A DNA stretch of 64,000 nucleotides from Sulfuricurvum sp. (GTDB lineage Bacteria; Campylobacterota; Campylobacteria; Campylobacterales; Sulfurimonadaceae), in NCBI GenBank assembly GCA_030693335.1, contig JAUYAU010000003.1, positions 1 through 64,000 on the forward strand, given 5' to 3'. Positions 1 to 64,000 of this stretch are shown here, piece by piece; position 1 is the first letter of the stretch; the number at the start of each line of letters is the position of its first letter. The notes under the pieces are model-generated. The model was not told the origin of the DNA and ran no database searches. It worked only from the letters and a program-made list of their open reading frames with translations. A program made the translations under genes and the position numbers.

Positions 1-147
1 AACACAAGACGTTTTATGTGCTGGTGTATTACCCAAAAAGGAAAAAAACTTGTTTATTATTAGCTTTTGTGAGAACCATGAGTCTCATAGAACTTCAATC
101 AGATTGTAACGTTTGATTGAATAAATGCATTATACGAAGGACAAATA
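1..147 (+). other. Left-edge region upstream of the ABM gene
   Basis: No complete gene is visible. One forward frame is open from position 2 to a TAA at 107-109 and could be the last 35 residues of a gene that starts outside the window, but a second frame is equally open and I cannot choose. An AAGGA SD precedes the ATG at 148. A TATACG stretch near 131-136 could be a -10 element. The content is otherwise unassigned. Confidence 0.25.
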
Positions 148-453
148 ATGAAAATTACGAAAAAAGTGACGTTTATCGCCAAAGAAGAGCACATTCAAAC
201 GGTTAAAAAATTACTCGAAGACATGGTTGCCCCTTCTGTCAAAGAACCGGGATGTCTTTTTTACTACATCTTTCAATCCCAAAGCAACCCTAAAAAGTTC
301 TTTGCAGTAGAATCATGGGCAAATAATGAGGCACTTGAAGGGCATAAGCATACCGAACACTACGCTTACTATAAATCCCACTATGAGCCGTTTGTTGAAG
401 ACAAATATACAGAGGATTTAGAGATACTAGACGAAGCAGTCTACGGATTCTAA
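148..453 (+). CDS. Antibiotic biosynthesis monooxygenase (ABM/LsrG-like) domain protein
   Basis: A 101-residue protein the size of a single ABM ferredoxin-like domain. The pattern of an N-terminal strand, a helix with VKKLLEDMV, an EPGCLFYYIFQS strand, an FAVESWANNEAL segment and a histidine-rich HKHTEHY segment is typical of the family, which includes quinol monooxygenases and LsrG, the isomerase that processes phospho-autoinducer-2. The start has an AAGGA SD. The gene converges on the lsrK homologue and the two ends overlap by 4 nt, so an AI-2 role is suggested by position only; a detoxifying quinone-type oxygenase is equally possible. Confidence 0.75.
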   Translation: MKITKKVTFIAKEEHIQTVKKLLEDMVAPSVKEPGCLFYYIFQSQSNPKKFFAVESWANNEALEGHKHTEHYAYYKSHYEPFVEDKYTEDLEILDEAVYGF

Positions 454-1982
454 ATTCCAGGAGCCTTCCACATGGGCTCTAATATTCCCTCACGTACCAA
501 TTCCATCTGCTTGCTATAAACTTTAATCCACTTTTCTTTAATCTCTTGATAGCTTTGAAAATTATTCATATTCGGCTGATAGGAACGCTCTATTTTGACG
601 ATGTTCTTCCCCGCTTCTTCAAAACTCACATAGACGCCCGCACCGATACCTGCTGCCATTGCCACGCCCAGTGCCGTTGCTTCTTTGACCACAGGGACTT
701 TGACTTCCAATCCCGTAACATCTGCCAGAATTTGTGACCAAAGCGGCCCTTGAGATGCGCCGCTTGCGAAAATCAAAGACTTTGGCGACACACCGCTAAA
801 GGCCTTGATATTCTCCAGATTGATAGCGCTTACGATACATGCATTTTCTTCCATTGCACGAAACATGGAACCTATGTTGTATTTTTCTGGATCAATTCCA
901 AGCCCGACAAAAGAAGGGCTGGCATGTATCCACTCCCCGTACTTCATACTGTCGCTGAAAATTGGGAGTATCCCATGTGATCCTAACGGAATCTTAGAAG
1001 CCATCGCTTCAAGCTCGCTGTAGCTTCTTCCTCCTCCAAGAGTATCTCGAAACCACCTCATCACAAGCCCTGTAAAAAACGTTATCCCCTCCGCCTGAGA
1101 CATTCCTCGCACAACATGGGGGTTTACCCGTAATAGCATTTCATCGGAGAGTTTTGCATTTGCAGGGACATTCACAACTTGCTGCCAAAAACTCCCCCCC
1201 AATACTACTGCATCCCCCAAAGCATTAGCCCCAAGCCCTGCCGTACCGATCTGAACATCACCACCACCCATTACCACAAGGGTATCGGTACCAAGACCCG
1301 TTTCATTCGAGACCGATGCAGAAATTTTTCCCAGCACATCACCACTCTCCAAAACAGGGACAAACAAATCCTTCAAACCGCATTTGGTGAACTGCTCTTT
1401 CTCCCAATTTCTCGTCGAGAGATTAAATGCCCCTGCTGTTCCCGCATTGGAGGGTTCACACGCCAATTCACCGCAGAGCTTGAACAATATCCAATCACTG
1501 ATCATCGTAAAATAGGCAGCTTTTTCGTACAAAGAGGGTCGATTGTTTTTCAGCCACAAAATTCTTGGCGCTGCAGAAAGTGCGAATGTTTGACCGCTCA
1601 ATCGGTAAAATACTCGCTCCATCTGCGGATCTTGGGACTTTAGCCAAGCAACTTCACTGCCTGCACGGGAATCAACATTTGCCACACCCCACAGCTCGTT
1701 TTTATCTTTATCATAAACCACAATCCCCTCGCGCATGCTCGAGGCAGATACCGCCATGATTTGTTTTGCATCAATCTTTGCATGGGCAATTGCTTCTTTG
1801 ATACACTTTTTAGCTAGTTCCCAACCACTGCGAAAATCAAATCCCATTGAGCCTGCGATACCCTCTTCACACAAATGATTCCACTCATATTGTGCAATGG
1901 AAATTTGATTTCCAAAGGTATCAAAGACTATGGCTCGGATACTTCCTGTCCCTGCATCGATTACCAAAAAATACTGGTTCAT
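450..1982 (-). CDS. lsrK: Autoinducer-2 kinase-like FGGY carbohydrate kinase
   Basis: A 510-residue FGGY-family kinase. The FLVIDAGTGSIRAIVFD phosphate-binding start, SASSMREGIV, GGGDVQIGTAGLGA, GSFWQQVVN, ENACIVSAINL and the WKAPG C terminus closely resemble, from memory, Escherichia coli LsrK, which phosphorylates the quorum signal AI-2 (DPD) in the cytoplasm. Length also matches LsrK. The ATG overlaps the stop of a 67-residue ORF upstream (ATGA), so the two are probably coupled. No lsrACDB transporter, lsrR or lsrF is in the window, so uptake and gene control would have to lie elsewhere. Another pentulose kinase specificity is possible, but the similarity to LsrK runs the full length. Confidence 0.85.
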   Translation of the reverse strand: MNQYFLVIDAGTGSIRAIVFDTFGNQISIAQYEWNHLCEEGIAGSMGFDFRSGWELAKKCIKEAIAHAKIDAKQIMAVSASSMREGIVVYDKDKNELWGVANVDSRAGSEVAWLKSQDPQMERVFYRLSGQTFALSAAPRILWLKNNRPSLYEKAAYFTMISDWILFKLCGELACEPSNAGTAGAFNLSTRNWEKEQFTKCGLKDLFVPVLESGDVLGKISASVSNETGLGTDTLVVMGGGDVQIGTAGLGANALGDAVVLGGSFWQQVVNVPANAKLSDEMLLRVNPHVVRGMSQAEGITFFTGLVMRWFRDTLGGGRSYSELEAMASKIPLGSHGILPIFSDSMKYGEWIHASPSFVGLGIDPEKYNIGSMFRAMEENACIVSAINLENIKAFSGVSPKSLIFASGASQGPLWSQILADVTGLEVKVPVVKEATALGVAMAAGIGAGVYVSFEEAGKNIVKIERSYQPNMNNFQSYQEIKEKWIKVYSKQMELVREGILEPMWKAPGI

Positions 1983-2182
1983 TTAAGCTTTTTCATGTTT
2001 ACGAAAATATTGAGTGGCATTTGCTTGACCGTGCTATCGTCAATCTTCTCTATGTGAACATCGCTGATAGACTCTTTTAACTCTTCTGCTAAAGCCAAAA
2101 GCTCTTCTTGGCTTTCGCGTTTTGCGATACCGCGAGCTGAGCACCCGCTTATTCCCGTATTGTTATAAGTCATTCTGTACAT
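1979..2182 (-). CDS. Small hypothetical protein coupled to lsrK
   Basis: A 67-residue ORF whose TGA overlaps the lsrK ATG by 4 nt. I do not recognise it. It begins with a polar segment containing GISGCSARGIAKRES, followed by a probable helix (QEELLALAEELKES) and a short beta-like tail. It has no signal peptide or membrane segment. A weak GGA SD lies about 6 nt before the ATG at 2182; an internal ATG at codon 4 is also possible. Position implies co-transcription with the kinase, but whether it is a real protein or a leader that sets lsrK translation is open. Confidence 0.45.
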   Translation of the reverse strand: MYRMTYNNTGISGCSARGIAKRESQEELLALAEELKESISDVHIEKIDDSTVKQMPLNIFVNMKKLK

Positions 2183-2214
2183 GTTTAATCCAGTTAATTA
2201 TTTACTGAAATAAA

Positions 2215-2261
2215 GCAAATAAGGTTCCAAAAATTAGGCAAATAAGGGTTATGGGAACCTT
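2215..2261 (-). terminator. Inverted repeat and direct repeat between HAD phosphatase and lsrK unit
   Basis: AAGGTTCC at 2221-2228 pairs with GGAACCTT at 2254-2261, enclosing the stop of the HAD gene. Read leftwards the second arm is followed by a T-rich stretch, so it can end the carbonic anhydrase/SBP/HAD transcript. The decamer gcaaataagg also occurs twice (2215-2224 and 2238-2247). The 25-nt loop is long for a classical terminator. Confidence 0.4.
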
Positions 2262-2893
2262 AGGATATGCCGTACTGCCTCAAGGGCATTTTCTTTTATC
2301 ATGAATTTAAAAGCAGACAGTTGCTCAAAGTTATCATACCCTGTTAAAACAGCTACTGCATCGATTCCTGCACGCTGAGATGCTTCCAAATCCAAACGGG
2401 TATCACCGATCATCCAAACCTCTTCAAGGGCATGATCCATCCCCTCCAGTGCTTTATGGATCGGTTCCGGATGCGGCTTATGATTCTCTACATCCTCATG
2501 ACCGATTAACACTTCAAAATAGTCCATCAAACCAAAATGTTCCATCAATTCTCTAGAGTAACGGGCTGTCTTTGTTGTGACGATTCCAAGGCGCGCGTGT
2601 TTGGACGCTGCCTCTACGGCTTCTGCAGCAAAGGGGAGTAAAAAAGTTTTAGCTCTGGAAATCGTACGGTAATGCTCTTTGTAAACCAGTACATGCTCCT
2701 CTACTTTTGTACTCTCACATCCCAATCGCGTAAACATGACATCCAATGGATGCCCAATAAGGGCTTTGATCGCTTCGTCTTCTAAATCAACTGCATGATT
2801 TAATTCTTTAAGTGAATGATGAAAGCTCTCCAAAATCGCTTCAGTGGAATCAATCAGCGTCCCATCCAAATCAAACAAAACTATTTTTTTCAC
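2249..2893 (-). CDS. HAD-family phosphatase, phosphoglycolate phosphatase-like
   Basis: A haloacid dehalogenase hydrolase of about 214 residues. Motif I is LFDLDGTLIDS (both catalytic aspartates), motif II is the GIVTTKT threonine, and motif III/IV is HKPHPEPIHKAL followed by WMIGDTRLDLEAS. An alpha-helical cap lies between motif I and II, as in Gph and pyrophosphatase PpaX. The substrate cannot be read from sequence. I chose the GTG at 2893, which has a GGAGA SD and overlaps the stop of the upstream binding-protein gene as GTGA; a longer TTG start lacks an SD. Confidence 0.8.
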   Translation of the reverse strand: MKKIVLFDLDGTLIDSTEAILESFHHSLKELNHAVDLEDEAIKALIGHPLDVMFTRLGCESTKVEEHVLVYKEHYRTISRAKTFLLPFAAEAVEAASKHARLGIVTTKTARYSRELMEHFGLMDYFEVLIGHEDVENHKPHPEPIHKALEGMDHALEEVWMIGDTRLDLEASQRAGIDAVAVLTGYDNFEQLSAFKFMIKENALEAVRHILRFP

Positions 2894-4395
2894 TTCTTCT
2901 CCCAACTGATGTAGTCTTCCCAGATACCATTGATACCTGGTTTTATGCCCTTAATTCTTCGATTATAGACATGAATATCATTGGGTATAACCAAAAAAAG
3001 GTATGGATTATCCGCAACGATTTGGGCAAAAATACGTCGCTGTAAAGCCGCTATCTTTTTAGGTTCCGTAGAATCTTCCATCTCTTCTATAAGCTTATCG
3101 GTAATCTTGGAATGATAGCCGATCATATTAAATCCGCCTGGAACATCGCCTTTGCTGTGCCAAATCATGTAAGGATCAGGAGTCAATGACAACCCCCAGC
3201 CCAGCAAGACCGTCTCGAATTTTTTGGGCATCACAACCGTGTTTAAAAAGGCTTGCCACTCCATGACTTTGAGTGTTACTTTGACTCCTACTCTCAATAA
3301 TTGCCTCTGCATAATTTCTGCGGCATACGGACGTATCGCATTGGAATTGGACGTTGCAATTTCAAAACTCAAAGGGTGTTTGGCATCGTATCCTGCTTCT
3401 TTTAACAAAGCACGTGCACGTGCAAGGTTTTGCCTAGGAGCTTTTACCTCATCATTAAATCCTTTACTTCCTGGCAAAAAAGGACCGGTGCAAATCTTGC
3501 CGTGATTTAAAAACAAAATATCAATGAGTGCTTGGCGGTCTATCGCCAGAGAAAGTGCTTCACGTACTCTAGGGTCTTGAAACTTTTTAAGGCGTAAGTT
3601 AAATCCCAGATAGGTATAACTTCGGGAAGGCAGTTCTACAGTTGCAAACTTTTTATGAAAATCGGCCTTGAGTTGCCGTTCATACTGCATCGAATCCAAG
3701 CCGTCTATGTCTATCTCCCCATTTTTAAGCATTAAAAAGCGGGTCATAGGATCAGCTATCACATGAAAAATAATATTATCAATTCGGGGGCGGTGTTCAT
3801 AATACCCAGGATTAGCCTCTAGTACAATCTGCTTCGAAAATTCAAGTTTTTTGAGAACATAGGGACCGGTGCCTATTGGATGGGTATTAAACTGCGAGCC
3901 CATAATGTCTTTTTCATTTTTAAGAATATGACGAGGAACAATTCCCATCATCCAAATCTCAAGTGCTTTAAAGTAGGGCTTTGTATAAGTCACGCGCACC
4001 GTATAATCGTCAACAGCTTTAACCTCTTTGACAACACGAAAATCGGTCGCATAGGGGGTGATTGTTTTTGGTGATCGAATCAGATCATACGTAAACACGA
4101 CATCAGTAGCAGTAAACGGTTTACCATCATGCCATTTGACTCCATGTCGCAGCTTGAATTCAATTATCGTAGGGGTGATAAAACGATACGACTGTGCCAA
4201 ATCGCCGATAATCTTTTGGCCGCTTTCATCGTATTTGACCAAAGCATTGAAGAGATGCCCGGCAATCGAGGAGCTCGCCGAGTCTGTCGCAATCAATGGA
4301 TTAAGCCGTGCAGGATTAGACGAGGTACTTAGATGCAGCGTCGAGGCAATCAACCAGACACTTTGAAGTAAAAGAAAAAAGTATTTCAATCTCAT
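2890..4395 (-). CDS. Periplasmic peptide/nickel-type solute-binding protein (SBP_bac_5)
   Basis: A 501-residue family 5 extracellular solute-binding protein related to OppA, DppA and NikA. It starts with a hydrophobic signal sequence and then the family hallmark NPLIATDSASSSIAGHLFNALVKY; FKLRHGVKWHDGKPFTATDVVFTYDL and REALSLAIDRQALIDILF are typical conserved blocks. No lipobox cysteine is visible, so it should be soluble in the periplasm. No permease or ATPase gene is adjacent, so it is an orphan here and must share a transporter encoded elsewhere. A TATAAT box lies just upstream, inside the gap to the carbonic anhydrase gene. Confidence 0.85.
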   Translation of the reverse strand: MRLKYFFLLLQSVWLIASTLHLSTSSNPARLNPLIATDSASSSIAGHLFNALVKYDESGQKIIGDLAQSYRFITPTIIEFKLRHGVKWHDGKPFTATDVVFTYDLIRSPKTITPYATDFRVVKEVKAVDDYTVRVTYTKPYFKALEIWMMGIVPRHILKNEKDIMGSQFNTHPIGTGPYVLKKLEFSKQIVLEANPGYYEHRPRIDNIIFHVIADPMTRFLMLKNGEIDIDGLDSMQYERQLKADFHKKFATVELPSRSYTYLGFNLRLKKFQDPRVREALSLAIDRQALIDILFLNHGKICTGPFLPGSKGFNDEVKAPRQNLARARALLKEAGYDAKHPLSFEIATSNSNAIRPYAAEIMQRQLLRVGVKVTLKVMEWQAFLNTVVMPKKFETVLLGWGLSLTPDPYMIWHSKGDVPGGFNMIGYHSKITDKLIEEMEDSTEPKKIAALQRRIFAQIVADNPYLFLVIPNDIHVYNRRIKGIKPGINGIWEDYISWEKK

Positions 4396-4412
4396 CCCAT
4401 TTTTTGGGAGAG

Positions 4413-4418
4413 ATTATA
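4413..4418 (-). promoter_or_regulatory. Probable -10 box for the solute-binding protein gene
   Basis: A perfect TATAAT on the minus strand lies in the 27-nt gap between carbonic anhydrase and SBP genes, 17 nt before the SBP ATG. It would give a very short leader and allow SBP-HAD transcription independent of the upstream genes. Confidence 0.4.
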
Positions 4419-4422
4419 CCAT

Positions 4423-5172
4423 TTATTTAGATTCAAGCTTGATAGAAGTTGCCGGCTGAACCGGACGGAAATTATGATCGTAATACGCTCTCATATCTTC
4501 AATCTGATTTTGTGACGCAGTCATTGGTTGTTTTAAGATGTACCATTGAACCCCTTCAGTACATGGAGGAGTCGTTAGTGAACCCACATAATGGTAATAA
4601 TGCTTTTTATCATGTGGCAATAAATCCTGCGGATCAATACGAATATTTCGTCCGATCCCTCCTAGCACATTGTCCAATACAGGATTGTTTTTCCCCTCAT
4701 TAAACATAATACCGACAACGGCTAAATGGCCATCGGCACTTTTATGCACCAAATGCCCCTCAAGCGCGTATTGTTTACCGTCAATAGTGTGTTCGCTGTG
4801 TCCGTGAAAATGAAACTGAACAAGCGTGTATTCGCGACCGTCAAGAATAAGTTTTCCGCCATTTTTGACATTTACTTGAATAGCATGCCCATTATCGATA
4901 ACATCAGCCGTAGTATGTATGTCCTCATTCATTCTCAAATTCAATGACCCTTTTAGAGGCTTACTCTTTTTGCTCACTATATTGATTGGGGATTGCAAAT
5001 GCCCTTTTTGGCACTCCTGTGCAAAATCACCCCAGCATGATGGGCCGTGAGTCTCGTAATCCCAATGAGCTTGATGAATCGGTGCTGGGTTTTCAGCATT
5101 CTGTTCTTGGGCATACGCTGCCGTTGTCAATAAAAGTGCCGCAGCGCCTAGTGTCAAAAATGTCTTTTTCAT
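4423..5172 (-). CDS. Periplasmic alpha-class carbonic anhydrase
   Basis: A 249-residue alpha-carbonic anhydrase interconverting CO2 and bicarbonate. A signal peptide (MKKTFLTLGA...AYA) directs it to the periplasm. Zinc ligands are visible as H121 and H123 (QFHFHGHSEH) and H140 (LEGHLVH); SLTTPPCTEGVQW carries the substrate-pocket threonine, and C46 with C204 can form the disulfide common in bacterial enzymes. SPINI is the conserved QSPINI motif. The ATG has an AAGGA SD. The gene follows a porin gene by 15 nt, which fits joint expression in the envelope. CO2 capture for autotrophy or pH control is the likely role. Confidence 0.95.
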   Translation of the reverse strand: MKKTFLTLGAAALLLTTAAYAQEQNAENPAPIHQAHWDYETHGPSCWGDFAQECQKGHLQSPINIVSKKSKPLKGSLNLRMNEDIHTTADVIDNGHAIQVNVKNGGKLILDGREYTLVQFHFHGHSEHTIDGKQYALEGHLVHKSADGHLAVVGIMFNEGKNNPVLDNVLGGIGRNIRIDPQDLLPHDKKHYYHYVGSLTTPPCTEGVQWYILKQPMTASQNQIEDMRAYYDHNFRPVQPATSIKLESK

Positions 5173-5187
5173 CGATTGTCCTTTATT

Positions 5188-6543
5188 TTAAAATTTATAG
5201 TTTGCTATAACGCGGTATTGCGTAAAGTCTGCATTTACCTGAGCTGTTGCATGCGGATCATTTCCCATTACAGTATTGTTTGACACCCAAATCCCTTTGG
5301 CGGCCAGGGAAAGATTACCGATACCATAAAGAAGCTGTACGTTTACGTCTTCTTCAGCACCTAGAGTGAAACGTTCACCATCATAATGAGCATAAGAAAC
5401 TTCTGTGCTTAGCCCTGTAATTCCTGTAAAATCAAGCTTTTGCATTATACCAACCTTCATTCCAGTTGTCCCGCCGATGTAGGCAGTATCGCTGGTTAGC
5501 CCTTTTCCATAATCCGATCCAAAAAGATTATTAGCCGTTAATACATTGGTGTAAAGTGGGGTCCCATCCCACGGCAAGACCAATGAATCATGCTCGCCAT
5601 CGTGACTAAAAACATGACTGTATGCTACCACAAACATTGTATCCTGATAAGTCGTACTCATTTTTAGACCAATTGCCTGCGCGTTAATTCGACCACCAGC
5701 CAGTGTCGTATCAGCAGCTAAATTCGCATCTGCATTTCCAACCGATTTTTCGCTGATTCCTTGAACCGAAGCCGTATAAGACCAATCACTATTGAGTTTA
5801 TTCGTAAACATGGCATCTGCATAAACCACATTCATAAAATCGGGAGCATAATAATCATAAACTTTTCCGCCGACAGCACCCTCTTTATAGCTGATCGAAA
5901 CAGGAAGCACATACCCGCCATCATGCCCGGTAATCGCTCGTGTTTTTGTCCCTAGAGCACTTTCAATGATATCTTCAAACCGGTCGCTGGTCCGTTGTTT
6001 GAACTTATCGATGAAACCGCCGCTCACCTCCAAAGCGGGAGTCAATTTCACCGTAACAATCGCCCCCTCAACACTGCTTGGCATCATGCGGACATCTTTA
6101 GCATCGATCAGCGGGGTTTCAATCACTTTGCGTCCATACCATAACTCATAATTATCTCGGTTATATTGCGCATACGCTTCTCCAAGGACCGAAAATCCTT
6201 GATTTCCCTCACTAACACTCGCACTTGGACGTTTTGCATTGTAGCGAGAAAGGGTTGACTGTTCGGTATTTGCAGCACCTTCAGGCAAAGCAAACGGATG
6301 AGTAGTCATAAACGTCGCCCCGAGCTTCAAACCATATAATGAACCGGTAACATAGCCAAGCTGACCTCCGATCGCATTGGAATGTTGCGACGTATCGGCT
6401 TGGTTGCCTCCGTCTTTTTCAGTCCCTATATAGTAATATCGGATATTACCGCGAACGGATCCCTCTTTAAACCAGCTATCCATGCTGTCTGCTGCATCAA
6501 GAGAAAATGCAGATATCATCAATAGTTTAATTATTTTTTTCAT
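5188..6543 (-). CDS. Outer membrane porin (Campylobacterota OprD/major porin-like)
   Basis: About 451 residues with a signal peptide ending near LDAADS, alternating amphipathic strands rich in aromatic and glycine residues, and a C-terminal YRVIANYKF strand ending in phenylalanine, the usual signal for outer-membrane insertion. The pattern MDSWFKEGSVRGNIRYYYIGTE at the mature N terminus is typical of OprD-like porins of this phylum. I chose the ATG at 6543 because AAGGA lies 5 nt upstream; a longer start at 6594 adds a second hydrophobic stretch and has no SD. Pore specificity is not readable. Confidence 0.8.
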   Translation of the reverse strand: MKKIIKLLMISAFSLDAADSMDSWFKEGSVRGNIRYYYIGTEKDGGNQADTSQHSNAIGGQLGYVTGSLYGLKLGATFMTTHPFALPEGAANTEQSTLSRYNAKRPSASVSEGNQGFSVLGEAYAQYNRDNYELWYGRKVIETPLIDAKDVRMMPSSVEGAIVTVKLTPALEVSGGFIDKFKQRTSDRFEDIIESALGTKTRAITGHDGGYVLPVSISYKEGAVGGKVYDYYAPDFMNVVYADAMFTNKLNSDWSYTASVQGISEKSVGNADANLAADTTLAGGRINAQAIGLKMSTTYQDTMFVVAYSHVFSHDGEHDSLVLPWDGTPLYTNVLTANNLFGSDYGKGLTSDTAYIGGTTGMKVGIMQKLDFTGITGLSTEVSYAHYDGERFTLGAEEDVNVQLLYGIGNLSLAAKGIWVSNNTVMGNDPHATAQVNADFTQYRVIANYKF

Positions 6544-6566
6544 AATCATCCTTAATACTATGAGGA

Positions 6567-6572
6567 ATTTTA
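6567..6572 (-). promoter_or_regulatory. Probable -10 element for the porin/carbonic anhydrase unit
   Basis: On the minus strand a T-run followed by TGATAAAAT gives an extended -10 (TG-A-TAAAAT), the form favoured in Campylobacter-type sigma-70 promoters, 23 nt before the porin ATG. Confidence 0.4.
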
Positions 6573-6624
6573 TCAAAAAAATATTAAACCTCATTTATCA
6601 TATACACATTAGTAAAGTGTCTCG

Positions 6625-6630
6625 TATAAT
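6625..6630 (+). promoter_or_regulatory. Probable -10 box for the sulfatase gene
   Basis: Perfect TATAAT on the plus strand, 27 nt upstream of the ATG at 6658 in the divergent region shared with the porin gene. Confidence 0.5.
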
Positions 6631-6657
6631 GTCATATCTCACTATCCAAGAAGTCTC

Positions 6658-8592
6658 ATGCAAATTTTCAAAGAACTTTTCAAAATCTACCTCCTTTTTA
6701 TTGCCCTCTTTTTTATTGGAAGACTGGGACTCTATATTCTTTACTTTGATCGTTTAAGTGATATCAGCTTCGCTCAATCGCTTCTCTCATTTCTCTACGG
6801 CCTCAAACTCGATACGATGACGACTTCTATGATCCTCATTGTTCCGGCGCTTTTGTTGTCCATAACGCCGCAAAGGTTTGCGAAAGTGATGTCGGCGATC
6901 ATCAACGGTTACGTTTTGATCTTTTTACTCATTGCCCTTTACATCGAAAATGCCACTTTTCCTTTTATCGCTCAATACGATGTGCGTCCGAACTATCTTT
7001 TTGTCGAGTATCTCAAATATCCCAAAGAGATCAGTTCGATGATTTTCAAAGAGTACCCGATCCAATTGATTGCAGCACTGATCATGCTCATTATCATGGC
7101 ATGGAGCTATGTACGATTTTTACCGCTAAAGCTTGAGAGTGCTATTTGCACACCGCTTTGGCGTCGTGTCCTTTTGATACTGCCTATCGGGGTTCTTCTT
7201 TTTATTGGAATACGCTCCTCTTACGGCCACCGTCCTGCCAATATTTCCGATGCCCTTTACAGTTGCAACCGCATGGCCAACGAAATTTCCAAAAACTCTC
7301 TGTACAGTATCGGCTACGCTTATTACAGTTACAACAAAGAATCCAATAAATTGATTCAAACTTATGGAAAAATAAATTTAGCCCAAGCATACCAACGTGT
7401 TTCGAAGCGTCTGAATATACCTCTAGGAAGCGAGTTGCCGTTTAATCGACTTGAACCCACCCATTTTCATTCCTCACAGCCAAAGAATTTGGTTATTTTT
7501 ATCCAAGAATCTCTGGGGAGCCAGTTTGTGGGATTCAGCGGCGGAGATGCGAACATCACCCCAAATCTTGAAAAACTCTCCCATGAAGGGCTAGTATTTA
7601 CCAATCTTTTCAGCAATGGTACGCGTTCGATCCGTGGTCTGTCTGCATTGACCTCTGGATGGCTGCCGCTGGCAGGGGAGGAAGTCGTAAAACGCAATAA
7701 ATCTCAAAATGATTTTTTCACGGTTGCGGCACTGCTCAAACCGCTTGGGTATAAATCCAGTTTCATCTACGGAGGTGAAGGACGTTTTGACAACATGCGC
7801 AGCTGGTACATGTGCAACGGTTTTGATGAGGTGATTGAGCAAACGGATTATAAAAATCCTAATTTCGTCAGTACATGGGGAGTTAGCGATGAAGACTTGG
7901 TGCTTAAGGCCCATGAAAAATTCAAAGCGCATACGGCCAAAGGGGAAAAATTTGTCAGCGTAATGTTCTCATCCTCCAATCACTCCCCGTTTGAACTTCC
8001 GGATGGGAAGATAAAGTTCATAGAGGGAAAACCTCGTCAGAGCGTTGAAAATGCTGTTAAATACGCAGATTTTGCTATCGGACGTTTGTTTGAGCTGGCT
8101 AAAAAAGAGTCTTACTATAAAAATACCGTCTTTGTTGTCGTTGCCGATCACAACGTGCGCGTTTACGGAGACGACCTCGTCCCCGTTAATATGTTCCATA
8201 TTCCCGCCCTTATCATCGCTGATGGGCTTAAGCCACAAAAGTTTGAACGTCTTGCCACTCAACCGGATGTTCTTGCTACGGCACTTGATCTCGTAGGCGT
8301 TGACCTGACCTATCCCGTCTTAGGGCACTCCATTTACAGCGACAAAAAACAAGAAATGGCGCTCATGATGTTCAATGATACCTTCGCTTTGCGTGTAGGT
8401 AACAAAGTAGCGATTGTCCAACCCAACAAAGAGGCATTGACCTTTACCTACGAAAACGAACATCTTAAAAGTATCCCTCATGATGTAGAGCTGGAACAGG
8501 ATGCCTTGGCTTTTGTCAAAATCATGGACGATATGTACAACAAAAAGTTATTTCAGGTATCAAAAGGTAAAGTCTGTAAAAGTGAAAGATGA
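6658..8592 (+). CDS. LtaS/MdoB-type membrane-anchored sulfatase-fold transferase
   Basis: A 644-residue protein with about five N-terminal membrane segments in residues 1-185, then a periplasmic sulfatase-fold domain. NLVIFIQESLG carries the metal-binding glutamate (E284), FSNGTRSIRGLSALTSG the nucleophilic threonine (T322), and VVVADHNVRVYG the Asp-His metal pair. This is the layout of lipoteichoic acid synthase and of phosphoglycerol or phosphoethanolamine transferases. In a Gram-negative cell, modification of LPS or glucan is more likely than teichoic acid synthesis. It stands alone between two leftward units; SD is weak. Confidence 0.8.
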   Translation: MQIFKELFKIYLLFIALFFIGRLGLYILYFDRLSDISFAQSLLSFLYGLKLDTMTTSMILIVPALLLSITPQRFAKVMSAIINGYVLIFLLIALYIENATFPFIAQYDVRPNYLFVEYLKYPKEISSMIFKEYPIQLIAALIMLIIMAWSYVRFLPLKLESAICTPLWRRVLLILPIGVLLFIGIRSSYGHRPANISDALYSCNRMANEISKNSLYSIGYAYYSYNKESNKLIQTYGKINLAQAYQRVSKRLNIPLGSELPFNRLEPTHFHSSQPKNLVIFIQESLGSQFVGFSGGDANITPNLEKLSHEGLVFTNLFSNGTRSIRGLSALTSGWLPLAGEEVVKRNKSQNDFFTVAALLKPLGYKSSFIYGGEGRFDNMRSWYMCNGFDEVIEQTDYKNPNFVSTWGVSDEDLVLKAHEKFKAHTAKGEKFVSVMFSSSNHSPFELPDGKIKFIEGKPRQSVENAVKYADFAIGRLFELAKKESYYKNTVFVVVADHNVRVYGDDLVPVNMFHIPALIIADGLKPQKFERLATQPDVLATALDLVGVDLTYPVLGHSIYSDKKQEMALMMFNDTFALRVGNKVAIVQPNKEALTFTYENEHLKSIPHDVELEQDALAFVKIMDDMYNKKLFQVSKGKVCKSER

Positions 8593-8606
8593 TTAGAATA
8601 AGGGGG

Positions 8607-8627
8607 AAAAAACTCCCCGAAGGGGAG
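8607..8627 (-). terminator. Rho-independent terminator of rplM-rpsI
   Basis: Read on the minus strand, CTCCCC-TTC-GGGGAG is followed at once by six Ts. The 6-bp GC-rich stem plus T-run just past the rpsI stop is a classical intrinsic terminator. On the plus strand there is no T-run, so it serves the leftward operon. Confidence 0.8.
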
Positions 8628-8642
8628 GAAGAAAAGAAGCGA

Positions 8643-9032
8643 TTAGCGCTTAGAGAACTGACGTGAACGACGTGCTTTACGACGGCCCGGCTTCTTACGC
8701 TCAACGATACGTGAATCGCGAGTAAGCATACCGTACGGTTTAAGTACCGGACGGAAAGCTGGATCAAAAGTACAAAGTGCTCTTGAAATACCGTGACGAA
8801 GTGCATCAGATTGACCTGAGAACCCACCACCGGTAGTTTTAGCTTCGATATCTACAGATGTGTCTTGTTTAGTCAATGAAAGCGGTTGAGTAACACGCAA
8901 TTTCTTTGCTTCAAGACCACCAAGCCATGCATCAAGTGAAAGACCGTTAACAGTGATTTTACCTGTACCTGGAGTCATCCATACTTTAGCAATTGACGTT
9001 TTTCTTCTGCCGGTTGCATATGTTTTTGCCAT
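8643..9032 (-). CDS. rpsI: 30S ribosomal protein S9
   Basis: A 129-residue S9 protein. The [25 protein letters not shown] start, the [34 protein letters not shown] core and the basic [17 protein letters not shown] tail that reaches the P-site tRNA are all intact. It is the second gene of the universal rplM-rpsI pair, 9 nt after rplM, and is followed by an intrinsic terminator. Confidence 0.98.
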
Positions 9033-9041
9033 AGTTAATCC

Positions 9042-9464
9042 TTACTTTGCAAGCTGTGCAGAGTGTGGATGCTCAGCATCTGCATAGACTTTTAGTTTTT
9101 TCAACATCGCGCGACCCAATTTTGTTTTAGGGAGCATTCCGCGTGCTGCAAGTTTGAAGAGTTTTTCAGTATTGTTTTCCAAAAGCTCTGTCATTTTTAC
9201 ACTTTTAACGCTACCGAAGTAACCACTGTGAGTATGGTATTCTTTGTTAGCCAATTTACCGCCGCCGTTGATAACGATTTTAGATGCGTTGATAATAACA
9301 ACGAAATCTCCACAGTCAACGTTTGGAGTAAAATATGGTTTGTCTTTTCCGCGAAGGCGAGCTGCAACATCCGTCATCAAACGACCGAATGTTTTTCCCT
9401 CTGCATCAATTAAAACCCATTTACGATCGATTTGCTCAGGTGTTGCAATTTTAGTAAATTTCAT
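9042..9464 (-). CDS. rplM: 50S ribosomal protein L13
   Basis: A 140-residue L13 protein. RKWVLIDAEGKTFGRLMTDVAARLRGKDKPYFTPNVDCGDFVVIINASKI is the family core, and AARGMLPKTKLGRAMLKKLKVYADAEHPHSAQ the C-terminal signature. I place the start at the ATG, 7 nt after an AAGGAG; the adjacent in-frame GTG one codon earlier is only 4 nt from the SD. A TAAAAT box at 9504-9509 on the minus strand may be its -10 element. Confidence 0.97.
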   Translation of the reverse strand: MKFTKIATPEQIDRKWVLIDAEGKTFGRLMTDVAARLRGKDKPYFTPNVDCGDFVVIINASKIVINGGGKLANKEYHTHSGYFGSVKSVKMTELLENNTEKLFKLAARGMLPKTKLGRAMLKKLKVYADAEHPHSAQLAK

Positions 9465-9516
9465 CACGAGTCTCCTTAATTAGTCTCTATAAATAGTGGC
9501 GAAATTTTACCCATTT

Positions 9517-9544
9517 AAACTTATAACTTACTTAAATTAAGTTT
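9517..9544 (-). terminator. A+T-rich inverted repeat after addA
   Basis: AAACTTA (9517-9523) pairs with TAAGTTT (9538-9544), with an inner palindrome ACTTAAATTAAGT. It lies directly after the addA stop and before the rplM promoter. The stem is all A/T apart from one G-C pair per arm, so its strength as a terminator is doubtful. Confidence 0.3.
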
Positions 9545-9545
9545 A

Positions 9546-12254
9546 CTATAAGCACTCTATAAATTTAACACTCTCGCTATTGAGGTAACAAAGGTACCCT
9601 TTTACAGCCCCTCCGCCAAGAGCACGCACCGCATCCATGTACATTCTGACTTGAATTTTATGGGAGAAACTCTCTTCTTGTCCTGTTTTGTAATCAATAA
9701 CCGTCCAGTCCCCTGCATCGTTTTGTATGAGCAAATCGATAATACGCATCTCGCCATTATAAACAAAGCGCTTTTCTTTATAGTGTCTTCCTTGCGTCAA
9801 ACTGCAAAACGTTTCATCACGCAGCAATGTTTCCAATGCCGTACGCATCGTATCAATCTTTTCGATCCCGATACGTGCACCGTATCGCTTTCGCGCCGAT
9901 TCGATCGCGGCATGTATCGACTCATGTTTGAAATCACCCATCATCTCTAATGCATAGTGAAGTGCCAGACCATACTGTACCGCATCGTAGTCAAAGGTCT
10001 CATTGGATTCTGGGCGCACCACCTCATCTTGTCTTCCGTATGATACAGCCTTATATTCTAAGGGTATAAGGGGCTGAGAGACTTGAACGCAAGAAGAATC
10101 AAATACTTTTTCTCCCCAACTTCCCTCAACAAGATCCAAAGGAGCAAACCAAGACGATTTTGGCTTGGCAATGATACTTAGCGATTGAACCGCTCGGGTC
10201 AAGGCTACATACAAGCCGTTAAGCTGATCTTCCCCCTCCAATGCTCTTTCCTTCTCCAGCGCCGATTTATACGCAATATCCAACTCTTCGCGCCCTTTGA
10301 TACGGTAAAAAAGGCGTGAGAGTGTCAAACCCTCATACTCATAGACGATACTCTCTCCACGGCTTCTAGGTATCCCTAAACGATCCAAAACGAGTACGTG
10401 CTCAAACTCCAACCCTTTGGATTTATGCACCGTCATAATCCGTATTCCGTGAAGATCGCTTTGGGGAGCATTCGCATCAAGACGTTCTATCTCAAAAGCT
10501 ACCTCTTCTATGTCACGATAATGATTGAGATGCTCGATAAACATCATGGCACTCTTATCACCGATTCTGTGATCGCGTATAAAACGGATAGCTTGTTCTT
10601 GTAAATCAGTAATGGTAACAGGCTGTATCGTTTGGGCTTCAACACCCAAAAGCGCAGCGCAGTTATGCCGATAAATATCGGCTCTAAAATAACAATAGCG
10701 TAAGTACTCAATCACCGTTTTGACACTTCGCTGATGTATCAGTTTAGACGTCGCTTCACTCACCACATCCAAATCGTGTTCTTCGAGATATTCCTGAAGC
10801 TTTCCGGCATCGGAATTCGTCACACACAAAACAGCTATTTCATCTTGAGGAATCCCCATTTTGACCAATCGCTCGATCCCCTCGTAAACCGTTTTAACTG
10901 GTTCTTCACTGATAAGGACTTCAACGTATCCCCCTTTTTTGGATGAGGGCGAGCCTTGTGGAATATAGCGTTTCATTTTGGCGCCAAAGACTCGGTTTAC
11001 AAATTCCACCACGCACGCTTTTGAGCGGTAATTCACCTCCAGTGGACGTACCTGCACCTCAAAATGGTTGGCAACATCATAAAACAAAGCGCTCACTCCG
11101 CCGCGAAAGCGGTAAATTGATTGTTTCACATCCCCGACGAAGAAAAAACTTCCCCCCTCATTGATCCCTTTTCCCGCACTGATCTCTTCGATCAAAGGAC
11201 GCAGAATATCAAACTGGATGACGCTTGTATCCTGAAATTCATCCAGCAACAGGTGTTTCATTCTTGCATCAAGCCGAAAATAGAGAAATTCGCTCTCCAC
11301 CTTCCCCCGTAACAAAGAGTGAACCATCAGTGTAATATCATCAAAGGTCAGCTCTTGGTTTTGCCGCATGATGGAGTTGCGGCTTTTAATGTAAATATTT
11401 AAAAGGCGAAACACTCCTGCAAAAAAATCAGATTCACGGGATTGCATTTGCATTCGTACCGTCTCCTGAAGACTTTGCAAAAGCTCGTCCATCTTTGGTT
11501 CATAGATTTTTTTGAAATCCCAATACTCCATACTCGGTTTAAAAAGCCACGTTTTACCCAAAAGCGCATCGTAATTTTCAATCTCCATCGTTTTGCGGGC
11601 ACGGTCACTCAGCGGCTTGCTCAATACAAGCGATGAGAGTTCAGATGCAAGATGCATCGCGTGCTCATACGGATTAAAAGAGAGGCTCACACTGGGCAGC
11701 TCTATGGCCTCAAACTCTTTGTGTTTCGCATACAGCTGTGCGAGGAGTATAAAAATATCGTCCAAACGTTTACTGCTCAATTGCGCCAATCCAACCAGCG
11801 ATCCCATCTCACCCGATACTTCTATTTCATGTAAAAAGCGCTCTAAAAATTTTTGCTCATGATGCGACGTCGCGGCCGTGTAAGTGGGCATAATCCCCGC
11901 ATTGAGAGCAAATTTACGCAAAATGGTTCCAAAAAACTTATCAATCGTCGAAATGTGAATATCACTGCGCAAAAAACGAAGCAATATTTTTTTTCGCTGT
12001 GCCAGTATCTCTTGCTCACTTATCCCGCTTAAACGTGCTATTTCTGCCAACTCCGCACGTGTTTCTAGGGCTTTAAGTGTTTCAATCACCCGCTGCATCA
12101 TCTCGTTGGCCGCTTTGTTCGTAAACGTCAATGCCGTAATGGATGAGGGGTCTTCACCCATAAAGAGAAGGCTTAGATATCGAACAACCAAGTTAAACGT
12201 TTTACCGCTTCCGGCACTCGCTTCATACGCTAAAAAAGGCTCAAACTGGCTCAT
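9546..12254 (-). CDS. addA: AddA/RecB-like UvrD-family helicase-nuclease
   Basis: A 902-residue superfamily 1 DNA helicase with a C-terminal nuclease. Walker A is EASAGSGKTFN near residue 12, Walker B is LLLDEFQDTS, motif VI region is MTVHKSKGLEFEHVLVLDR, and the PD-(D/E)XK nuclease is seen as MRIIDLLIQNDAGDWTVIDYKTGQEE near the C terminus. It should resect double-strand breaks for RecA loading. It is shorter than Bacillus AddA, as is usual in this phylum. It starts directly after the addB stop, so the two subunits are co-expressed. Confidence 0.9.
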   Translation of the reverse strand: MSQFEPFLAYEASAGSGKTFNLVVRYLSLLFMGEDPSSITALTFTNKAANEMMQRVIETLKALETRAELAEIARLSGISEQEILAQRKKILLRFLRSDIHISTIDKFFGTILRKFALNAGIMPTYTAATSHHEQKFLERFLHEIEVSGEMGSLVGLAQLSSKRLDDIFILLAQLYAKHKEFEAIELPSVSLSFNPYEHAMHLASELSSLVLSKPLSDRARKTMEIENYDALLGKTWLFKPSMEYWDFKKIYEPKMDELLQSLQETVRMQMQSRESDFFAGVFRLLNIYIKSRNSIMRQNQELTFDDITLMVHSLLRGKVESEFLYFRLDARMKHLLLDEFQDTSVIQFDILRPLIEEISAGKGINEGGSFFFVGDVKQSIYRFRGGVSALFYDVANHFEVQVRPLEVNYRSKACVVEFVNRVFGAKMKRYIPQGSPSSKKGGYVEVLISEEPVKTVYEGIERLVKMGIPQDEIAVLCVTNSDAGKLQEYLEEHDLDVVSEATSKLIHQRSVKTVIEYLRYCYFRADIYRHNCAALLGVEAQTIQPVTITDLQEQAIRFIRDHRIGDKSAMMFIEHLNHYRDIEEVAFEIERLDANAPQSDLHGIRIMTVHKSKGLEFEHVLVLDRLGIPRSRGESIVYEYEGLTLSRLFYRIKGREELDIAYKSALEKERALEGEDQLNGLYVALTRAVQSLSIIAKPKSSWFAPLDLVEGSWGEKVFDSSCVQVSQPLIPLEYKAVSYGRQDEVVRPESNETFDYDAVQYGLALHYALEMMGDFKHESIHAAIESARKRYGARIGIEKIDTMRTALETLLRDETFCSLTQGRHYKEKRFVYNGEMRIIDLLIQNDAGDWTVIDYKTGQEESFSHKIQVRMYMDAVRALGGGAVKGYLCYLNSESVKFIECL

Positions 12255-14591
12255 CTACAGCTCCCTCTCGCACAAGGTCGCGTAAGTACAATGTCGACAG
12301 CGACTTAGATCCTCACACATCTCCCACACCCACTGTCGATTTTCCGCCAGCATTTGCAAGATCTCTTTGAGTTTTTGCGTTTTTGACTCCAAAAATTGCT
12401 CGAACTCAATTTTTCCCGTATTCAGATCATACACCCCGCATCGCACCACTGTTCCTAAGGGTGCTGCAAGAAGCGCATAGATACTCAATTGATAATCCAC
12501 ATCCTCCTCACGCACATCGCTGGAAGTCGATGCGTATTTACCCGTTTTATAATCCAGTACTTCCAATCCCTCAAGTGTGCGATCAATACGATCAATACGT
12601 CCTGTTAAACGTATCCCGCAAACAAGTACATCTCCCTCTTTTTCACGATAGGCTACTCGCACCCCTTGTGCAAAACGCTGACGCTCCTGATCGTAAAAAG
12701 GGGTCAGTTTTTCAAGCCACAGATCTTGGACGTAACGCTGCATCACATCCTGCAGTTCATACTCGCGTAATGTGCTTCCCAAAGCTTCTTTGATTTGTAA
12801 TGCACTTTCATAATAGTCTGCGGAAGCGTACACTTTTTCAAGCGCGCCATGCAGCCGATTGCCGATTTCACGCTCTCGTGAAAGGTCTTGTGCTTTTTCG
12901 TGCTCTTTTATTTTTTCGATGTATTTGTAATAAAATTGGCGCTTACACGTTAAAAAACTTTTTAATCCGCTGGCGGAGAGGGGATGGGCGGTAAAATCGT
13001 ATTGCGTCTCAATGTGACGTTTTACCCGCTCTTTAAAAACAGGCTTAGGCAAAATAGCGCTTCCATAATCGACCTGCGCTTCGCGCATCTGGATCCCTAA
13101 TTGCAATAAAAAGCGTGAGGGTACCGACTCTGAATTTTGGACACAGGAAATCGCCACTTCTTGCGCACGGTTAAACAACATCCAATAATAGTGCTTTTGC
13201 AAGGATTCACGATCAGCAGTTGTCGGAAGGTCGGCTATTTTACGTATTTGCGTATTCAAAAAAAGATCTTTTTGACTTCGATGCGGAACATACCCCTCAT
13301 TGAAATCAACCACCAATACCCCGTCAAAACTCATCCCGCGTGTTTCCAGTAATCCCATAACCGTGATCTTCCCCCCGCCGACATCATCAATGGAGCGGCT
13401 TTTGACACGGTTAAAGAAGATTCGCATTGCCAATTTGAATTCGACGCCCCCTAAAGCCGTAGAAAGAGGCTTGAAACGATTTAATTCTTCAATCAGGATC
13501 TCTTTTACCTCGGTACTGTGCGTCTCCTCACTCATCATCGCGCACAGATGTTCTAAATCGGCATAGTTAAACGGCAGATAATAATGGGCTTTGACCCAAT
13601 CCATCAAATCCGAAGAGATTTTAGAGACACGGGCTTTATTCTCAGCACTGTGCTCTTCCAAATAAAGCTCAATAGCATCGATGGTCCGAATCGTCGAGTC
13701 ATCCTTCATCGAAGTCCCCATCGCAAAGTTAAAATTATTCTCTTCATCAAACAATTTCACATACTGCGCAAACTGCTCATCAGGAACCACAACCACAATA
13801 GCACGCGGATCAATCCCCTTTTCAACCATCTGCACAATTTTCGCTTTGACGAAGCCCACTTGTATGAGGCGATTGTGAAATACCTCACACGTAACATGAC
13901 TCAAGGTATCAATGGGAACCGATTCAAGGATTTGCAACGTACTCAACGAAAATACAACACGATGTCCCTCTTCTATATCCAGAGACAACTCTCTGAGGCG
14001 TTGTGACATCTTTTCATTATAGGCTGTCGCGTGATATACACACTGAAGTGATACGACTGCCGCACACGCTTCCAATACCTTCAGCTCGTATCGGCTCAAA
14101 TACCCCTCAATATGCACCGTGATAACATCAAATTCTTTTAAGTAGCCCTCATAAATAGTCACTGTCGATTTTGAAAAAATTGGATCGCTCCAACGGTTCG
14201 CCACGGCTACATCACGATACCTGTGGAGAAGATGCTTCAAAATAGCAATATGTTCTTCGTACTCTCCATAGATATCCGCATTTTCCAAAGCACTAATATC
14301 CACCATCTCACCGCTGAGCTCTTCAAAAAAACGAAAAATGTATTGGGAGTTTTGAATGAAAGTAAAAAAGTTACGCTCAATATTTAAACTGGCGAAAGAA
14401 GAAAAATCAGAAGCTTCATGCAGACCTAGAAGGCGTAAATCATCATCCGGAACAATGACATTGTTTGAGAGAATAACCCGATCTAAAAAATCACTCATTC
14501 CTATAAAGGTAGGTAAAAAACCTTCACTGCACCCCTCTAAGGCATTACGAATCGCACGTGATGTCGGAAATACGACACAGGTGCGTTGCAT
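12255..14591 (-). CDS. addB: AddB-like PD-(D/E)XK nuclease subunit
   Basis: A 778-residue partner of AddA. The N-terminal region resembles an inactivated helicase (MQRTCVVFPTSRAIRNAL with no complete Walker A). The nuclease domain is at the end: SASGLKSFLTCKRQFYYKYI with the first cysteine, GRIDRIDRTLEGLEVLDYKTGKY with catalytic residues, and CRHCTYATLC completing the four-cysteine iron-sulfur staple seen in AddB. The ATG overlaps the FixH-like gene stop (TAATG). Together with AddA it forms the break-repair complex. Confidence 0.88.
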   Translation of the reverse strand: MQRTCVVFPTSRAIRNALEGCSEGFLPTFIGMSDFLDRVILSNNVIVPDDDLRLLGLHEASDFSSFASLNIERNFFTFIQNSQYIFRFFEELSGEMVDISALENADIYGEYEEHIAILKHLLHRYRDVAVANRWSDPIFSKSTVTIYEGYLKEFDVITVHIEGYLSRYELKVLEACAAVVSLQCVYHATAYNEKMSQRLRELSLDIEEGHRVVFSLSTLQILESVPIDTLSHVTCEVFHNRLIQVGFVKAKIVQMVEKGIDPRAIVVVVPDEQFAQYVKLFDEENNFNFAMGTSMKDDSTIRTIDAIELYLEEHSAENKARVSKISSDLMDWVKAHYYLPFNYADLEHLCAMMSEETHSTEVKEILIEELNRFKPLSTALGGVEFKLAMRIFFNRVKSRSIDDVGGGKITVMGLLETRGMSFDGVLVVDFNEGYVPHRSQKDLFLNTQIRKIADLPTTADRESLQKHYYWMLFNRAQEVAISCVQNSESVPSRFLLQLGIQMREAQVDYGSAILPKPVFKERVKRHIETQYDFTAHPLSASGLKSFLTCKRQFYYKYIEKIKEHEKAQDLSREREIGNRLHGALEKVYASADYYESALQIKEALGSTLREYELQDVMQRYVQDLWLEKLTPFYDQERQRFAQGVRVAYREKEGDVLVCGIRLTGRIDRIDRTLEGLEVLDYKTGKYASTSSDVREEDVDYQLSIYALLAAPLGTVVRCGVYDLNTGKIEFEQFLESKTQKLKEILQMLAENRQWVWEMCEDLSRCRHCTYATLCEREL

Positions 14592-15106
14592 TAAAACTCA
14601 AAAGTATTAGGATTTCGGGTATCAGCTTTGAGGTTATAATAGCGCTGATCTTCACCAATCGTTATTTTTGCCATAATATCCCATCGCCCTGCTTTTGGCA
14701 AGTCAATAGCTTTAAATGTATAAACTCCATTTTTAATAACAGGTTTATCGAGTGTAATGTCAAGCTTGGTAGTATCAGGTCGTGTTAACACAACACTTAG
14801 ATTTGCATCTTCAATCGGATTACCAGATTTGTCTTTGATCGTATAGGCAATAACCGATTTTTTATCACTGATTTGCGGAGTCAAAAAAGTGATGCTGTAT
14901 TTTTTATCAAATTCAATCTTAGCATTAATAATTTCATTAACATTTTTATCATATTCATGATAATTTTGCATCCCGTATCCTGACATTTCAACAGGATTAT
15001 TAAGTGCTACTTTAATCGTTGCTACCGAAAACCCAATTACTATGATAATAGATATACTAATAATCCATGGCCATTTTTTGCCTGCATCTTTATTTATCAT
15101 ATTCAC
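14591..15106 (-). CDS. FixH-like membrane protein of the cbb3 operon
   Basis: A 171-residue protein with one N-terminal membrane segment (WPWIISISIIIVIGFSVATIKVAL) and a periplasmic domain with KYSITFLTP, GNPIEDANLSVVLTRPD and PKAGRWDIMAKI, the pattern of the FixH/CcoH family that helps assemble or stabilise cytochrome cbb3 oxidase. The likely start is GTG at 15106, overlapping the preceding stop as GTGA. Its place at the end of the cco operon supports the role. The family assignment is by pattern and context. Confidence 0.7.
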   Translation of the reverse strand: MNMINKDAGKKWPWIISISIIIVIGFSVATIKVALNNPVEMSGYGMQNYHEYDKNVNEIINAKIEFDKKYSITFLTPQISDKKSVIAYTIKDKSGNPIEDANLSVVLTRPDTTKLDITLDKPVIKNGVYTFKAIDLPKAGRWDIMAKITIGEDQRYYNLKADTRNPNTFEF

Positions 15107-15801
15107 TTTGCTCTCTTTTTTTTAAAATAACGACCCCAAACATATCTCCCTAATGCAAATAATATCGTGCCATAAAATATTGCTCGCAAAATATCAATAA
15201 ATGTCTGACTCTCACTTCCCGCAGAAGTACTCAATGTTTGACCTCTCGAGGCCGCAATTTGTTCTGCCGTATCCGCATAACCGTTAAACATTCCTACTGC
15301 ATATTTTTTAACGATATCTTCGCCCTTTGCACGTTCAGCTAAAATGGGCAACACCGTTCCGCCACTGTTTGATAGCAACTCTTTTACTTCATCATAACTT
15401 CGTGCAAATAATATACTGCTCACAACTGCCCCAATAAAAGTCGCATTAGGGTTAAGAATCTGTGCCTTATTAAAATCCTTATATAAAGACGTTGGACGCG
15501 CCAAAATATCAACTTGCTTTTGTAATTCAACAAACGTCATGATGACCGTAGGCCCATCGGTCTGTGCACTAATTTGTTTTTCAAAATCACTGATTGACTG
15601 ATTGTTTTCCAAATCACGAACCATAACCAAATAAAGAGAAACACCAGTCTTTGCCTTAAGCTCAGAACCTACTGTCTCAATTTGTTTCGTAAAATTCGGA
15701 TTCTTAACAACATCATCTTTGTATAAAAATTCTGCTTGAAGTGACGCGCAAAGAAAGAATAACCAAAAGGTGAGGGCCGCAAGCCCTCGCGAGAATAACA
15801 A
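15103..15801 (-). CDS. Secreted/anchored TPM-domain-like protein of the cbb3 operon
   Basis: About 232 residues: a signal sequence (LAALTFWLFFLCASLQA), an extracytoplasmic domain that resembles TPM domains (the pattern LKAKTGVSLYLVMVRDL and TVIMTFVELQKQVDILA), and a C-terminal membrane segment with a basic tail (GRYVWGRYFKKKRAK). TPM domains occur in photosystem repair proteins and oxidase-linked envelope proteins. I chose TTG at 15801, 6 nt after AAGGGA; a TTG at 15822 extends the frame but has no SD. The function is unknown; placement suggests a part in oxidase maturation. Confidence 0.6.
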   Translation of the reverse strand: MLFSRGLAALTFWLFFLCASLQAEFLYKDDVVKNPNFTKQIETVGSELKAKTGVSLYLVMVRDLENNQSISDFEKQISAQTDGPTVIMTFVELQKQVDILARPTSLYKDFNKAQILNPNATFIGAVVSSILFARSYDEVKELLSNSGGTVLPILAERAKGEDIVKKYAVGMFNGYADTAEQIAASRGQTLSTSAGSESQTFIDILRAIFYGTILFALGRYVWGRYFKKKRAK

Positions 15802-15811
15802 CCGCTGTCCC

Positions 15812-15913
15812 TTATCCAACAAATAAATGGTTAGGAGTTAAAACAGCATACAATGTAACGATAGCTGAAATGATCAAGGCCACAGTAATAAGTTTACCCA
15901 TGATATTTGACAT
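15812..15913 (-). CDS. 33-residue single-span membrane peptide in the cbb3 operon
   Basis: An ORF too short for most gene callers. It starts with MSNIMGKLITVALI, runs as one hydrophobic helix (about residues 8-26) and ends PNHLFVG. A strong AAGGAG SD lies 6 nt before the ATG, and the ATG shares one base with the TAA of the DUF4006 gene (TAATG). It resembles in size and topology the tiny single-span cbb3 subunits such as CcoM of Pseudomonas, but I see no clear sequence match. Its strong SD, coupling and clean helix make translation likely. Confidence 0.65.
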   Translation of the reverse strand: MSNIMGKLITVALIISAIVTLYAVLTPNHLFVG

Positions 15914-16131
15914 TACTTATCTCCTTCTTTAACATCAACCATATGTTTAGCATTTTGGGCACTGAACATTTTGATTTCTTTTTCGTTATCAATTTTATAG
16001 AAATTGCTTGCATTCTTTTGTTGAGTAAAGATTGATGCAACCGTTAATACCGCTACAATCGAGAGCAACAAAACGACCGCAATGAGCATTCCAGTGATCC
16101 CGTCTAATGCAAAGATGCTACGATTTTCCAT
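15913..16131 (-). CDS. DUF4006 family membrane protein
   Basis: A 72-residue protein with one membrane segment (GITGMLIAVVLLLSIVAVLTVASIFT) and a short polar tail. It sits directly after ccoP and from memory matches the small DUF4006 protein found behind ccoNOQP in Campylobacterota. No enzymatic motif is visible; a role in oxidase assembly or stability is inferred from its constant position. Confidence 0.75.
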   Translation of the reverse strand: MENRSIFALDGITGMLIAVVLLLSIVAVLTVASIFTQQKNASNFYKIDNEKEIKMFSAQNAKHMVDVKEGDK

Positions 16132-16141
16132 TATTCGCTCC

Positions 16142-17062
16142 TTATTTTTGACTCAAGCTTGATACGTATGCACCAATTGCTTTTATTTGTATCTCTGTAA
16201 GATTGTTAAATGCCGGCATTGTACCGATTGCACCTTTTTTACCGTCTTTTAATACGGACGCAACCATATCAGGATCCATTGCGTTAAGTTTTGGGGCAAC
16301 CATTGGCATACCTTCACCATTTTCACCATGACACGTATTACAGGTACCTGCTGCAAATGCTGCTTTACCTGCTGCATCATCGGCTTTAAATCCATTTGCA
16401 ACATAGTTGGAAACTGCATCTATTTGTACAGGATCTTGCAGCAACATTGGTGGCATTCCACCAGGGAAACTGGTTTTCATGTAATTGCCGCCATTGTTAA
16501 TCACATACTTGACCGATTCAGCACTAATACGCTCATGCAGATCCGATGCTTTTCCATCCATACCGTCGGCTTGAAGACCATGGCATGCTGCACAGTTGGA
16601 GTTAAATGCCGATTCACCCATCTCTTTTAAATATTCAGGGTCTTTTACTTTTTCTGCATATTTTGCTTCAAACTTTTTATCATGAGAAGTAACTTCTTTG
16701 TTGTATTCACCAATTTGCGAATAACTGCCCAGTGGGTACCCTGCTAACATATACCAAATCGCCCAAACGACCAATCCAAAATAAATAACTGAGTAACCAA
16801 ATGGTGCTTCATTTTTGTATTCGCCGATGCCATCCCAATTCTCATCTGCAAGTTTTCCACTCGCAGTGTCATTTTGCATCTGCTTTACAAATTTTACAAC
16901 CACAACAGTAGTTATAACGAACAGTGCTACTGCACCTGAAATGGCCAGTTTATTAACCCAATCGCCTTCTCCACCCATACCGCCGGCACCACCGACAGCA
17001 AGATAGGTAGCACCAGCCATTAACAGTAAGAATGCAATAGCGGCAAGTATAGTCTTATTCAT
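16142..17062 (-). CDS. ccoP: Cytochrome cbb3 oxidase diheme subunit III
   Basis: A 306-residue membrane-anchored diheme cytochrome c. Two membrane segments lie in residues 1-110, and heme sites are CAACH at 157-161 and CNTCH at 241-245. It passes electrons from the bc1 complex or soluble cytochrome c to CcoO and CcoN. The GGEGD and GGMGG glycine-rich N terminus is seen in campylobacterial CcoP. A CAGGAGG SD precedes the ATG, which follows directly on the ccoQ stop. Confidence 0.97.
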   Translation of the reverse strand: MNKTILAAIAFLLLMAGATYLAVGGAGGMGGEGDWVNKLAISGAVALFVITTVVVVKFVKQMQNDTASGKLADENWDGIGEYKNEAPFGYSVIYFGLVVWAIWYMLAGYPLGSYSQIGEYNKEVTSHDKKFEAKYAEKVKDPEYLKEMGESAFNSNCAACHGLQADGMDGKASDLHERISAESVKYVINNGGNYMKTSFPGGMPPMLLQDPVQIDAVSNYVANGFKADDAAGKAAFAAGTCNTCHGENGEGMPMVAPKLNAMDPDMVASVLKDGKKGAIGTMPAFNNLTEIQIKAIGAYVSSLSQK

Positions 17063-17275
17063 TTATGCCTCCTGTTTTATATCATCGTTTTTTGAGATCT
17101 TTTCGACCGGTTGATCGCTGATCTCATCATGGAGCACTAAATTGCTGTACTTTTCATAATCTCTCGTTCCTTTTTTTTGGTCACTGTACAGATGATAAAT
17201 ATAACCATACAAAACTGCCACCAAAATGGCAGTTAGAATAAAGAATCCGTAAGCTTGAAGAGTTGCAATATCCAC
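17063..17275 (-). CDS. ccoQ: Cytochrome cbb3 oxidase subunit IV
   Basis: About 70 residues: one membrane segment (LQAYGFFILTAILVAVLYGYIYHLY) followed by a charged cytoplasmic tail, the CcoQ layout. CcoQ stabilises the cbb3 complex. The start is GTG at 17275, 5 nt after AAGGGG; an earlier GTG abuts the SD. It lies between ccoO and ccoP as usual. Confidence 0.88.
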   Translation of the reverse strand: MDIATLQAYGFFILTAILVAVLYGYIYHLYSDQKKGTRDYEKYSNLVLHDEISDQPVEKISKNDDIKQEA

Positions 17276-17284
17276 GCTCACCCC

Positions 17285-17977
17285 TTATTTCAATCGGTTA
17301 AGATAAGCGATCAGAGCAACTATTTCAGGAATTTTTCCTGCCGCAACTGCATCTTTAACTGCTTGATCTTTCATATCTGCTACCACTACTTTTGCTTCTT
17401 CAAGAGCAGAAGCATGAGCCCCATCTAAAGAGTCAGCCAGTGCTACAGTTTGCGTAGAACCATCTGCCGTTGGAAGCGGCTTGTTGTATGGAACCGCAAA
17501 CAATTGCTTGATCGTTAATTGCTCTGCATACGCTGTATCAACGTCTGCAATGTTCTTAAACAACCAAGGATATTTAGGCATGATTGATCCTGGGACAACT
17601 TCTTCTGGATCTCTCATATGGTTCTCATGCCAATCAGTTGTACGATAGTTTCCTACACGCATCAAATCAGGGCCTGTACGTTTTGATCCCCACAGGAATG
17701 GACGATCATATGCATATTCACCACTCTTTGAATAACTACCATAACGATCTGTTTCCGATTTAAATGGACGAATCAACTGTGAATGACATCCATTACAGTT
17801 ATTTTTTATATACACAAGGCGACCCGTAAGCTCAAGCGTAGAATAAGGCTTCGCGCCGACAATCGGGCGAGATGCTTGCGCAAAGTTTGGCAGGATCTCA
17901 ACGAGACCCGCAAACGCGATAACAACAAAGACAGCAACCGCAAAAAAGAACGGGTTTTTCTCTAACCAGTGAAACAT
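17285..17977 (-). CDS. ccoO: Cytochrome cbb3 oxidase monoheme subunit II
   Basis: A 230-residue membrane-anchored cytochrome c. One N-terminal membrane helix (residues 9-28) precedes heme site CNGCH at 61-65; RPFKSETDRYGSYSKSGEYAYDRPFLWGSKRTGPDL is the highly conserved CcoO block, and the SIMPKYPWLF methionine is the distal heme ligand. It sits 14 nt after ccoN. Confidence 0.97.
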   Translation of the reverse strand: MFHWLEKNPFFFAVAVFVVIAFAGLVEILPNFAQASRPIVGAKPYSTLELTGRLVYIKNNCNGCHSQLIRPFKSETDRYGSYSKSGEYAYDRPFLWGSKRTGPDLMRVGNYRTTDWHENHMRDPEEVVPGSIMPKYPWLFKNIADVDTAYAEQLTIKQLFAVPYNKPLPTADGSTQTVALADSLDGAHASALEEAKVVVADMKDQAVKDAVAAGKIPEIVALIAYLNRLK

Positions 17978-17991
17978 TTTCCCCTCCTTAA

Positions 17992-19473
17992 TTATGCGCC
18001 CATAGGCGTTGCGTTTTGAAGTTCATTTTCTTCAACCACACGAGAGCTTGTCATTGTTTTGTACATATTGTACGCAAACATAAACATACCTATTAGGTAC
18101 AAAGTACCACCTACTGCACGAATAATATAATATGGGTGCAATGCAACTACAGAATCGATAAATGAATATGCCAAATTACCGAATTCATCGTATGCACGCC
18201 ACATCATCCCTTGAGTAATACCTGCAATCCACATGGATGTGAAATACAAAATAACTCCAAGTGTTTGAATCCAAAACTGAGTATTCATCAATGATTTTGA
18301 ATAAATTTCACGTTTAAACATACGAGGTGCCATGTGAAACAATGCGCCGATAACCATAAATCCAACCCAACCTAGTGCACCGTCATGCACGTGACCGATG
18401 ATCCAATCCGTAAAGTGCGCCAATGCATTAACCGATTTGATTGCTTGAATCGGACCTTCTAATGTAGAGAACATATAGAATGTCGTTGCCATTACCATGA
18501 ATTTAATCAATGGACTTGCCGCAACCTGCTGCCATTCACCCTTCATGGTTAACATCATATTAATCGCAGAACCCCATGATGGAAGAATAAGAACAACCGA
18601 GAATACAGAACCCATTGTTTGCATCCAGTCAGGAACTGTCGAAAACAACAAGTGGTGTCCGCCAGCCCAAATGTAAACAAACATCAAGCCCCAAAACCCA
18701 AGTAAAGACATTTTATATGAATAAACGGCTTGTCCAGATTCTTTAGGCAAGAAATAGTAACTCATTGCAACGATAGGTGTTGTCAAAACAAATGCTACCG
18801 CATTGTGCCCAAACCACCACTGTACCAGAGCGTCATTTGTCCCTGCATACATGGAAACCGAGTGATACCAATTTCCTATCCCGCCTGAAATAATGAATGT
18901 TGGCATTTCAGCATTGTTGAAAATGTGAAGCATCGCAACCGCCAAAAACGTAGCGATAAAATACCAAATAGAAATATAAAGTGTTTTTTCACGACGGATC
19001 CCGATAAGACCGAAGATACTGATACCCCATAGCACCCATACAACAACGATTCCCAAATCAATAGGCCATTCAAACTCTGAATACTCTTTTGAACTGGTAA
19101 TCCCCAATTGCAATCCTATAACGATGACAACCGATGCTGCCATGTAAATCCAAAAATGGGCTTTACCAATAAACATCAAGAATTTCGATTCTGCCATGGA
19201 TACTTTCAAGACACGTTGCCCGATATAGTACCATGCTGACCATACTGCACTTAGGACAAATCCATAAATAACACTATCCGTATGAATCGCACGCAAACGA
19301 CCGAAGTTTGTATACTCAGCCAAATCCATTCCTAAAATGTAGTTAAACTGTGGAAATGCCATTTGCCACGCTAACACCACTCCTGCAAGCATACCAGCAA
19401 CACCGACAAATATAGCATTGTACATAAACAGTTTGGCAACTGTATAGTCATACTCTAATGGACGATTTTCCAT
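17992..19473 (-). CDS. ccoN: Cytochrome cbb3 oxidase catalytic subunit I
   Basis: A 493-residue heme-copper oxidase subunit with about 12 membrane helices. Metal-binding histidines are seen in RLRAIHTDSVIYG, WWFGHNAVAFVLTTP, WAGGHHLLFSTVPDW and HVHDGALGWVGFM. It reduces O2 at low concentration and pumps protons, the expected terminal oxidase of a microaerophile. The ATG has a near-perfect AAGGAGG SD. The 233-nt leader (19474-19706) is A+T-rich and holds the carA terminator; I could not fix a promoter or FNR-type box in it. Confidence 0.98.
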   Translation of the reverse strand: MENRPLEYDYTVAKLFMYNAIFVGVAGMLAGVVLAWQMAFPQFNYILGMDLAEYTNFGRLRAIHTDSVIYGFVLSAVWSAWYYIGQRVLKVSMAESKFLMFIGKAHFWIYMAASVVIVIGLQLGITSSKEYSEFEWPIDLGIVVVWVLWGISIFGLIGIRREKTLYISIWYFIATFLAVAMLHIFNNAEMPTFIISGGIGNWYHSVSMYAGTNDALVQWWFGHNAVAFVLTTPIVAMSYYFLPKESGQAVYSYKMSLLGFWGLMFVYIWAGGHHLLFSTVPDWMQTMGSVFSVVLILPSWGSAINMMLTMKGEWQQVAASPLIKFMVMATTFYMFSTLEGPIQAIKSVNALAHFTDWIIGHVHDGALGWVGFMVIGALFHMAPRMFKREIYSKSLMNTQFWIQTLGVILYFTSMWIAGITQGMMWRAYDEFGNLAYSFIDSVVALHPYYIIRAVGGTLYLIGMFMFAYNMYKTMTSSRVVEENELQNATPMGA

Positions 19474-19672
19474 ATATTACCTCCTTAAAATTCAAAAGCA
19501 TAAAAGCTCCATTGCATTCATTAACACAAATGTAACAGTTTTAGGCTATTAGACACTCTAATGATAGCGATACAAATGTTTAATAAATCTTAAATTATTA
19601 ATTTTTTTACTCTTTTTGATAACTTAGTGATATTTTTAAGATTAATAAAAGAATAGTGTGAAATATAGTAAG

Positions 19673-19692
19673 GCCGATTTTATTCAATCGGC
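19673..19692 (-). terminator. Probable carA terminator
   Basis: GCCGATT (19673-19679) pairs with AATCGGC (19686-19692) around a 6-nt loop, 14 nt past the carA stop. An A+T-rich stretch follows but no clean T-run. It separates the carA unit from the ccoN operon. Confidence 0.5.
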
Positions 19693-19706
19693 GAAGAAGG
19701 AAAGAT

Positions 19707-20834
19707 TTATCGCTGTATACGTTTTAAAAAATCTTCAAAAATATAACGGCTCTCTTTTGGGCCTGGGCTGGCTTCCGGATGGTGTTGAACTGAAAAAATA
19801 GGTCCCGTTTTATAGCTCAGCCCTTCGATTGTATTATCAAAAAGATTAACATGCGTAACCTCCGCAATTTCACGTACCGATTCAGGAACATTGTAATTGT
19901 GATTTTGAGCGGTTATCTCTACCATCCCCGTTTTTACATTTTTAACCGGATGGTTTCCACCGTGATGCCCGAATTTCAGTTTATGGGTGTCATGTCCGTG
20001 CGCGATACTCAGCAACTGGTGTCCCAAACAGATACCAAACAACGGAATTTTGCGCGCGATAAGCTTTTTGATCTCATCCTGCTCTTTTTTAAGAACCAAT
20101 GGATCTCCCGGCCCGTTAGAGAGAAAAACGCCATCTAAAGTATGTGCATCATATTGTGCAATCAAATCATCGGCATTAAAATTGTTCGGGTAGACGTTTA
20201 CTTCCAGTCCCACTTGAGTAAGCTCATTCAAAATATTACGTTTAACACCAAAATCAATGGCCGCAATTTTTGCTTTTACCTGGGGTGCTTCATTGTATTT
20301 GAAAGTAACCGGATTGTAAACGCCTGAAGTATGACGGTAAGCCGTTTTCGTGCTTACTTCTTCTATGTAATTCACCTCTTCGATTCGAGGAGCTGCTTCG
20401 AGAAGTGCTTTAAGCTGCGCTTTATCGCTGACTTTTGTAGAAGCAATCATCATCATTGCACCCTGTGTACGAAGCATTTTGGTCAAATAACGGGTATCGA
20501 TATCGCAAATACCAATCACTCCGTGTTTTTCTAAAAAGGTGTGAAGCGCTTCAGCAGCACGAAAGTTTGAGTAGCTACTTTGGTACTGGCGGACAATGAC
20601 CCCTTTGCAGTGGGCAGCAGCGCTTTCCATATCTTCATCATTGACACCCACATTTCCGATTTCCGGCATAGTAAAGGTAATAAATTGACCTGCATAGGAG
20701 GGATCAGAGATAATTTCTTGATATCCCGTCAATGAGGTATTGAAAACAATTTCGCCGACACTCGTTGTATCAGCCCCAAAACTTTTTGCTTGGATAAATG
20801 TTCCGTTTTCTAGATAGATCCATGCATCACGCAT
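19707..20834 (-). CDS. carA: Carbamoyl-phosphate synthase small subunit
   Basis: A 375-residue glutamine amidotransferase subunit that supplies ammonia to CarB for pyrimidine and arginine synthesis. The N-terminal CarA domain contains GEIVFNTSLTGYQEIISDPSYAGQ; the class I amidotransferase triad is in GICLGHQLLS (Cys) and VQHHPEASPGP (His, Glu). The ATG shares a base with the stop of the DUF507 gene (TAATG). carB is not in the window. Confidence 0.97.
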   Translation of the reverse strand: MRDAWIYLENGTFIQAKSFGADTTSVGEIVFNTSLTGYQEIISDPSYAGQFITFTMPEIGNVGVNDEDMESAAAHCKGVIVRQYQSSYSNFRAAEALHTFLEKHGVIGICDIDTRYLTKMLRTQGAMMMIASTKVSDKAQLKALLEAAPRIEEVNYIEEVSTKTAYRHTSGVYNPVTFKYNEAPQVKAKIAAIDFGVKRNILNELTQVGLEVNVYPNNFNADDLIAQYDAHTLDGVFLSNGPGDPLVLKKEQDEIKKLIARKIPLFGICLGHQLLSIAHGHDTHKLKFGHHGGNHPVKNVKTGMVEITAQNHNYNVPESVREIAEVTHVNLFDNTIEGLSYKTGPIFSVQHHPEASPGPKESRYIFEDFLKRIQR

Positions 20835-21385
20835 TACGCAAGTCCTCTTCGCGCCAATTCATCTTTGTAAAACTTTTCATACAAAATTTCATACTCATCG
20901 GTACCCGGAATCACGCGGCGTTTATAGCTTTTTATTTTTTCATATACGGCAGATTCAATTTCACCCGCATCCGCTATGAATTTTGTCATTGAATCGTAAA
21001 TGATATTTTTAACACGATTTTCACTAACATCGTATTTAATCAGATCTTCTTCATAAAGCTCGTTCAGAATTTTATGTGCTATGTCTGAGTATCTGTCTTC
21101 ATACGACAAAATAACATCAAAATCAGGTGCTAGTTTTTTCTTAATCATAAAAAAGAGTTGGCGCTCATCCGCCAGATAATAATCAATTTGCTCTTCGTTC
21201 GCATTGACGATTTCATTGACTTTTTCTTCAAGCGCCATTTCACGTTTAACATTCTCAACCAATATCTTTTCAGCCTCTTTTGCCGCTGCTTCCAAACCAT
21301 GAGTCATTGTTACTAGACCACTGCGATTTAGATCTACAGCGATTCGGCTCGCTATGTGGGGTATATGTGAGAGTGAAACTTTCAT
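20834..21385 (-). CDS. DUF507 family protein
   Basis: A 183-residue, highly charged, mostly helical cytoplasmic protein. MKVSLSHIPHIASRIAVDLNRSG and the IDYYLADERQLFFMIKKKLAPDF block match the DUF507 family found next to carA in this phylum. Function is unknown. It is translationally coupled to carA and preceded by a TACAAT -10 box and a stem-loop. Confidence 0.8.
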   Translation of the reverse strand: MKVSLSHIPHIASRIAVDLNRSGLVTMTHGLEAAAKEAEKILVENVKREMALEEKVNEIVNANEEQIDYYLADERQLFFMIKKKLAPDFDVILSYEDRYSDIAHKILNELYEEDLIKYDVSENRVKNIIYDSMTKFIADAGEIESAVYEKIKSYKRRVIPGTDEYEILYEKFYKDELARRGLA

Positions 21386-21410
21386 TATGCAGCCCTATTT
21401 CTTTTTTATT

Positions 21411-21416
21411 ATTGTA
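21411..21416 (-). promoter_or_regulatory. Probable -10 box for the DUF507-carA unit
   Basis: TACAAT on the minus strand, 25 nt before the DUF507 ATG and just past the stem-loop that follows the motE-like gene. Confidence 0.35.
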
Positions 21417-21424
21417 CTTTAGAT

Positions 21425-21448
21425 GTCCTCTAAAATGGCTTAGAGGAC
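21425..21448 (-). terminator. Perfect stem-loop after the motE-like gene
   Basis: GTCCTCTAA (21425-21433) pairs perfectly with TTAGAGGAC (21440-21448) around a 6-nt loop, 9 nt past the motE-like stop. No T-run follows on the minus strand, so it may be a processing or stability element as much as a terminator. Confidence 0.5.
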
Positions 21449-21457
21449 GCTTATACG

Positions 21458-21991
21458 TTATTTTTGCGGCTCAGCTGATGGAATTTTTCGCAACGATGCA
21501 GTAATCTCTGATCCTTTTTTAGGATCCATTTTTGCCAATATTTGCCCAACGACCTTTGAATTCAATGTACTCATAATAGAGGATGCTTCCTCTACAGACA
21601 TTTGAGAAAGGATCCCCGCTGATGCAGAAGGTTTCATTTTGGCGAATGTTTGAGATACTTTGTCCGATTTTAACTGTTTTATCTCTTCAAGTATTTTTTT
21701 ATTCTCTTCAAGTATTTTTTTAACAGAAGCTTCTTTTGCTGCTATCTCTTGTAATTTCTGGTCTACACGGCTGTCTTTTCCCTTTACAACAGACTCTTTT
21801 TTCTTTAGCAAATCTTCTGTTGCACGCTTTAGCGCATCAAGAGATTGACGTTCTTCATCAATACGTCCCAACTCAACTAACAGCTCATTTTTACGAGATT
21901 CAAAAATCTTGGTACATTCATACGACTTGGTGTTTTGAGCACCCATTGCTCCGCTGCCTAGACAAAAAAATGCTATTAGAATGTATTTCAA
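21458..21991 (-). CDS. MotE-like periplasmic flagellar motor protein
   Basis: A 177-residue exported protein: signal sequence (MKYILIAFFCLGSGAMGA), long coiled coil (about residues 30-110, rich in K/E heptads) and a C-terminal MgtE-N-like domain (KMKPSASAGILSQMSVEEASSIMSTL, KVVGQILAKMDPKKGSEI). This is the layout of MotE, the chaperone/scaffold of flagellar stators, and of the C. jejuni Cj1496-type glycoprotein. The start is TTG at 21991 with AAGGGG 5 nt upstream, overlapping the fliJ-like stop. Confidence 0.75.
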   Translation of the reverse strand: MKYILIAFFCLGSGAMGAQNTKSYECTKIFESRKNELLVELGRIDEERQSLDALKRATEDLLKKKESVVKGKDSRVDQKLQEIAAKEASVKKILEENKKILEEIKQLKSDKVSQTFAKMKPSASAGILSQMSVEEASSIMSTLNSKVVGQILAKMDPKKGSEITASLRKIPSAEPQK

Positions 21992-22407
21992 ATCAACCCC
22001 TTTTTATACGTCATTGTCCCGATTTCATCCAGCATTTTTGCCTCTTCCTGTTTCACTTTGGCTACCATTTTCTCTATCTCTTGGAGTTCTAAATAATTGA
22101 ACTTTTCAAATTCTATTCGAGATAATCGAAAGGCTTCTCGCGCACTATGTTGATTTGCACGCGCTCGTTCCACTCTCAAACGACATGCCTGAATCTCACG
22201 GTGTTGTGCCTGAAGTATCATTTTTGCTTGGAAAAGTTCACCGATGGGACCATTAAGAGGAGATTCTAGAGAAGAAAGTTCCGCGTATGCGTCAAGTAAG
22301 ACAGCATCACTTAGAGTAACTTCCGTATTTGCAGTCATAAGCTGCTGTTCGGCTTTATCCAAAGCTTGTTTTTTGAGTTTCACCAAAGGTTCATAGCGTG
22401 ATTTCAT
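21988..22407 (-). CDS. FliJ-like flagellar export chaperone
   Basis: A 139-residue protein that is almost entirely coiled coil (KSRYEPLVKLKKQALDKAEQQL through EKMVAKVKQEEAKMLDEIG), the size and shape of FliJ, which couples the FliI ATPase to the flagellar export gate. The sequence is too repetitive for certain naming, but the overlap with a MotE-like gene supports a flagellar role. The ATG follows GGGGAG by 7 nt. Confidence 0.65.
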   Translation of the reverse strand: MKSRYEPLVKLKKQALDKAEQQLMTANTEVTLSDAVLLDAYAELSSLESPLNGPIGELFQAKMILQAQHREIQACRLRVERARANQHSAREAFRLSRIEFEKFNYLELQEIEKMVAKVKQEEAKMLDEIGTMTYKKGLI

Positions 22408-22440
22408 GGTATCGCTCCCCTTTGGTGTAAAATTTTAGCT

Positions 22441-23700
<1,260 letters not shown>

Positions 23701-24546
23701 TTAATGGTGTAATGCTTCGACTAAAGCATCTGTATAAATTGCGAATCCAACCGAAACGGTCTCTTCATCTTTGTAGCGTCCGCCCATGGCGTAGACTTCA
23801 TTTTTCTCAATCACTCTAAAAAAGAGTTCATCGTAATACAGCATTTTAGCGTAATATAAAGGCGCTATGACAAAATTAGGATATTGAAGTCCTGTGCACA
23901 GCTTTTTTATTTTAAGTAATTCATCACGAATCACATCTGGAACAATCTCTAAAAGAGGCTCAATTTGTTCTATTTTTTCAAGATAGACCAACTGCGTTAG
24001 CCACTCTAATTTAAGCGACAAAAACTTTTCAATGTTCACATGTCTAAAATCATCTAAATGCAAATCCAATATTTCTGAGAGAATCCGAGGAATATTGATG
24101 TTGGATATTTGCAACAGAGGCTCAATTTTCAAAGCACTGAAAATAGCCGTTGCTTCATTTAAAACCACTGCCAAATCGCACTCATCAATAATCTCAGCCC
24201 CTACTTGATACTGTTCAGTCGATGGAAAACGATAAACGGGCTGAATGTAAAACCATTTTTTATGCGTGGTATTTGTCCCCAGCCGCTTTTTGAGTATTCG
24301 TACAACATCTATGGTCGAATCCGCACGCAAACTCATCGCATGATTTTCAACATCGCCGATACGAATTAACTCACGTTCCTCACAAACACTTTGATGTTGA
24401 TGATAGGAGAATAATGGGGTTACAATTTCTTCAAATCCCGCCGCACTCAGCAAAGTGCTGGCCTTGGATTCAATTAGACGCTTTGTCTTCGCTGTTCCTG
24501 CAAAATAAAGCCGTGAGCCCTCAGGAATTTCATGTTCAAAAATCAT
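23701..24546 (-). CDS. hisZ: HisZ-like ATP phosphoribosyltransferase regulatory subunit
   Basis: A 281-residue class II aminoacyl-tRNA synthetase-like protein without an anticodon domain. VTPLFSYHQHQ, SLRADSTIDVVRIL and WFYIQPVYRFPSTEQYQVGAEII correspond to class II motifs 1-2 as seen in HisZ, which with short-form HisG performs the first step of histidine synthesis. It is shorter than typical HisZ and no hisG is near, so a role tied to the neighbouring purA cannot be ruled out. Confidence 0.72.
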   Translation of the reverse strand: MIFEHEIPEGSRLYFAGTAKTKRLIESKASTLLSAAGFEEIVTPLFSYHQHQSVCEERELIRIGDVENHAMSLRADSTIDVVRILKKRLGTNTTHKKWFYIQPVYRFPSTEQYQVGAEIIDECDLAVVLNEATAIFSALKIEPLLQISNINIPRILSEILDLHLDDFRHVNIEKFLSLKLEWLTQLVYLEKIEQIEPLLEIVPDVIRDELLKIKKLCTGLQYPNFVIAPLYYAKMLYYDELFFRVIEKNEVYAMGGRYKDEETVSVGFAIYTDALVEALHH

Positions 24547-24549
24547 ACG

Positions 24550-25656
24550 TTACTGCCCAAAATAAACGGTACTGAAGACTTTATTAGCCGTACCGTCAAA
24601 TGCTCTTCGTCCCAATTTTGCGAGGGCCAGCTCAATACTGTTCACCACCCATGCCGCTTCATAGACAGGGATAAGCCCCATGTGATTAATACGGAAAATC
24701 AAATCTTTGATGTGATCCTGACCGCCTGCCATATTGATATCGAACTCTTTTTTCAGCAATGACCGAATTTTTGGGGCTGACTCATCATCGATGGTTGTCA
24801 TCGAATCCGCAGGTGTAGTCGGATAGATATGCAGTCCGATTGCCACCAGCGCTTCACGTGTCGCACGTGCGCGACGTGCTGTTTCATCGTACAGCTTCTC
24901 CAAGCCGCCCTCGGACTTGATACGGTTAAGAACGCTTTCTAAACCGATAATCAATGTTGTTGCCGCTGTCCATGCCGTCGTATTCTTTTGCTGATTTTTA
25001 ATCTCGGTGGCAAGGTTGAAATAATACCCTTTACCTTTGCCGATCTTTTCGATGGCTGCGCTTGAAAGACCCATAATCGCCAAGCCAGGAGGGAGCATCA
25101 ACGCTTTTTGGCTTCCTGAAATGAGACAATCGATATTGGTAACATCAATTTTCTCAACACCCACAGCCGTAATCCCATCAGCAATGACCATAATGGAAGG
25201 GTTATATGCTTTGACCGCAGCCGCAATTGCTTCGGCATTATGGCGAAGACCTCCTGCCGATTCACAAATCTGGATTGCGATGGCATCAATATCGGGATTT
25301 GAGTTAAGTGCCGCTTGCACTTCTCCTACGCTTGCCGCAGTATCCCATTCGTGCTTGATCTCAACATTGGCAATCCCATGTGCCACTGCAATTTTCCCAA
25401 AACGTTCACCGAATTTTCCAGAGTTGATCGAAAGAAGTTTAGAGTGTGTCAGATTAGTCACTGCGGCTTCCATCGCGCCTGTTCCCGAAGATGCGAGCAT
25501 AAGTACTTCGGACATTCCAAGAAGTTCAAACAATAAAGCGCGGGTACGCTCAAAAATCGCTTCGAACTCTGGTGTACGATGGTGCAGCGTTTCCCCTGCC
25601 ATTGCGATACGTACGGATTCAGGTACTGGAGTAGGTCCTGGGGTAAAGAGTAGCAT
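24550..25656 (-). CDS. Class V pyridoxal-phosphate aminotransferase (serine/alanine-glyoxylate type)
   Basis: A 368-residue aminotransferase. FTPGPTPVPESVRIAM and HHRTPEFEAIF open the protein; SSGTGAMEAAVTNL binds the phosphate, ADGITAVGVEKIDV carries the ring-stacking aspartate, and SGSQKALMLPPGLAI holds the catalytic lysine. Close relatives are alanine-glyoxylate and serine-pyruvate transaminases; the true substrate is not readable. It is the first gene of the leftward unit and has a well-formed extended -10 promoter. Confidence 0.88.
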   Translation of the reverse strand: MLLFTPGPTPVPESVRIAMAGETLHHRTPEFEAIFERTRALLFELLGMSEVLMLASSGTGAMEAAVTNLTHSKLLSINSGKFGERFGKIAVAHGIANVEIKHEWDTAASVGEVQAALNSNPDIDAIAIQICESAGGLRHNAEAIAAAVKAYNPSIMVIADGITAVGVEKIDVTNIDCLISGSQKALMLPPGLAIMGLSSAAIEKIGKGKGYYFNLATEIKNQQKNTTAWTAATTLIIGLESVLNRIKSEGGLEKLYDETARRARATREALVAIGLHIYPTTPADSMTTIDDESAPKIRSLLKKEFDINMAGGQDHIKDLIFRINHMGLIPVYEAAWVVNSIELALAKLGRRAFDGTANKVFSTVYFGQ

Positions 25657-25703
25657 TGTTTTCCTTGTGATTTAGGAGTAAAAATTTATAAGAAATTGTG
25701 CGG

Positions 25704-25709
25704 ATTATA
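25704..25709 (-). promoter_or_regulatory. Extended -10 promoter of the aminotransferase-hisZ-purA unit
   Basis: TTTGTTATAAT on the minus strand (TG-T-TATAAT), 47 nt before the aminotransferase ATG; consistent with phylum-typical sigma-70 promoters. Confidence 0.6.
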
Positions 25710-25753
25710 ACAAATGACAGGTTAGTACTCCTTTAAGATTGCCATTAGTATGT

Positions 25754-25759
25754 TAGAAT
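25754..25759 (+). promoter_or_regulatory. Extended -10 promoter of uppP
   Basis: TATGTTAGAAT on the plus strand (TG-T-TAGAAT), 22 nt before the uppP ATG; divergent from the aminotransferase promoter. Confidence 0.5.
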
Positions 25760-25781
25760 TACGCCAAAAAAAGAGATAATA

Positions 25782-26561
25782 ATGACCTTATTTGATTCCA
25801 TTCTTCTCGGTGCACTAGAGGGGGTAACCGAATTCTTGCCTGTATCCTCTACGGGTCACCTCATCTTGGCTTCTCAATTGCTGGGGATTGAGCAAACCGA
25901 TGCCCATAAAGCATTTGAAGTGGCGATTCAGCTGGGCAGTATCCTCGCTGTTTTATTTTTATATGCCAAACATTTAATGCAAGATAAAACCCTATGGATT
26001 AAACTCATTGTCGCTTTTGTCCCTACCGGTATTCTAGGATTGCTATTCTACAAACATATCAAAGCCCTATTTGGAGTTGAAACGGTCAGTTTTATGCTCA
26101 TTGCAGGAGGGTTAGTCTTTTTAGCCGTTGAATATTTTCGACGCAACAAAGCCATTGATGCGGGCAAAGAGCTTGACGAACTTTCTTATAAGGAAGCTTT
26201 TATGATCGGATTGTTTCAAAGTATCTCAATGGTTCCTGGAACAAGCCGTTCAGGTGCTACCATCATCGGAGGTCTTTTTTTGGGGCTTAAACGTAAAAGT
26301 GCCGCAGAGTTTTCATTTTTACTCGCTGTTCCTACAATGATTGTGGCAACTGCCTACGATTTACTCAAACATCGCCATGAGATGATTGTTGATGACTGGA
26401 CCATGCTCATCGTAGCTTTCATCACCGCTTTTATCTTTGCTTTTTTCACGGTCAAACTGTTTGTCGGCTTCGTCAGCCGCCATACCTTTATTCCATTCGC
26501 AATCTATCGGATTATCGTAGGGCTTATTTTTCTCTACATTATCGGAAATCTTCCTGCTTAA
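25782..26561 (+). CDS. uppP: Undecaprenyl-diphosphatase
   Basis: A 259-residue BacA-type membrane enzyme that recycles undecaprenyl pyrophosphate, the lipid carrier for peptidoglycan and O-antigen. Both active-site motifs are present: [18 protein letters not shown] and [19 protein letters not shown]. About eight membrane segments are predicted. The last 4 nt overlap the end of the convergent rdgB gene. Confidence 0.97.
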
Positions 26562-27160
26562 CTTCGTTGCATTTTGATTTGATCAATCAAAATCTTCGCT
26601 AAATGCAGCGCTTTTGCTCGGTGGGAAATCCCCACCTTTACTTCACTGTCAAGTTCCCCTAATGTAAGCGTATGTCCTGCAGGGATGAAAATCGGATCGT
26701 ATCCAAATCCATTTTCTCCTCGCGGTTGCGTAATCACCTCTCCATGCATCCATCCGTGAACACAGCTCTCACCTTCTTTGGAAACAATCGCAATGGCTGC
26801 GGTATAGTGCGCTGGAGAGGATTCTCTTCCTACACTTTTTACTGCATTGACAAGTTTATTGAGGTTATCTTTATCCGTACAGTTTTCACCCGCATATCGT
26901 GCGCTGTGAATTCCGGGAGCACCCTCCAGTACATCCACATTGATACCGCTGTCATCGGCAATAATGACCGCATTTTCATCTCCCAATGCACGATAAACAG
27001 CCCGTGCCTTAATAAGTGCATTATCTTTGAACGTATCACCGTCTTCGACAATCTCAAATCCTTCCATTAAATCAGTATACGGAAACACTTCACGGTCATG
27101 GAGTAATTCTTTGATCTCTCGTACTTTCCCCTTGTTCGAAGTTGCCAAAACGATTTTCAT
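26558..27160 (-). CDS. rdgB: XTP/dITP diphosphatase
   Basis: A 200-residue Ham1/RdgB enzyme that removes non-canonical purine nucleotides. [16 protein letters not shown] is the substrate-binding start, [26 protein letters not shown] the metal and substrate loop, and [13 protein letters not shown] plus ISHRAKAL the C-terminal signatures. AAGGA lies 9 nt before the ATG. Confidence 0.97.
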
Positions 27161-27227
27161 CCGCTCATATCCTTAGACTAGACTTAGTCATTTCACTCCC
27201 AATCATCATTATGGGATTCAAATAGAC

Positions 27228-27233
27228 TATAAT
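27228..27233 (+). promoter_or_regulatory. Probable -10 box for the MFS gene
   Basis: Perfect TATAAT on the plus strand, 32 nt before the GTG start at 27266. Confidence 0.5.
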
Positions 27234-27265
27234 AACAAATATTTTATCTCATCAAAGGTCACAGC

Positions 27266-28588
27266 GTGTTTAAAACAGTCATGCCTCTCTCAGCGATTTT
27301 GTCGCTTCGCTTCTTCGGTCTCTTTTTAGTTTTACCTGTACTTTCGGCGTATGCATTAACATTGCAAGGGGCAACGCCTCTTCTTATTGGGGTCATTGTC
27401 GGGGGATATGCCCTGACTCAAGCCATCTTTCAACTTCCATTTGGAATTATGAGTGACAAAATCGGTCGTAAACCGACATTGGTTATCGGCTTGATTATCT
27501 TTTTGGTGGGTTCCATTATCTGTGCTGTAAGCACCGACATCTATACCCTCATGTTCGGACGTTTCTTGCAAGGTTCAGGAGCCATCGGCGCCGTTATTCC
27601 TGCAATGATCAGTGATTTGGTCAGTGAAGAATCCAGAGGAAAAGCAATGGCCCTTATGGGTGGAAGCATCGCGATTAGTTTTGCTTTGGCCATGGGATTG
27701 GGACCTGTTATCGCAGCGCACTATGGTATTGGCTCATTGTTTTGGATTGCTGGAATCTTATCAATCTTCTCAATGATTATTTTGTTTACCAAGGTTCCTA
27801 CCCCTCCGCGTATTCATCACATCTATCATTCTAGTACCACAACCCGTGATATCATAAAAGACCCGAATCTTCTCAATATGATTATCATTAACGGAATGCA
27901 AAAAGGGCTTATGACCGTTGCATTCGTCCTAATCCCTATCTTACTTACCCAAGGGGAATACGGATTTAACTGGGAAAAAGCAGAACTGTGGAAAGTGTAT
28001 GTTCCGGCACTCATCGCAGGACTTATCGCGATGGGACCTGCTGCCGTTTTTGGAGAAAAATACAACAAACCAAAAGAAATTTTTCTCATCTCCATCGTCC
28101 TTTTTATCATTTCGTTCACCCTTATGGGCTTTGCAACACAAGATTGGGAATTTATCCTCGCAGTCATCAGCTTTTTCATGGCCTTTAATATGATGGAACC
28201 TTTGGTTCAGTCAATGATCAGTAAATTTGCAAGAGTTCATCAAAAAGGGGCAGCCCTTGGAATCGCCAACGGATTTGCTTATCTTATGACGTTTGTGGGT
28301 GGTATCGTAGCGGGTCTTGCACTTGAGTATTCAACCAAAGAGGCATTGTCACTTGGATTGGTTGTTGTTTCCACCTTATGGCTTTTGTGGACGATGAAAC
28401 TAAGCAATCCGCAACGTTTCTCTCATTTATATATCCCTAGAGAGCATGTAAATGAAGAAAAACTTCTCGTACTCGAACACGACCATATCGCTGAATGGTA
28501 CATTAATGAAACCGAAAACTTGGTAGTTGTTAAGTATCTCAAAGAGATGATGGATGAAGAGACGATCAAAGCAAAAATAATTAAATAA
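27266..28588 (+). CDS. Major facilitator superfamily transporter
   Basis: A 440-residue MFS permease with 12 likely membrane helices. The loop motif GIMSDKIGRKPTLVIG between helices 2 and 3 identifies the superfamily; the helix 5 pattern LALAMGLGPVIAAHYG is drug-antiporter-like. The start is GTG with an AAAGG SD. Unusually, about 50 charged residues follow the last helix (ERE...EHDHIAEWYINETENLVVVKYL), a cytoplasmic tail not needed for transport. Substrate unknown; efflux is likely. Confidence 0.85.
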   Translation: MFKTVMPLSAILSLRFFGLFLVLPVLSAYALTLQGATPLLIGVIVGGYALTQAIFQLPFGIMSDKIGRKPTLVIGLIIFLVGSIICAVSTDIYTLMFGRFLQGSGAIGAVIPAMISDLVSEESRGKAMALMGGSIAISFALAMGLGPVIAAHYGIGSLFWIAGILSIFSMIILFTKVPTPPRIHHIYHSSTTTRDIIKDPNLLNMIIINGMQKGLMTVAFVLIPILLTQGEYGFNWEKAELWKVYVPALIAGLIAMGPAAVFGEKYNKPKEIFLISIVLFIISFTLMGFATQDWEFILAVISFFMAFNMMEPLVQSMISKFARVHQKGAALGIANGFAYLMTFVGGIVAGLALEYSTKEALSLGLVVVSTLWLLWTMKLSNPQRFSHLYIPREHVNEEKLLVLEHDHIAEWYINETENLVVVKYLKEMMDEETIKAKIIK

Positions 28589-28590
28589 AT

Positions 28591-28614
28591 GGTTAGAGTT
28601 TAATAACTCTAACC
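28591..28614 (-). terminator. Terminator overlapping the moeA stop
   Basis: A perfect 10-bp stem GGTTAGAGTT / AACTCTAACC with a TAAT loop. The moeA stop lies inside one arm. Leftward it is followed by a T-rich stretch, so it ends moaD-moaE-moeA, and the symmetric stem may also stop the convergent MFS transcript. Confidence 0.75.
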
Positions 28615-29792
28615 AGCGTTCCTGCTTCCAAATCCCCATCTTCTTCACCGCATATCATCAATGCAGCATTGCCTAGTAAGTTGGTCAAAATCGCTGAACT
28701 TCCCGTCTTTTTACCCTCAAAATCAACCCAATAGCGTCCATCTTCAAAATAGAGATTACATGCGGTAAATTCGCTTTTATTGGAGCGTTTTGTAAAAGGG
28801 ACTTTGAGTGTCGCTTCAATAGGCTCATAGGGATTATCTCGTCCCATCATGCGTGCCATCAAAGGCGCGACATAGAGGATAAACGTCACCGTAGACGAAT
28901 ACGCAAATCCAGGCAAAGAAATGATAAATTTCGATCCGCGCTGAGCCACCATCACATGCTGACCTGGCTTGATATTCACCCCTTTGAAGATCACTTCAGC
29001 CCCCAGTTTTGGAACGATGTGTTTAACGAAATCGTAGTCTCCGACACTGACCCCGCCCGTACTGACCACAATATCACTGGATCGCAGCGCCTCGTCAAAA
29101 CGTTCCATAATAGAACCCTTATCATCGCCCACAATCCCCATTTGAAGACATTCACCGCCAAGCTGTGTCACAAGCGCTTGAAGGGTATAGCTATTGGAAC
29201 TTCGGATCTGCCCCTCATTGCGTGCGCTCTCGCCAATATCTAAAAGCTCACTTCCTGTGGCAATCACACTCACTTTTGGACGCTGAACAACAGAGACCAT
29301 CACCTGATTGATTCCCGCAAGTACTCCAATCTCAGCAAAACCTAGCGTTGTGCCGCGTGAAATCAGTACCTCATTTTTTCGATAGCTCTCGCCAACGGGA
29401 CGAACCGCAAATCCAAATGGGACTGGTTTATCGATCACAATTAGACCGTCTTGAGCCGTTACATTTTCAATAGGAATAAGCGTATCTGAACCCGCTGGCA
29501 TCAGAGATCCCGTAAACGTTTTAATACAAATCCCGCTCTCAACTTCGGCTACCTCATCTGCCCCTGCAGGATTGTCACCCAAAATCGCAAGCGCCTTATA
29601 CTCGGCAAAATCGGTATGAATCATCGCATACCCATCCATTGCAGAGGTTGGATGAGTCGGATAATCTTCCTTCGCCACTATGTCTTGCGCCAATACACGC
29701 CCCAATGCCTCAGTTAAAAAAAGACGTTCACTGCGAAGAGCCCCTATGGGTAAAAGACTGATCATATTTTGAGACGTTTCGTAAGAGATCAT
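28593..29792 (-). CDS. moeA: Molybdopterin molybdenumtransferase
   Basis: A 399-residue MoeA protein that inserts molybdate into adenylylated molybdopterin. ALGRVLAQDIVAKEDYPTHPTSAMDGYA is the N-terminal signature, SVIATGSELLDIGE and VSTGGVSVGDYDFVKHIV the catalytic MoaB-like fold, and SLPGFAYSSTVTF the conserved loop (usually PGNPVS; here PGFAYS). The ATG overlaps the moaE stop (ATGA). It supports molybdoenzymes such as nitrate or polysulfide reductases. Confidence 0.95.
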   Translation of the reverse strand: MISYETSQNMISLLPIGALRSERLFLTEALGRVLAQDIVAKEDYPTHPTSAMDGYAMIHTDFAEYKALAILGDNPAGADEVAEVESGICIKTFTGSLMPAGSDTLIPIENVTAQDGLIVIDKPVPFGFAVRPVGESYRKNEVLISRGTTLGFAEIGVLAGINQVMVSVVQRPKVSVIATGSELLDIGESARNEGQIRSSNSYTLQALVTQLGGECLQMGIVGDDKGSIMERFDEALRSSDIVVSTGGVSVGDYDFVKHIVPKLGAEVIFKGVNIKPGQHVMVAQRGSKFIISLPGFAYSSTVTFILYVAPLMARMMGRDNPYEPIEATLKVPFTKRSNKSEFTACNLYFEDGRYWVDFEGKKTGSSAILTNLLGNAALMICGEEDGDLEAGTLVRVIKL

Positions 29793-30235
29793 GATTTCCC
29801 TCCCAAAAGACCTGCACCGACAATCGCCGTTGAGCGTTCACGTGCATAAATACGTTCACCGTTTATCAGATCGTATTTCCAAATCGGAGCCGAAGCTTTG
29901 AAATCTTCCACAAACTGCTCAATTGTCTCCAGAGCCACACGCCGTTTGGGTGAAAAAACCGCGGCGATGTACGAAGATTCGTGCACCAATACATCTCCGC
30001 GACTGTGTGCCATTTTGAGCGTTGCCCCCAATGGGGCTACTTCGGCTACCCATGCATCAAACCAACTGTGTAAAATGGGTTCATACACGTCAAAACTAAG
30101 TCCCTCAATCCCATCTTCCGCACGTACCGTTCCCACAAAGGGGATATACGCTCCATAATTGCTTTGGGATTCTTGGATATACCAGCGTGTCAGAATCTCA
30201 GGAACATTTAATGGACCATCACAGAGCTCCAACAT
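29789..30235 (-). CDS. moaE: Molybdopterin synthase catalytic subunit
   Basis: About 148 residues of MoaE, which with MoaD adds the dithiolene sulfurs to precursor Z. GAYIPFVGTVRAEDGIEGLSFDVYEPIL, MAHSRGDVLVHESSYIAAVFSPKRRVALE and APIWKYDLINGERIY are family signatures, including the active-site lysine. I start it at the ATG at 30235, 6 nt after GGAGG and 2 nt after the moaD stop; upstream in-frame ATGs lie on or before the SD. Confidence 0.94.
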   Translation of the reverse strand: MLELCDGPLNVPEILTRWYIQESQSNYGAYIPFVGTVRAEDGIEGLSFDVYEPILHSWFDAWVAEVAPLGATLKMAHSRGDVLVHESSYIAAVFSPKRRVALETIEQFVEDFKASAPIWKYDLINGERIYARERSTAIVGAGLLGGKS

Positions 30236-30237
30236 AC

Positions 30238-30459
30238 TCATCCTCCACATACCGGCGGCAAAAGAGAAACTTTATCTCCTTCTTGCAGGACAGTGTCCAA
30301 TGAAGATACCAAAGTGTCATTCACCGCAACCGCACAACTCTCAATCCACTGCCCCATTTGGGGATCTTCTTTCAAAACACGTGCAACATCATGCAGCGTC
30401 GATGCTTCCATATGTAAAACAGGCTTTTGAATCGGCCCTAAAAACTCTACCGTTATCAT
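30238..30459 (-). CDS. moaD: Molybdopterin synthase sulfur carrier subunit
   Basis: A 73-residue ubiquitin-fold protein ending in the Gly-Gly tail (PPVCGG) that is thiocarboxylated and delivers sulfur to MoaE. EVEFLGP-like start, a VNDTLVSSLDTVLQEGDKVSLLPP block before the tail. First gene of the moaD-moaE-moeA operon; GAGGA SD. Confidence 0.93.
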   Translation of the reverse strand: MITVEFLGPIQKPVLHMEASTLHDVARVLKEDPQMGQWIESCAVAVNDTLVSSLDTVLQEGDKVSLLPPVCGG

Positions 30460-30493
30460 AAAAAAATTCCTCTAAATTCCATTGTTATTTTAG

Positions 30494-30499
30494 TATAAT
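30494..30499 (+). promoter_or_regulatory. Probable -10 box for mqnA
   Basis: Perfect TATAAT preceded by a T-rich stretch, 29 nt before the GTG start of mqnA. Confidence 0.5.
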
Positions 30500-30528
30500 A
30501 GCACCTCTTCTATGAAAAGGTCTTTAGT

Positions 30529-31215
30529 GTGATTTTTGGAAAAATTGATTTTTTAAACCTCTTGCCGTTTCACGTTTTTATGAAACGTTATGCCAAAACA
30601 CTCCAAGTCCATCAAAGTTTGAATTATCACAAAGGTGTTCCTTCAACTCTGAACCGATCCTTTGCCGCACGTAGAATCGATGCCGCTTTTATCTCCAGTA
30701 TTACGGCGCGTAACTGCCAACATTTTGGCGTAGGGATTGTTGCCAAGCGTGAGGTTTTAAGTGTCCTCTCTACCCCTTTTAATAGCCATAAAAACGATAC
30801 TGATTCCGCTACCTCCAATTTACTTGCTCAAGTATTGGAGATTGAGGGAGAAGTACTCATCGGAGATAAAGCTCTGCGCTATTATTACAGCGACAGGGAA
30901 CATACGGATTTAGGAAAGATTTGGAATGAACGGACAGGATTACCCTTTGTTTTCGCCCTTTTATGTACCCACAATCACACCAATGAACTTAAACGTCTCA
31001 GCCATGCTTTTATCCGCAAAGCGATCAAAATTCCCTACTATATTCTGATGGAAAATGCCCGAAACTCTGATTTAACGCCTGCACAAATTACCCATTATTT
31101 ACAGTATATCAGTTATAAAATTGGTGAAAAAGAAAAACGGGGATATAAACGATTTTTAAAAGAGGCTGCACAGAAGGGATTATCCCCCTCAATGAAGGAG
31201 ATCCGTTATCGCTGA
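30529..31215 (+). CDS. mqnA: Chorismate dehydratase-type MqnA, menaquinone (futalosine) pathway
   Basis: A 228-residue periplasmic-binding-protein-like enzyme. FGKIDFLNLLPFHVFM, a VPSTLNRSFAARRIDAAFISSI block and IGDKALRYYY fit the MqnA family, which converts chorismate to 3-enolpyruvylbenzoate. The futalosine route is the menaquinone pathway of Campylobacterota. GTG start with AAAAGG 8 nt upstream. The 3' end overlaps convergent gltX by 10 nt. Confidence 0.85.
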   Translation: MIFGKIDFLNLLPFHVFMKRYAKTLQVHQSLNYHKGVPSTLNRSFAARRIDAAFISSITARNCQHFGVGIVAKREVLSVLSTPFNSHKNDTDSATSNLLAQVLEIEGEVLIGDKALRYYYSDREHTDLGKIWNERTGLPFVFALLCTHNHTNELKRLSHAFIRKAIKIPYYILMENARNSDLTPAQITHYLQYISYKIGEKEKRGYKRFLKEAAQKGLSPSMKEIRYR

Positions 31216-32588
31216 ATCAGTGTATTGATACGCGACAACGTCTCTTCAACGCCGATAATCGCCATAACGCTGTCCAGTCCAGGACCGGAAAGTTTTCCCA
31301 GCAATGCAATACGAAGCGGCTGACCGATTTTTCCAAAACCGATCCCCATTTCAGTAACCACACTTTCCATAACATGGTGATAATCACTGGGCAAATGAAG
31401 TTCTTCTGCCGCTCTTAACGCTGTGCTGAACTTTTCCAACACCTCTTTGCTCTCCTCTTTGTACCCTTTTTTCAGTACCGCTTCTTCGAAAATTGCCGGA
31501 GCCACCAAAATCTCAGCTGTCAATACGGCCATCTCTGCCAATGTCTTAGCACGCTCTTTGACCGCATCCAGTAATATTTCCCGTTTATCATGACTGATCA
31601 GCATTACACCATGAAACTCCAACAATTCACAAAGCTTCTCATTGCTCATATTTTTGAGATAATGACTGTTGAGCCAATCGAGTTTTTCCACATTGTAAAC
31701 CGACGCTGAACGATTGATGTCACTTGGATCAAAAAGTTCCAGCATTTCGGCCATCGAGAAAATTTCCTGATCTCCATGACTCCAACCCAGTCGAACGAGA
31801 AAGTTTAGCAACGCTTCAGGAGTATACCCCAAAGTTTTATACGCCATAACATCGGTTGCCCCGTCGCGTTTTGAGAGTTTTTTGCCATCATGATTATGAA
31901 TCATCGGAACATGGAAAAACTTAGGAATAGTAAATCCAAGCGCTTGATACACGACAATTTGTTTTGGCGTATTAGAGAGATGATCGTCCCCGCGTATCAC
32001 ATCGGTCACTCCCATGAGGGCATCATCTACCGCTACGACAAAGTTGTACGTAGGAGTGCCGTCTGAACGCGCAATGATGAAATCATCCAAAATGTCATGA
32101 ACGTTAAACACCACATCCCCTTTGACGCCATCATGAACCGTTATGCTTCCTTCCAAAGGAGCTTTGATACGAACAACAGCCTCTCTACCCTCAGGCGCAG
32201 TTCCTGTGAAATCGCGATAACGGTTGTCGTACTTTGGACGCTCTTTACGCTGCGTCTGTTCTTCGCGCAAAGCTTCGAGCTCTTCTTTAGACATATAGCA
32301 CTTATACGCTTTGCCCGCATCGAGTAGTTTTTGAACATACTCTTGGTAAATTGGCAAACGGCTGGATTGATATTCTATTTTGCCATCATGTTTCAAACCG
32401 ACCCACTTAAAAGCTTCTACAATCGCCAGCGCCGCCGCTTCATCATTTCGGCTAAAATCAGTATCTTCAATGCGCAATAAAAAGGTCCCGTTGTTTTTAC
32501 GTGCCCACAAATAGCTCAACAAAGCCGTACGAAGACCTCCGATATGCAAATATCCTGTCGGACTAGGGGCGAAACGTGTGACTACCAT
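31206..32588 (-). CDS. gltX: Glutamyl-tRNA synthetase
   Basis: A 460-residue class I synthetase. FAPSPTGYLHIGGLRTAL holds the HIGH-type motif and KKLSKRDGATDV the KMSKS-type motif. Campylobacterota often carry two GltX paralogues, one of which charges tRNA-Gln and relies on GatCAB; which type this is cannot be told here. A short AGGA SD lies 9 nt before the ATG. Confidence 0.96.
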   Translation of the reverse strand: MVVTRFAPSPTGYLHIGGLRTALLSYLWARKNNGTFLLRIEDTDFSRNDEAAALAIVEAFKWVGLKHDGKIEYQSSRLPIYQEYVQKLLDAGKAYKCYMSKEELEALREEQTQRKERPKYDNRYRDFTGTAPEGREAVVRIKAPLEGSITVHDGVKGDVVFNVHDILDDFIIARSDGTPTYNFVVAVDDALMGVTDVIRGDDHLSNTPKQIVVYQALGFTIPKFFHVPMIHNHDGKKLSKRDGATDVMAYKTLGYTPEALLNFLVRLGWSHGDQEIFSMAEMLELFDPSDINRSASVYNVEKLDWLNSHYLKNMSNEKLCELLEFHGVMLISHDKREILLDAVKERAKTLAEMAVLTAEILVAPAIFEEAVLKKGYKEESKEVLEKFSTALRAAEELHLPSDYHHVMESVVTEMGIGFGKIGQPLRIALLGKLSGPGLDSVMAIIGVEETLSRINTLIQR

Positions 32589-32674
32589 GAGAAAATCCTT
32601 TTTTACAATTGTTGAATTTTAGTTAAGACTAGGTTAAATGCGGGTAAAATAGGCGATTATCTCAAGGAGCATTG

Positions 32675-33508
32675 ATGCGTTCACTCATCCTCTCGTCGTT
32701 ATTATTTAGTTTTGCTCTAAGCGCTCCCGTTGGCGGTGTCGCTGTACTCGTCAAAAACAGTCCGATCACTCTGTATGAAATCACCCAGGAAATGAAACAA
32801 AGCGGAATGGACGCGACAAAAAGTGCCGATGCCCTTATCCGTAAAAAGCTCGAGCAGCTAGAAGCCCAAGAAAAAAAGATTTCCGTCAGCGCTTCTGAAA
32901 TAAAAGAAGAAATGGAGCGGATGTCCAAGCAAAACAATCTCAGTATGGAGCAATTCCTTGATGCTATGAAAACAGCTCGTGGAATAGATGAAAGCGATTT
33001 AAAAGCTAAAATCGAAGAGAGCATTCGCGGTCAAAAACTTTACAGCAGTATCGCCTTTTCAAAAATGGCACAACCAACCCCTGCAGAAGAGGCAGAGTAC
33101 TATCAACTCCATCTCGACGAATTTTCACATCCTGACAGTTATGACATTACAACCTATGTTGCTTCTTCGGCTGAAATTTTGCAAGCCAAAATTGATGATC
33201 CGATGCGCAATATTCCCGATATAATAACCAAAGATGAAAACATCCCTGCCAAAAATATTAATCCGCAACTGGCCCAAATCCTCAATAAAATAGAAGTAGG
33301 GGAATTTGGACCGATTTTACCCAATGGCAAAAATGGTTTTATGAGTTTTTACATGAAGGATAAGCAGAATCTGGTGACCGAAAGTCTCGAAACCGTTCGT
33401 CCTCAAATTGCTAATATGATTATGGGGGAAAAACGCAACCAGGTTCTGAACGATTATTTCACGCGGTTACGCCTTAGTGCAGACATCAAAATACTCCGAC
33501 TTCCCTAA
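32675..33508 (+). CDS. Periplasmic SurA/PpiC-type chaperone (Peb4/Cbf2-like)
   Basis: About 277 residues with a signal peptide (RSLILSSLLFSFALS), a helical SurA-N chaperone domain (NSPITLYEITQEMK through KQNNLSMEQFLDAM) and a C-terminal parvulin-like segment (EVGEFGPILPNGKNGFMSFYMKDKQN). Campylobacter Cbf2/Peb4 has this shape and helps fold outer-membrane proteins. The parvulin core looks reduced, so isomerase activity is uncertain. ATG chosen at 32675, 5 nt after AAGGAG; the TTG just before is too close to the SD. Confidence 0.8.
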   Translation: MRSLILSSLLFSFALSAPVGGVAVLVKNSPITLYEITQEMKQSGMDATKSADALIRKKLEQLEAQEKKISVSASEIKEEMERMSKQNNLSMEQFLDAMKTARGIDESDLKAKIEESIRGQKLYSSIAFSKMAQPTPAEEAEYYQLHLDEFSHPDSYDITTYVASSAEILQAKIDDPMRNIPDIITKDENIPAKNINPQLAQILNKIEVGEFGPILPNGKNGFMSFYMKDKQNLVTESLETVRPQIANMIMGEKRNQVLNDYFTRLRLSADIKILRLP

Positions 33509-33518
33509 CACGGGAAGT
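33499..33518 (+). terminator. Stem-loop containing the stop codon of the SurA-like gene
   Basis: ACTTCCC (33499-33505) and GGGAAGT (33512-33518) form a 7-bp stem whose loop starts with the TAA stop. A+T-rich sequence follows on the plus strand. It separates two convergent genes only 19 nt apart. Confidence 0.5.
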
Positions 33519-33527
33519 ATTAATTAT

Positions 33528-35660
33528 TCAATTTTCCACAATTTCATTTAAAACAGTAAACAGTTCTTTACTCGCTTTTTCTGCCTCTTTAAAACAATCA
33601 ATAATCTCTTGATCACTTTTCGCAGTCGAATCTTTTTTCAACAATCCGATTGCTTTATGAATTTCATCATGTACTTTTTTATGCGGCTGCGCTAAACGAC
33701 CATATGCTGCGGATTTACCAAAGACAGTTTTGCCATCACCTTGCTCATACCACTTACCAAGAGCACACGAATGATGATCCATAAGCTCGCCCTTAGAGTT
33801 TCCATCAAAGCCCACTTCGTAAGCATTTGCTTTAAAAATCATATGATCCAGTTTCGCCATATTGGTAAAGATGCCATAACTGACCGTTTGATTGTCATCT
33901 TTGATTTTTTCAACATTGCCTATCATATGAGACATAATTTGCTTAAACTCATCCAAACGTCGCGTTGAATCACTCGCGTAAACTTCGACCCGTTCACTGT
34001 TTTCCAGCATCCCAATCGAGTTTTGCTTGAGCACACTGATGTTCGCTTCCACTTCACTTGTCGCTTTTTGCGTTCGTTCAGCAAGTTTTCGTACCTCGTC
34101 TGCCACAACGGCAAATCCGCGCCCATGCTCGCCTGCGCGTGCTGCTTCAATTGCTGCATTCAATGCCAAAAGATTCGTTTGATCCGATATGTCTTTAATA
34201 AGGGTAATTACATTTGAAATCTCACTTACATTATGCGTCAATTGCTCTGAATTGGAGCGTGAATCATTAATCATTGCCGTAATATTGGCGATACTTGTCA
34301 TAATTTCATCGGTTTGGGTATTTACCTTCTCAACAACTTCTCCTGTTTGCGCATTCAATTCATTAACCCCATTTAAGTCTTGAATACTTCTTTCCAAGCT
34401 GCTGCGTAAACTTCCCGCATTATCAATGGTTCCTCCAATCATCTCATGAGCAAGAGCAATGGATACTTCATTTTTTTGCAATTGCTTCTCTGATTGCCCT
34501 TTGGCAACCATAACTTCTCGTGCTCGATCTTCTGCTTCCAAAGCTATTTTTTGAACTTTTTCAATAAAGATATTAAAACTTTTTGCTGCTTGACCAATCT
34601 CATCATTTGAATCAATGCGGATACGTTTGCTTAAATCAGCATCTCCTGCTGCAAGTTCCTGCGCAATCTTGTCAAGATTTTCTATCGGAGAAGTAACAAC
34701 CTTTCGAATGGTTAAAATCAATAAAAACAATATGACTACATCAACAATCGACATAATCATCACTTGACGCAACAAAGAGTTTTCAGACTCATTGATAATC
34801 GCTTCTACTGCATCAAGTTTTTTTGCTGAAAAAGCGTAGCCTACCTTTTCTCCGGAAAAGTCTTTGATTGGAATCAAAGTAACATAGAAGTTTGCTGTCG
34901 TAAAGGAATTTTTTTGCGGATCAAAACTGACTTCATTCAACTCACTCATAAGTTTTTTATCTATAACATCTTCCTTAACAGCAAGAGTGAAGTTTTCTCC
35001 GATTTTTGGCTTACCTTTTAACTCTTTCGCCGTATCCAAATATTTATTATCAAGTGCAACAATCAAATCCGTATCAAAATTTGCTTTCAAATCTTTGATC
35101 ACCGAATTAAGGCCCTGCATAAACTCAATGGAACCCAAATAGTTCCCGCCTGAAATTACAGGAGCAATCCCGCGAAGTTCCATCCCTGCATTACCAACCT
35201 CGATTGTGACAAGAGGTTTTTTACTCTCTTTTACAGCAACAATCGATTTTCGAAAACCCGATAAATCATCGCCGAACTTTTCCGGTTTCCATACACGTAT
35301 AAAACTATGCACATCTTTATCATGAACGTGTATTTTGATATTTCCAAATTTAGTATTCTCTTTAAACTCTTTGGAAAGTGATTTTAAACTCCCAAGAGTC
35401 TGTTGACGATCTCCGCTTGACAAACCATTGATGACTCCGGCATTGGTAGCAATACTGATTGCATTGGTAATACCAACATTCTTTTTCGACTCCAATGCTT
35501 CTTCAAAAACTGTTTTCATCTCTTTGGCCTGGGTTTCGTAAACGTTGTCTTTTATGTCACTCACAGAAATAAAATAATTGATCAAAACAATTATAAATCC
35601 TACCGCAATCGATGCGATCAATGGAATATGTACTTTTTGTCCTATGCTCATATTGTTCAT
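33528..35660 (-). CDS. Methyl-accepting chemotaxis protein with Cache sensor and CZB tail
   Basis: A 710-residue chemoreceptor. Membrane segments at about residues 12-31 and 300-320 flank a periplasmic Cache-type ligand domain ([53 protein letters not shown]). A HAMP linker, then the signalling hairpin ([40 protein letters not shown]), then a C-terminal CZB domain with [17 protein letters not shown] and [12 protein letters not shown], whose His/Cys set binds zinc and senses oxidants in Helicobacter TlpD-like proteins. The ligand is unknown. Confidence 0.93.
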
Positions 35661-35806
35661 AGACTTTCCTTTTTATAAAAATAAGTTTTATTAATACTAT
35701 GCTAGCAGATATCAATAAAAAAACTTCAATCTAATGTATATTATCAAAATAGTGTAAAATGTATGTAAAAATAAGAAAGTAGTTATAAAAGAGAAAATAC
35801 TGGGGG

Positions 35807-35827
35807 ATAACGGCAATCAGCCGTTAT
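35807..35827 (-). terminator. Stem-loop centred on the accC stop codon
   Basis: ATAACGGC and GCCGTTAT form a perfect 8-bp stem with a 5-nt loop; the TGA stop of accC occupies the loop. A pyrimidine-rich stretch follows leftwards but no clean T-run. Confidence 0.45.
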
Positions 35828-37157
35828 AATTTTCGAGGTATTTTGTATCGAAGCTGTTACTGACAAAGTCAGGATTCTTCATCATTTTCTGATGAAAAGG
35901 GATGGTTGTTTTAATTCCCGTAACGGTAAACTCACTCAATGCACGGTGCATACGCGCAATCGCATCATTACGATCTTTACCATAAACAATGAGCTTAGCA
36001 ATCATCGAATCGTATGTCGGAGGGACGATATACCCGCCATGTACGTGCGTGTCAATGCGGATATTACGCCCGCCAGGAGCAATCCACTGTGTAATCTTTC
36101 CTGGACATGGCAAAAACTTGATCGGATCTTCTGCGGTAATACGACACTCGATGGAGTGTCCGCTCAAAACAACACTCTCTTGCTCAGGTAAAACCCCGCC
36201 TTCCGCTACTTTAATCATCATCTCAATGAGATCCAAACCGCTTACCATCTCCGAAACGGTATGTTCAACTTGCAAACGGGTATTCATCTCCATGAAGTAA
36301 AAGTTTTTATCTGCATCTAAAAGATACTCAAAGGTTCCAGCCCCTTCATACTTGATGTATTTCGTTGCACGTACTGCTGATGCATGTAAAGCAGCACGGA
36401 TTTCAGGCGTCAATGCAACCGCCGGAGATTCCTCGATCAGCTTTTGATGACGACGCTGCATAGAGCAGTCACGCTCACCGATATGCAACACGTTGCCATG
36501 ACTGTCGGCAATAATCTGCACTTCAATATGGCGTGGATTTTTGATAAATTTTTCCATATAAATGGTGCCATCGCCAAATGCGGTAATGGCTTCGGCTTCG
36601 GCTGCCAAAAAGGCATTTTCAAGATAGCTTTCATCTTCAACCACACGCATACCGCGTCCGCCGCCGCCAGCTGCCGCTTTAAGAATCACCGGATAACCGA
36701 CTACTTTTGCACGCTCTGCCGCATCGGCAATGTCTCTGATAGAACCATCAGATCCTGGAACTACCGGAACACCTGCTGCAATCATGACGTCTTTTGCTTT
36801 GGATTTATCCGACATCATCACCATAACATCCGGTGTTGGTCCGATAAATTTAATACCGTGATGGGTACAAATTTCAACAAAATGCTGGTTCTCGCTCAAA
36901 AATCCATATCCAGGAAATATCGCGTCACATCCGCTGATTTCTGCAGCCGAAATAATGGCCGGAATGTTCAAATAACTTTGTGAACTGGCAGCAGCCCCTA
37001 TACAAATAGCTGCATCTGCCAACTTCAAGTACGAAGCATCTTTATCCGCTGTTGAATAAACGGCAACCGCTTCTTTACCCATCTCTTTGATCGTGCGAAT
37101 AGCCCGAAGAGCAATTTCACCCCGATTTGCAACGAGAATACGTTTAATTTCTGCCAT
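35817..37157 (-). CDS. accC: Acetyl-CoA carboxylase biotin carboxylase subunit
   Basis: A 446-residue ATP-grasp enzyme that carboxylates biotin on AccB. RILVANRGEIALRAIRTIKEMG, GYGFLSENQHFVEIC, KAAAGGGGRGMRVV, QVQIIADSHGNVLHIGERDCSMQRRHQKLIEE and FMEMNTRLQVEHTVSE are the family signatures. It follows accB by 2 nt. Confidence 0.97.
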   Translation of the reverse strand: MAEIKRILVANRGEIALRAIRTIKEMGKEAVAVYSTADKDASYLKLADAAICIGAAASSQSYLNIPAIISAAEISGCDAIFPGYGFLSENQHFVEICTHHGIKFIGPTPDVMVMMSDKSKAKDVMIAAGVPVVPGSDGSIRDIADAAERAKVVGYPVILKAAAGGGGRGMRVVEDESYLENAFLAAEAEAITAFGDGTIYMEKFIKNPRHIEVQIIADSHGNVLHIGERDCSMQRRHQKLIEESPAVALTPEIRAALHASAVRATKYIKYEGAGTFEYLLDADKNFYFMEMNTRLQVEHTVSEMVSGLDLIEMMIKVAEGGVLPEQESVVLSGHSIECRITAEDPIKFLPCPGKITQWIAPGGRNIRIDTHVHGGYIVPPTYDSMIAKLIVYGKDRNDAIARMHRALSEFTVTGIKTTIPFHQKMMKNPDFVSNSFDTKYLENYNG

Positions 37158-37159
37158 GA

Positions 37160-37606
37160 TTATAGTTTCTCAACCGCAAAAAGTGGCATATCGTATTCAA
37201 CCGCTTGCGAATCCGAAACCAAAACGCTGAGAATTTTACAATCAAATTCTGCTTCAAGTTCATTCATGATTTTCATAGCTTCCAGGACAGCAATGACTTG
37301 ACCTTTTTTCACACGATCACCCACTTTGACAAACGGTTCTGAGTCTGGAGAAGGGGCCGAATAAAACGTCCCAACCATAGGTGATAAAATCGCATCACCG
37401 GTAAGTGCCGGCGCCTCACTTGCAACAGCAGCAGGGGCAGCTGATACGGCAACGGGAGATGCTGCTTGAGCTGTTCCCACAGGTGCCATAACAACCCCTG
37501 TATTTTTTTCGAGTTCAATCGAAAACGCTTCTTGCGTAATTTTCAGTTTTGATAAACCGCTTGCATCAAAATCTGACAAAAGGCTTTTAATTTGTTTCAT
37601 ATCCAT
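37160..37606 (-). CDS. accB: Biotin carboxyl carrier protein
   Basis: A 148-residue BCCP. The N-terminal part interacts with the carboxylase, an Ala/Pro/Val-rich linker spans about residues 40-70, and the biotinyl domain carries VIAVLEAMKIMNELEAE with the biotinylated lysine. An AGGAG lies 10 nt before the ATG. Confidence 0.96.
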   Translation of the reverse strand: MDMKQIKSLLSDFDASGLSKLKITQEAFSIELEKNTGVVMAPVGTAQAASPVAVSAAPAAVASEAPALTGDAILSPMVGTFYSAPSPDSEPFVKVGDRVKKGQVIAVLEAMKIMNELEAEFDCKILSVLVSDSQAVEYDMPLFAVEKL

Positions 37607-37641
37607 AATGGTATGGCTCCTAAAAGTAGGGTAATAGATGT

Positions 37642-37649
37642 GTTATACT
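37642..37649. promoter_or_regulatory. Overlapping divergent -10 boxes for dcd and accB
   Basis: On the plus strand TG-T-TATACT (hexamer 37644-37649) faces dcd; on the minus strand TATAAC (37642-37647) faces accB. The two hexamers overlap by 4 nt, so only one polymerase could open this site at a time. Confidence 0.4.
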
Positions 37650-37680
37650 ACCACAAAATATTTTAACAATGGATAAGTCA

Positions 37681-38244
37681 ATGGGTCTCAAAAGCGACGG
37701 ATGGATACGAAAAATGGCATTAAATGAGGGGATGATTAGCCCTTTTTGCGAAGATCAAGTGGGAATGGGAGTCGTCAGTTATGGGCTTAGCTCTTATGGA
37801 TATGACATCCGCGTCACCAATGAATTCAAGATATTTACCAATCTCAATTCTACTGTTGTAGATCCAAAACATTTTGATGATGCTAATGTTGTCGATTTTA
37901 TCGGTGATGTTTGTATTGTTCCTCCAAACTCCTTTGCACTGGCACGTACCGTAGAGTATTTTAAAATCCCGCGGGATGTTCTCGCCATCTGCTTGGGAAA
38001 ATCAACTTATGCACGCTGTGGCATCATTGTTAACGTCACCCCGTTTGAACCTGAATTCGAAGGACACATTACCATAGAGATTTCCAATACAACCCCTCTT
38101 CCTGCCAAAATTTATGCCAATGAAGGAATTGCGCAAGTTCTCTTTTTGCAAGGGGATGAAGTGTGTGAAACCAGCTACAAAGACAAAAGCGGCAAGTATC
38201 AAGGACAAGAAGGGATCACTCTTCCGCGTATTTTAAAACAATAA
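37681..38244 (+). CDS. dcd: dCTP deaminase
   Basis: A 187-residue trimeric deaminase converting dCTP to dUTP for thymidylate synthesis. [21 protein letters not shown] is the phylum-typical start, [17 protein letters not shown] and [34 protein letters not shown] are catalytic and trimer signatures. I start it at MGLKSD because family members begin there; an ATG four codons upstream is also in frame. Confidence 0.95.
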
Positions 38245-38283
38245 ATGGTAAAATTCCGAAAATCCATCTCTTAAGGAACCGTC

Positions 38284-38520
38284 ATGCTACATGAATACCG
38301 TGATATTATCACTCATATGAAAGAAAACAACGCAGCCAATGCACACTTTTTGAAAATTTTCGACAAGCACAACGCGCTTGACGATCAAATCACTAAAGTT
38401 GAAAATGGGGATATCCCAATGACAGATATCGAGCTAGAAGGTCTCAAAAAAGAAAAATTATTGCTTAAAGATGAAGCATACGCAATGATTATCGATTACA
38501 AAAAAACACACAATATCTAA
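38284..38520 (+). CDS. DUF465 (YdcH-like) small protein
   Basis: A 78-residue helical-hairpin protein. MLHEYRDIITHMK, ANAHFLKIFDKHNALDDQI and LKKEKLLLKDEAYAMI follow the DUF465 pattern of two antiparallel helices. Function is not established. AAGGA SD. It may be co-transcribed with dcd (39-nt gap). Confidence 0.85.
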   Translation: MLHEYRDIITHMKENNAANAHFLKIFDKHNALDDQITKVENGDIPMTDIELEGLKKEKLLLKDEAYAMIIDYKKTHNI

Positions 38521-38566
38521 TTGAACGACAAAGGAATTCATCCCTTTGTCTACGCTAGCCGTTCAA
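38521..38566 (+). terminator. Nested inverted repeats after the DUF465 gene
   Basis: An outer pair TTGAACG / CGTTCAA (38521-38527, 38560-38566) encloses an inner pair ACAAAGG / CCTTTGT (38528-38534, 38543-38549), starting at the base after the stop. A pyrimidine-rich run follows. It can act as a terminator, but the bulged two-stem form is unusual. Confidence 0.4.
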
Positions 38567-38642
38567 TAAGCTTTCCCTTTTCTTCCTCTTATGTATTTGA
38601 GTCAACTTTTAGGTTTCCAATGTTAGTATTATCCACACTGAA

Positions 38643-38648
38643 TATAAT
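38643..38648 (+). promoter_or_regulatory. Probable -10 box for the tandem GAF genes
   Basis: Perfect TATAAT, 29 nt before the ATG at 38678; AAGGA SD follows. Confidence 0.5.
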
Positions 38649-38677
38649 TAATTTTAATCAACTACCAAGGAAAAATT

Positions 38678-39205
38678 ATGGATTCCACTCCTACCTTTAG
38701 TAAACTTGCCGATTTCGGACGCGCACTTTTGTCTCGACCGCTTCTGCATGAAGGTCTTCCTCTCATTTCCCAATACGCGAAACAAGTCAGTGGCGCAGAG
38801 CGCTGCTCCATCTTTGTCCGTAACCCCGTTTCTAAAACACTTTGGACGACACTTGCTGATGGAACCGATACCATTACTATTCATGAGAACGACGGAATTG
38901 CAGGGCAAACGCTCAAGCTTGCCAAACCCCTCCTCATTAATGATCCCTATAACGACGAAAATTTTTTGCATTCGATCGATGATAAAACCGGATTTGTGAC
39001 CCGTAACATCGCATCTATCCCCATTTTTGATTCTCAGCGCCGTATTATCGGTGTATTTCAATTGCTCAATAAACCCGATGGATTTAGTTCCGAGGATTCA
39101 AAATTTATGATTTTTTTCGCTCATTACATCAGCACTTATCTTGAACTGGCAATCTCTTATGACAATCAAGGTTCCCTGTTAAAAAAGGAAACTCATGGGT
39201 ATTGA
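38678..39205 (+). CDS. Stand-alone GAF domain protein (copy 1)
   Basis: A 175-residue protein that is one GAF domain with short flanks. ERCSIFVRNPVSKTLWTTLADG, NDPYNDENFLHSIDDKTGFVTRNI and IIGVFQLLNKPDG follow the cyclic-nucleotide phosphodiesterase-type GAF pattern (N..F...D...TRN). No output domain is attached, so it probably signals through a partner. It is clearly paralogous to the next gene, which it overlaps by 11 nt. Confidence 0.85.
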   Translation: MDSTPTFSKLADFGRALLSRPLLHEGLPLISQYAKQVSGAERCSIFVRNPVSKTLWTTLADGTDTITIHENDGIAGQTLKLAKPLLINDPYNDENFLHSIDDKTGFVTRNIASIPIFDSQRRIIGVFQLLNKPDGFSSEDSKFMIFFAHYISTYLELAISYDNQGSLLKKETHGY

Positions 39206-39695
39206 AATCTATCAACGCATAGCCGTATTTGGGAAAAAACTAGCTCAACTTGATAACATTGACGATACCCTCCCCGCCATCGCCGAAGAAGCCAAAGCGA
39301 TTATCAATACCGAACGATGTTCAATCTTTATTGTTGATCACGCCACCGATATGCTCTGGACAAAACTTAGCGACGGGATTGGCCGTATCGCGATAGATAT
39401 TAACTCCGGCATCGTCGGAGCCACTGTGAGCAGTGAACACTCTGTTATCGTCAATAACCCCTATGATGATGCGCGCTTTTTGTCCAAGATCGATGAAAAA
39501 AGCGGTTTTGTCACCCGTAATATTTTGACCGTCCCTATTTTCAACTCCAAACAAAATGTCGTTGGCGTGATTCAACTGCTCAATAAATACAATGGTGATT
39601 TTACAGAAAGCGATGAGGGGATTATGGGGTTTTTTGCCAACTACATCAGCGGGACTTTGGAGTTGGCACTTTTGATTGAGGGCAATAAAAAGTAA
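39195..39695 (+). CDS. Stand-alone GAF domain protein (copy 2)
   Basis: A 166-residue GAF protein sharing blocks with copy 1: ERCSIFIVDHATDMLWTKLSDG, NNPYDDARFLSKIDEKSGFVTRNI, and VVGVIQLLNKYNG. The two arose by tandem duplication and have since diverged, so they may form a heterodimer. No DNA-binding or enzymatic domain is visible. Ligand unknown; a small nucleotide or redox cue is typical for the family. Confidence 0.85.
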   Translation: MGIEIYQRIAVFGKKLAQLDNIDDTLPAIAEEAKAIINTERCSIFIVDHATDMLWTKLSDGIGRIAIDINSGIVGATVSSEHSVIVNNPYDDARFLSKIDEKSGFVTRNILTVPIFNSKQNVVGVIQLLNKYNGDFTESDEGIMGFFANYISGTLELALLIEGNKK

Positions 39696-39706
39696 GCCTA
39701 CTTTAC

Positions 39707-41512
39707 TTATAAAAGTTCCTTATTTATCCAATGACTCAAAACGTACAGTCCCCAAACGTGCTGTTTAAATTTTCCTCTGCGTGCCAACTGAATGTATTTT
39801 TCAACCTCATCGGGTTGAAAGAGCCCCGTTTTAGCATTTACTTCACGAATCAAATCGATTTTACCCGATGCAATCAACCACTCCATATACGGATTGGCAA
39901 ATCCTTTTTTCTTACGGTTTAAAATCGTATCGCTGAGATACTTTTGCCCCACCTGTTTGAGCAGGTATTTCGTCCCACCCTCGCCTATTCGTAGCTGGGG
40001 GGAAATCGAAAAAACACTCTGTGCCAATCGATGATCCAGAAACGGAGATCGAGCCTCGAGGGTGTGCGCCATAGATACCCGATCCAATTTTGTCAAAAAA
40101 TGTTCTCCGACAAAGAGCTTTAGATCAATCGCGCTGTACCACTGTGCCGGATGACTATGCGTACTTTTTTCAAATGCTTCTCGATACGGTTGCAAAAAAC
40201 GTAACGATTCATTATCCCGGACATTGTGCCGCAGCAAAAGATTTTGCTGTAAATCAGTAAATTTTTCTCCCGATGTACGAAACAACAGCGTCTCGTCAAA
40301 GACACGTTTATACCACTCCCATTCACGATTCATGGAAAAATTGCTGTGAAAGTACCTTTTGAGCCAGTTTTTATGGTGGAGTGTTGCCGCTTTTTCAATA
40401 TCCAAATATTCAAAATATTGCCGATATCCCAAAAAAAGTTCATCCGATCCCTCGCCGCTCAAAACGACTTTATGCCCCTCTTTGGCAACCCTCTCAAACA
40501 ACAGATACAGAGGTACTGCCGCAGGATCATTGAGAGGTTCATCCATATGATCCAAAACCGTGTCCAGATTGCTAATAAAATCCTTTTGGCCGATAACAAC
40601 TTCGGTATGTTCAAGACCTAGCTCTTTTGCGCTCTCTCTCGCATTGGCACGTTCATCATAACCGCTGTATTCATCGTACCCAAGCGTAAAGGTTGGCAAT
40701 TTTTTTCCCTGCTGCGCCGCGATTGCACAAATGAGTGCACTGTCAATGCCTCCTGAGAGCAATGCCGCCGTAGGTTGTGTGGACTCAAGTCTCATTGCTA
40801 TCGATCGCTGTAATTCGTATTCAATGGTCTCAAATGCTTCGTGATATGTGGTTATTGTTGAGGAGGGGGTATCCAATACATCATAATAAGCGTGCTTGGT
40901 TATGCCCCCTTTTTCCAAACACAGCCACTCTCCCGATTCGAGCTTTTCGATTCCCCGATAAAACGTATGGGGTGGCGCAGGAGCTAAAAAGCTGAGATAC
41001 GAGCGCATCGCGTCTTCGTTCATGCTAACTGTTTTCAAAAACGGCTTAATCGCTTTGATTTCTGAGGCAAAAACAAAACTTTTCCCATTGTTATAATAAA
41101 ACATAGGCTTTTTTCCAAACCGATCTCTCACCAAATAAAGCTTCTCTCCATCGACCAGAGCAAACGCAAACATTCCCTCAAAACGCTGTATACACTCAAT
41201 CCCCCATTTTTCGTAGGCTGCCAAGATCACCTCAGCATCACTGTGTGTTTTCCAAAGATACCCTTCCAATTCACTGCGTAACTCAACGTGATTGTAAATC
41301 TCTCCGTTAAAACTAAGCAGGAGTTCTTTGTGACGCATCGGCTGATGAGATCGTTCATGCGTATCGGTGATCGAGAGACGCTGATGCGCTAAAAAAAGTC
41401 CCTCTTTTTCTACAATACCGCAATGATCCCGCCCGCGATGAGCCAAAGTTTTGAGTGCTTCACGCGCTTTTGTGGGTGAATACTCCCCCATAATCCCAAA
41501 AACACCGCACAT
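39707..41512 (-). CDS. asnB: Asparagine synthase (glutamine-hydrolysing)
   Basis: A 601-residue AsnB-family protein. C2 is the amidotransferase nucleophile (MCGVFG), followed by AHRGRDHCG and LLSFNGEIYNHVELR; the synthetase half has the PP-loop ALLSGGIDSALICAIA and SGEGSDELFLGYRQYF. Relatives in surface-glycan loci amidate sugars, but here it pairs with a methyltransferase gene (ATG overlaps its TGA) and may simply make asparagine. Confidence 0.88.
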   Translation of the reverse strand: MCGVFGIMGEYSPTKAREALKTLAHRGRDHCGIVEKEGLFLAHQRLSITDTHERSHQPMRHKELLLSFNGEIYNHVELRSELEGYLWKTHSDAEVILAAYEKWGIECIQRFEGMFAFALVDGEKLYLVRDRFGKKPMFYYNNGKSFVFASEIKAIKPFLKTVSMNEDAMRSYLSFLAPAPPHTFYRGIEKLESGEWLCLEKGGITKHAYYDVLDTPSSTITTYHEAFETIEYELQRSIAMRLESTQPTAALLSGGIDSALICAIAAQQGKKLPTFTLGYDEYSGYDERANARESAKELGLEHTEVVIGQKDFISNLDTVLDHMDEPLNDPAAVPLYLLFERVAKEGHKVVLSGEGSDELFLGYRQYFEYLDIEKAATLHHKNWLKRYFHSNFSMNREWEWYKRVFDETLLFRTSGEKFTDLQQNLLLRHNVRDNESLRFLQPYREAFEKSTHSHPAQWYSAIDLKLFVGEHFLTKLDRVSMAHTLEARSPFLDHRLAQSVFSISPQLRIGEGGTKYLLKQVGQKYLSDTILNRKKKGFANPYMEWLIASGKIDLIREVNAKTGLFQPDEVEKYIQLARRGKFKQHVWGLYVLSHWINKELL

Positions 41513-42093
41513 CAGCTAACATCCTTATAAAACGCTACCGTGCAATCATCGTTGTAATACCCGCTTCTAAATTTCAAGCGCGCGCCCAAGTGATGTCCCA
41601 AAGCCTCTATCTGATTTATTTGAAGATAGTTATAGGTCGCAGAGGTATCTTCACCCTCTAAAAAATTAAAAATGATTCCTCGGGAAGATGCATCGTAACA
41701 GCGCCGTATAAATCGGTGTGCCTCATAACGGGTCAAAATATTCAGCGCCCCGCTGCAAAGATAAAAGTCACCACTAGGCAAAGGATCATTCAAAATATCG
41801 GATTGATAAATTCTCCTTCCCGTTCGTATTTCCGCTTCGCTTACCATCACCTCAAGCGCGTCCAAACCTATGTATTCTATTGATGCTCGTTGCTGATCGC
41901 CCATATACCAATACAAATCCCCAAACCCGCATCCCGCATCCACAATTTCTTTCGCATCGGGTGGCAAAAGCGCCAATAGCTGTTTAAAACGGATTTCCTG
42001 CGCTTGGCGCGAATGCCAATGAACCCCTCGTGCATCCAAGCCGTATTCGGCGATTGAGGCATGATAGAACGTAGTATTATCAACACGGCCCAT
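41512..42093 (-). CDS. Class I SAM-dependent methyltransferase
   Basis: A 193-residue Rossmann methyltransferase. EIVDAGCGFGDLYWYMGD is the SAM-binding motif I with the acidic residue after it; YIGLDALEVMVSEAEIR is motif II and FYLCSGALNIL motif IV. The substrate is unknown. It is the first gene of the pair with asnB. Confidence 0.8.
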   Translation of the reverse strand: MGRVDNTTFYHASIAEYGLDARGVHWHSRQAQEIRFKQLLALLPPDAKEIVDAGCGFGDLYWYMGDQQRASIEYIGLDALEVMVSEAEIRTGRRIYQSDILNDPLPSGDFYLCSGALNILTRYEAHRFIRRCYDASSRGIIFNFLEGEDTSATYNYLQINQIEALGHHLGARLKFRSGYYNDDCTVAFYKDVS

Positions 42094-42111
42094 CGCTTTT
42101 ATCCTCTTTTT

Positions 42112-42125
42112 ACGTAATTATACGT
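42112..42125. promoter_or_regulatory. Small palindrome in the divergent region before the Na/Pi gene
   Basis: ACGTA-ATTA-TACGT, a perfect 5-bp inverted repeat between the divergent methyltransferase and Na/Pi cotransporter genes. The size suits a dimeric repressor site, but there is no independent support. Confidence 0.25.
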
Positions 42126-42191
42126 TATTATATTTTTGATTATGTCGGATACAAATGCCGATTAGAAAAATACCCGCATAAGGTTAGCGTA

Positions 42192-43820
42192 TTGACTATC
42201 TATATAGAAGCATTTTCAGCTCTCGGACTTTTTTTGTTTGGCATGCTCTATTTGGAAGATTCCCTCAAAAAAGCGGCGGGAGCCTCCTTTAGAAGATGGG
42301 TCAAAATCTCTACAAATACGAATCCAAAAGCTCTTTTAACAGGGGGTACTGCTACTGCTTTGCTGCAAAGTTCTTCGGCTGTGACTTTGATGACCCTCTC
42401 CCTCATAGGGGCAGGAATTTTGAACCTTCAAAGCGGTATTGGTATCATGTTTGGCTCCAATATTGGCACAACTGCTACAGGATGGATTATCGCTCTCATT
42501 GGATTCAAATTCAACATCAAAATCATCGCTCTTTTCATGGTTGGTTTTGGAGGGATAGGAAGCGTTCTATTCGGAGAAGGAAGAATTCGACATACGTTTG
42601 GAGCCATTACCGGTTTTGGCCTCATTTTTCTAGGGATTGAGGGATTAAAGGATAGTTTCTCAACACTTTCCCAAATCATCGATATCCAAGAGCTTCAAAA
42701 GTATAACATTTTTGTTTTTTTAGCCGCAGGAATCGTCTTGACGGCAATTATCCAAAGCAGTTCAGCTTCCGTAGTTATTGCACAAGGCGCTTTGTTTAGC
42801 GGGGTTATCTCCTTTGAACATGCTGCTGTTTTGGTGATCGGTGCCAATGTTGGAACTACCGTAACCGTATTGATCGGAGCAATCGGAGGCTCATCGGACA
42901 AAAAACGCACTGCCGCTGCCCATATTCTCTTTAATGTCAGTACGGCTGCTGTTGCCCTTGCTTTATTAATGCCGCTCACATGGACTGTAACGCATATCGG
43001 CTTACACGAAAGTGTCGAAGCCCTCGCGCTTTTTCATACACTCTTCAATGTCATTGGGGTGCTCATTTGGTATCCCATGATTACACCGCTGTCCATGTGG
43101 CTCATGAAACATTTTGAGACTCCCAATTTAACTCCGACACTTTACATTCACAATGTTCCTCTAGGCATACCTGCACTTGCACAAGAAGCATTGCACAAAG
43201 AGGTGGTTCACCTAGGCCGCGAGGTATGTTCCTTTGCCATATGGGCCATCAAAATTCCCCCTTCCGAAGGCTTAAAGCACCATGCTTCGATTTCAAAAAT
43301 TCTCGAAACGTATGAAACACCTATGGATGTTCCCCATTCTAATCTCTACCATGAACTTCAGCGGCTGCAAGGCGATATTTTAGAATATGCCTCATCACTC
43401 TCTTCTCGTATTGTACTTCCAAAAGTACGCGAAGAATTTGCTCAAACCCTCTTAATGGCAACACAACTCATCGCTGCTTCAAAATACATCAAAGATCTTC
43501 TCGAAGACATCACCATGCTCGCCGAATCGGACACCCTTGAAATGGCGGCTTTTTATCATGAGCTTCGATACCAAATCCTCGCTTTGTGCATGGCCTATAA
43601 CGATTGGCTAAACGGAGACGAAGAGGCAAAAGAAAGACTGGAAAAACTCTTTATAAAACTCGATACCAGCTATAAAAACAGCATCGGTATTTTAAATGAC
43701 ATGATTGCCAATTACAAAATCTCGAAACATATGACTGCTATTTTCATGAACATAACCCACCACACCCGTAATTTTTCCAAAGCACTTTACAAAAGTATTA
43801 ACTTAATTGAATCAGCATAA
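42192..43820 (+). CDS. Na/Pi cotransporter family protein with PhoU-like tail
   Basis: A 542-residue NptA/YjbB-type transporter. The two inverted repeats each carry the QSSS motif (GGTATALLQSSSAVTLM and LTAIIQSSSASVVIAQ), and GSNIGTTATGW / GANVGTTVTVL complete the family signature. After about residue 350 comes a cytoplasmic helical region like PhoU. It probably moves phosphate, often outward, with sodium. TTG start, AAGG 8 nt upstream. Confidence 0.9.
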   Translation: MTIYIEAFSALGLFLFGMLYLEDSLKKAAGASFRRWVKISTNTNPKALLTGGTATALLQSSSAVTLMTLSLIGAGILNLQSGIGIMFGSNIGTTATGWIIALIGFKFNIKIIALFMVGFGGIGSVLFGEGRIRHTFGAITGFGLIFLGIEGLKDSFSTLSQIIDIQELQKYNIFVFLAAGIVLTAIIQSSSASVVIAQGALFSGVISFEHAAVLVIGANVGTTVTVLIGAIGGSSDKKRTAAAHILFNVSTAAVALALLMPLTWTVTHIGLHESVEALALFHTLFNVIGVLIWYPMITPLSMWLMKHFETPNLTPTLYIHNVPLGIPALAQEALHKEVVHLGREVCSFAIWAIKIPPSEGLKHHASISKILETYETPMDVPHSNLYHELQRLQGDILEYASSLSSRIVLPKVREEFAQTLLMATQLIAASKYIKDLLEDITMLAESDTLEMAAFYHELRYQILALCMAYNDWLNGDEEAKERLEKLFIKLDTSYKNSIGILNDMIANYKISKHMTAIFMNITHHTRNFSKALYKSINLIESA

Positions 43821-44163
43821 AACGTTACAAAAATAGTTTTAAACCCCCTGCCCCAACAACACCATAGAGCCCGATTTCTTGCAGCCACATCTCTCAATAA
43901 TCTCTCTGTCATTTGAGCGTACCATGAAAGCCATCCTTTTGGCAGCAGTGACAAAAAAGGATGAGAGATTCGTGAAAATGACGATTTTTGCGCTACTTTT
44001 TTTAAAAAAGTGGCAGGAAAGGTTTTCATTAACTTAGTTTCTATATGAAAAATAAAGGCAGGACAAAGCCTTTTCAGCTTCCTACAGAAGTTTTTGACTA
44101 TAATCTAAAAAATAATTTTATTCACTTAATATTACAAAGAAAAACCGTACAGGAAATTCATTA
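43821..44163. other. Gene-poor region before metK with a degenerate ORF
   Basis: This 343-nt gap has no convincing gene. A minus-strand frame of 80 codons (44029 down to 43787, running into the end of the Na/Pi gene) lacks an SD and has an odd Trp/Cys/Arg-rich composition; it looks like decayed coding sequence. A near-perfect inverted repeat of T and A runs lies at 43993-44013, and AAAGGC / GCCTTT pair at 44054-44073. The metK promoter is at the right end. Confidence 0.5.
44099..44104 (+). promoter_or_regulatory. Probable -10 promoter of metK
   Basis: Perfect TATAAT preceded by TTTTTGAC, 59 nt before the metK ATG. It is the only good promoter seen upstream of the metK-manC-glycan series. Confidence 0.55.
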
Positions 44164-45366
44164 ATGTATCTTTTTACCTCCGAAGTCGTCTCACCAGGCC
44201 ATCCTGACAAATGTGCCGATATCATTGCGGACAGCATCGTAGACCGTCTTATCATCGGTGATCCTAAAAGCCGTGTTGCCAGCGAAGTATTTGTAGCAGG
44301 ACGTCATGTTATCATCGGGGGAGAGGTGACCTCGGCGACTGAGCTTAGCATTGAGGGCTACAAACAAATCGTCATCGACGCACTTAAAAAGATCGGCTAT
44401 AACGGTAATCCTCATTTTACAAAAGAAGAGTGTCTTCACCCAGATGATGTCAAAGTACAAGTACTTCTGAATCGCCAAAGCCCTGATATCAATCAGGGTG
44501 TCGATCAAAACGACGGTGAAACAGGCGCAGGTGATCAGGGGATCATGTTTGGTTATGCTGACAGTGAGACGGCCAACTATATGCCAAGCGCTATCACTTA
44601 TGCGCGTATGCTTATGGAGAAAGTATATCATTACGCTCTGTCTCATCCGCATAAACTTGGTGTCGATATCAAAACTCAAGTTACCATGGACTACGGTGTC
44701 AAAGACAACTTTGAACACTGTCATCCTCAACATATCCATACGATCGTAGTCTCTGCGCCGTGTGTTCACACGATGAATATCGAGTCAGTGCGTGAACTGA
44801 TTATGGAACTTATCCTCGATACAGGTCTACCGACCAATCTGTTTGACCCAAAAACATGTATCATTCATATCAATCCTACCGGTAAATACGTTTCACATTC
44901 GAGCTTACATGACAGTGGTTTAACAGGACGCAAGCTCATCGTGGACAGTTTTGGAGGCTATTCCCCAATCGGCGGCGGTGCACAAAGCTCAAAAGACTAC
45001 ACCAAAGTTGACCGTTCAGGACTCTATGCTGCTCGCTGGATCGCCAAACATATTGTAGCCGCAGAACTTGCCAAAAAATGTGTAGTCCAAATCTCGTATG
45101 CCATCGGTGTTGCTAAACCGACCTCTGTTGCGGTTGATACCTATGGCACTTCGATTGAAGGTCTGAATGACGATATCCTCTCACAATTTGTGATGGATAA
45201 CTTTTCATTAACGCCTAACTGGATCACAAAAAAGTTCAATCTTGACCACCCAAGTGAGGAAACATTTCTCTATGCCGATGTCGCCAGCCGTGGACAGGTT
45301 GGGCAAAGTGATTATCCGTGGGAAAAGTTGGATGAACTTTCAACATTTAAGGTATTACGCAGTTGA
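44164..45366 (+). CDS. metK: S-adenosylmethionine synthetase
   Basis: A 400-residue MAT enzyme making SAM from methionine and ATP. SEVVSPGHPDKCADIIADSI, GETGAGDQGIMFGYA and FGGYSPIGGGAQSSKDYTKVDRSGLYAAR are signature blocks. Its TGA overlaps the TTG start of manC by 4 nt, so this housekeeping gene leads the polysaccharide operon. No SAM riboswitch is evident upstream. Confidence 0.97.
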   Translation: MYLFTSEVVSPGHPDKCADIIADSIVDRLIIGDPKSRVASEVFVAGRHVIIGGEVTSATELSIEGYKQIVIDALKKIGYNGNPHFTKEECLHPDDVKVQVLLNRQSPDINQGVDQNDGETGAGDQGIMFGYADSETANYMPSAITYARMLMEKVYHYALSHPHKLGVDIKTQVTMDYGVKDNFEHCHPQHIHTIVVSAPCVHTMNIESVRELIMELILDTGLPTNLFDPKTCIIHINPTGKYVSHSSLHDSGLTGRKLIVDSFGGYSPIGGGAQSSKDYTKVDRSGLYAARWIAKHIVAAELAKKCVVQISYAIGVAKPTSVAVDTYGTSIEGLNDDILSQFVMDNFSLTPNWITKKFNLDHPSEETFLYADVASRGQVGQSDYPWEKLDELSTFKVLRS

Positions 45367-46694
45367 CGAACATTATTCTTTGCGGCGGCAGCGGGACTCG
45401 TTTATGGCCCATCAGCCGTACTTTGATGCCCAAACAATTTGTCAAACTTTTTGACGAAAAATCCCTTTTTCAGCTTACCGTTGAGCGAAATAGCACCATC
45501 TGTGATAAACAACTTATCGTATCCAATTCCGAACAATATTTCCTTGCCGTTGATCAACTCGAAGAGATAGGTTCAACCAATAATCAGTACATTTTAGAAC
45601 CCATTGGCCGAAACACTGCTCCTGCAATTGCTCTTGCGTGTATGACCGTTAATCCTGATGAGATTATTCTCGTTACCCCTTCCGATCATCTTATAAAAAA
45701 TCAAATGGCGTACCAAGCTTCCCTAGCTCGTGCTCAAACTTTGGCAACAGAAAATTATCTGGTTACTTTTGGCATCACCCCTAATTTTCCTGAAACAGGA
45801 TTTGGCTACATTGAAGCCGCAGAAGAAGAAGTCAAAGCTTTTCATGAAAAACCGGATGCACAAACAGCACAAAGATATATTGATGCAGGTAATTATTACT
45901 GGAACAGCGGAATGTTTTGTTTTAAAGCAGGTATTTTTTTAGATGCATTGCAAGAACATGCTCCCGATATTTTTACGGCTTGTCAACTCGCCTATGCAAA
46001 CGCTTCCAAAGACGGCATGCTTAGAATCAAACATGAAGACATGCTCTCTATCCCCGACGACAGCATTGACTATGCCGTTATGGAAAAAAGCAATCGTGTT
46101 AAAGTCATACCCTCAGATATTGGCTGGAGTGATGTAGGCAGTTTTGATGCCCTAGCAGAAGAACTCCCCAATGATAAACATAATAATTTCATCTTGGCCA
46201 ATAAACCCGTCAACTTGATCGATATCGAAGATCTCATCATTATTGACACCGAAGATGCTTTGCTCATTTCCAAAAAAGGTTCCAGTCAAAACGTAAAAGA
46301 AATTGTAAACACCTATAAGCAAACCCATCCCGAACTCACTCACATTCACCGAACCGCACATCGACCATGGGGAACGTATACCATCCTCGAAGATACAGCA
46401 GGTTACAAGATCAAACGTATCATGGTTAAACCTGGAAAACGGCTGAGTTTGCAAAAACACTTTCATCGTAATGAACATTGGATTGTCCTTAGCGGCACCG
46501 CAACGGTAACGGTGGGAGAAAAAACCTATCTCGTCCACCCCAATGAATCCACCTACATCAAAGCCGGAGAAATCCATCGCCTAGCAAATTTGGGTAAAAT
46601 ACCCCTTACCATTATCGAAGCCCAGGTCGGCGAGTACACGGGTGAAGATGATATAGTCAGAATTGAAGATGATTTTAATCGAGGAAATATATAA
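45363..46694 (+). CDS. manC: Mannose-1-phosphate guanylyltransferase / mannose-6-phosphate isomerase
   Basis: A 443-residue bifunctional enzyme. The N-terminal nucleotidyltransferase has LCGGSGTRLWPISR and EPIGRNTAPAIALA; the C-terminal cupin has KRIMVKPGKRLSLQKHFHRNEHWIVLSGTA with metal-binding residues. It makes GDP-mannose, the precursor for the next enzymes. TTG start coupled to metK. No phosphomannomutase gene is present here. Confidence 0.93.
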   Translation: MTNIILCGGSGTRLWPISRTLMPKQFVKLFDEKSLFQLTVERNSTICDKQLIVSNSEQYFLAVDQLEEIGSTNNQYILEPIGRNTAPAIALACMTVNPDEIILVTPSDHLIKNQMAYQASLARAQTLATENYLVTFGITPNFPETGFGYIEAAEEEVKAFHEKPDAQTAQRYIDAGNYYWNSGMFCFKAGIFLDALQEHAPDIFTACQLAYANASKDGMLRIKHEDMLSIPDDSIDYAVMEKSNRVKVIPSDIGWSDVGSFDALAEELPNDKHNNFILANKPVNLIDIEDLIIIDTEDALLISKKGSSQNVKEIVNTYKQTHPELTHIHRTAHRPWGTYTILEDTAGYKIKRIMVKPGKRLSLQKHFHRNEHWIVLSGTATVTVGEKTYLVHPNESTYIKAGEIHRLANLGKIPLTIIEAQVGEYTGEDDIVRIEDDFNRGNI

Positions 46695-47816
46695 ATGAAT
46701 AATCCAAAAGTTGCACTTATCACGGGGATCACAGGACAAGACGGAAGCTATCTAGCTGAGTTTTTACTCAAAAAAGGGTACATCGTCCATGGCATCAAAC
46801 GCCGCTCTTCCCTTTTCAATACCGACCGCATTGATCATCTGTATCAAGATATCCATGAAAATAATGTCAATTTATACCTTCACCATGGTGATATGACCGA
46901 TTCGATGAATCTTACGCGCATTATCCAAGAGGTTCAGCCCGATGAAATCTATAATCTAGCAGCAATGTCGCATGTACATGTCTCTTTTGAAACACCTGAG
47001 TATGTTGCCAATGCTGACGGCACTGGAACACTTCGCATTCTTGAAGCTGTTAAACTACTTGGACTTACAAAAAAAACAAAAATCTATCAGGCGTCCACTT
47101 CAGAACTCTATGGAAAAGTCCAAGAGACCCCACAATCGGAGACGACTCCATTTTATCCTCGCTCCCCCTATGCCGTTGCCAAGATGTACGCTTATTGGAT
47201 CACCGTCAACTACCGCGAAGCATATGGGATGTTTGCCTGCAACGGGATACTCTTCAATCACGAATCACCCGTACGCGGTGAAACCTTTGTCACCCGTAAG
47301 ATTACCCGTGCTGCTTCTAAAATTGCGCTTGGATTGCAGGATAAACTCTTTTTGGGTAATCTCGATGCTAAACGTGACTGGGGTCATGCAAAAGACTATG
47401 TGCGTATGATGTGGATGATCCTCCAGGCGGAAGAAGCCGAGGACTGGGTAATCGCTACAGGTATTACGACAACCGTACGTGATTTCGTCCGTATGGCATT
47501 TGAATGTGCTGGTATAAAACTTGACTTCCGAGGTGTTGGTATTGACGAAAAAGCGTTTATAGCATCATGCTCAAACCCTGATTATCAAGTAGAGATTGGA
47601 AAAGAAGTCCTTGCCGTCGATCCACGTTACTTCCGACCGACAGAAGTTGACCTGCTTTTAGGTGATCCGACAAAAGCAGAACAAAAACTCGGCTGGAAGA
47701 GAGAATATCAACTCCAAGAGCTGGTTGATGACATGATGAAAAGCGACCTCAAACTCATGACCAAAGATGTCTACCTCCAAGAGGGTGGCTATAAAACGAT
47801 GAGCTATTTCGAGTAA
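46695..47816 (+). CDS. gmd: GDP-mannose 4,6-dehydratase
   Basis: A 373-residue extended [32 protein letters not shown] binds NADP, and [22 protein letters not shown] holds the YxxxK catalytic pair. It converts GDP-mannose to GDP-4-keto-6-deoxymannose, the branch point to fucose, colitose and perosamine. It begins directly after manC. Confidence 0.96.
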
Positions 47817-47825
47817 GGGTATAAA

Positions 47826-48050
47826 ATGAGAACTGAACAAGAGATGGATTTTTTAGAAAGTTATATACCAAACTTAGCAAATAGCGCTACAAAGAAAGCG
47901 TACTTGGATGCTCTTAGTTGTGGAAATAGTGTAGTTGAAGTTATAGAAAATAAAATTTATGAAATTTTTTCAGATGGAACAAAAAAATTCATAAAAGATA
48001 TTGCACCTGATATAAAAATAGATAAGAATAAAAGAACATTCGTTATATGA
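47826..48050 (+). CDS. Small partner protein of the zeta-like kinase (candidate antitoxin)
   Basis: A 74-residue, A+T-rich gene. The protein reads as two helices (TEQEMDFLESYIPNLANSAT, KKAYLDALSCG) and a small beta part (NSVVEVIENKIYEIFSDGTKKFI). I do not recognise the fold and it does not look like the epsilon antitoxin. Its TGA overlaps the ATG of the zeta-like gene, the order and spacing of toxin-antitoxin pairs. AAGGG lies 6 nt before the ATG. Confidence 0.65.
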   Translation: MRTEQEMDFLESYIPNLANSATKKAYLDALSCGNSVVEVIENKIYEIFSDGTKKFIKDIAPDIKIDKNKRTFVI

Positions 48051-48790
48051 ATTTAGAAATTCCCAGATTAAGAGTTTTTGCTGGTCCAAATGGTAGTGGA
48101 AAAAGTACCATAAAAGATGTAATAAATAACGAACTTTTAGGAATTTATATAAATCCTGATGACATTGAAAAAGAGTTAAAAGAATATGGATTCTTGAATT
48201 TTGGACATTATGAAGTCAAAACCACAAAAGAAGAAGTCATAAACTTTTTTGAAAACTCCGCCCTTTTAAAAAATACTGATATGTTAGATGAGATTAAGTG
48301 GCTTAAATTTAATGATGATAAGTTAATTTTTTCTGATGTTGAGATAAACTCATATTATGCTTCTGTGTGTGCTGATTTTATACGAAGAAAACTTTTGGAA
48401 CAAAGAAAATCTTTTACATTTGAAACAGTTATGAGCTCTTATGATAAAGTGGAATTGTTAAAATTATCAAAAAAATTAGACTATAGAAACTATCTTTACT
48501 ATGTGGCTACTAGTGACCCTTTAATCAATGTATCAAGAGTTAAGAATAGAGTAAAGTTCAAAGGGCATAGTGTTCCAGAAGATAAAATTGTAAGTAGATA
48601 TTATAAAACATTGGACAATCTAAAAGACGCTGTAAAGCTTTCAGACAGAGCCTATATATTTGATAATTCAACCCATGAAAGAACATGGATATGTGAAGTA
48701 ACAAATGGATGCGATGTTGAGATTAAAGTTGAGAATATACCTCATTGGGTAGATAAATATTTGTTGAACAAAGAAGAAAACAATGGATAA
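48047..48790 (+). CDS. Zeta toxin family P-loop kinase
   Basis: A 247-residue protein. Walker A is FAGPNGSGKST (residues 11-21), then YINPDDIEKELKEYG, SFTFETVMSS, and RVKNRVKFKGHSVPEDKIVSRYYKTLDNL, the pattern of zeta/PezT-type kinases that phosphorylate UDP-N-acetylglucosamine and block wall synthesis. Some family members are solitary and harmless. Base composition is A+T-rich against gmd. Its end overlaps the next gene (fcl/colC) by 8 nt, so the pair is built into the operon. Confidence 0.82.
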   Translation: MNLEIPRLRVFAGPNGSGKSTIKDVINNELLGIYINPDDIEKELKEYGFLNFGHYEVKTTKEEVINFFENSALLKNTDMLDEIKWLKFNDDKLIFSDVEINSYYASVCADFIRRKLLEQRKSFTFETVMSSYDKVELLKLSKKLDYRNYLYYVATSDPLINVSRVKNRVKFKGHSVPEDKIVSRYYKTLDNLKDAVKLSDRAYIFDNSTHERTWICEVTNGCDVEIKVENIPHWVDKYLLNKEENNG

Positions 48791-49715
48791 AAACAGTAAA
48801 GTATTAATTACCGGTTCAAACGGGATGGTAGGACGAAACATAGCGGAGTTTTCGAAATCAGTAAACTATGTACTTCTAACTCCATCGAGCAAAGAGTTAA
48901 ATCTATTAGATAGGACTAGTGTTGATAACTATATCAAGCAGCATTCTCCAGACTTGGTCATCCACTGTGCAGGAATAGTGGGTGGAATTCAAGCCAATAT
49001 TGCCCAGCCGGTAAAGTTTTTGGTTGATAATACGCAGATGGGGATTAATATCATCATGGCTGCATATGATGCTGGAATCACCAAATTTATCAATATGAGC
49101 AGCTCTTGCATGTATCCACGACATGCACAAAACCCTCTCTCAGAAGAACTGATTCTTAAAGGTGAATTAGAACCCACCAATGAAGGGTATGCGATTGCAA
49201 AAATCACGAGTACACGCCTGTGCGAATACATCCATCGTGAAGACTCTCATTATCAGTATAAAACGATAATCCCTTGCAACCTATATGGAAAGTACGATAA
49301 ATTTGATCCTAAACACTCTCACATGATCCCCGCCGTCATCAAAAAAATAGCCGATGCAAAAAATGAAGGTAAAAAGACAATTGACATTTGGGGGGACGGA
49401 GAAGCGCGACGTGAGTTTATGTATGTAGAAGACTTAGCCGATTTCGTCTATTATGCCATTGAAAACTTTAATCAAATGCCGCAAAACATCAATGTCGGGT
49501 TGGGGCATGATTATAGCATCAATGAATATTACAAAGCAATTGCAAAAGTAATCGGATTTGATGGCAAATTTATTCATGATCTATCCAAACCTATCGGAAT
49601 GAAACAAAAACTTATTGATGACACAAAGCTGAAAGCATTCGGCTGGAAACACGAGACATCACTAGATGATGGAATTGAAAAAACATTAAATTATTATCAT
49701 GAGGTCATATCATAA
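48783..49715 (+). CDS. GDP-L-fucose/GDP-L-colitose synthase (epimerase-reductase)
   Basis: A 310-residue SDR of the Fcl/ColC family. ITGSNGMVGRNIAEF is the nucleotide loop, AGIVGGIQANIAQP and SSCMYPRHAQNPLSE hold the active-site Ser/Cys, and EPTNEGYAIAKI the YxxxK pair. Fcl reduces GDP-4-keto-6-deoxymannose to GDP-fucose; ColC does the same on the 3-deoxy sugar. The next gene is ColD-like, so ColC is the likelier role, but both activities share the fold. The ATG lies inside the zeta-like gene. Confidence 0.88.
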   Translation: MDKNSKVLITGSNGMVGRNIAEFSKSVNYVLLTPSSKELNLLDRTSVDNYIKQHSPDLVIHCAGIVGGIQANIAQPVKFLVDNTQMGINIIMAAYDAGITKFINMSSSCMYPRHAQNPLSEELILKGELEPTNEGYAIAKITSTRLCEYIHREDSHYQYKTIIPCNLYGKYDKFDPKHSHMIPAVIKKIADAKNEGKKTIDIWGDGEARREFMYVEDLADFVYYAIENFNQMPQNINVGLGHDYSINEYYKAIAKVIGFDGKFIHDLSKPIGMKQKLIDDTKLKAFGWKHETSLDDGIEKTLNYYHEVIS

Positions 49716-50872
49716 TGAACTATCCACTAGCCACATCCACATGGGATGATAAAGAATTAGCCGCTATTCAGTCTGTTATTGATAAAGATATGTACACAAT
49801 GGGCGATAGTGTCAAGCAATTCGAGGAGGATTTTTGTAAATTTTTGAACAAAAAATATTGTGTTATGGTTAGCTCAGGTTCGACGGCTAATCTAATAGCA
49901 ACAGCAGCACTTTTTTACACCAAAAATCCAAAACTCAAACGTGGTGATGAAGTCATCGTTCCAGCCGTATCGTGGTCAACCACGTACTATCCTCTCCATC
50001 AGTATGGTCTAAAACTAAAATTTGTCGATATTGACCTCGAAACGCTCAATTATGACCTCGAAGCTCTTGCTTCTGCGATCACTGACAAGACGAAGATGAT
50101 TATGGTGGTAAATCTTTTGGGAAATCCCAATGACTTTGATGCTATCAATGCCATGATAAAAGACAAAGATATCGTTTTATTGGAAGACAACTGCGAATCC
50201 ATGGGAGCTGAGTACCAAGGAAAACAAGCAGGAACGTTTGGAATTATGGGGACATTTTCCACATTTTTCTCTCACCACATGGCAACAATGGAAGGCGGAT
50301 TTGTAACGACAGATGATGAAGAACTCTATCATATTCTTCTGTCTCTGCGAGCACATGGTTGGACACGAAATCTTCCAAAAGACAATAAAGTATGCACTAA
50401 AAGTGATGATTGGTTCGAAGAATCATTTCGATTTGTCCTTCCAGGATACAATGTACGACCGGTAGAGATGAGTGGAGCAATAGGGATTGAACAACTTAAA
50501 AAGCTTCCTGGATTCATAACTCAGCGAAGAGAAAATGCAAAACTGTTTCAAAAACTTTTTGAAAACCATCCAGATTTTATCCTTCAAAAAGAGATAAGTG
50601 ATAGTTCGTGGTTTGGCTTTTCATTTATCATCAAACCTACATCAAATCTCAAAAGAGTAGATATTGTCCAAAAACTGATGGAGAATAATATTGATTGCCG
50701 TCCGATTGTTACAGGTAACTTTACGCGTAACGAAGTGATGAAATACTTCGACTATGAGATACATGGTGAACTCAAAAATGCCGATTACCTTCATGAAAAT
50801 GGATTTTTTATAGGGAATCATCAGATTAATTTAGCAAAAGAAATTCAATTTTTAAAAGAAATTTTGAAATGA
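49715..50872 (+). CDS. colD: GDP-4-keto-6-deoxymannose 3-dehydratase (ColD-like)
   Basis: A 385-residue DegT/DnrJ-fold PLP/PMP enzyme. Where aminotransferases have the Schiff-base lysine, this has a histidine pair at 187-188 in FSTFFSHHMATMEGG; the same substitution marks ColD and the E1 dehydrases, which remove the C3 hydroxyl with pyridoxamine phosphate. The SSGSTANL phosphate site and LLEDNCESMGAEY are kept. With gmd and the Fcl/ColC gene it gives a full route to GDP-colitose. Confidence 0.85.
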   Translation: MNYPLATSTWDDKELAAIQSVIDKDMYTMGDSVKQFEEDFCKFLNKKYCVMVSSGSTANLIATAALFYTKNPKLKRGDEVIVPAVSWSTTYYPLHQYGLKLKFVDIDLETLNYDLEALASAITDKTKMIMVVNLLGNPNDFDAINAMIKDKDIVLLEDNCESMGAEYQGKQAGTFGIMGTFSTFFSHHMATMEGGFVTTDDEELYHILLSLRAHGWTRNLPKDNKVCTKSDDWFEESFRFVLPGYNVRPVEMSGAIGIEQLKKLPGFITQRRENAKLFQKLFENHPDFILQKEISDSSWFGFSFIIKPTSNLKRVDIVQKLMENNIDCRPIVTGNFTRNEVMKYFDYEIHGELKNADYLHENGFFIGNHQINLAKEIQFLKEILK

Positions 50873-51762
50873 TTATCGTAAAACCAGTTGGTGGGCTAAC
50901 CAGTCAGATGCACAAATATGCTATGGGCAAAGCATTATCCCTAAAGCACGATGTTCCGTTAAAGCTGGATCTTTCGTGGTTTGAAGATACTCAAAAAACA
51001 GATACACCTTGGCCATACCAACTTGATTATTTCCATATTAATGCACAAATAGCTACATTTGATGAGATAAAGAGTTTAAAGGGAAGCAATTTTTTCAACA
51101 CTTGGGCCAGACGTATCAAGAGATATATTGGTATTAATCTTTACAAAAAAACATATATAAATCAAAGTTTTTTATCTAAAGAAAACTTTCTTAAGTTAGG
51201 TCCAAATACATACCTAGAAGGGGAATGGGCTGGATTTGAGTATTTTTCAGAATACAAAAAAGAAATACTTGATGAATTGAGCCTTAAAATCCCACTCAGC
51301 TTGAAGACTCAAGAACACTTGGCTAAAATTAAGAATGAAAATTCCGTCTCAATGCATATTCGCAGAGGTGATTATGTATTCAATCCTGAAGCAGCAAAAT
51401 TTCACGCTATTTGTTCATCAGACTACTATCAAGAAGCGATAGACTATATTACAGAACGATTACCCGATATAAAACTTTATATCTTTTCAGATGATATAGC
51501 TTGGACAAAAGAACATTTACATTTTGATCTAGATACAATATATGTAGAAAATACCCAAAACTATGAAGACTTAGAATTGATGGCTGCGTGTAAACATAAT
51601 ATTATGGCAAATAGTGGCTTTAGCCTATGGGGTGCATGGATGAATCAAAACCCATCTAAAATTGTCATAAGCCCAACCGTATGGGTTTTTGACACAAACA
51701 TCAATCAAAAGATTCTCGATTCTTATCAAAATCAAAATTTTATTTTAATCGGGCCTACATAA
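50869..51762 (+). CDS. GT11 family alpha-1,2-fucosyl/colitosyltransferase (divergent)
   Basis: A 297-residue GT11 enzyme. The C-terminal SMHIRRGDYV GDP-binding motif and IMANSGFSLWGAWM are diagnostic. The N-terminal motif GGLTSQMHKYAMGKAL departs from the usual GGLGNQMFQYA. GT11 includes the colitosyltransferase WbgN of E. coli O55, so this gene, ATGA-coupled to colD, is the best candidate for adding the predicted colitose. Confidence 0.85.
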   Translation: MIIVKPVGGLTSQMHKYAMGKALSLKHDVPLKLDLSWFEDTQKTDTPWPYQLDYFHINAQIATFDEIKSLKGSNFFNTWARRIKRYIGINLYKKTYINQSFLSKENFLKLGPNTYLEGEWAGFEYFSEYKKEILDELSLKIPLSLKTQEHLAKIKNENSVSMHIRRGDYVFNPEAAKFHAICSSDYYQEAIDYITERLPDIKLYIFSDDIAWTKEHLHFDLDTIYVENTQNYEDLELMAACKHNIMANSGFSLWGAWMNQNPSKIVISPTVWVFDTNINQKILDSYQNQNFILIGPT

Positions 51763-52172
51763 TGGCTAACTATAGATTAATTAACTTTAAAACCCTCGGA
51801 GATGAAAGAGGCTCATTGATCGCTATAGAACAAGGGTATAATACACCTTTTGAAATAAAAAGAGTATACTATATTTTTGAGACAAAAGCTGAAGTCGAAA
51901 GAGGTTTTCATGCTCATATTAATCTAAAGCAAATGGCCATAGCTGTAAAAGGAAGCTGTACTTTTGTACTTGATAATGGGAAAAAAAGAGAGGAAATCAA
52001 ACTAACTAATCCGAATCAAGGTCTTTTCATTCAAGGCCTTATTTGGAGAGAAATGAAAGACTTCAGCACCGACTGTGTTCTAATCGTACTAGCTAGTGAA
52101 CATTATAATGAAGGTGATTATATTAGAAACTATGATGAGTTCTTAAAGGAAGTTGAAAATGCAAAAAAATAA
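51762..52172 (+). CDS. FdtA/QdtA-type dTDP-hexulose 3,4-ketoisomerase
   Basis: A 136-residue cupin. LGDERGSLIAIEQGYNTPFEIKRVYYIF and RGFHAHINLKQMAIAVKGS (histidine-containing active site) match FdtA and WxcM-type isomerases, which move the keto group of dTDP-4-keto-6-deoxyglucose from C4 to C3. The product is aminated by an FdtB-like enzyme, encoded at 56.6 kb. RmlA and RmlB, needed for the substrate, are not in the window. Confidence 0.85.
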   Translation: MANYRLINFKTLGDERGSLIAIEQGYNTPFEIKRVYYIFETKAEVERGFHAHINLKQMAIAVKGSCTFVLDNGKKREEIKLTNPNQGLFIQGLIWREMKDFSTDCVLIVLASEHYNEGDYIRNYDEFLKEVENAKK

Positions 52173-52836
52173 GAAAATCATTATTGTGGGCTCCGGCGAA
52201 ACCGGGCTTATTGCCTATGAATATTTCCAATTTGATTCAGAATATGAAGTAGTAGCCTTTAGCGTAAACGAACAATATATTACAGAGCATGAGATCAACA
52301 ACCTTCCGGTCATTGCCTTTGAAACTTTAGAAGCACAATATTCACCTGATGAATATGAAGTTTATGTAGCCATCAGTTCCGGAAAACTCAATAGAAATAG
52401 AACTAAAGTTTACACTGAAGCAAAAGCAAAAGGCTACCGATGTGCAACCTATATCAGCTCAAAAGCTTTCATTTGGAGAAATGTAGAAATCGGTGAAAAT
52501 TGCTTTATTTTTGAAGACAATACTCTTCAGCCTTTTGTCAAAATTGGAAATAATGTAACTTTATGGAGCGGAAATCACATTGGGCATAATACGATCATCC
52601 ATGACAACTGTTTTATCTCTTCTCATTGTGTCATCTCAGGCTTTTGTGAAATAGGAGAAAATAGTTTTTTAGGCGTAAACTGTACTATTGAAAATAATGT
52701 AAAAATAGCAAAGGATAATTTTATTGGTGCAGGTGCATTGATACAAAAAGATACGGTGGTGAAAGGGCTTTATCAAACTTTACAAACCGAATTATCCAAA
52801 GTCGATACACATAGATTATTTAGAGTCAAAGGATAA
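52159..52836 (+). CDS. NeuD/PglD-like left-handed beta-helix acyltransferase
   Basis: About 225 residues: an N-terminal Rossmann-like part (KKIIIVGSGETGLIAYEYF) and a hexapeptide-repeat helix (VEIGENCFIFEDN to FIGAGALIQKDT) with catalytic His in SGNHIGHNTIIHD. Such enzymes N- or O-acetylate nucleotide sugars. The place after the ketoisomerase suggests acetylation of the 3-amino sugar. ATG at 52159 with AGGA 8 nt upstream, overlapping the previous gene by 14 nt. Confidence 0.8.
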   Translation: MQKNKKIIIVGSGETGLIAYEYFQFDSEYEVVAFSVNEQYITEHEINNLPVIAFETLEAQYSPDEYEVYVAISSGKLNRNRTKVYTEAKAKGYRCATYISSKAFIWRNVEIGENCFIFEDNTLQPFVKIGNNVTLWSGNHIGHNTIIHDNCFISSHCVISGFCEIGENSFLGVNCTIENNVKIAKDNFIGAGALIQKDTVVKGLYQTLQTELSKVDTHRLFRVKG

Positions 52837-52838
52837 AA

Positions 52839-53690
52839 ATGTCAAAGTATGGTCTTCTGAATCAAACTATCTGTAACAATATCGCTGAACAAAAAGCTGA
52901 AGAGATAGTTTATAAAGGCTTCTGTATAGTCGATGATGTGTTAGCATCTGATCAATTAGATTCACTAAGAACAAAACTTGATATGGTTTATCAGAAACAA
53001 GTTGATATTTTAGGGGAAGAATTACTTGATACCATTAGAGATGGTTTAGTCGCTCGCAATGTTCTTTGCCATGACAATACATTTGTGGAATTATTATCAT
53101 TGCCACCTATTGTTGATGTATTAAAAAAAGCATTAGGTGAAAAATATATCTTGATTGCTCAAAATGGTATTATTAACAAAAGTAAACAAGATCATTATCA
53201 AAGAAACTGGCATCGCGATTTTGCTTATCAAAACTACATGTGTAGTGAACCATTGGGGATAAATGTGATGATTGCCTTAGATGATTTTACCGTTGAAAGT
53301 GGAGCAACAGAAGTTGTACCATTAAGTCATAAGTTCGTCCAAATTCCTTCAGAGGAGTATATTCGAAAAAATAGTATTTCTGCATGTGTAAAAGCTGGAT
53401 CTGCAATCATATTTGACAGTATTTTATTGCATAAAGCGGGTATGAATACTTCTGATGACATTTTGGTTCGAAGAGGCATAAATCATATATATGGGAAGCC
53501 TATGATGAGACAAACAATAGATATCCCAAAAGCATTAGGTGGAAAATTTAAAGAAGATCCCCATTTGAATACTGTATTAGGTTATGAGTTTGAAAGCTTT
53601 TCATCTGATATTGAATGGAGACAGTTTAAATATGAACAATTTAAAATGAATTCATTTAAACATAGACTGGACGAAAAACCTTTATATTGA
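52839..53690 (+). CDS. Phytanoyl-CoA dioxygenase (PhyH) family Fe(II)/2-oxoglutarate oxygenase
   Basis: A 283-residue PhyH-type enzyme. Iron ligands are H125 and D127 (NWHRDFAY) and H198 (ILLHKAG), with R211/R212 for 2-oxoglutarate; LDDFTVESGATEVVPLSHK is the family block. It probably hydroxylates or oxidises a sugar or a lipid-linked intermediate, an uncommon activity in O-antigen loci. The substrate cannot be inferred. Confidence 0.82.
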   Translation: MSKYGLLNQTICNNIAEQKAEEIVYKGFCIVDDVLASDQLDSLRTKLDMVYQKQVDILGEELLDTIRDGLVARNVLCHDNTFVELLSLPPIVDVLKKALGEKYILIAQNGIINKSKQDHYQRNWHRDFAYQNYMCSEPLGINVMIALDDFTVESGATEVVPLSHKFVQIPSEEYIRKNSISACVKAGSAIIFDSILLHKAGMNTSDDILVRRGINHIYGKPMMRQTIDIPKALGGKFKEDPHLNTVLGYEFESFSSDIEWRQFKYEQFKMNSFKHRLDEKPLY

Positions 53691-53706
53691 CAAGGACATA
53701 ACTTTT

Positions 53707-54756
53707 ATGTACACAAAAAATTTGCAAGAAATATCTTTACATTTGCCGCAAGCAAAAAAAATCATTATTTATGGAGCAGGATGGACTGGAAGAAAATTTT
53801 ATTATCTATTAAAGATTTTAAATAAAGAGATAGAATATTTTATTGATGATACTATTGAAGATATTCTTTTAAAAAAAAAGATTAGTTCACTAACTAATAC
53901 AATAAAGAGAGAAAAAGACATAAGTCAACATCCTGTCTTAATCGCAACACCTAATAAGAATGGCATCAATATTATTAGTGAAAAGTTACATCAATACACA
54001 TCTAATGTCGTATCTTTTAATGAAAGATTTTTTGAGTTATTAGATAGTATCGATTTATTTGAAGTACATAAGCACATTGACACTTACATTAACTATTTTG
54101 AGCCGAATGATTTTAAAGATGCTATTCAAAACGGTTATCTTCTTAACAACTGTAATTATAACTATAAAGTTAATGAAGACGTAATGTATTTTTATAATCA
54201 TATTAGATTAAGACAACATGATAACGTACTTGATTGCGGAGCTTCCTGTAAAAAATATGGACATAATAGCGCATTAGATTTTGTCAAATATACTGATGGT
54301 GAAATTATTTGTTTTGAGCCAAATGTTAGTAGCTTCAAAGAATTAAAAGATGAAGTAAAAGAGTTTAAAAATATCATCGTACACAATATAGCTTTAGGCA
54401 ATGAAAATAAAACAGTTAAACTCCATGGACAAAATCAAAGTTCTTATATATCTGAATATGGTGAAGGAGAAGAAGTTGAATTAGTTAAAGTAGATAGCTT
54501 TCTAAAAGACAAAAAAATTGATTTTATTAAAATGGATATTCAAGGTTATGAAATGGAGGTCTTGAGGGGGAGTATTGAAACTATCAAAAAAAACAAGCCT
54601 ATTCTTTCTTTATCAGCTTACCATCTGGAAGATGACATATCTAATATTGTAAATTTTATAATCTCTCTTGATATGAACTATAAAATGTATCTTGTGAATA
54701 ATGAAGGGTTCTTTTGGGATGGCGTAAAAGTAATAGCAAAAGTTGAAGCAAAATGA
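53707..54756 (+). CDS. FkbM family methyltransferase with N-terminal nucleotide-binding domain
   Basis: A 349-residue protein. Residues 1-120 form a Rossmann-like part (KKIIIYGAGWTGRKFYYLL). The rest is an FkbM SAM methyltransferase: DNVLDCGASCKKYGHNSA is motif I, GEIICFEPNVSSFKEL motif II, and LKDKKIDFIKMDIQGYEMEVLRG the conserved acidic motif. It likely O-methylates a sugar. A run of nine A at 53871-53879 could cause slippage. A+T-rich. Confidence 0.82.
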   Translation: MYTKNLQEISLHLPQAKKIIIYGAGWTGRKFYYLLKILNKEIEYFIDDTIEDILLKKKISSLTNTIKREKDISQHPVLIATPNKNGINIISEKLHQYTSNVVSFNERFFELLDSIDLFEVHKHIDTYINYFEPNDFKDAIQNGYLLNNCNYNYKVNEDVMYFYNHIRLRQHDNVLDCGASCKKYGHNSALDFVKYTDGEIICFEPNVSSFKELKDEVKEFKNIIVHNIALGNENKTVKLHGQNQSSYISEYGEGEEVELVKVDSFLKDKKIDFIKMDIQGYEMEVLRGSIETIKKNKPILSLSAYHLEDDISNIVNFIISLDMNYKMYLVNNEGFFWDGVKVIAKVEAK

Positions 54757-55673
54757 ATTGGGAAAAAAAAGGTTTAATATACGAGTCTCCTAAAGACGGG
54801 AGCTGGAGAGACAACTCAGCACTCACTCCTACAGCATTTGTATTAAATGAAAATGTCATCAGAGTATATGCAAGCTTTAGAGACGCTTTAGGAATAGGTC
54901 GCATAGGTTACGTTGATGTTGATGCTAATAACCCAGGCAAGATTCTAAAAGTTTCAGAAAGCCCCGTGTTAGATATTGGTGCAAATGGAATGTTCGACGA
55001 CAATGGAGTCATTTTGGGCGATTTGATCCGAATGAACAATAAAATTTACATGTATTATGTAGGCTTTCAACTCGTCAACAAAGCCAAGTTTTTAGCTTAT
55101 AGCGGTTTGGCAATTAGCGAGGATAATGGAGAAACTTTTCAAAGATATAAAAAAACACCTATTATGGACAGAGAAGATGAAGCACTATATATCAGAGCGA
55201 TACATTCTGTAATTTACGAAGACAATAAATTCAAATTTTGGTATGCGACAGGAAGTGGATGGGAGAAAATCAATGGTATAGATTTCCCTCAATATGACAT
55301 AAACTATATTGAATCAGATGACGGAATTCATTTCAATGAACATGGAATGAAATGTATTCAAAATAATAAAGCTAATTTAGAATACAGGATTGGACGACCA
55401 AGGATTTATAAAAAAGATGATGCTTATATAATGAATTTTACTTATGGGACTACTAACGACAAATATATGGCAGGGCAGGCCTTATCAAAAGATGGCATTC
55501 ATTGGAATAGAGATGATAAAACATTAGGGATCAAACTATCGGAAGGCGGATGGGATTCCATTCATCTAAGTTATCCCTCAGTTATAAAAATGAAAAATAA
55601 AACATATATGTTTTATAACGGCAATAACATGGGTCAAAATGGTTTTGGATACGCTGAATTGGTTGAAGACTAA
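54753..55673 (+). CDS. Five-bladed beta-propeller, glycosidase-like protein
   Basis: A 306-residue soluble protein with the repeated blade pattern of GH32/43/62/130-type propellers: GSWRDNSALTPTAFVLNENVIRVYASFRD, RMNNKIYMYYVGFQ, IYEDNKFKFWYATGSGW, RIGRPRIYKKDDAYIMNFTYG, IKMKNKTYMFYNGNN. No signal peptide, so cytoplasmic. A hydrolase, phosphorylase or sugar-binding role are all possible. ATGA overlap with the FkbM gene; a run of eight A lies at codons 4-6. Confidence 0.7.
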   Translation: MNWEKKGLIYESPKDGSWRDNSALTPTAFVLNENVIRVYASFRDALGIGRIGYVDVDANNPGKILKVSESPVLDIGANGMFDDNGVILGDLIRMNNKIYMYYVGFQLVNKAKFLAYSGLAISEDNGETFQRYKKTPIMDREDEALYIRAIHSVIYEDNKFKFWYATGSGWEKINGIDFPQYDINYIESDDGIHFNEHGMKCIQNNKANLEYRIGRPRIYKKDDAYIMNFTYGTTNDKYMAGQALSKDGIHWNRDDKTLGIKLSEGGWDSIHLSYPSVIKMKNKTYMFYNGNNMGQNGFGYAELVED

Positions 55674-56612
55674 ATGAACGTAATAAAATATACGTCAGAA
55701 TATAAAAAAATATGGGATGAATTTGTAAAAAATTCAAAAAATGGTCATTTCTTTTTTCAAAGAGATTATATAGAATATCATAGTGATCGATTTGAAGATT
55801 TTTCATTACTTTGTTTTGATGAAACTGAAAAATTAATCGCCGTTTTACCTGCAAATATAAAAGATAAAATTTTGTATGCTCATCAAGGGCTTACATTTGG
55901 CGGTTTTTTGATTGGTGATAAAATGAAAACAGAGACTATGTTGGATATTTTTGAAGCTTTAAAAGAGTTTTTAAAAAAAGAAAAGATCAATAAGCTTGTA
56001 TATAAATGTATTCCCCATATTTACCATATAAAGCCCTCCGAAGAAGATAGATATGCCCTCTTTAGAAATGATGCAAAATTGATTAGACGAGATGTGACTT
56101 CTACGATAGATTTAACTGAGCTAGTTAGATATTCAAAAGGTAGAAAGTGGACTATAAGCAAAGCAAAAAAAGAAGCGCTAGAAACTTTTGAATCAGATGA
56201 TTATGAAGCATTTTGGCAACTTTTGACCAATGTTTTAGAATCAAATCATGAAGTAAAACCTGTACATACCTTAGAAGAAATAAAAAAACTTGCCTATCTA
56301 TTTCCAAAAAATATAAAACTTTATTTGTCTAGGAAAGACACTCAAATAATTTCCGGTGCATTGATTTATGAAAATCAAAAGATTGTGCACACTCAGTATT
56401 TAGCCAATAGCAAAGAAGGAAGAGAACTAGGCGCATTGGATTTATTGCTAGATTACCTGATTCAAAACATTTATAAAGATAAAAAATATTTTGATTTTGG
56501 CATATCAAACGAAGACGCAGGAAGATATTTAAATACCGGTCTTATCGCACAAAAAGAGGGCTTTGGAGCAAGAGCTGTAGTACATGATTTTTACGAATTG
56601 GAAATAAAATGA
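55674..56612 (+). CDS. FemAB/GNAT-like acyltransferase
   Basis: A 312-residue protein. N-terminal [29 protein letters not shown] and C-terminal [49 protein letters not shown] follow the two-GNAT-domain FemAB/BioF2-like pattern. These transfer amino acids or acyl groups to sugars or peptides. It abuts the propeller gene and overlaps the FdtB-like gene. The donor is unknown. Confidence 0.72.
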
Positions 56613-57709
56613 TCCCATTTTTGGATTTAAAAAGTATAAACGCACAATATAGAGCTGAATTGATCGCAGCATGTACTCGTGTCATCGATAGCGGTTGGTA
56701 CATCCAAGGAAACGAGTGTAACGGTTTTGAAGTAGAATTTGCGGCATATTGCAGTACAAAACATGCTATTGGAGTTGCCAACGGGCTAGATGCACTTATC
56801 TTGATTCTCAGGGCCTATAAAGTGATGGGAATAATGACTGATAGCGACGAGGTTATTGTCCCCTCCAATACTTACATAGCCTCCATCCTTGCTATCTCTC
56901 AAAACAATCTTGTTCCCATCCTCGTAGAACCTGATATAAATACTTATCTTATCGATCCAACAAAAATCGAGGAAAAAATCACCTCTAAAACTAAAGCAAT
57001 CCTCCCCGTTCATCTCTATGGTCAAACGTGCGATATGGAGTCGATTAATACCATCGCCCGAAAATACAACCTCAAAGTGATCGAGGACTCTGCCCAATCA
57101 CACGGAGCTTATTTTGGGAATAAGCGGTGTGGAAATTTGGGGGATGCGAGTGGGTTTAGTTTTTATCCGGGTAAAAATTTAGGGGCACTAGGTGATGGCG
57201 GAGCAATTACTACCAATCATGATGAATTAGCGCAAGTGGTTCGAGCATTAGGAAATTACGGCAGTCATAAAAAATATGAAAACCTTTATCAAGGAATTAA
57301 CAGCCGACTCGATGAACTACAAGCTGCCATGCTCAGAGTAAAGTTACAATATCTTGATAATGAGATTGAAAAAAGACGCGAAATTGCGGGTTACTATTTA
57401 GAAAATATTAAAAATTCCAACATCATCTTACCAACGCTCAGAGCAGAAGATAATCATGTTTGGCATCTATTTGTTATACGAACACAAAATAGAGATGAAC
57501 TCCAAAAATATCTTAGTGACAATAGTATTCAAACATTGATTCATTATCCTATCCCTCCCCATAAGCAAGAAGCTTATAAAGAATGGAATAGTAAAAATTA
57601 TCCAATTAGTGAACAAATACATAGTCAGATTTTGAGTTTACCTATCAGTGCTGTACAAAGTTTAGAAAATACAAATAAAATTGTTCAGGCATTAAATGAC
57701 TTTAATTAA
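56609..57709 (+). CDS. FdtB/QdtB-type dTDP-3-amino-3,6-dideoxyhexose aminotransferase
   Basis: A 366-residue DegT family enzyme with the normal Schiff-base lysine K189 in [16 protein letters not shown], unlike the ColD-like paralogue. [12 protein letters not shown] and [16 protein letters not shown] are typical of sugar aminotransferases acting on C3 ketones. With the FdtA-like isomerase it would make dTDP-Fuc3N or dTDP-Qui3N, then acetylated. Four unrelated genes separate it from FdtA. Confidence 0.86.
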
Positions 57710-58949
57710 AACATCAATTCTTTCAGCTGTTGCTACAGGTCTGCGGATACTGGTTGGGCTAATCACAAATAAAATTATTGCCATTTATGTAGGTCCCTCG
57801 GGGATAGCTTTTTTAGGCCAATTTCAGAATTTTTTGCAAGCTGCCATGAGTATTTCTGTCGGTACAATCGAATCTGGTGTTGTAAAATATACATCTCAAT
57901 ATAATTCTGATAAAGAAGAAATGTATTCCTATTGGAGTACAGCTATACGATTTTCGTTGATTGTAACTGTTTTGCTTTCAATTTTAATTGTATTTTTCCA
58001 CTCTTATTTATCTCTATTTTTATTTCAAAATACTACTTACAAATCTATTTTTTTAATTTTTGCACTAAATCTTTTTCTTTTTGTCTTAAATAGTTTTTTA
58101 TTCGCTGTGTTAAATGGACTCAAGGAGATCATGACACTTCTCCCGCTCCAAATTCTTGGTGCCGTCATTTCCCTCGTTTCTACTGGTTTTTTAATTTATC
58201 ATTACAATCTATACGGTGCCCTTTTGGGTATGGCGATTAACCAATCATTGATATTTGGAGCAACCGTATGGTTTTTACGTCAAAAGAGTTGGTTCAAATG
58301 GTCTCATTTCACACAAAATACTGATAAAAAACATTTGAGTAATGTTTATAAATTTGCTCTAATGGGAATAACATCTGCCATCGTAGGCCCAACCACCCTT
58401 ATATTAATCCGTAATCACATAGGCGAAACATTATCATGGACAGAAGCCGGATATTGGCAAGGAGTATGGAGAATATCCGAAATTTATCTCATGGTAATTA
58501 TTTCAACACTATCAATTTATTTTTTACCAAAATTATCCGAATTACAATATCATCCTGAAAAATTGCGAATTGAAATTTTGCAAGGATACAAATTAATTAT
58601 CCCAATAACGCTTGTGATCGCTGTAGGTATTTATTTATTTAGAGACTTTATTATTCTGCTTATTTTTACCAAAGATTTTTTGCCAATGTCTGAGTTATTC
58701 GCATTTCAGCTCATCGGTGATGTTATCAAGATGGCTGGATGGCTATTAGGATATTTAATGCTCGCAAAAGCGATGACTAAAATGTATATTTTTAGTGAGA
58801 TTGTCTTTAATGGATCTTTTTTTATCTTGTCCTATTTTCTAATCAACCATTTTGGATTAACGGGAGTTACATACGCATTTATGTACAATTCACTATTGAG
58901 TTTATTATTTTTATTATTTATTTTCAGAGGTGTTTTGTTTGGACGATAA
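57696..58949 (+). CDS. wzx: Wzx-type O-antigen flippase
   Basis: A 417-residue polysaccharide exporter with about 12 membrane helices. [45 protein letters not shown] is the start typical of WzxE/RfbX. It moves lipid-linked repeat units to the periplasmic face. A Wzx flippase implies Wzy-type assembly; no Wzy polymerase is seen in the window. The ATG overlaps the FdtB-like gene end by 14 nt. Confidence 0.9.
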
Positions 58950-59829
58950 ATTTCCATTAGTCAGTGTCATCATGCCTGCTTATAATCATGAACAATATGT
59001 GGAAGAAGCTGTCATGAGTGTAATCAATCAAACATACCCTAATATAGAGCTAATTGTTATAGATGATGGCTCTACTGATAATACGCCAAAAATACTTAAA
59101 AAATTACAAAATCAGTATCATTTTAAACTTTTTCTACAACATAATCAAGGGCAAATAAAATGTCAACAACAATTCCAAATGATTGTAACAGGTGAATACA
59201 TAAGCTTATTCTCATCCGATGATTTGTATGAACCTACAAAAATTGAAAAACTATTTAATTATTTACATAAATATTCAAATTATTCTATGGTTTATTCAAA
59301 AATCATCTTAATCGATGGCAATGGATCTATCATGAAATACATTGATGAAGCTTATAAAGGTGGGAGAATTTTTTATGATTTATTAAGTGCCAAATTTTCA
59401 ATCAATGGTCTTACAACTCTTCTTAAACGTAATGTATATTTAACCCTAAATTTTAAAGATGGATATATGGACGATTTTCCATTATGGCTACAAATAGCCA
59501 AGCACCATGAAATTGGATTTGTGGATGAATTTTTAAGCTATTATCGCATCCACAACAATCATTTATCCAGTAATTTGCTAAAAATGCAGGAAGCTGAACG
59601 AAAAACAATTGATCTCTATAAAAATGAACCTTCATATGCATATGCGCTCTGCAAATGGAATTTACGATGGTTTAACAATACATCACGTTGCTATAAATAT
59701 GTAGCTATAAAGCAATATCTATTACCTTCTTTATGTATAAAAAATATTTTTTCATCTCAATTTTTAAAAGCAATTATTAAATTATTTCTACCGTGTAACA
59801 AAAATAAAAAAGATGATAATTTTCTTTGA
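58939..59829 (+). CDS. GT2 family glycosyltransferase
   Basis: About 296 residues of GT-A fold: PLVSVIMPAYNHEQYVEEAVMSVINQTYPNIELIVIDDGSTDNT, then the DDL(Y) metal motif in LFSSDDLYEPTKI. It transfers a sugar to the growing repeat on the cytoplasmic side. I start it at TTG 58939, 8 nt after AGAGG; a GTG 9 nt upstream is too close to the SD. Overlaps wzx. Confidence 0.88.
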   Translation: MDDKFPLVSVIMPAYNHEQYVEEAVMSVINQTYPNIELIVIDDGSTDNTPKILKKLQNQYHFKLFLQHNQGQIKCQQQFQMIVTGEYISLFSSDDLYEPTKIEKLFNYLHKYSNYSMVYSKIILIDGNGSIMKYIDEAYKGGRIFYDLLSAKFSINGLTTLLKRNVYLTLNFKDGYMDDFPLWLQIAKHHEIGFVDEFLSYYRIHNNHLSSNLLKMQEAERKTIDLYKNEPSYAYALCKWNLRWFNNTSRCYKYVAIKQYLLPSLCIKNIFSSQFLKAIIKLFLPCNKNKKDDNFL

Positions 59830-59851
59830 TTACTACAAAAAGGATATTAAT

Positions 59852-60712
59852 TTGATAATTTTACAATTAATCGGTGGGCTTGGCAATCAAATGTTTCAGT
59901 ATGCATTTGCAAAAGCTCTTTTCAATCACGGTTACGATATTAAGCTTGATATTAGTGCTTTTGAAACATATCATCTTCACGGTGGTTTTGGTTTAGACCA
60001 TTACGATATTAGTATTCCTATCGCTTCCAAAGAGGAAGTAGCCCCCTGCAAAATGAATTTTTTTACAAAGCTCAAACGAAAATTGAAGATACCCAATAAA
60101 AAAATTCTAGAAGAGAAAACGTTGCGTTTTCAAAATGATTTATTATCTCCTCCCGACAGCACATATATACATGGCTATTTTCAAAGCGAAAAATATTTTA
60201 AAGAGATACGAGCGGATATTATCCAAGATTTTACGCTTACGACTCCATTGTCCCTGTACTCTGAATCGATCAAAGAAAAAGTACAAGGATCAATCAACTC
60301 AGCTTCGATTCATATACGGCGAGGTGATTATGTCAGCAATGCACATGCGAATAATACGCATGGCACCTGCAGTTTAGCGTATTACCAGCAATCTATAACT
60401 TTATTAGATTCTAAATTTGACAATATCCACTTTTTTATATTTTCTGATGACATTGAATGGGTGAAAAATAATCTATTGGTGAAAAATTGCACCTACATCG
60501 AAAACGATTCTTCACGTATTCCTCATGAAGATATTTACCTGATGAGTTTATGTCAACATAATATTATCGCGAACAGTAGTTTTAGCTGGTGGGGAGCTTG
60601 GTTAAACACTAATAATCATAAGATTATCATTGCTCCTAAAATTTGGTTCAAACACCCTAAAATGCAGATTCAAACATCAGACATTGTTCCAGAAGACTGG
60701 TTAAGGTTGTAA
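59852..60712 (+). CDS. GT11 family alpha-1,2-fucosyl/colitosyltransferase (canonical)
   Basis: About 286 residues with canonical GT11 motifs: LIGGLGNQMFQYAFAKALF at the N terminus, SIHIRRGDYVSN for GDP binding, and IIANSSFSWWGAWL near the end. It is the second GT11 gene in the locus. I start it at TTG 59852, 7 nt after AAGGA, because the GGLGNQ motif then sits where the family has it; a longer start adds 13 odd residues. Confidence 0.88.
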   Translation: MIILQLIGGLGNQMFQYAFAKALFNHGYDIKLDISAFETYHLHGGFGLDHYDISIPIASKEEVAPCKMNFFTKLKRKLKIPNKKILEEKTLRFQNDLLSPPDSTYIHGYFQSEKYFKEIRADIIQDFTLTTPLSLYSESIKEKVQGSINSASIHIRRGDYVSNAHANNTHGTCSLAYYQQSITLLDSKFDNIHFFIFSDDIEWVKNNLLVKNCTYIENDSSRIPHEDIYLMSLCQHNIIANSSFSWWGAWLNTNNHKIIIAPKIWFKHPKMQIQTSDIVPEDWLRL

Positions 60713-60737
60713 ATTGAATAGTAAAAACAACTTAACT

Positions 60738-60781
60738 AATATTAATAACAAGTACTAAAAAAATGAAAATATTAATAACAA
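60738..60781 (+). repeat. 14-nt direct repeat spanning a start codon
   Basis: AATATTAATAACAA occurs at 60738-60751 and again at 60768-60781, 30 nt apart; the second copy is codons 2-6 of the GT4 gene that starts at 60763. It looks like a small duplication at the gene start. Confidence 0.6.
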
Positions 60782-61884
60782 CAGAACAATATTTCCCCAT
60801 TCTTTCAGGAGTTTCTACCGTTGTCACTTCTGTCGCTGAAGAGTTGATTAAAAATGGGCATACCGTTACTGTGGCAACTTCTTGTAAAAATAGGAACTAC
60901 TCAAGCCATAATGGCGTAACCATAAAAGAATTTAAAATTGAGGGTGGATTTGGAAGATACTACAAGGGAGAAAAAAAAGCGTACGTGAGTTATGTGCTAT
61001 CATCCGATGTAGATGTTATTATCAACGAATGCGTTCAAACATGGAATTCTGATTTATTGTTCCCCCATCTCTCTAAAATCAAAGCGATCAAAATCCTTCA
61101 TTCCCATGGATTTCCATTATTTCAGTCAAAATCCAGAAATCCGTGGGCCAATCTAAAGGCAAAGTTTTATTACCGTTCCCTGATTCACTATCTAAATAAT
61201 TATGATATGGTTCTTATTCTCAGTTCTTTAGCATCTGAAATTCCTTATTTTCAAAAATACCATTTTGGTAACTATGAAATCCTCCCCAATGGTGTCCCCC
61301 ATCAGATCATTGCATCCGAACCAAAAAGGTTACCTGAAAACCCATTCTTACTATCAATATCCAATTTTTTTCCTATGAAAAATCAAGAGTTAATATTAAA
61401 AGCATTTTACCTCTCATCCAACAAAGCGGCATTAATCTTTATTGGTTCATCACAACTTCATGGATACCTTAATACACTAAAATCTTTGAAACAAAGTTTG
61501 GATGCCAAATATGGCGAGCGGGAGGTATTCTTTTATGATACATTGTCGCGCGAAGAGACGATCAATTATCTCACTCACGCATCTCTATTTTTACATGGCA
61601 GTAAACTAGAAGCATTTCCTATTGTCATTCTGGAGGCTATGGCAACAGGGACGCCGTGGATATGTACTGAGGTTGGAAACGTTAAAGAACTAGCAGGTGG
61701 TTTAGTTCTAAAGAATGAACACGACATGGCATTGTCCATCGATGCATTACTAAATGATTCGACCTATTATTCACAGCTTTCCGCTGATGGGCTAGAATCA
61801 ACAAAGCATTATTATAATTGGCAATCAATTACAAAATCTCTTGAATCAACTATCCTTAAAATTCAAAATTCAAAGTTACTATAA
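60763..61884 (+). CDS. GT4 family glycosyltransferase
   Basis: A 373-residue GT-B fold enzyme. ITTEQYFPILSGVSTVVTSVAEELIKNGHTVTVAT is the acceptor-domain start, LPNGVP the domain hinge, and HGSKLEAFPIVILEAMATGTPWICTEVGNVKEL the nucleotide-sugar site with the EX7E motif. Sugar donor unknown. SD is weak and the start lies within a 14-nt repeat. Confidence 0.9.
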   Translation: MKILITTEQYFPILSGVSTVVTSVAEELIKNGHTVTVATSCKNRNYSSHNGVTIKEFKIEGGFGRYYKGEKKAYVSYVLSSDVDVIINECVQTWNSDLLFPHLSKIKAIKILHSHGFPLFQSKSRNPWANLKAKFYYRSLIHYLNNYDMVLILSSLASEIPYFQKYHFGNYEILPNGVPHQIIASEPKRLPENPFLLSISNFFPMKNQELILKAFYLSSNKAALIFIGSSQLHGYLNTLKSLKQSLDAKYGEREVFFYDTLSREETINYLTHASLFLHGSKLEAFPIVILEAMATGTPWICTEVGNVKELAGGLVLKNEHDMALSIDALLNDSTYYSQLSADGLESTKHYYNWQSITKSLESTILKIQNSKLL

Positions 61885-61886
61885 CA

Positions 61887-62813
61887 ATGCAGACAATATC
61901 TATTATCATGAGCGCCTATAAGCCGTCAGCCCCTGATCTTGAAATAACCATCCAATCTGTTCTCAATCAAACACACACTAACTTCGAATTTATTATCATT
62001 AAAGACGATGAACTCTCAGAAACACTCGAATTACTAAAATCATGGGAACAGATAGACGCACGCATCCATATTATTGACAATGAAGTCAATATTGGATTGA
62101 TTGCATCACTAAACAAGGGCTTAGATATTGCTGAAGCTTCTTTAATCGCGCGTATCGATGTTGGAGACTGGTGGGAACCGCAAAAACTTCAACGCCAAGC
62201 AGAGCTATTTGAAGCGGATCCTGAACTCTATCTATGTGGAACTTCCATAGAACTCGTTGATGAGCAGTACAACCTACTCGGGCACTACACCTATCCAAAA
62301 TCTCATAACGAGATTGTTTCTTGGCTACTCAAGGCAAAAAATCCTTTTGCTCATCCTAGTGCCATGTTCCGAAAATCATCACTACGCTACAATCCAAATG
62401 CCCTTTACTGTGAAGATTTAGAAATGTGGTACCGATACAGTAGACTGGGGAAACTTGTCAATATTGATGAACCTTTAACCCACTATGTCATCGACACAAC
62501 GAGCATAACCAACAGCAAACGCTCATTAATCATCGAAAACGTCACAAAAGTATATTGCACTTTTTTAAACGCTCTGCGTAATAATGACTTTACATTTATA
62601 CATAATGGATTAAATATTACCCCTGCTTCTACTTTATCTTTTGCCAACATACTGAGTAATCAGTGGTATTCAAAAGCCACAATAGCCTCTTTCAAACATC
62701 AAAACATAAAGAAAATATACTATTTCAGCCTCTCCATAATTTTTAATCCAAGACTTATTCTCAATAAACTTCAACGAATGTACTGTAAAATCTTAGGAAA
62801 TGTAAAAGTATGA
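61887..62813 (+). CDS. GT2 family glycosyltransferase
   Basis: A 308-residue GT-A enzyme: ISIIMSAYKPSAPDLEITIQSVLNQTHTNFEFIIIKD opens the domain, ARIDVGDWWEP is the metal site (one aspartate of the usual DDD pattern is Val/Gly), and GTSIELVDEQYNLLGHY follows. It resembles beta-1,3-galactosyl or glucosyl transferases of repeat-unit synthesis. It starts 2 nt after the GT4 stop. Confidence 0.88.
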   Translation: MQTISIIMSAYKPSAPDLEITIQSVLNQTHTNFEFIIIKDDELSETLELLKSWEQIDARIHIIDNEVNIGLIASLNKGLDIAEASLIARIDVGDWWEPQKLQRQAELFEADPELYLCGTSIELVDEQYNLLGHYTYPKSHNEIVSWLLKAKNPFAHPSAMFRKSSLRYNPNALYCEDLEMWYRYSRLGKLVNIDEPLTHYVIDTTSITNSKRSLIIENVTKVYCTFLNALRNNDFTFIHNGLNITPASTLSFANILSNQWYSKATIASFKHQNIKKIYYFSLSIIFNPRLILNKLQRMYCKILGNVKV

Positions 62814-62866
62814 GCATGAAGGAATATTTTTTATCCGAATACAACAAGGAAATACTAAAGAAATGA
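62810..62866 (+). CDS. 18-codon ORF bridging GT2 and galE
   Basis: MSMKEYFLSEYNKEILKK. The ATG overlaps the GT2 stop (ATGA) and the TGA overlaps the galE start (ATGA). galE has no SD at normal spacing, so this ORF may carry ribosomes across the gap. It may instead be chance. Confidence 0.25.
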   Translation: MSMKEYFLSEYNKEILKK

Positions 62867-63882
62867 ATATCCTAATTACCGGAGGAGCTGGCTATATCGG
62901 CAGCCATGTTGTCAAAGCACTTCTTGAAACTACAGACTATAAAATTACAATTATTGATAATCTATCGACGGGAGACTACTCAACTATCAACACCTTAGAA
63001 CAAATTGCACAGGAGTTTAATCGCACATTTTACTTTCACAAGGCTGATTTGAGTGATTTTAGTGCAATTGAAAATATTTTTATCTCTAACCATTTTGATG
63101 CAATCATCCATTTTGCAGCCTCTATCGTCGTATCAGAATCAGTTGAAAATCCACTCAAGTACTATTTAAACAATACCGTCAATACAACCCATTTGATTCA
63201 ATGTGCCGAGAAATATGGTATAAAACAATTTATTTTCTCGTCAACTGCGGCAGTATACGGAGAACCAGACGCGCCAAGTGTAAGCGAAACCACTCCAACC
63301 AAACCGATCAATCCGTATGGAATGAGCAAACTGATGAGCGAAACAGTACTGGGAGACACCGCTGCTGCTCATCCAGAGTTAAAATTCGTAATCCTCCGAT
63401 ATTTTAATGTCGCTGGAGCAAGTATAGATAATAAAATCGGCCAAAGTTTTCCTAATGCTACTCATCTCATCAAAATCGCTGCGGAATGTGCCGCCAAAAA
63501 ACGCGAAAAAATGTACATATTTGGTAAAAATTATCCAACGTCCGATGGAACATGCATCCGCGACTATATCCATATTGAAGATTTAGCTTCCGCTCATCTA
63601 GCGTCACTTGAATACCTCAAGAGTGGAGGAAAAAGCGACATATTCAACTGTGGCTACGGTCGTGGGTATAGTGTCACCGAAGTAATTAATACAATGAAGA
63701 AAGTATCGAATATCGACTTCAGCGTTGAAGAAGGGTTACCCCGAGAAGGTGATCCATCACAGTTAATAGCAAACAATAAAAAAATATTAGATACGCTACC
63801 GTGGATTCCAAAATATAATGACTTGTCTCTTATTTGTCGGACAGGTTTAGCTTGGGAACAAAAGATGATTCAAACACAATGA
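62863..63882 (+). CDS. galE: UDP-glucose/UDP-GlcNAc 4-epimerase
   Basis: A 339-residue SDR. ITGGAGYIGSHVVKALL binds NAD, FSSTAAVYGEP and NPYGMSKLMSE hold the Ser and YxxxK residues, and ASIDNKIGQSFPNATHLIK with RDYIHIEDLA are GalE signatures. It provides UDP-galactose or UDP-GalNAc for the repeat unit. Its TGA overlaps the next ATG. Confidence 0.93.
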   Translation: MNILITGGAGYIGSHVVKALLETTDYKITIIDNLSTGDYSTINTLEQIAQEFNRTFYFHKADLSDFSAIENIFISNHFDAIIHFAASIVVSESVENPLKYYLNNTVNTTHLIQCAEKYGIKQFIFSSTAAVYGEPDAPSVSETTPTKPINPYGMSKLMSETVLGDTAAAHPELKFVILRYFNVAGASIDNKIGQSFPNATHLIKIAAECAAKKREKMYIFGKNYPTSDGTCIRDYIHIEDLASAHLASLEYLKSGGKSDIFNCGYGRGYSVTEVINTMKKVSNIDFSVEEGLPREGDPSQLIANNKKILDTLPWIPKYNDLSLICRTGLAWEQKMIQTQ

Positions 63883-64000
63883 AAAAGATTTGCTATGTCG
63901 CAACCATCCCTGCTGTAGTTCATAGCTTTTTGCGTGTTCATATCCAAGCTGCCGCAGAGAAATATGATGTCACGGTCATTTGCAATGAAACCGACAAATA
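63879..64000 (+). CDS. Glycosyltransferase, N-terminal fragment at window edge
   Basis: About 40 residues are visible: MKKICYVATIPAVVHSF, then HIQAAAEKYDVTVICNE. The pattern of a short strand, helix and second strand is a GT-B acceptor domain as in GT4 transferases. ATGA overlap with galE shows the operon goes on beyond the window. Confidence 0.7.
   Translation, partial: MKKICYVATIPAVVHSFLRVHIQAAAEKYDVTVICNETDK

Follow-up and report, generated by a model that had tools for sequence, protein, structure and literature searches.

A 33-residue membrane peptide of the cbb3 oxidase operon in Sulfuricurvum sp. is an ortholog of CcoY of C. jejuni

The 33-codon open reading frame (ORF) located between ccoX and ccoZ in the cbb3 oxidase operon of Sulfuricurvum sp. 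is a real and strongly conserved gene, the ortholog of ccoY (cj1485c) of C. jejuni. It was found in a window of 64,000 nucleotides, which is the whole stretch of DNA analysed here. Campylobacterota use the cbb3 enzyme as their high-affinity terminal oxidase, and no solved structure was found for the small accessory proteins of the oxidase in this phylum. In C. jejuni, Cj1485 has 33 residues and one transmembrane (TM) helix and is encoded between Cj1486, a DUF4006 protein, and Cj1484; in 2021 Cj1486, Cj1485 and Cj1484 were named CcoX, CcoY and CcoZ, and all three influence cbb3 activity (PMC8267372). The initial annotation had proposed a small cbb3 subunit of Campylobacterota overlooked because of its length. 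The observation of a conserved one-helix gene in the cbb3 operon is true, but the protein had already been named, and annotations of C. jejuni have long included its ortholog as cj1485c, so that within the phylum the gene was not missed. What is added here is the phylum-wide picture, a second sequence class and a flaw in the published mutant.

The ccoY gene and its operon

The gene order in the window is ccoNOQPXYZH (Table 1), which bears out the placement of the peptide inside the cbb3 operon: it is flanked by ccoNOQP and ccoX on one side and by ccoZ and then ccoH on the other. The ORF is real and belongs to the minus strand, a detail left out when it was first described, and the plus strand of 15812-15913 contains stop codons. 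The strong Shine-Dalgarno (SD) site and the one-base overlap reported at its start can be read directly from the DNA, the latter as TAATG, in which the stop codon TAA of the DUF4006 gene (15915-15913) shares a base with the ATG of the peptide (15913-15911). At the other end, the stop codon TAA of the peptide contributes its last part to the sequence AAGGGA, 6 nt before TTG 15801. The mechanically defined ORF of ccoZ begins with TTG 15822, inside ccoY; judging from these signals, TTG 15801 behind AAGGGA is the more likely start, giving a CcoZ of 232 aa and no overlap with ccoY. Translation of ccoY would probably be coupled to that of ccoX upstream and of ccoZ downstream.

Table 1. Features of the cbb3 oxidase operon in the window.
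Feature	Position	Strand	Basis
ccoN	17992..19473	-	COX1; closest solved chains include cbb3 oxidases
ccoO	17285..17977	-	PF02433
ccoQ	17063..17281	-	TIGR02736 above cut-off
ccoP	16142..17062	-	FixP_N and Cytochrome_CBB3
ccoX (DUF4006), 72 aa	15913..16131	-	PF13179, E 3.3e-29; 43% identity to C. jejuni Cj1486
Shine-Dalgarno AAGGAG of ccoY	15921..15926	-	7 nt before ATG, inside the end of ccoX
ccoY ortholog, 33 aa, MSNIMGKLITVALIISAIVTLYAVLTPNHLFVG	15812..15913	-	ORF, alignment of relatives, codon selection, shuffled controls
ccoZ	15103..15822	-	C. jejuni CcoZ at 26% identity (E 5e-13); TPM match sub-threshold
ccoH (FixH)	14591..15106	-	PF05751, E 9.2e-14

The single membrane helix of the earlier description is predicted both by hydropathy, with a maximum of 2.47 over residues 8-26 (19-residue window), and by AlphaFold, in which a single helix spans residues 2-25 (mean pLDDT 96 for residues 11-20) and is followed by an unstructured tail; the charges of the peptide are few and lie near the N-terminus. 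No known family of Pfam or NCBIfam was matched by the peptide, the matches of a relative to YtzI and YonT being far below cut-off. Among solved structures no chain related to the peptide was found, and none holding either the peptide or DUF4006. CcoQ is likewise a small one-helix protein of the same operon, but it is encoded by a separate gene, and the peptide has no match to its model TIGR02736.

As C. jejuni reference we used genome G102, in which five out of five published primers searched map at the expected places, and from which Cj1485 was read as MSKALEYLIVIGLVAAAAITAWSVLTVNHLHIG. The window peptide aligns with it over 33/33 residues with 42% identity and no gaps (E 2e-7 against a 7-kb target), and the near-invariant residues are common to both. 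The corresponding identities are 43% for CcoX, 42% for CcoP, 26% for CcoZ, which in C. jejuni has a TPM domain (PMC8267372), and 28% for CcoH; CcoY is therefore about as conserved as CcoX and CcoP, and more so than CcoZ and CcoH. The two peptides, though from different genera, also share their length, the single helix and the position right after ccoX and before ccoZ, and differ in the tail, P-N-H-L-F-V-G in the window and V-N-H-L-H-I-G in C. jejuni, as well as in the ccoX/ccoY overlap, TAATG in the former and ATGA in the latter.

Beyond ccoH, the minus strand at 9546-14591 encodes an AddB-like PD-(D/E)XK nuclease (778 aa) and a RecB-like helicase (902 aa; NF010485). A possible DNA helicase gene, cj1482c, also comes after ccoH in C. 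jejuni (PMC8267372), so this neighbourhood may be old.

Coding evidence and distribution in Campylobacterota

Codon-level purifying selection, proposed at the outset as a check on the ORF, was found. In 77 distinct relatives dN/dS is 0.134 in the frame of the peptide versus 1.13 and 2.77 in the other two, and codon positions 1, 2 and 3 differ at rates of 0.30, 0.15 and 0.59, respectively; the peptide is under purifying selection in its own frame only. A qualifying ORF, defined by a length of 27-40 aa, an SD-like site and a hydropathy of at least 1.6, follows the DUF4006 gene in 60/60 loci (59 by script and one, L016, by direct reading) and in only 4 of 1200 shuffled controls. These controls and the per-frame dN/dS rule out a chance ORF and coding in another frame. 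One could still suppose that what counts about the ORF is the relay of translation from ccoX to ccoZ and not its protein, as the TAATG and ATGA overlaps and the SD sites lying within neighbouring frames might suggest; nevertheless, the selection acts on the amino acids (dN/dS 0.13) and some residues are near-invariant throughout the phylum, which makes this explanation highly improbable. The main text of a ribosome profiling study of C. jejuni (PMC11955535) does not name Cj1485.

When the tail motif was used to scan the genomes of 84,980 species, 138 relatives were confirmed, of which 80 were kept, all from Campylobacterota where the group is named and a few labelled only as 'bacterium'. Conservation of the frame in the cco regions of relatives, on which the initial annotation had made its proposal depend, is complete in this set: all 80 named relatives carry the peptide directly after DUF4006, with an ATG start, an SD-like site and a length of 29-34 codons (stop excluded), and the order X-Y-Z-H is kept in nearly all of the loci. 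The nearest named relatives are mostly Sulfuricurvum, with peptides mostly 67-76% identical.

With a first profile, a match at E ≤0.05 was obtained in 288 of the 397 genomes of the phylum, and among the misses listed most came from one family (f2), by inference Helicobacteraceae. In this family the place of CcoY after DUF4006 is occupied, in 30/30 loci read (L144-L173), by a one-helix ORF of 33-38 aa with a good ribosome site and a pattern that is roughly MKxTxLEKxL...SIxIxFIP(N/D)xxLxLV; one such peptide was tested and matched no Pfam or NCBIfam family. Profile comparison of this class with the N-H-L class gave a probability of 76-82% (E about 1e-5). The score of 23.5 is higher than in any of 200 column shuffles (maximum 14.2), which does not favour unrelated peptides. 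Shuffling the ends alone gave a lower score in 199 of 200 cases, but the score hardly drops when only the helix columns are shuffled; homology thus relies on the ends and on position, the helix being uninformative. On this basis we take these peptides as divergent CcoY, and propose them as the unrecognised CcoY counterpart of the second family. In one genus of the same family (L154, L159 and L166) the divergent peptide ends in PGKVFLG; as they retain the G with which the N-H-L type ends, these peptides may be intermediate between the two classes.

DUF4006 is absent from 12 of 298 genomes, of which 11 also lack FixO; the remaining one is a fragmented assembly. None of the 12 has a convincing CcoY, the sole match (genome G004, E 0.04) being at chance level, and it follows that ccoY accompanies the oxidase. 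The presence of the gene behind ccoX across the phylum and its absence from the 11 genomes without the oxidase are new here, and place a little-studied, already named peptide in most of Campylobacterota. Tentatively, and with somewhat less than even confidence, CcoX, CcoY and CcoZ could be seen as a phylum-specific accessory module, permanent in cbb3 or in a Qcr-Cco supercomplex, with two classes of CcoY, N-H-L and the divergent F-I-P-N/D (by inference of Helicobacteraceae), the tail of the latter having changed along with its partner.

The published ccoY mutant of C. jejuni

In C. jejuni, an allele deleting ccoY lowers cbb3 activity without abolishing it (PMC8267372). In this organism ccoY and ccoZ overlap as ATGA (read from the reference genome, loci L014/L176), and, counting from the A of the ccoZ ATG, the right-hand primer used to delete cj1485c starts 4 nt further downstream, so that the ATG of ccoZ is also lost in the ccoY deletion; the cj1486c (ccoX) allele likewise takes out the ATG of ccoY. 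Immediately ahead of the junction, the end of the resistance cassette supplies an in-frame GTG from which CcoZ (or CcoY) may to some extent still be translated, although the ribosome site of this GTG is poorly placed (primer letters, PMC8267372). The cassette promoter answers the matter of transcription, not the loss of a start codon. Complementation of ccoY is not reported in PMC8267372, where the four uses of 'complement' concern ccoNOQP and copper, and the effects of the ccoY and ccoZ deletions are alike in kind, reduced and not abolished. Since the allele removes the ccoZ start, ccoY complementation is not reported and the phenotype is like that of the ccoZ deletion, the role of CcoY itself is not cleanly shown: the importance of the protein is plausible but unproven, the need for it in full cbb3 activity being published for C. 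jejuni only, with this confounded allele.

Relation to CcoM and possible function of the conserved tail

The initial annotation had likened the peptide to CcoM, which in Pseudomonas stutzeri is a tiny one-helix protein of the cbb3 oxidase, as CcoY is by prediction. The likeness holds for size and setting and does not extend to sequence. The peptide does not match the CcoM model NF041600 (cut-off 40 bits), which is also passed by none of 101 genomes of the phylum, and profile comparison with P. stutzeri CcoM (PDB 5djq chain N) is empty, at a probability of 0.2%; membership of CcoM is rejected on these two results. Moreover, the positive charges of CcoM are at the C-terminus (RDAHKK) and those of CcoY near the N-terminus; the charges being at the other end, an orientation of CcoY opposite to that of CcoM is suggested. 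Hence, a Campylobacterota version of CcoM, related to it by descent, is a very unlikely identity for the peptide, even if both have 33-36 aa and one helix and are linked to cbb3 oxidase.

Among the relatives G33 is invariant and A17, V24, T26, N28, H29 and L30 are near-invariant, conservation being highest in the tail, T26-x-N28-H29-L30-x-x-G33, outside the predicted helix. This would fit a peptide whose helix serves as anchor and whose tail does the docking. With its few charges near the N-terminus, and following the positive-inside rule, CcoY would be inserted with a cytoplasmic N-terminus, cross the membrane once and expose the tail at the periplasmic face. There, the T-x-N-H-L-x-x-G tail could find its packing partner in the oxidase or in CcoX/CcoH/CcoZ, and the docked tail would stabilise the assembled complex or help its assembly. 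We consider it probable that the window peptide, as the CcoY of a ccoNOQPXYZH operon, is a single-pass protein working in this way.

The activity loss published for C. jejuni fits a stabilising subunit and an assembly factor alike. In the first case CcoY, though of independent origin, would act like CcoM as a stabilising one-helix subunit, a reading for and against which we see about equal weight. Its binding to the oxidase is putative; however, it shares with CcoM the size class and the enzyme, and its deletion lowers activity (PMC8267372). In addition, terminal oxidases repeatedly gain such peptides, as described for CioY of C. jejuni (34 aa, CioAB oxidase) in the main text of PMC11955535 and as in CydX of E. 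coli, tiny one-helix components too, which belong to bd-type oxidases and are likened to CcoY by description and not by sequence. In the second case, which appears rather unlikely, CcoY would be an assembly factor of the CcoX/CcoH/CcoZ module or a link in a Qcr-Cco supercomplex and not a stoichiometric oxidase subunit. In favour of this, ccoY is always found between ccoX and ccoZ, the components of the complex reported by mass spectrometry are CcoN, O, P, H, Z and X, CcoY not being among them, and CcoZ has been proposed as supercomplex link (PMC8267372). Against it, a membrane peptide of 33 residues easily goes unnoticed in tryptic mass spectrometry. The residues we offer for testing are N28, H29, L30 and G33.
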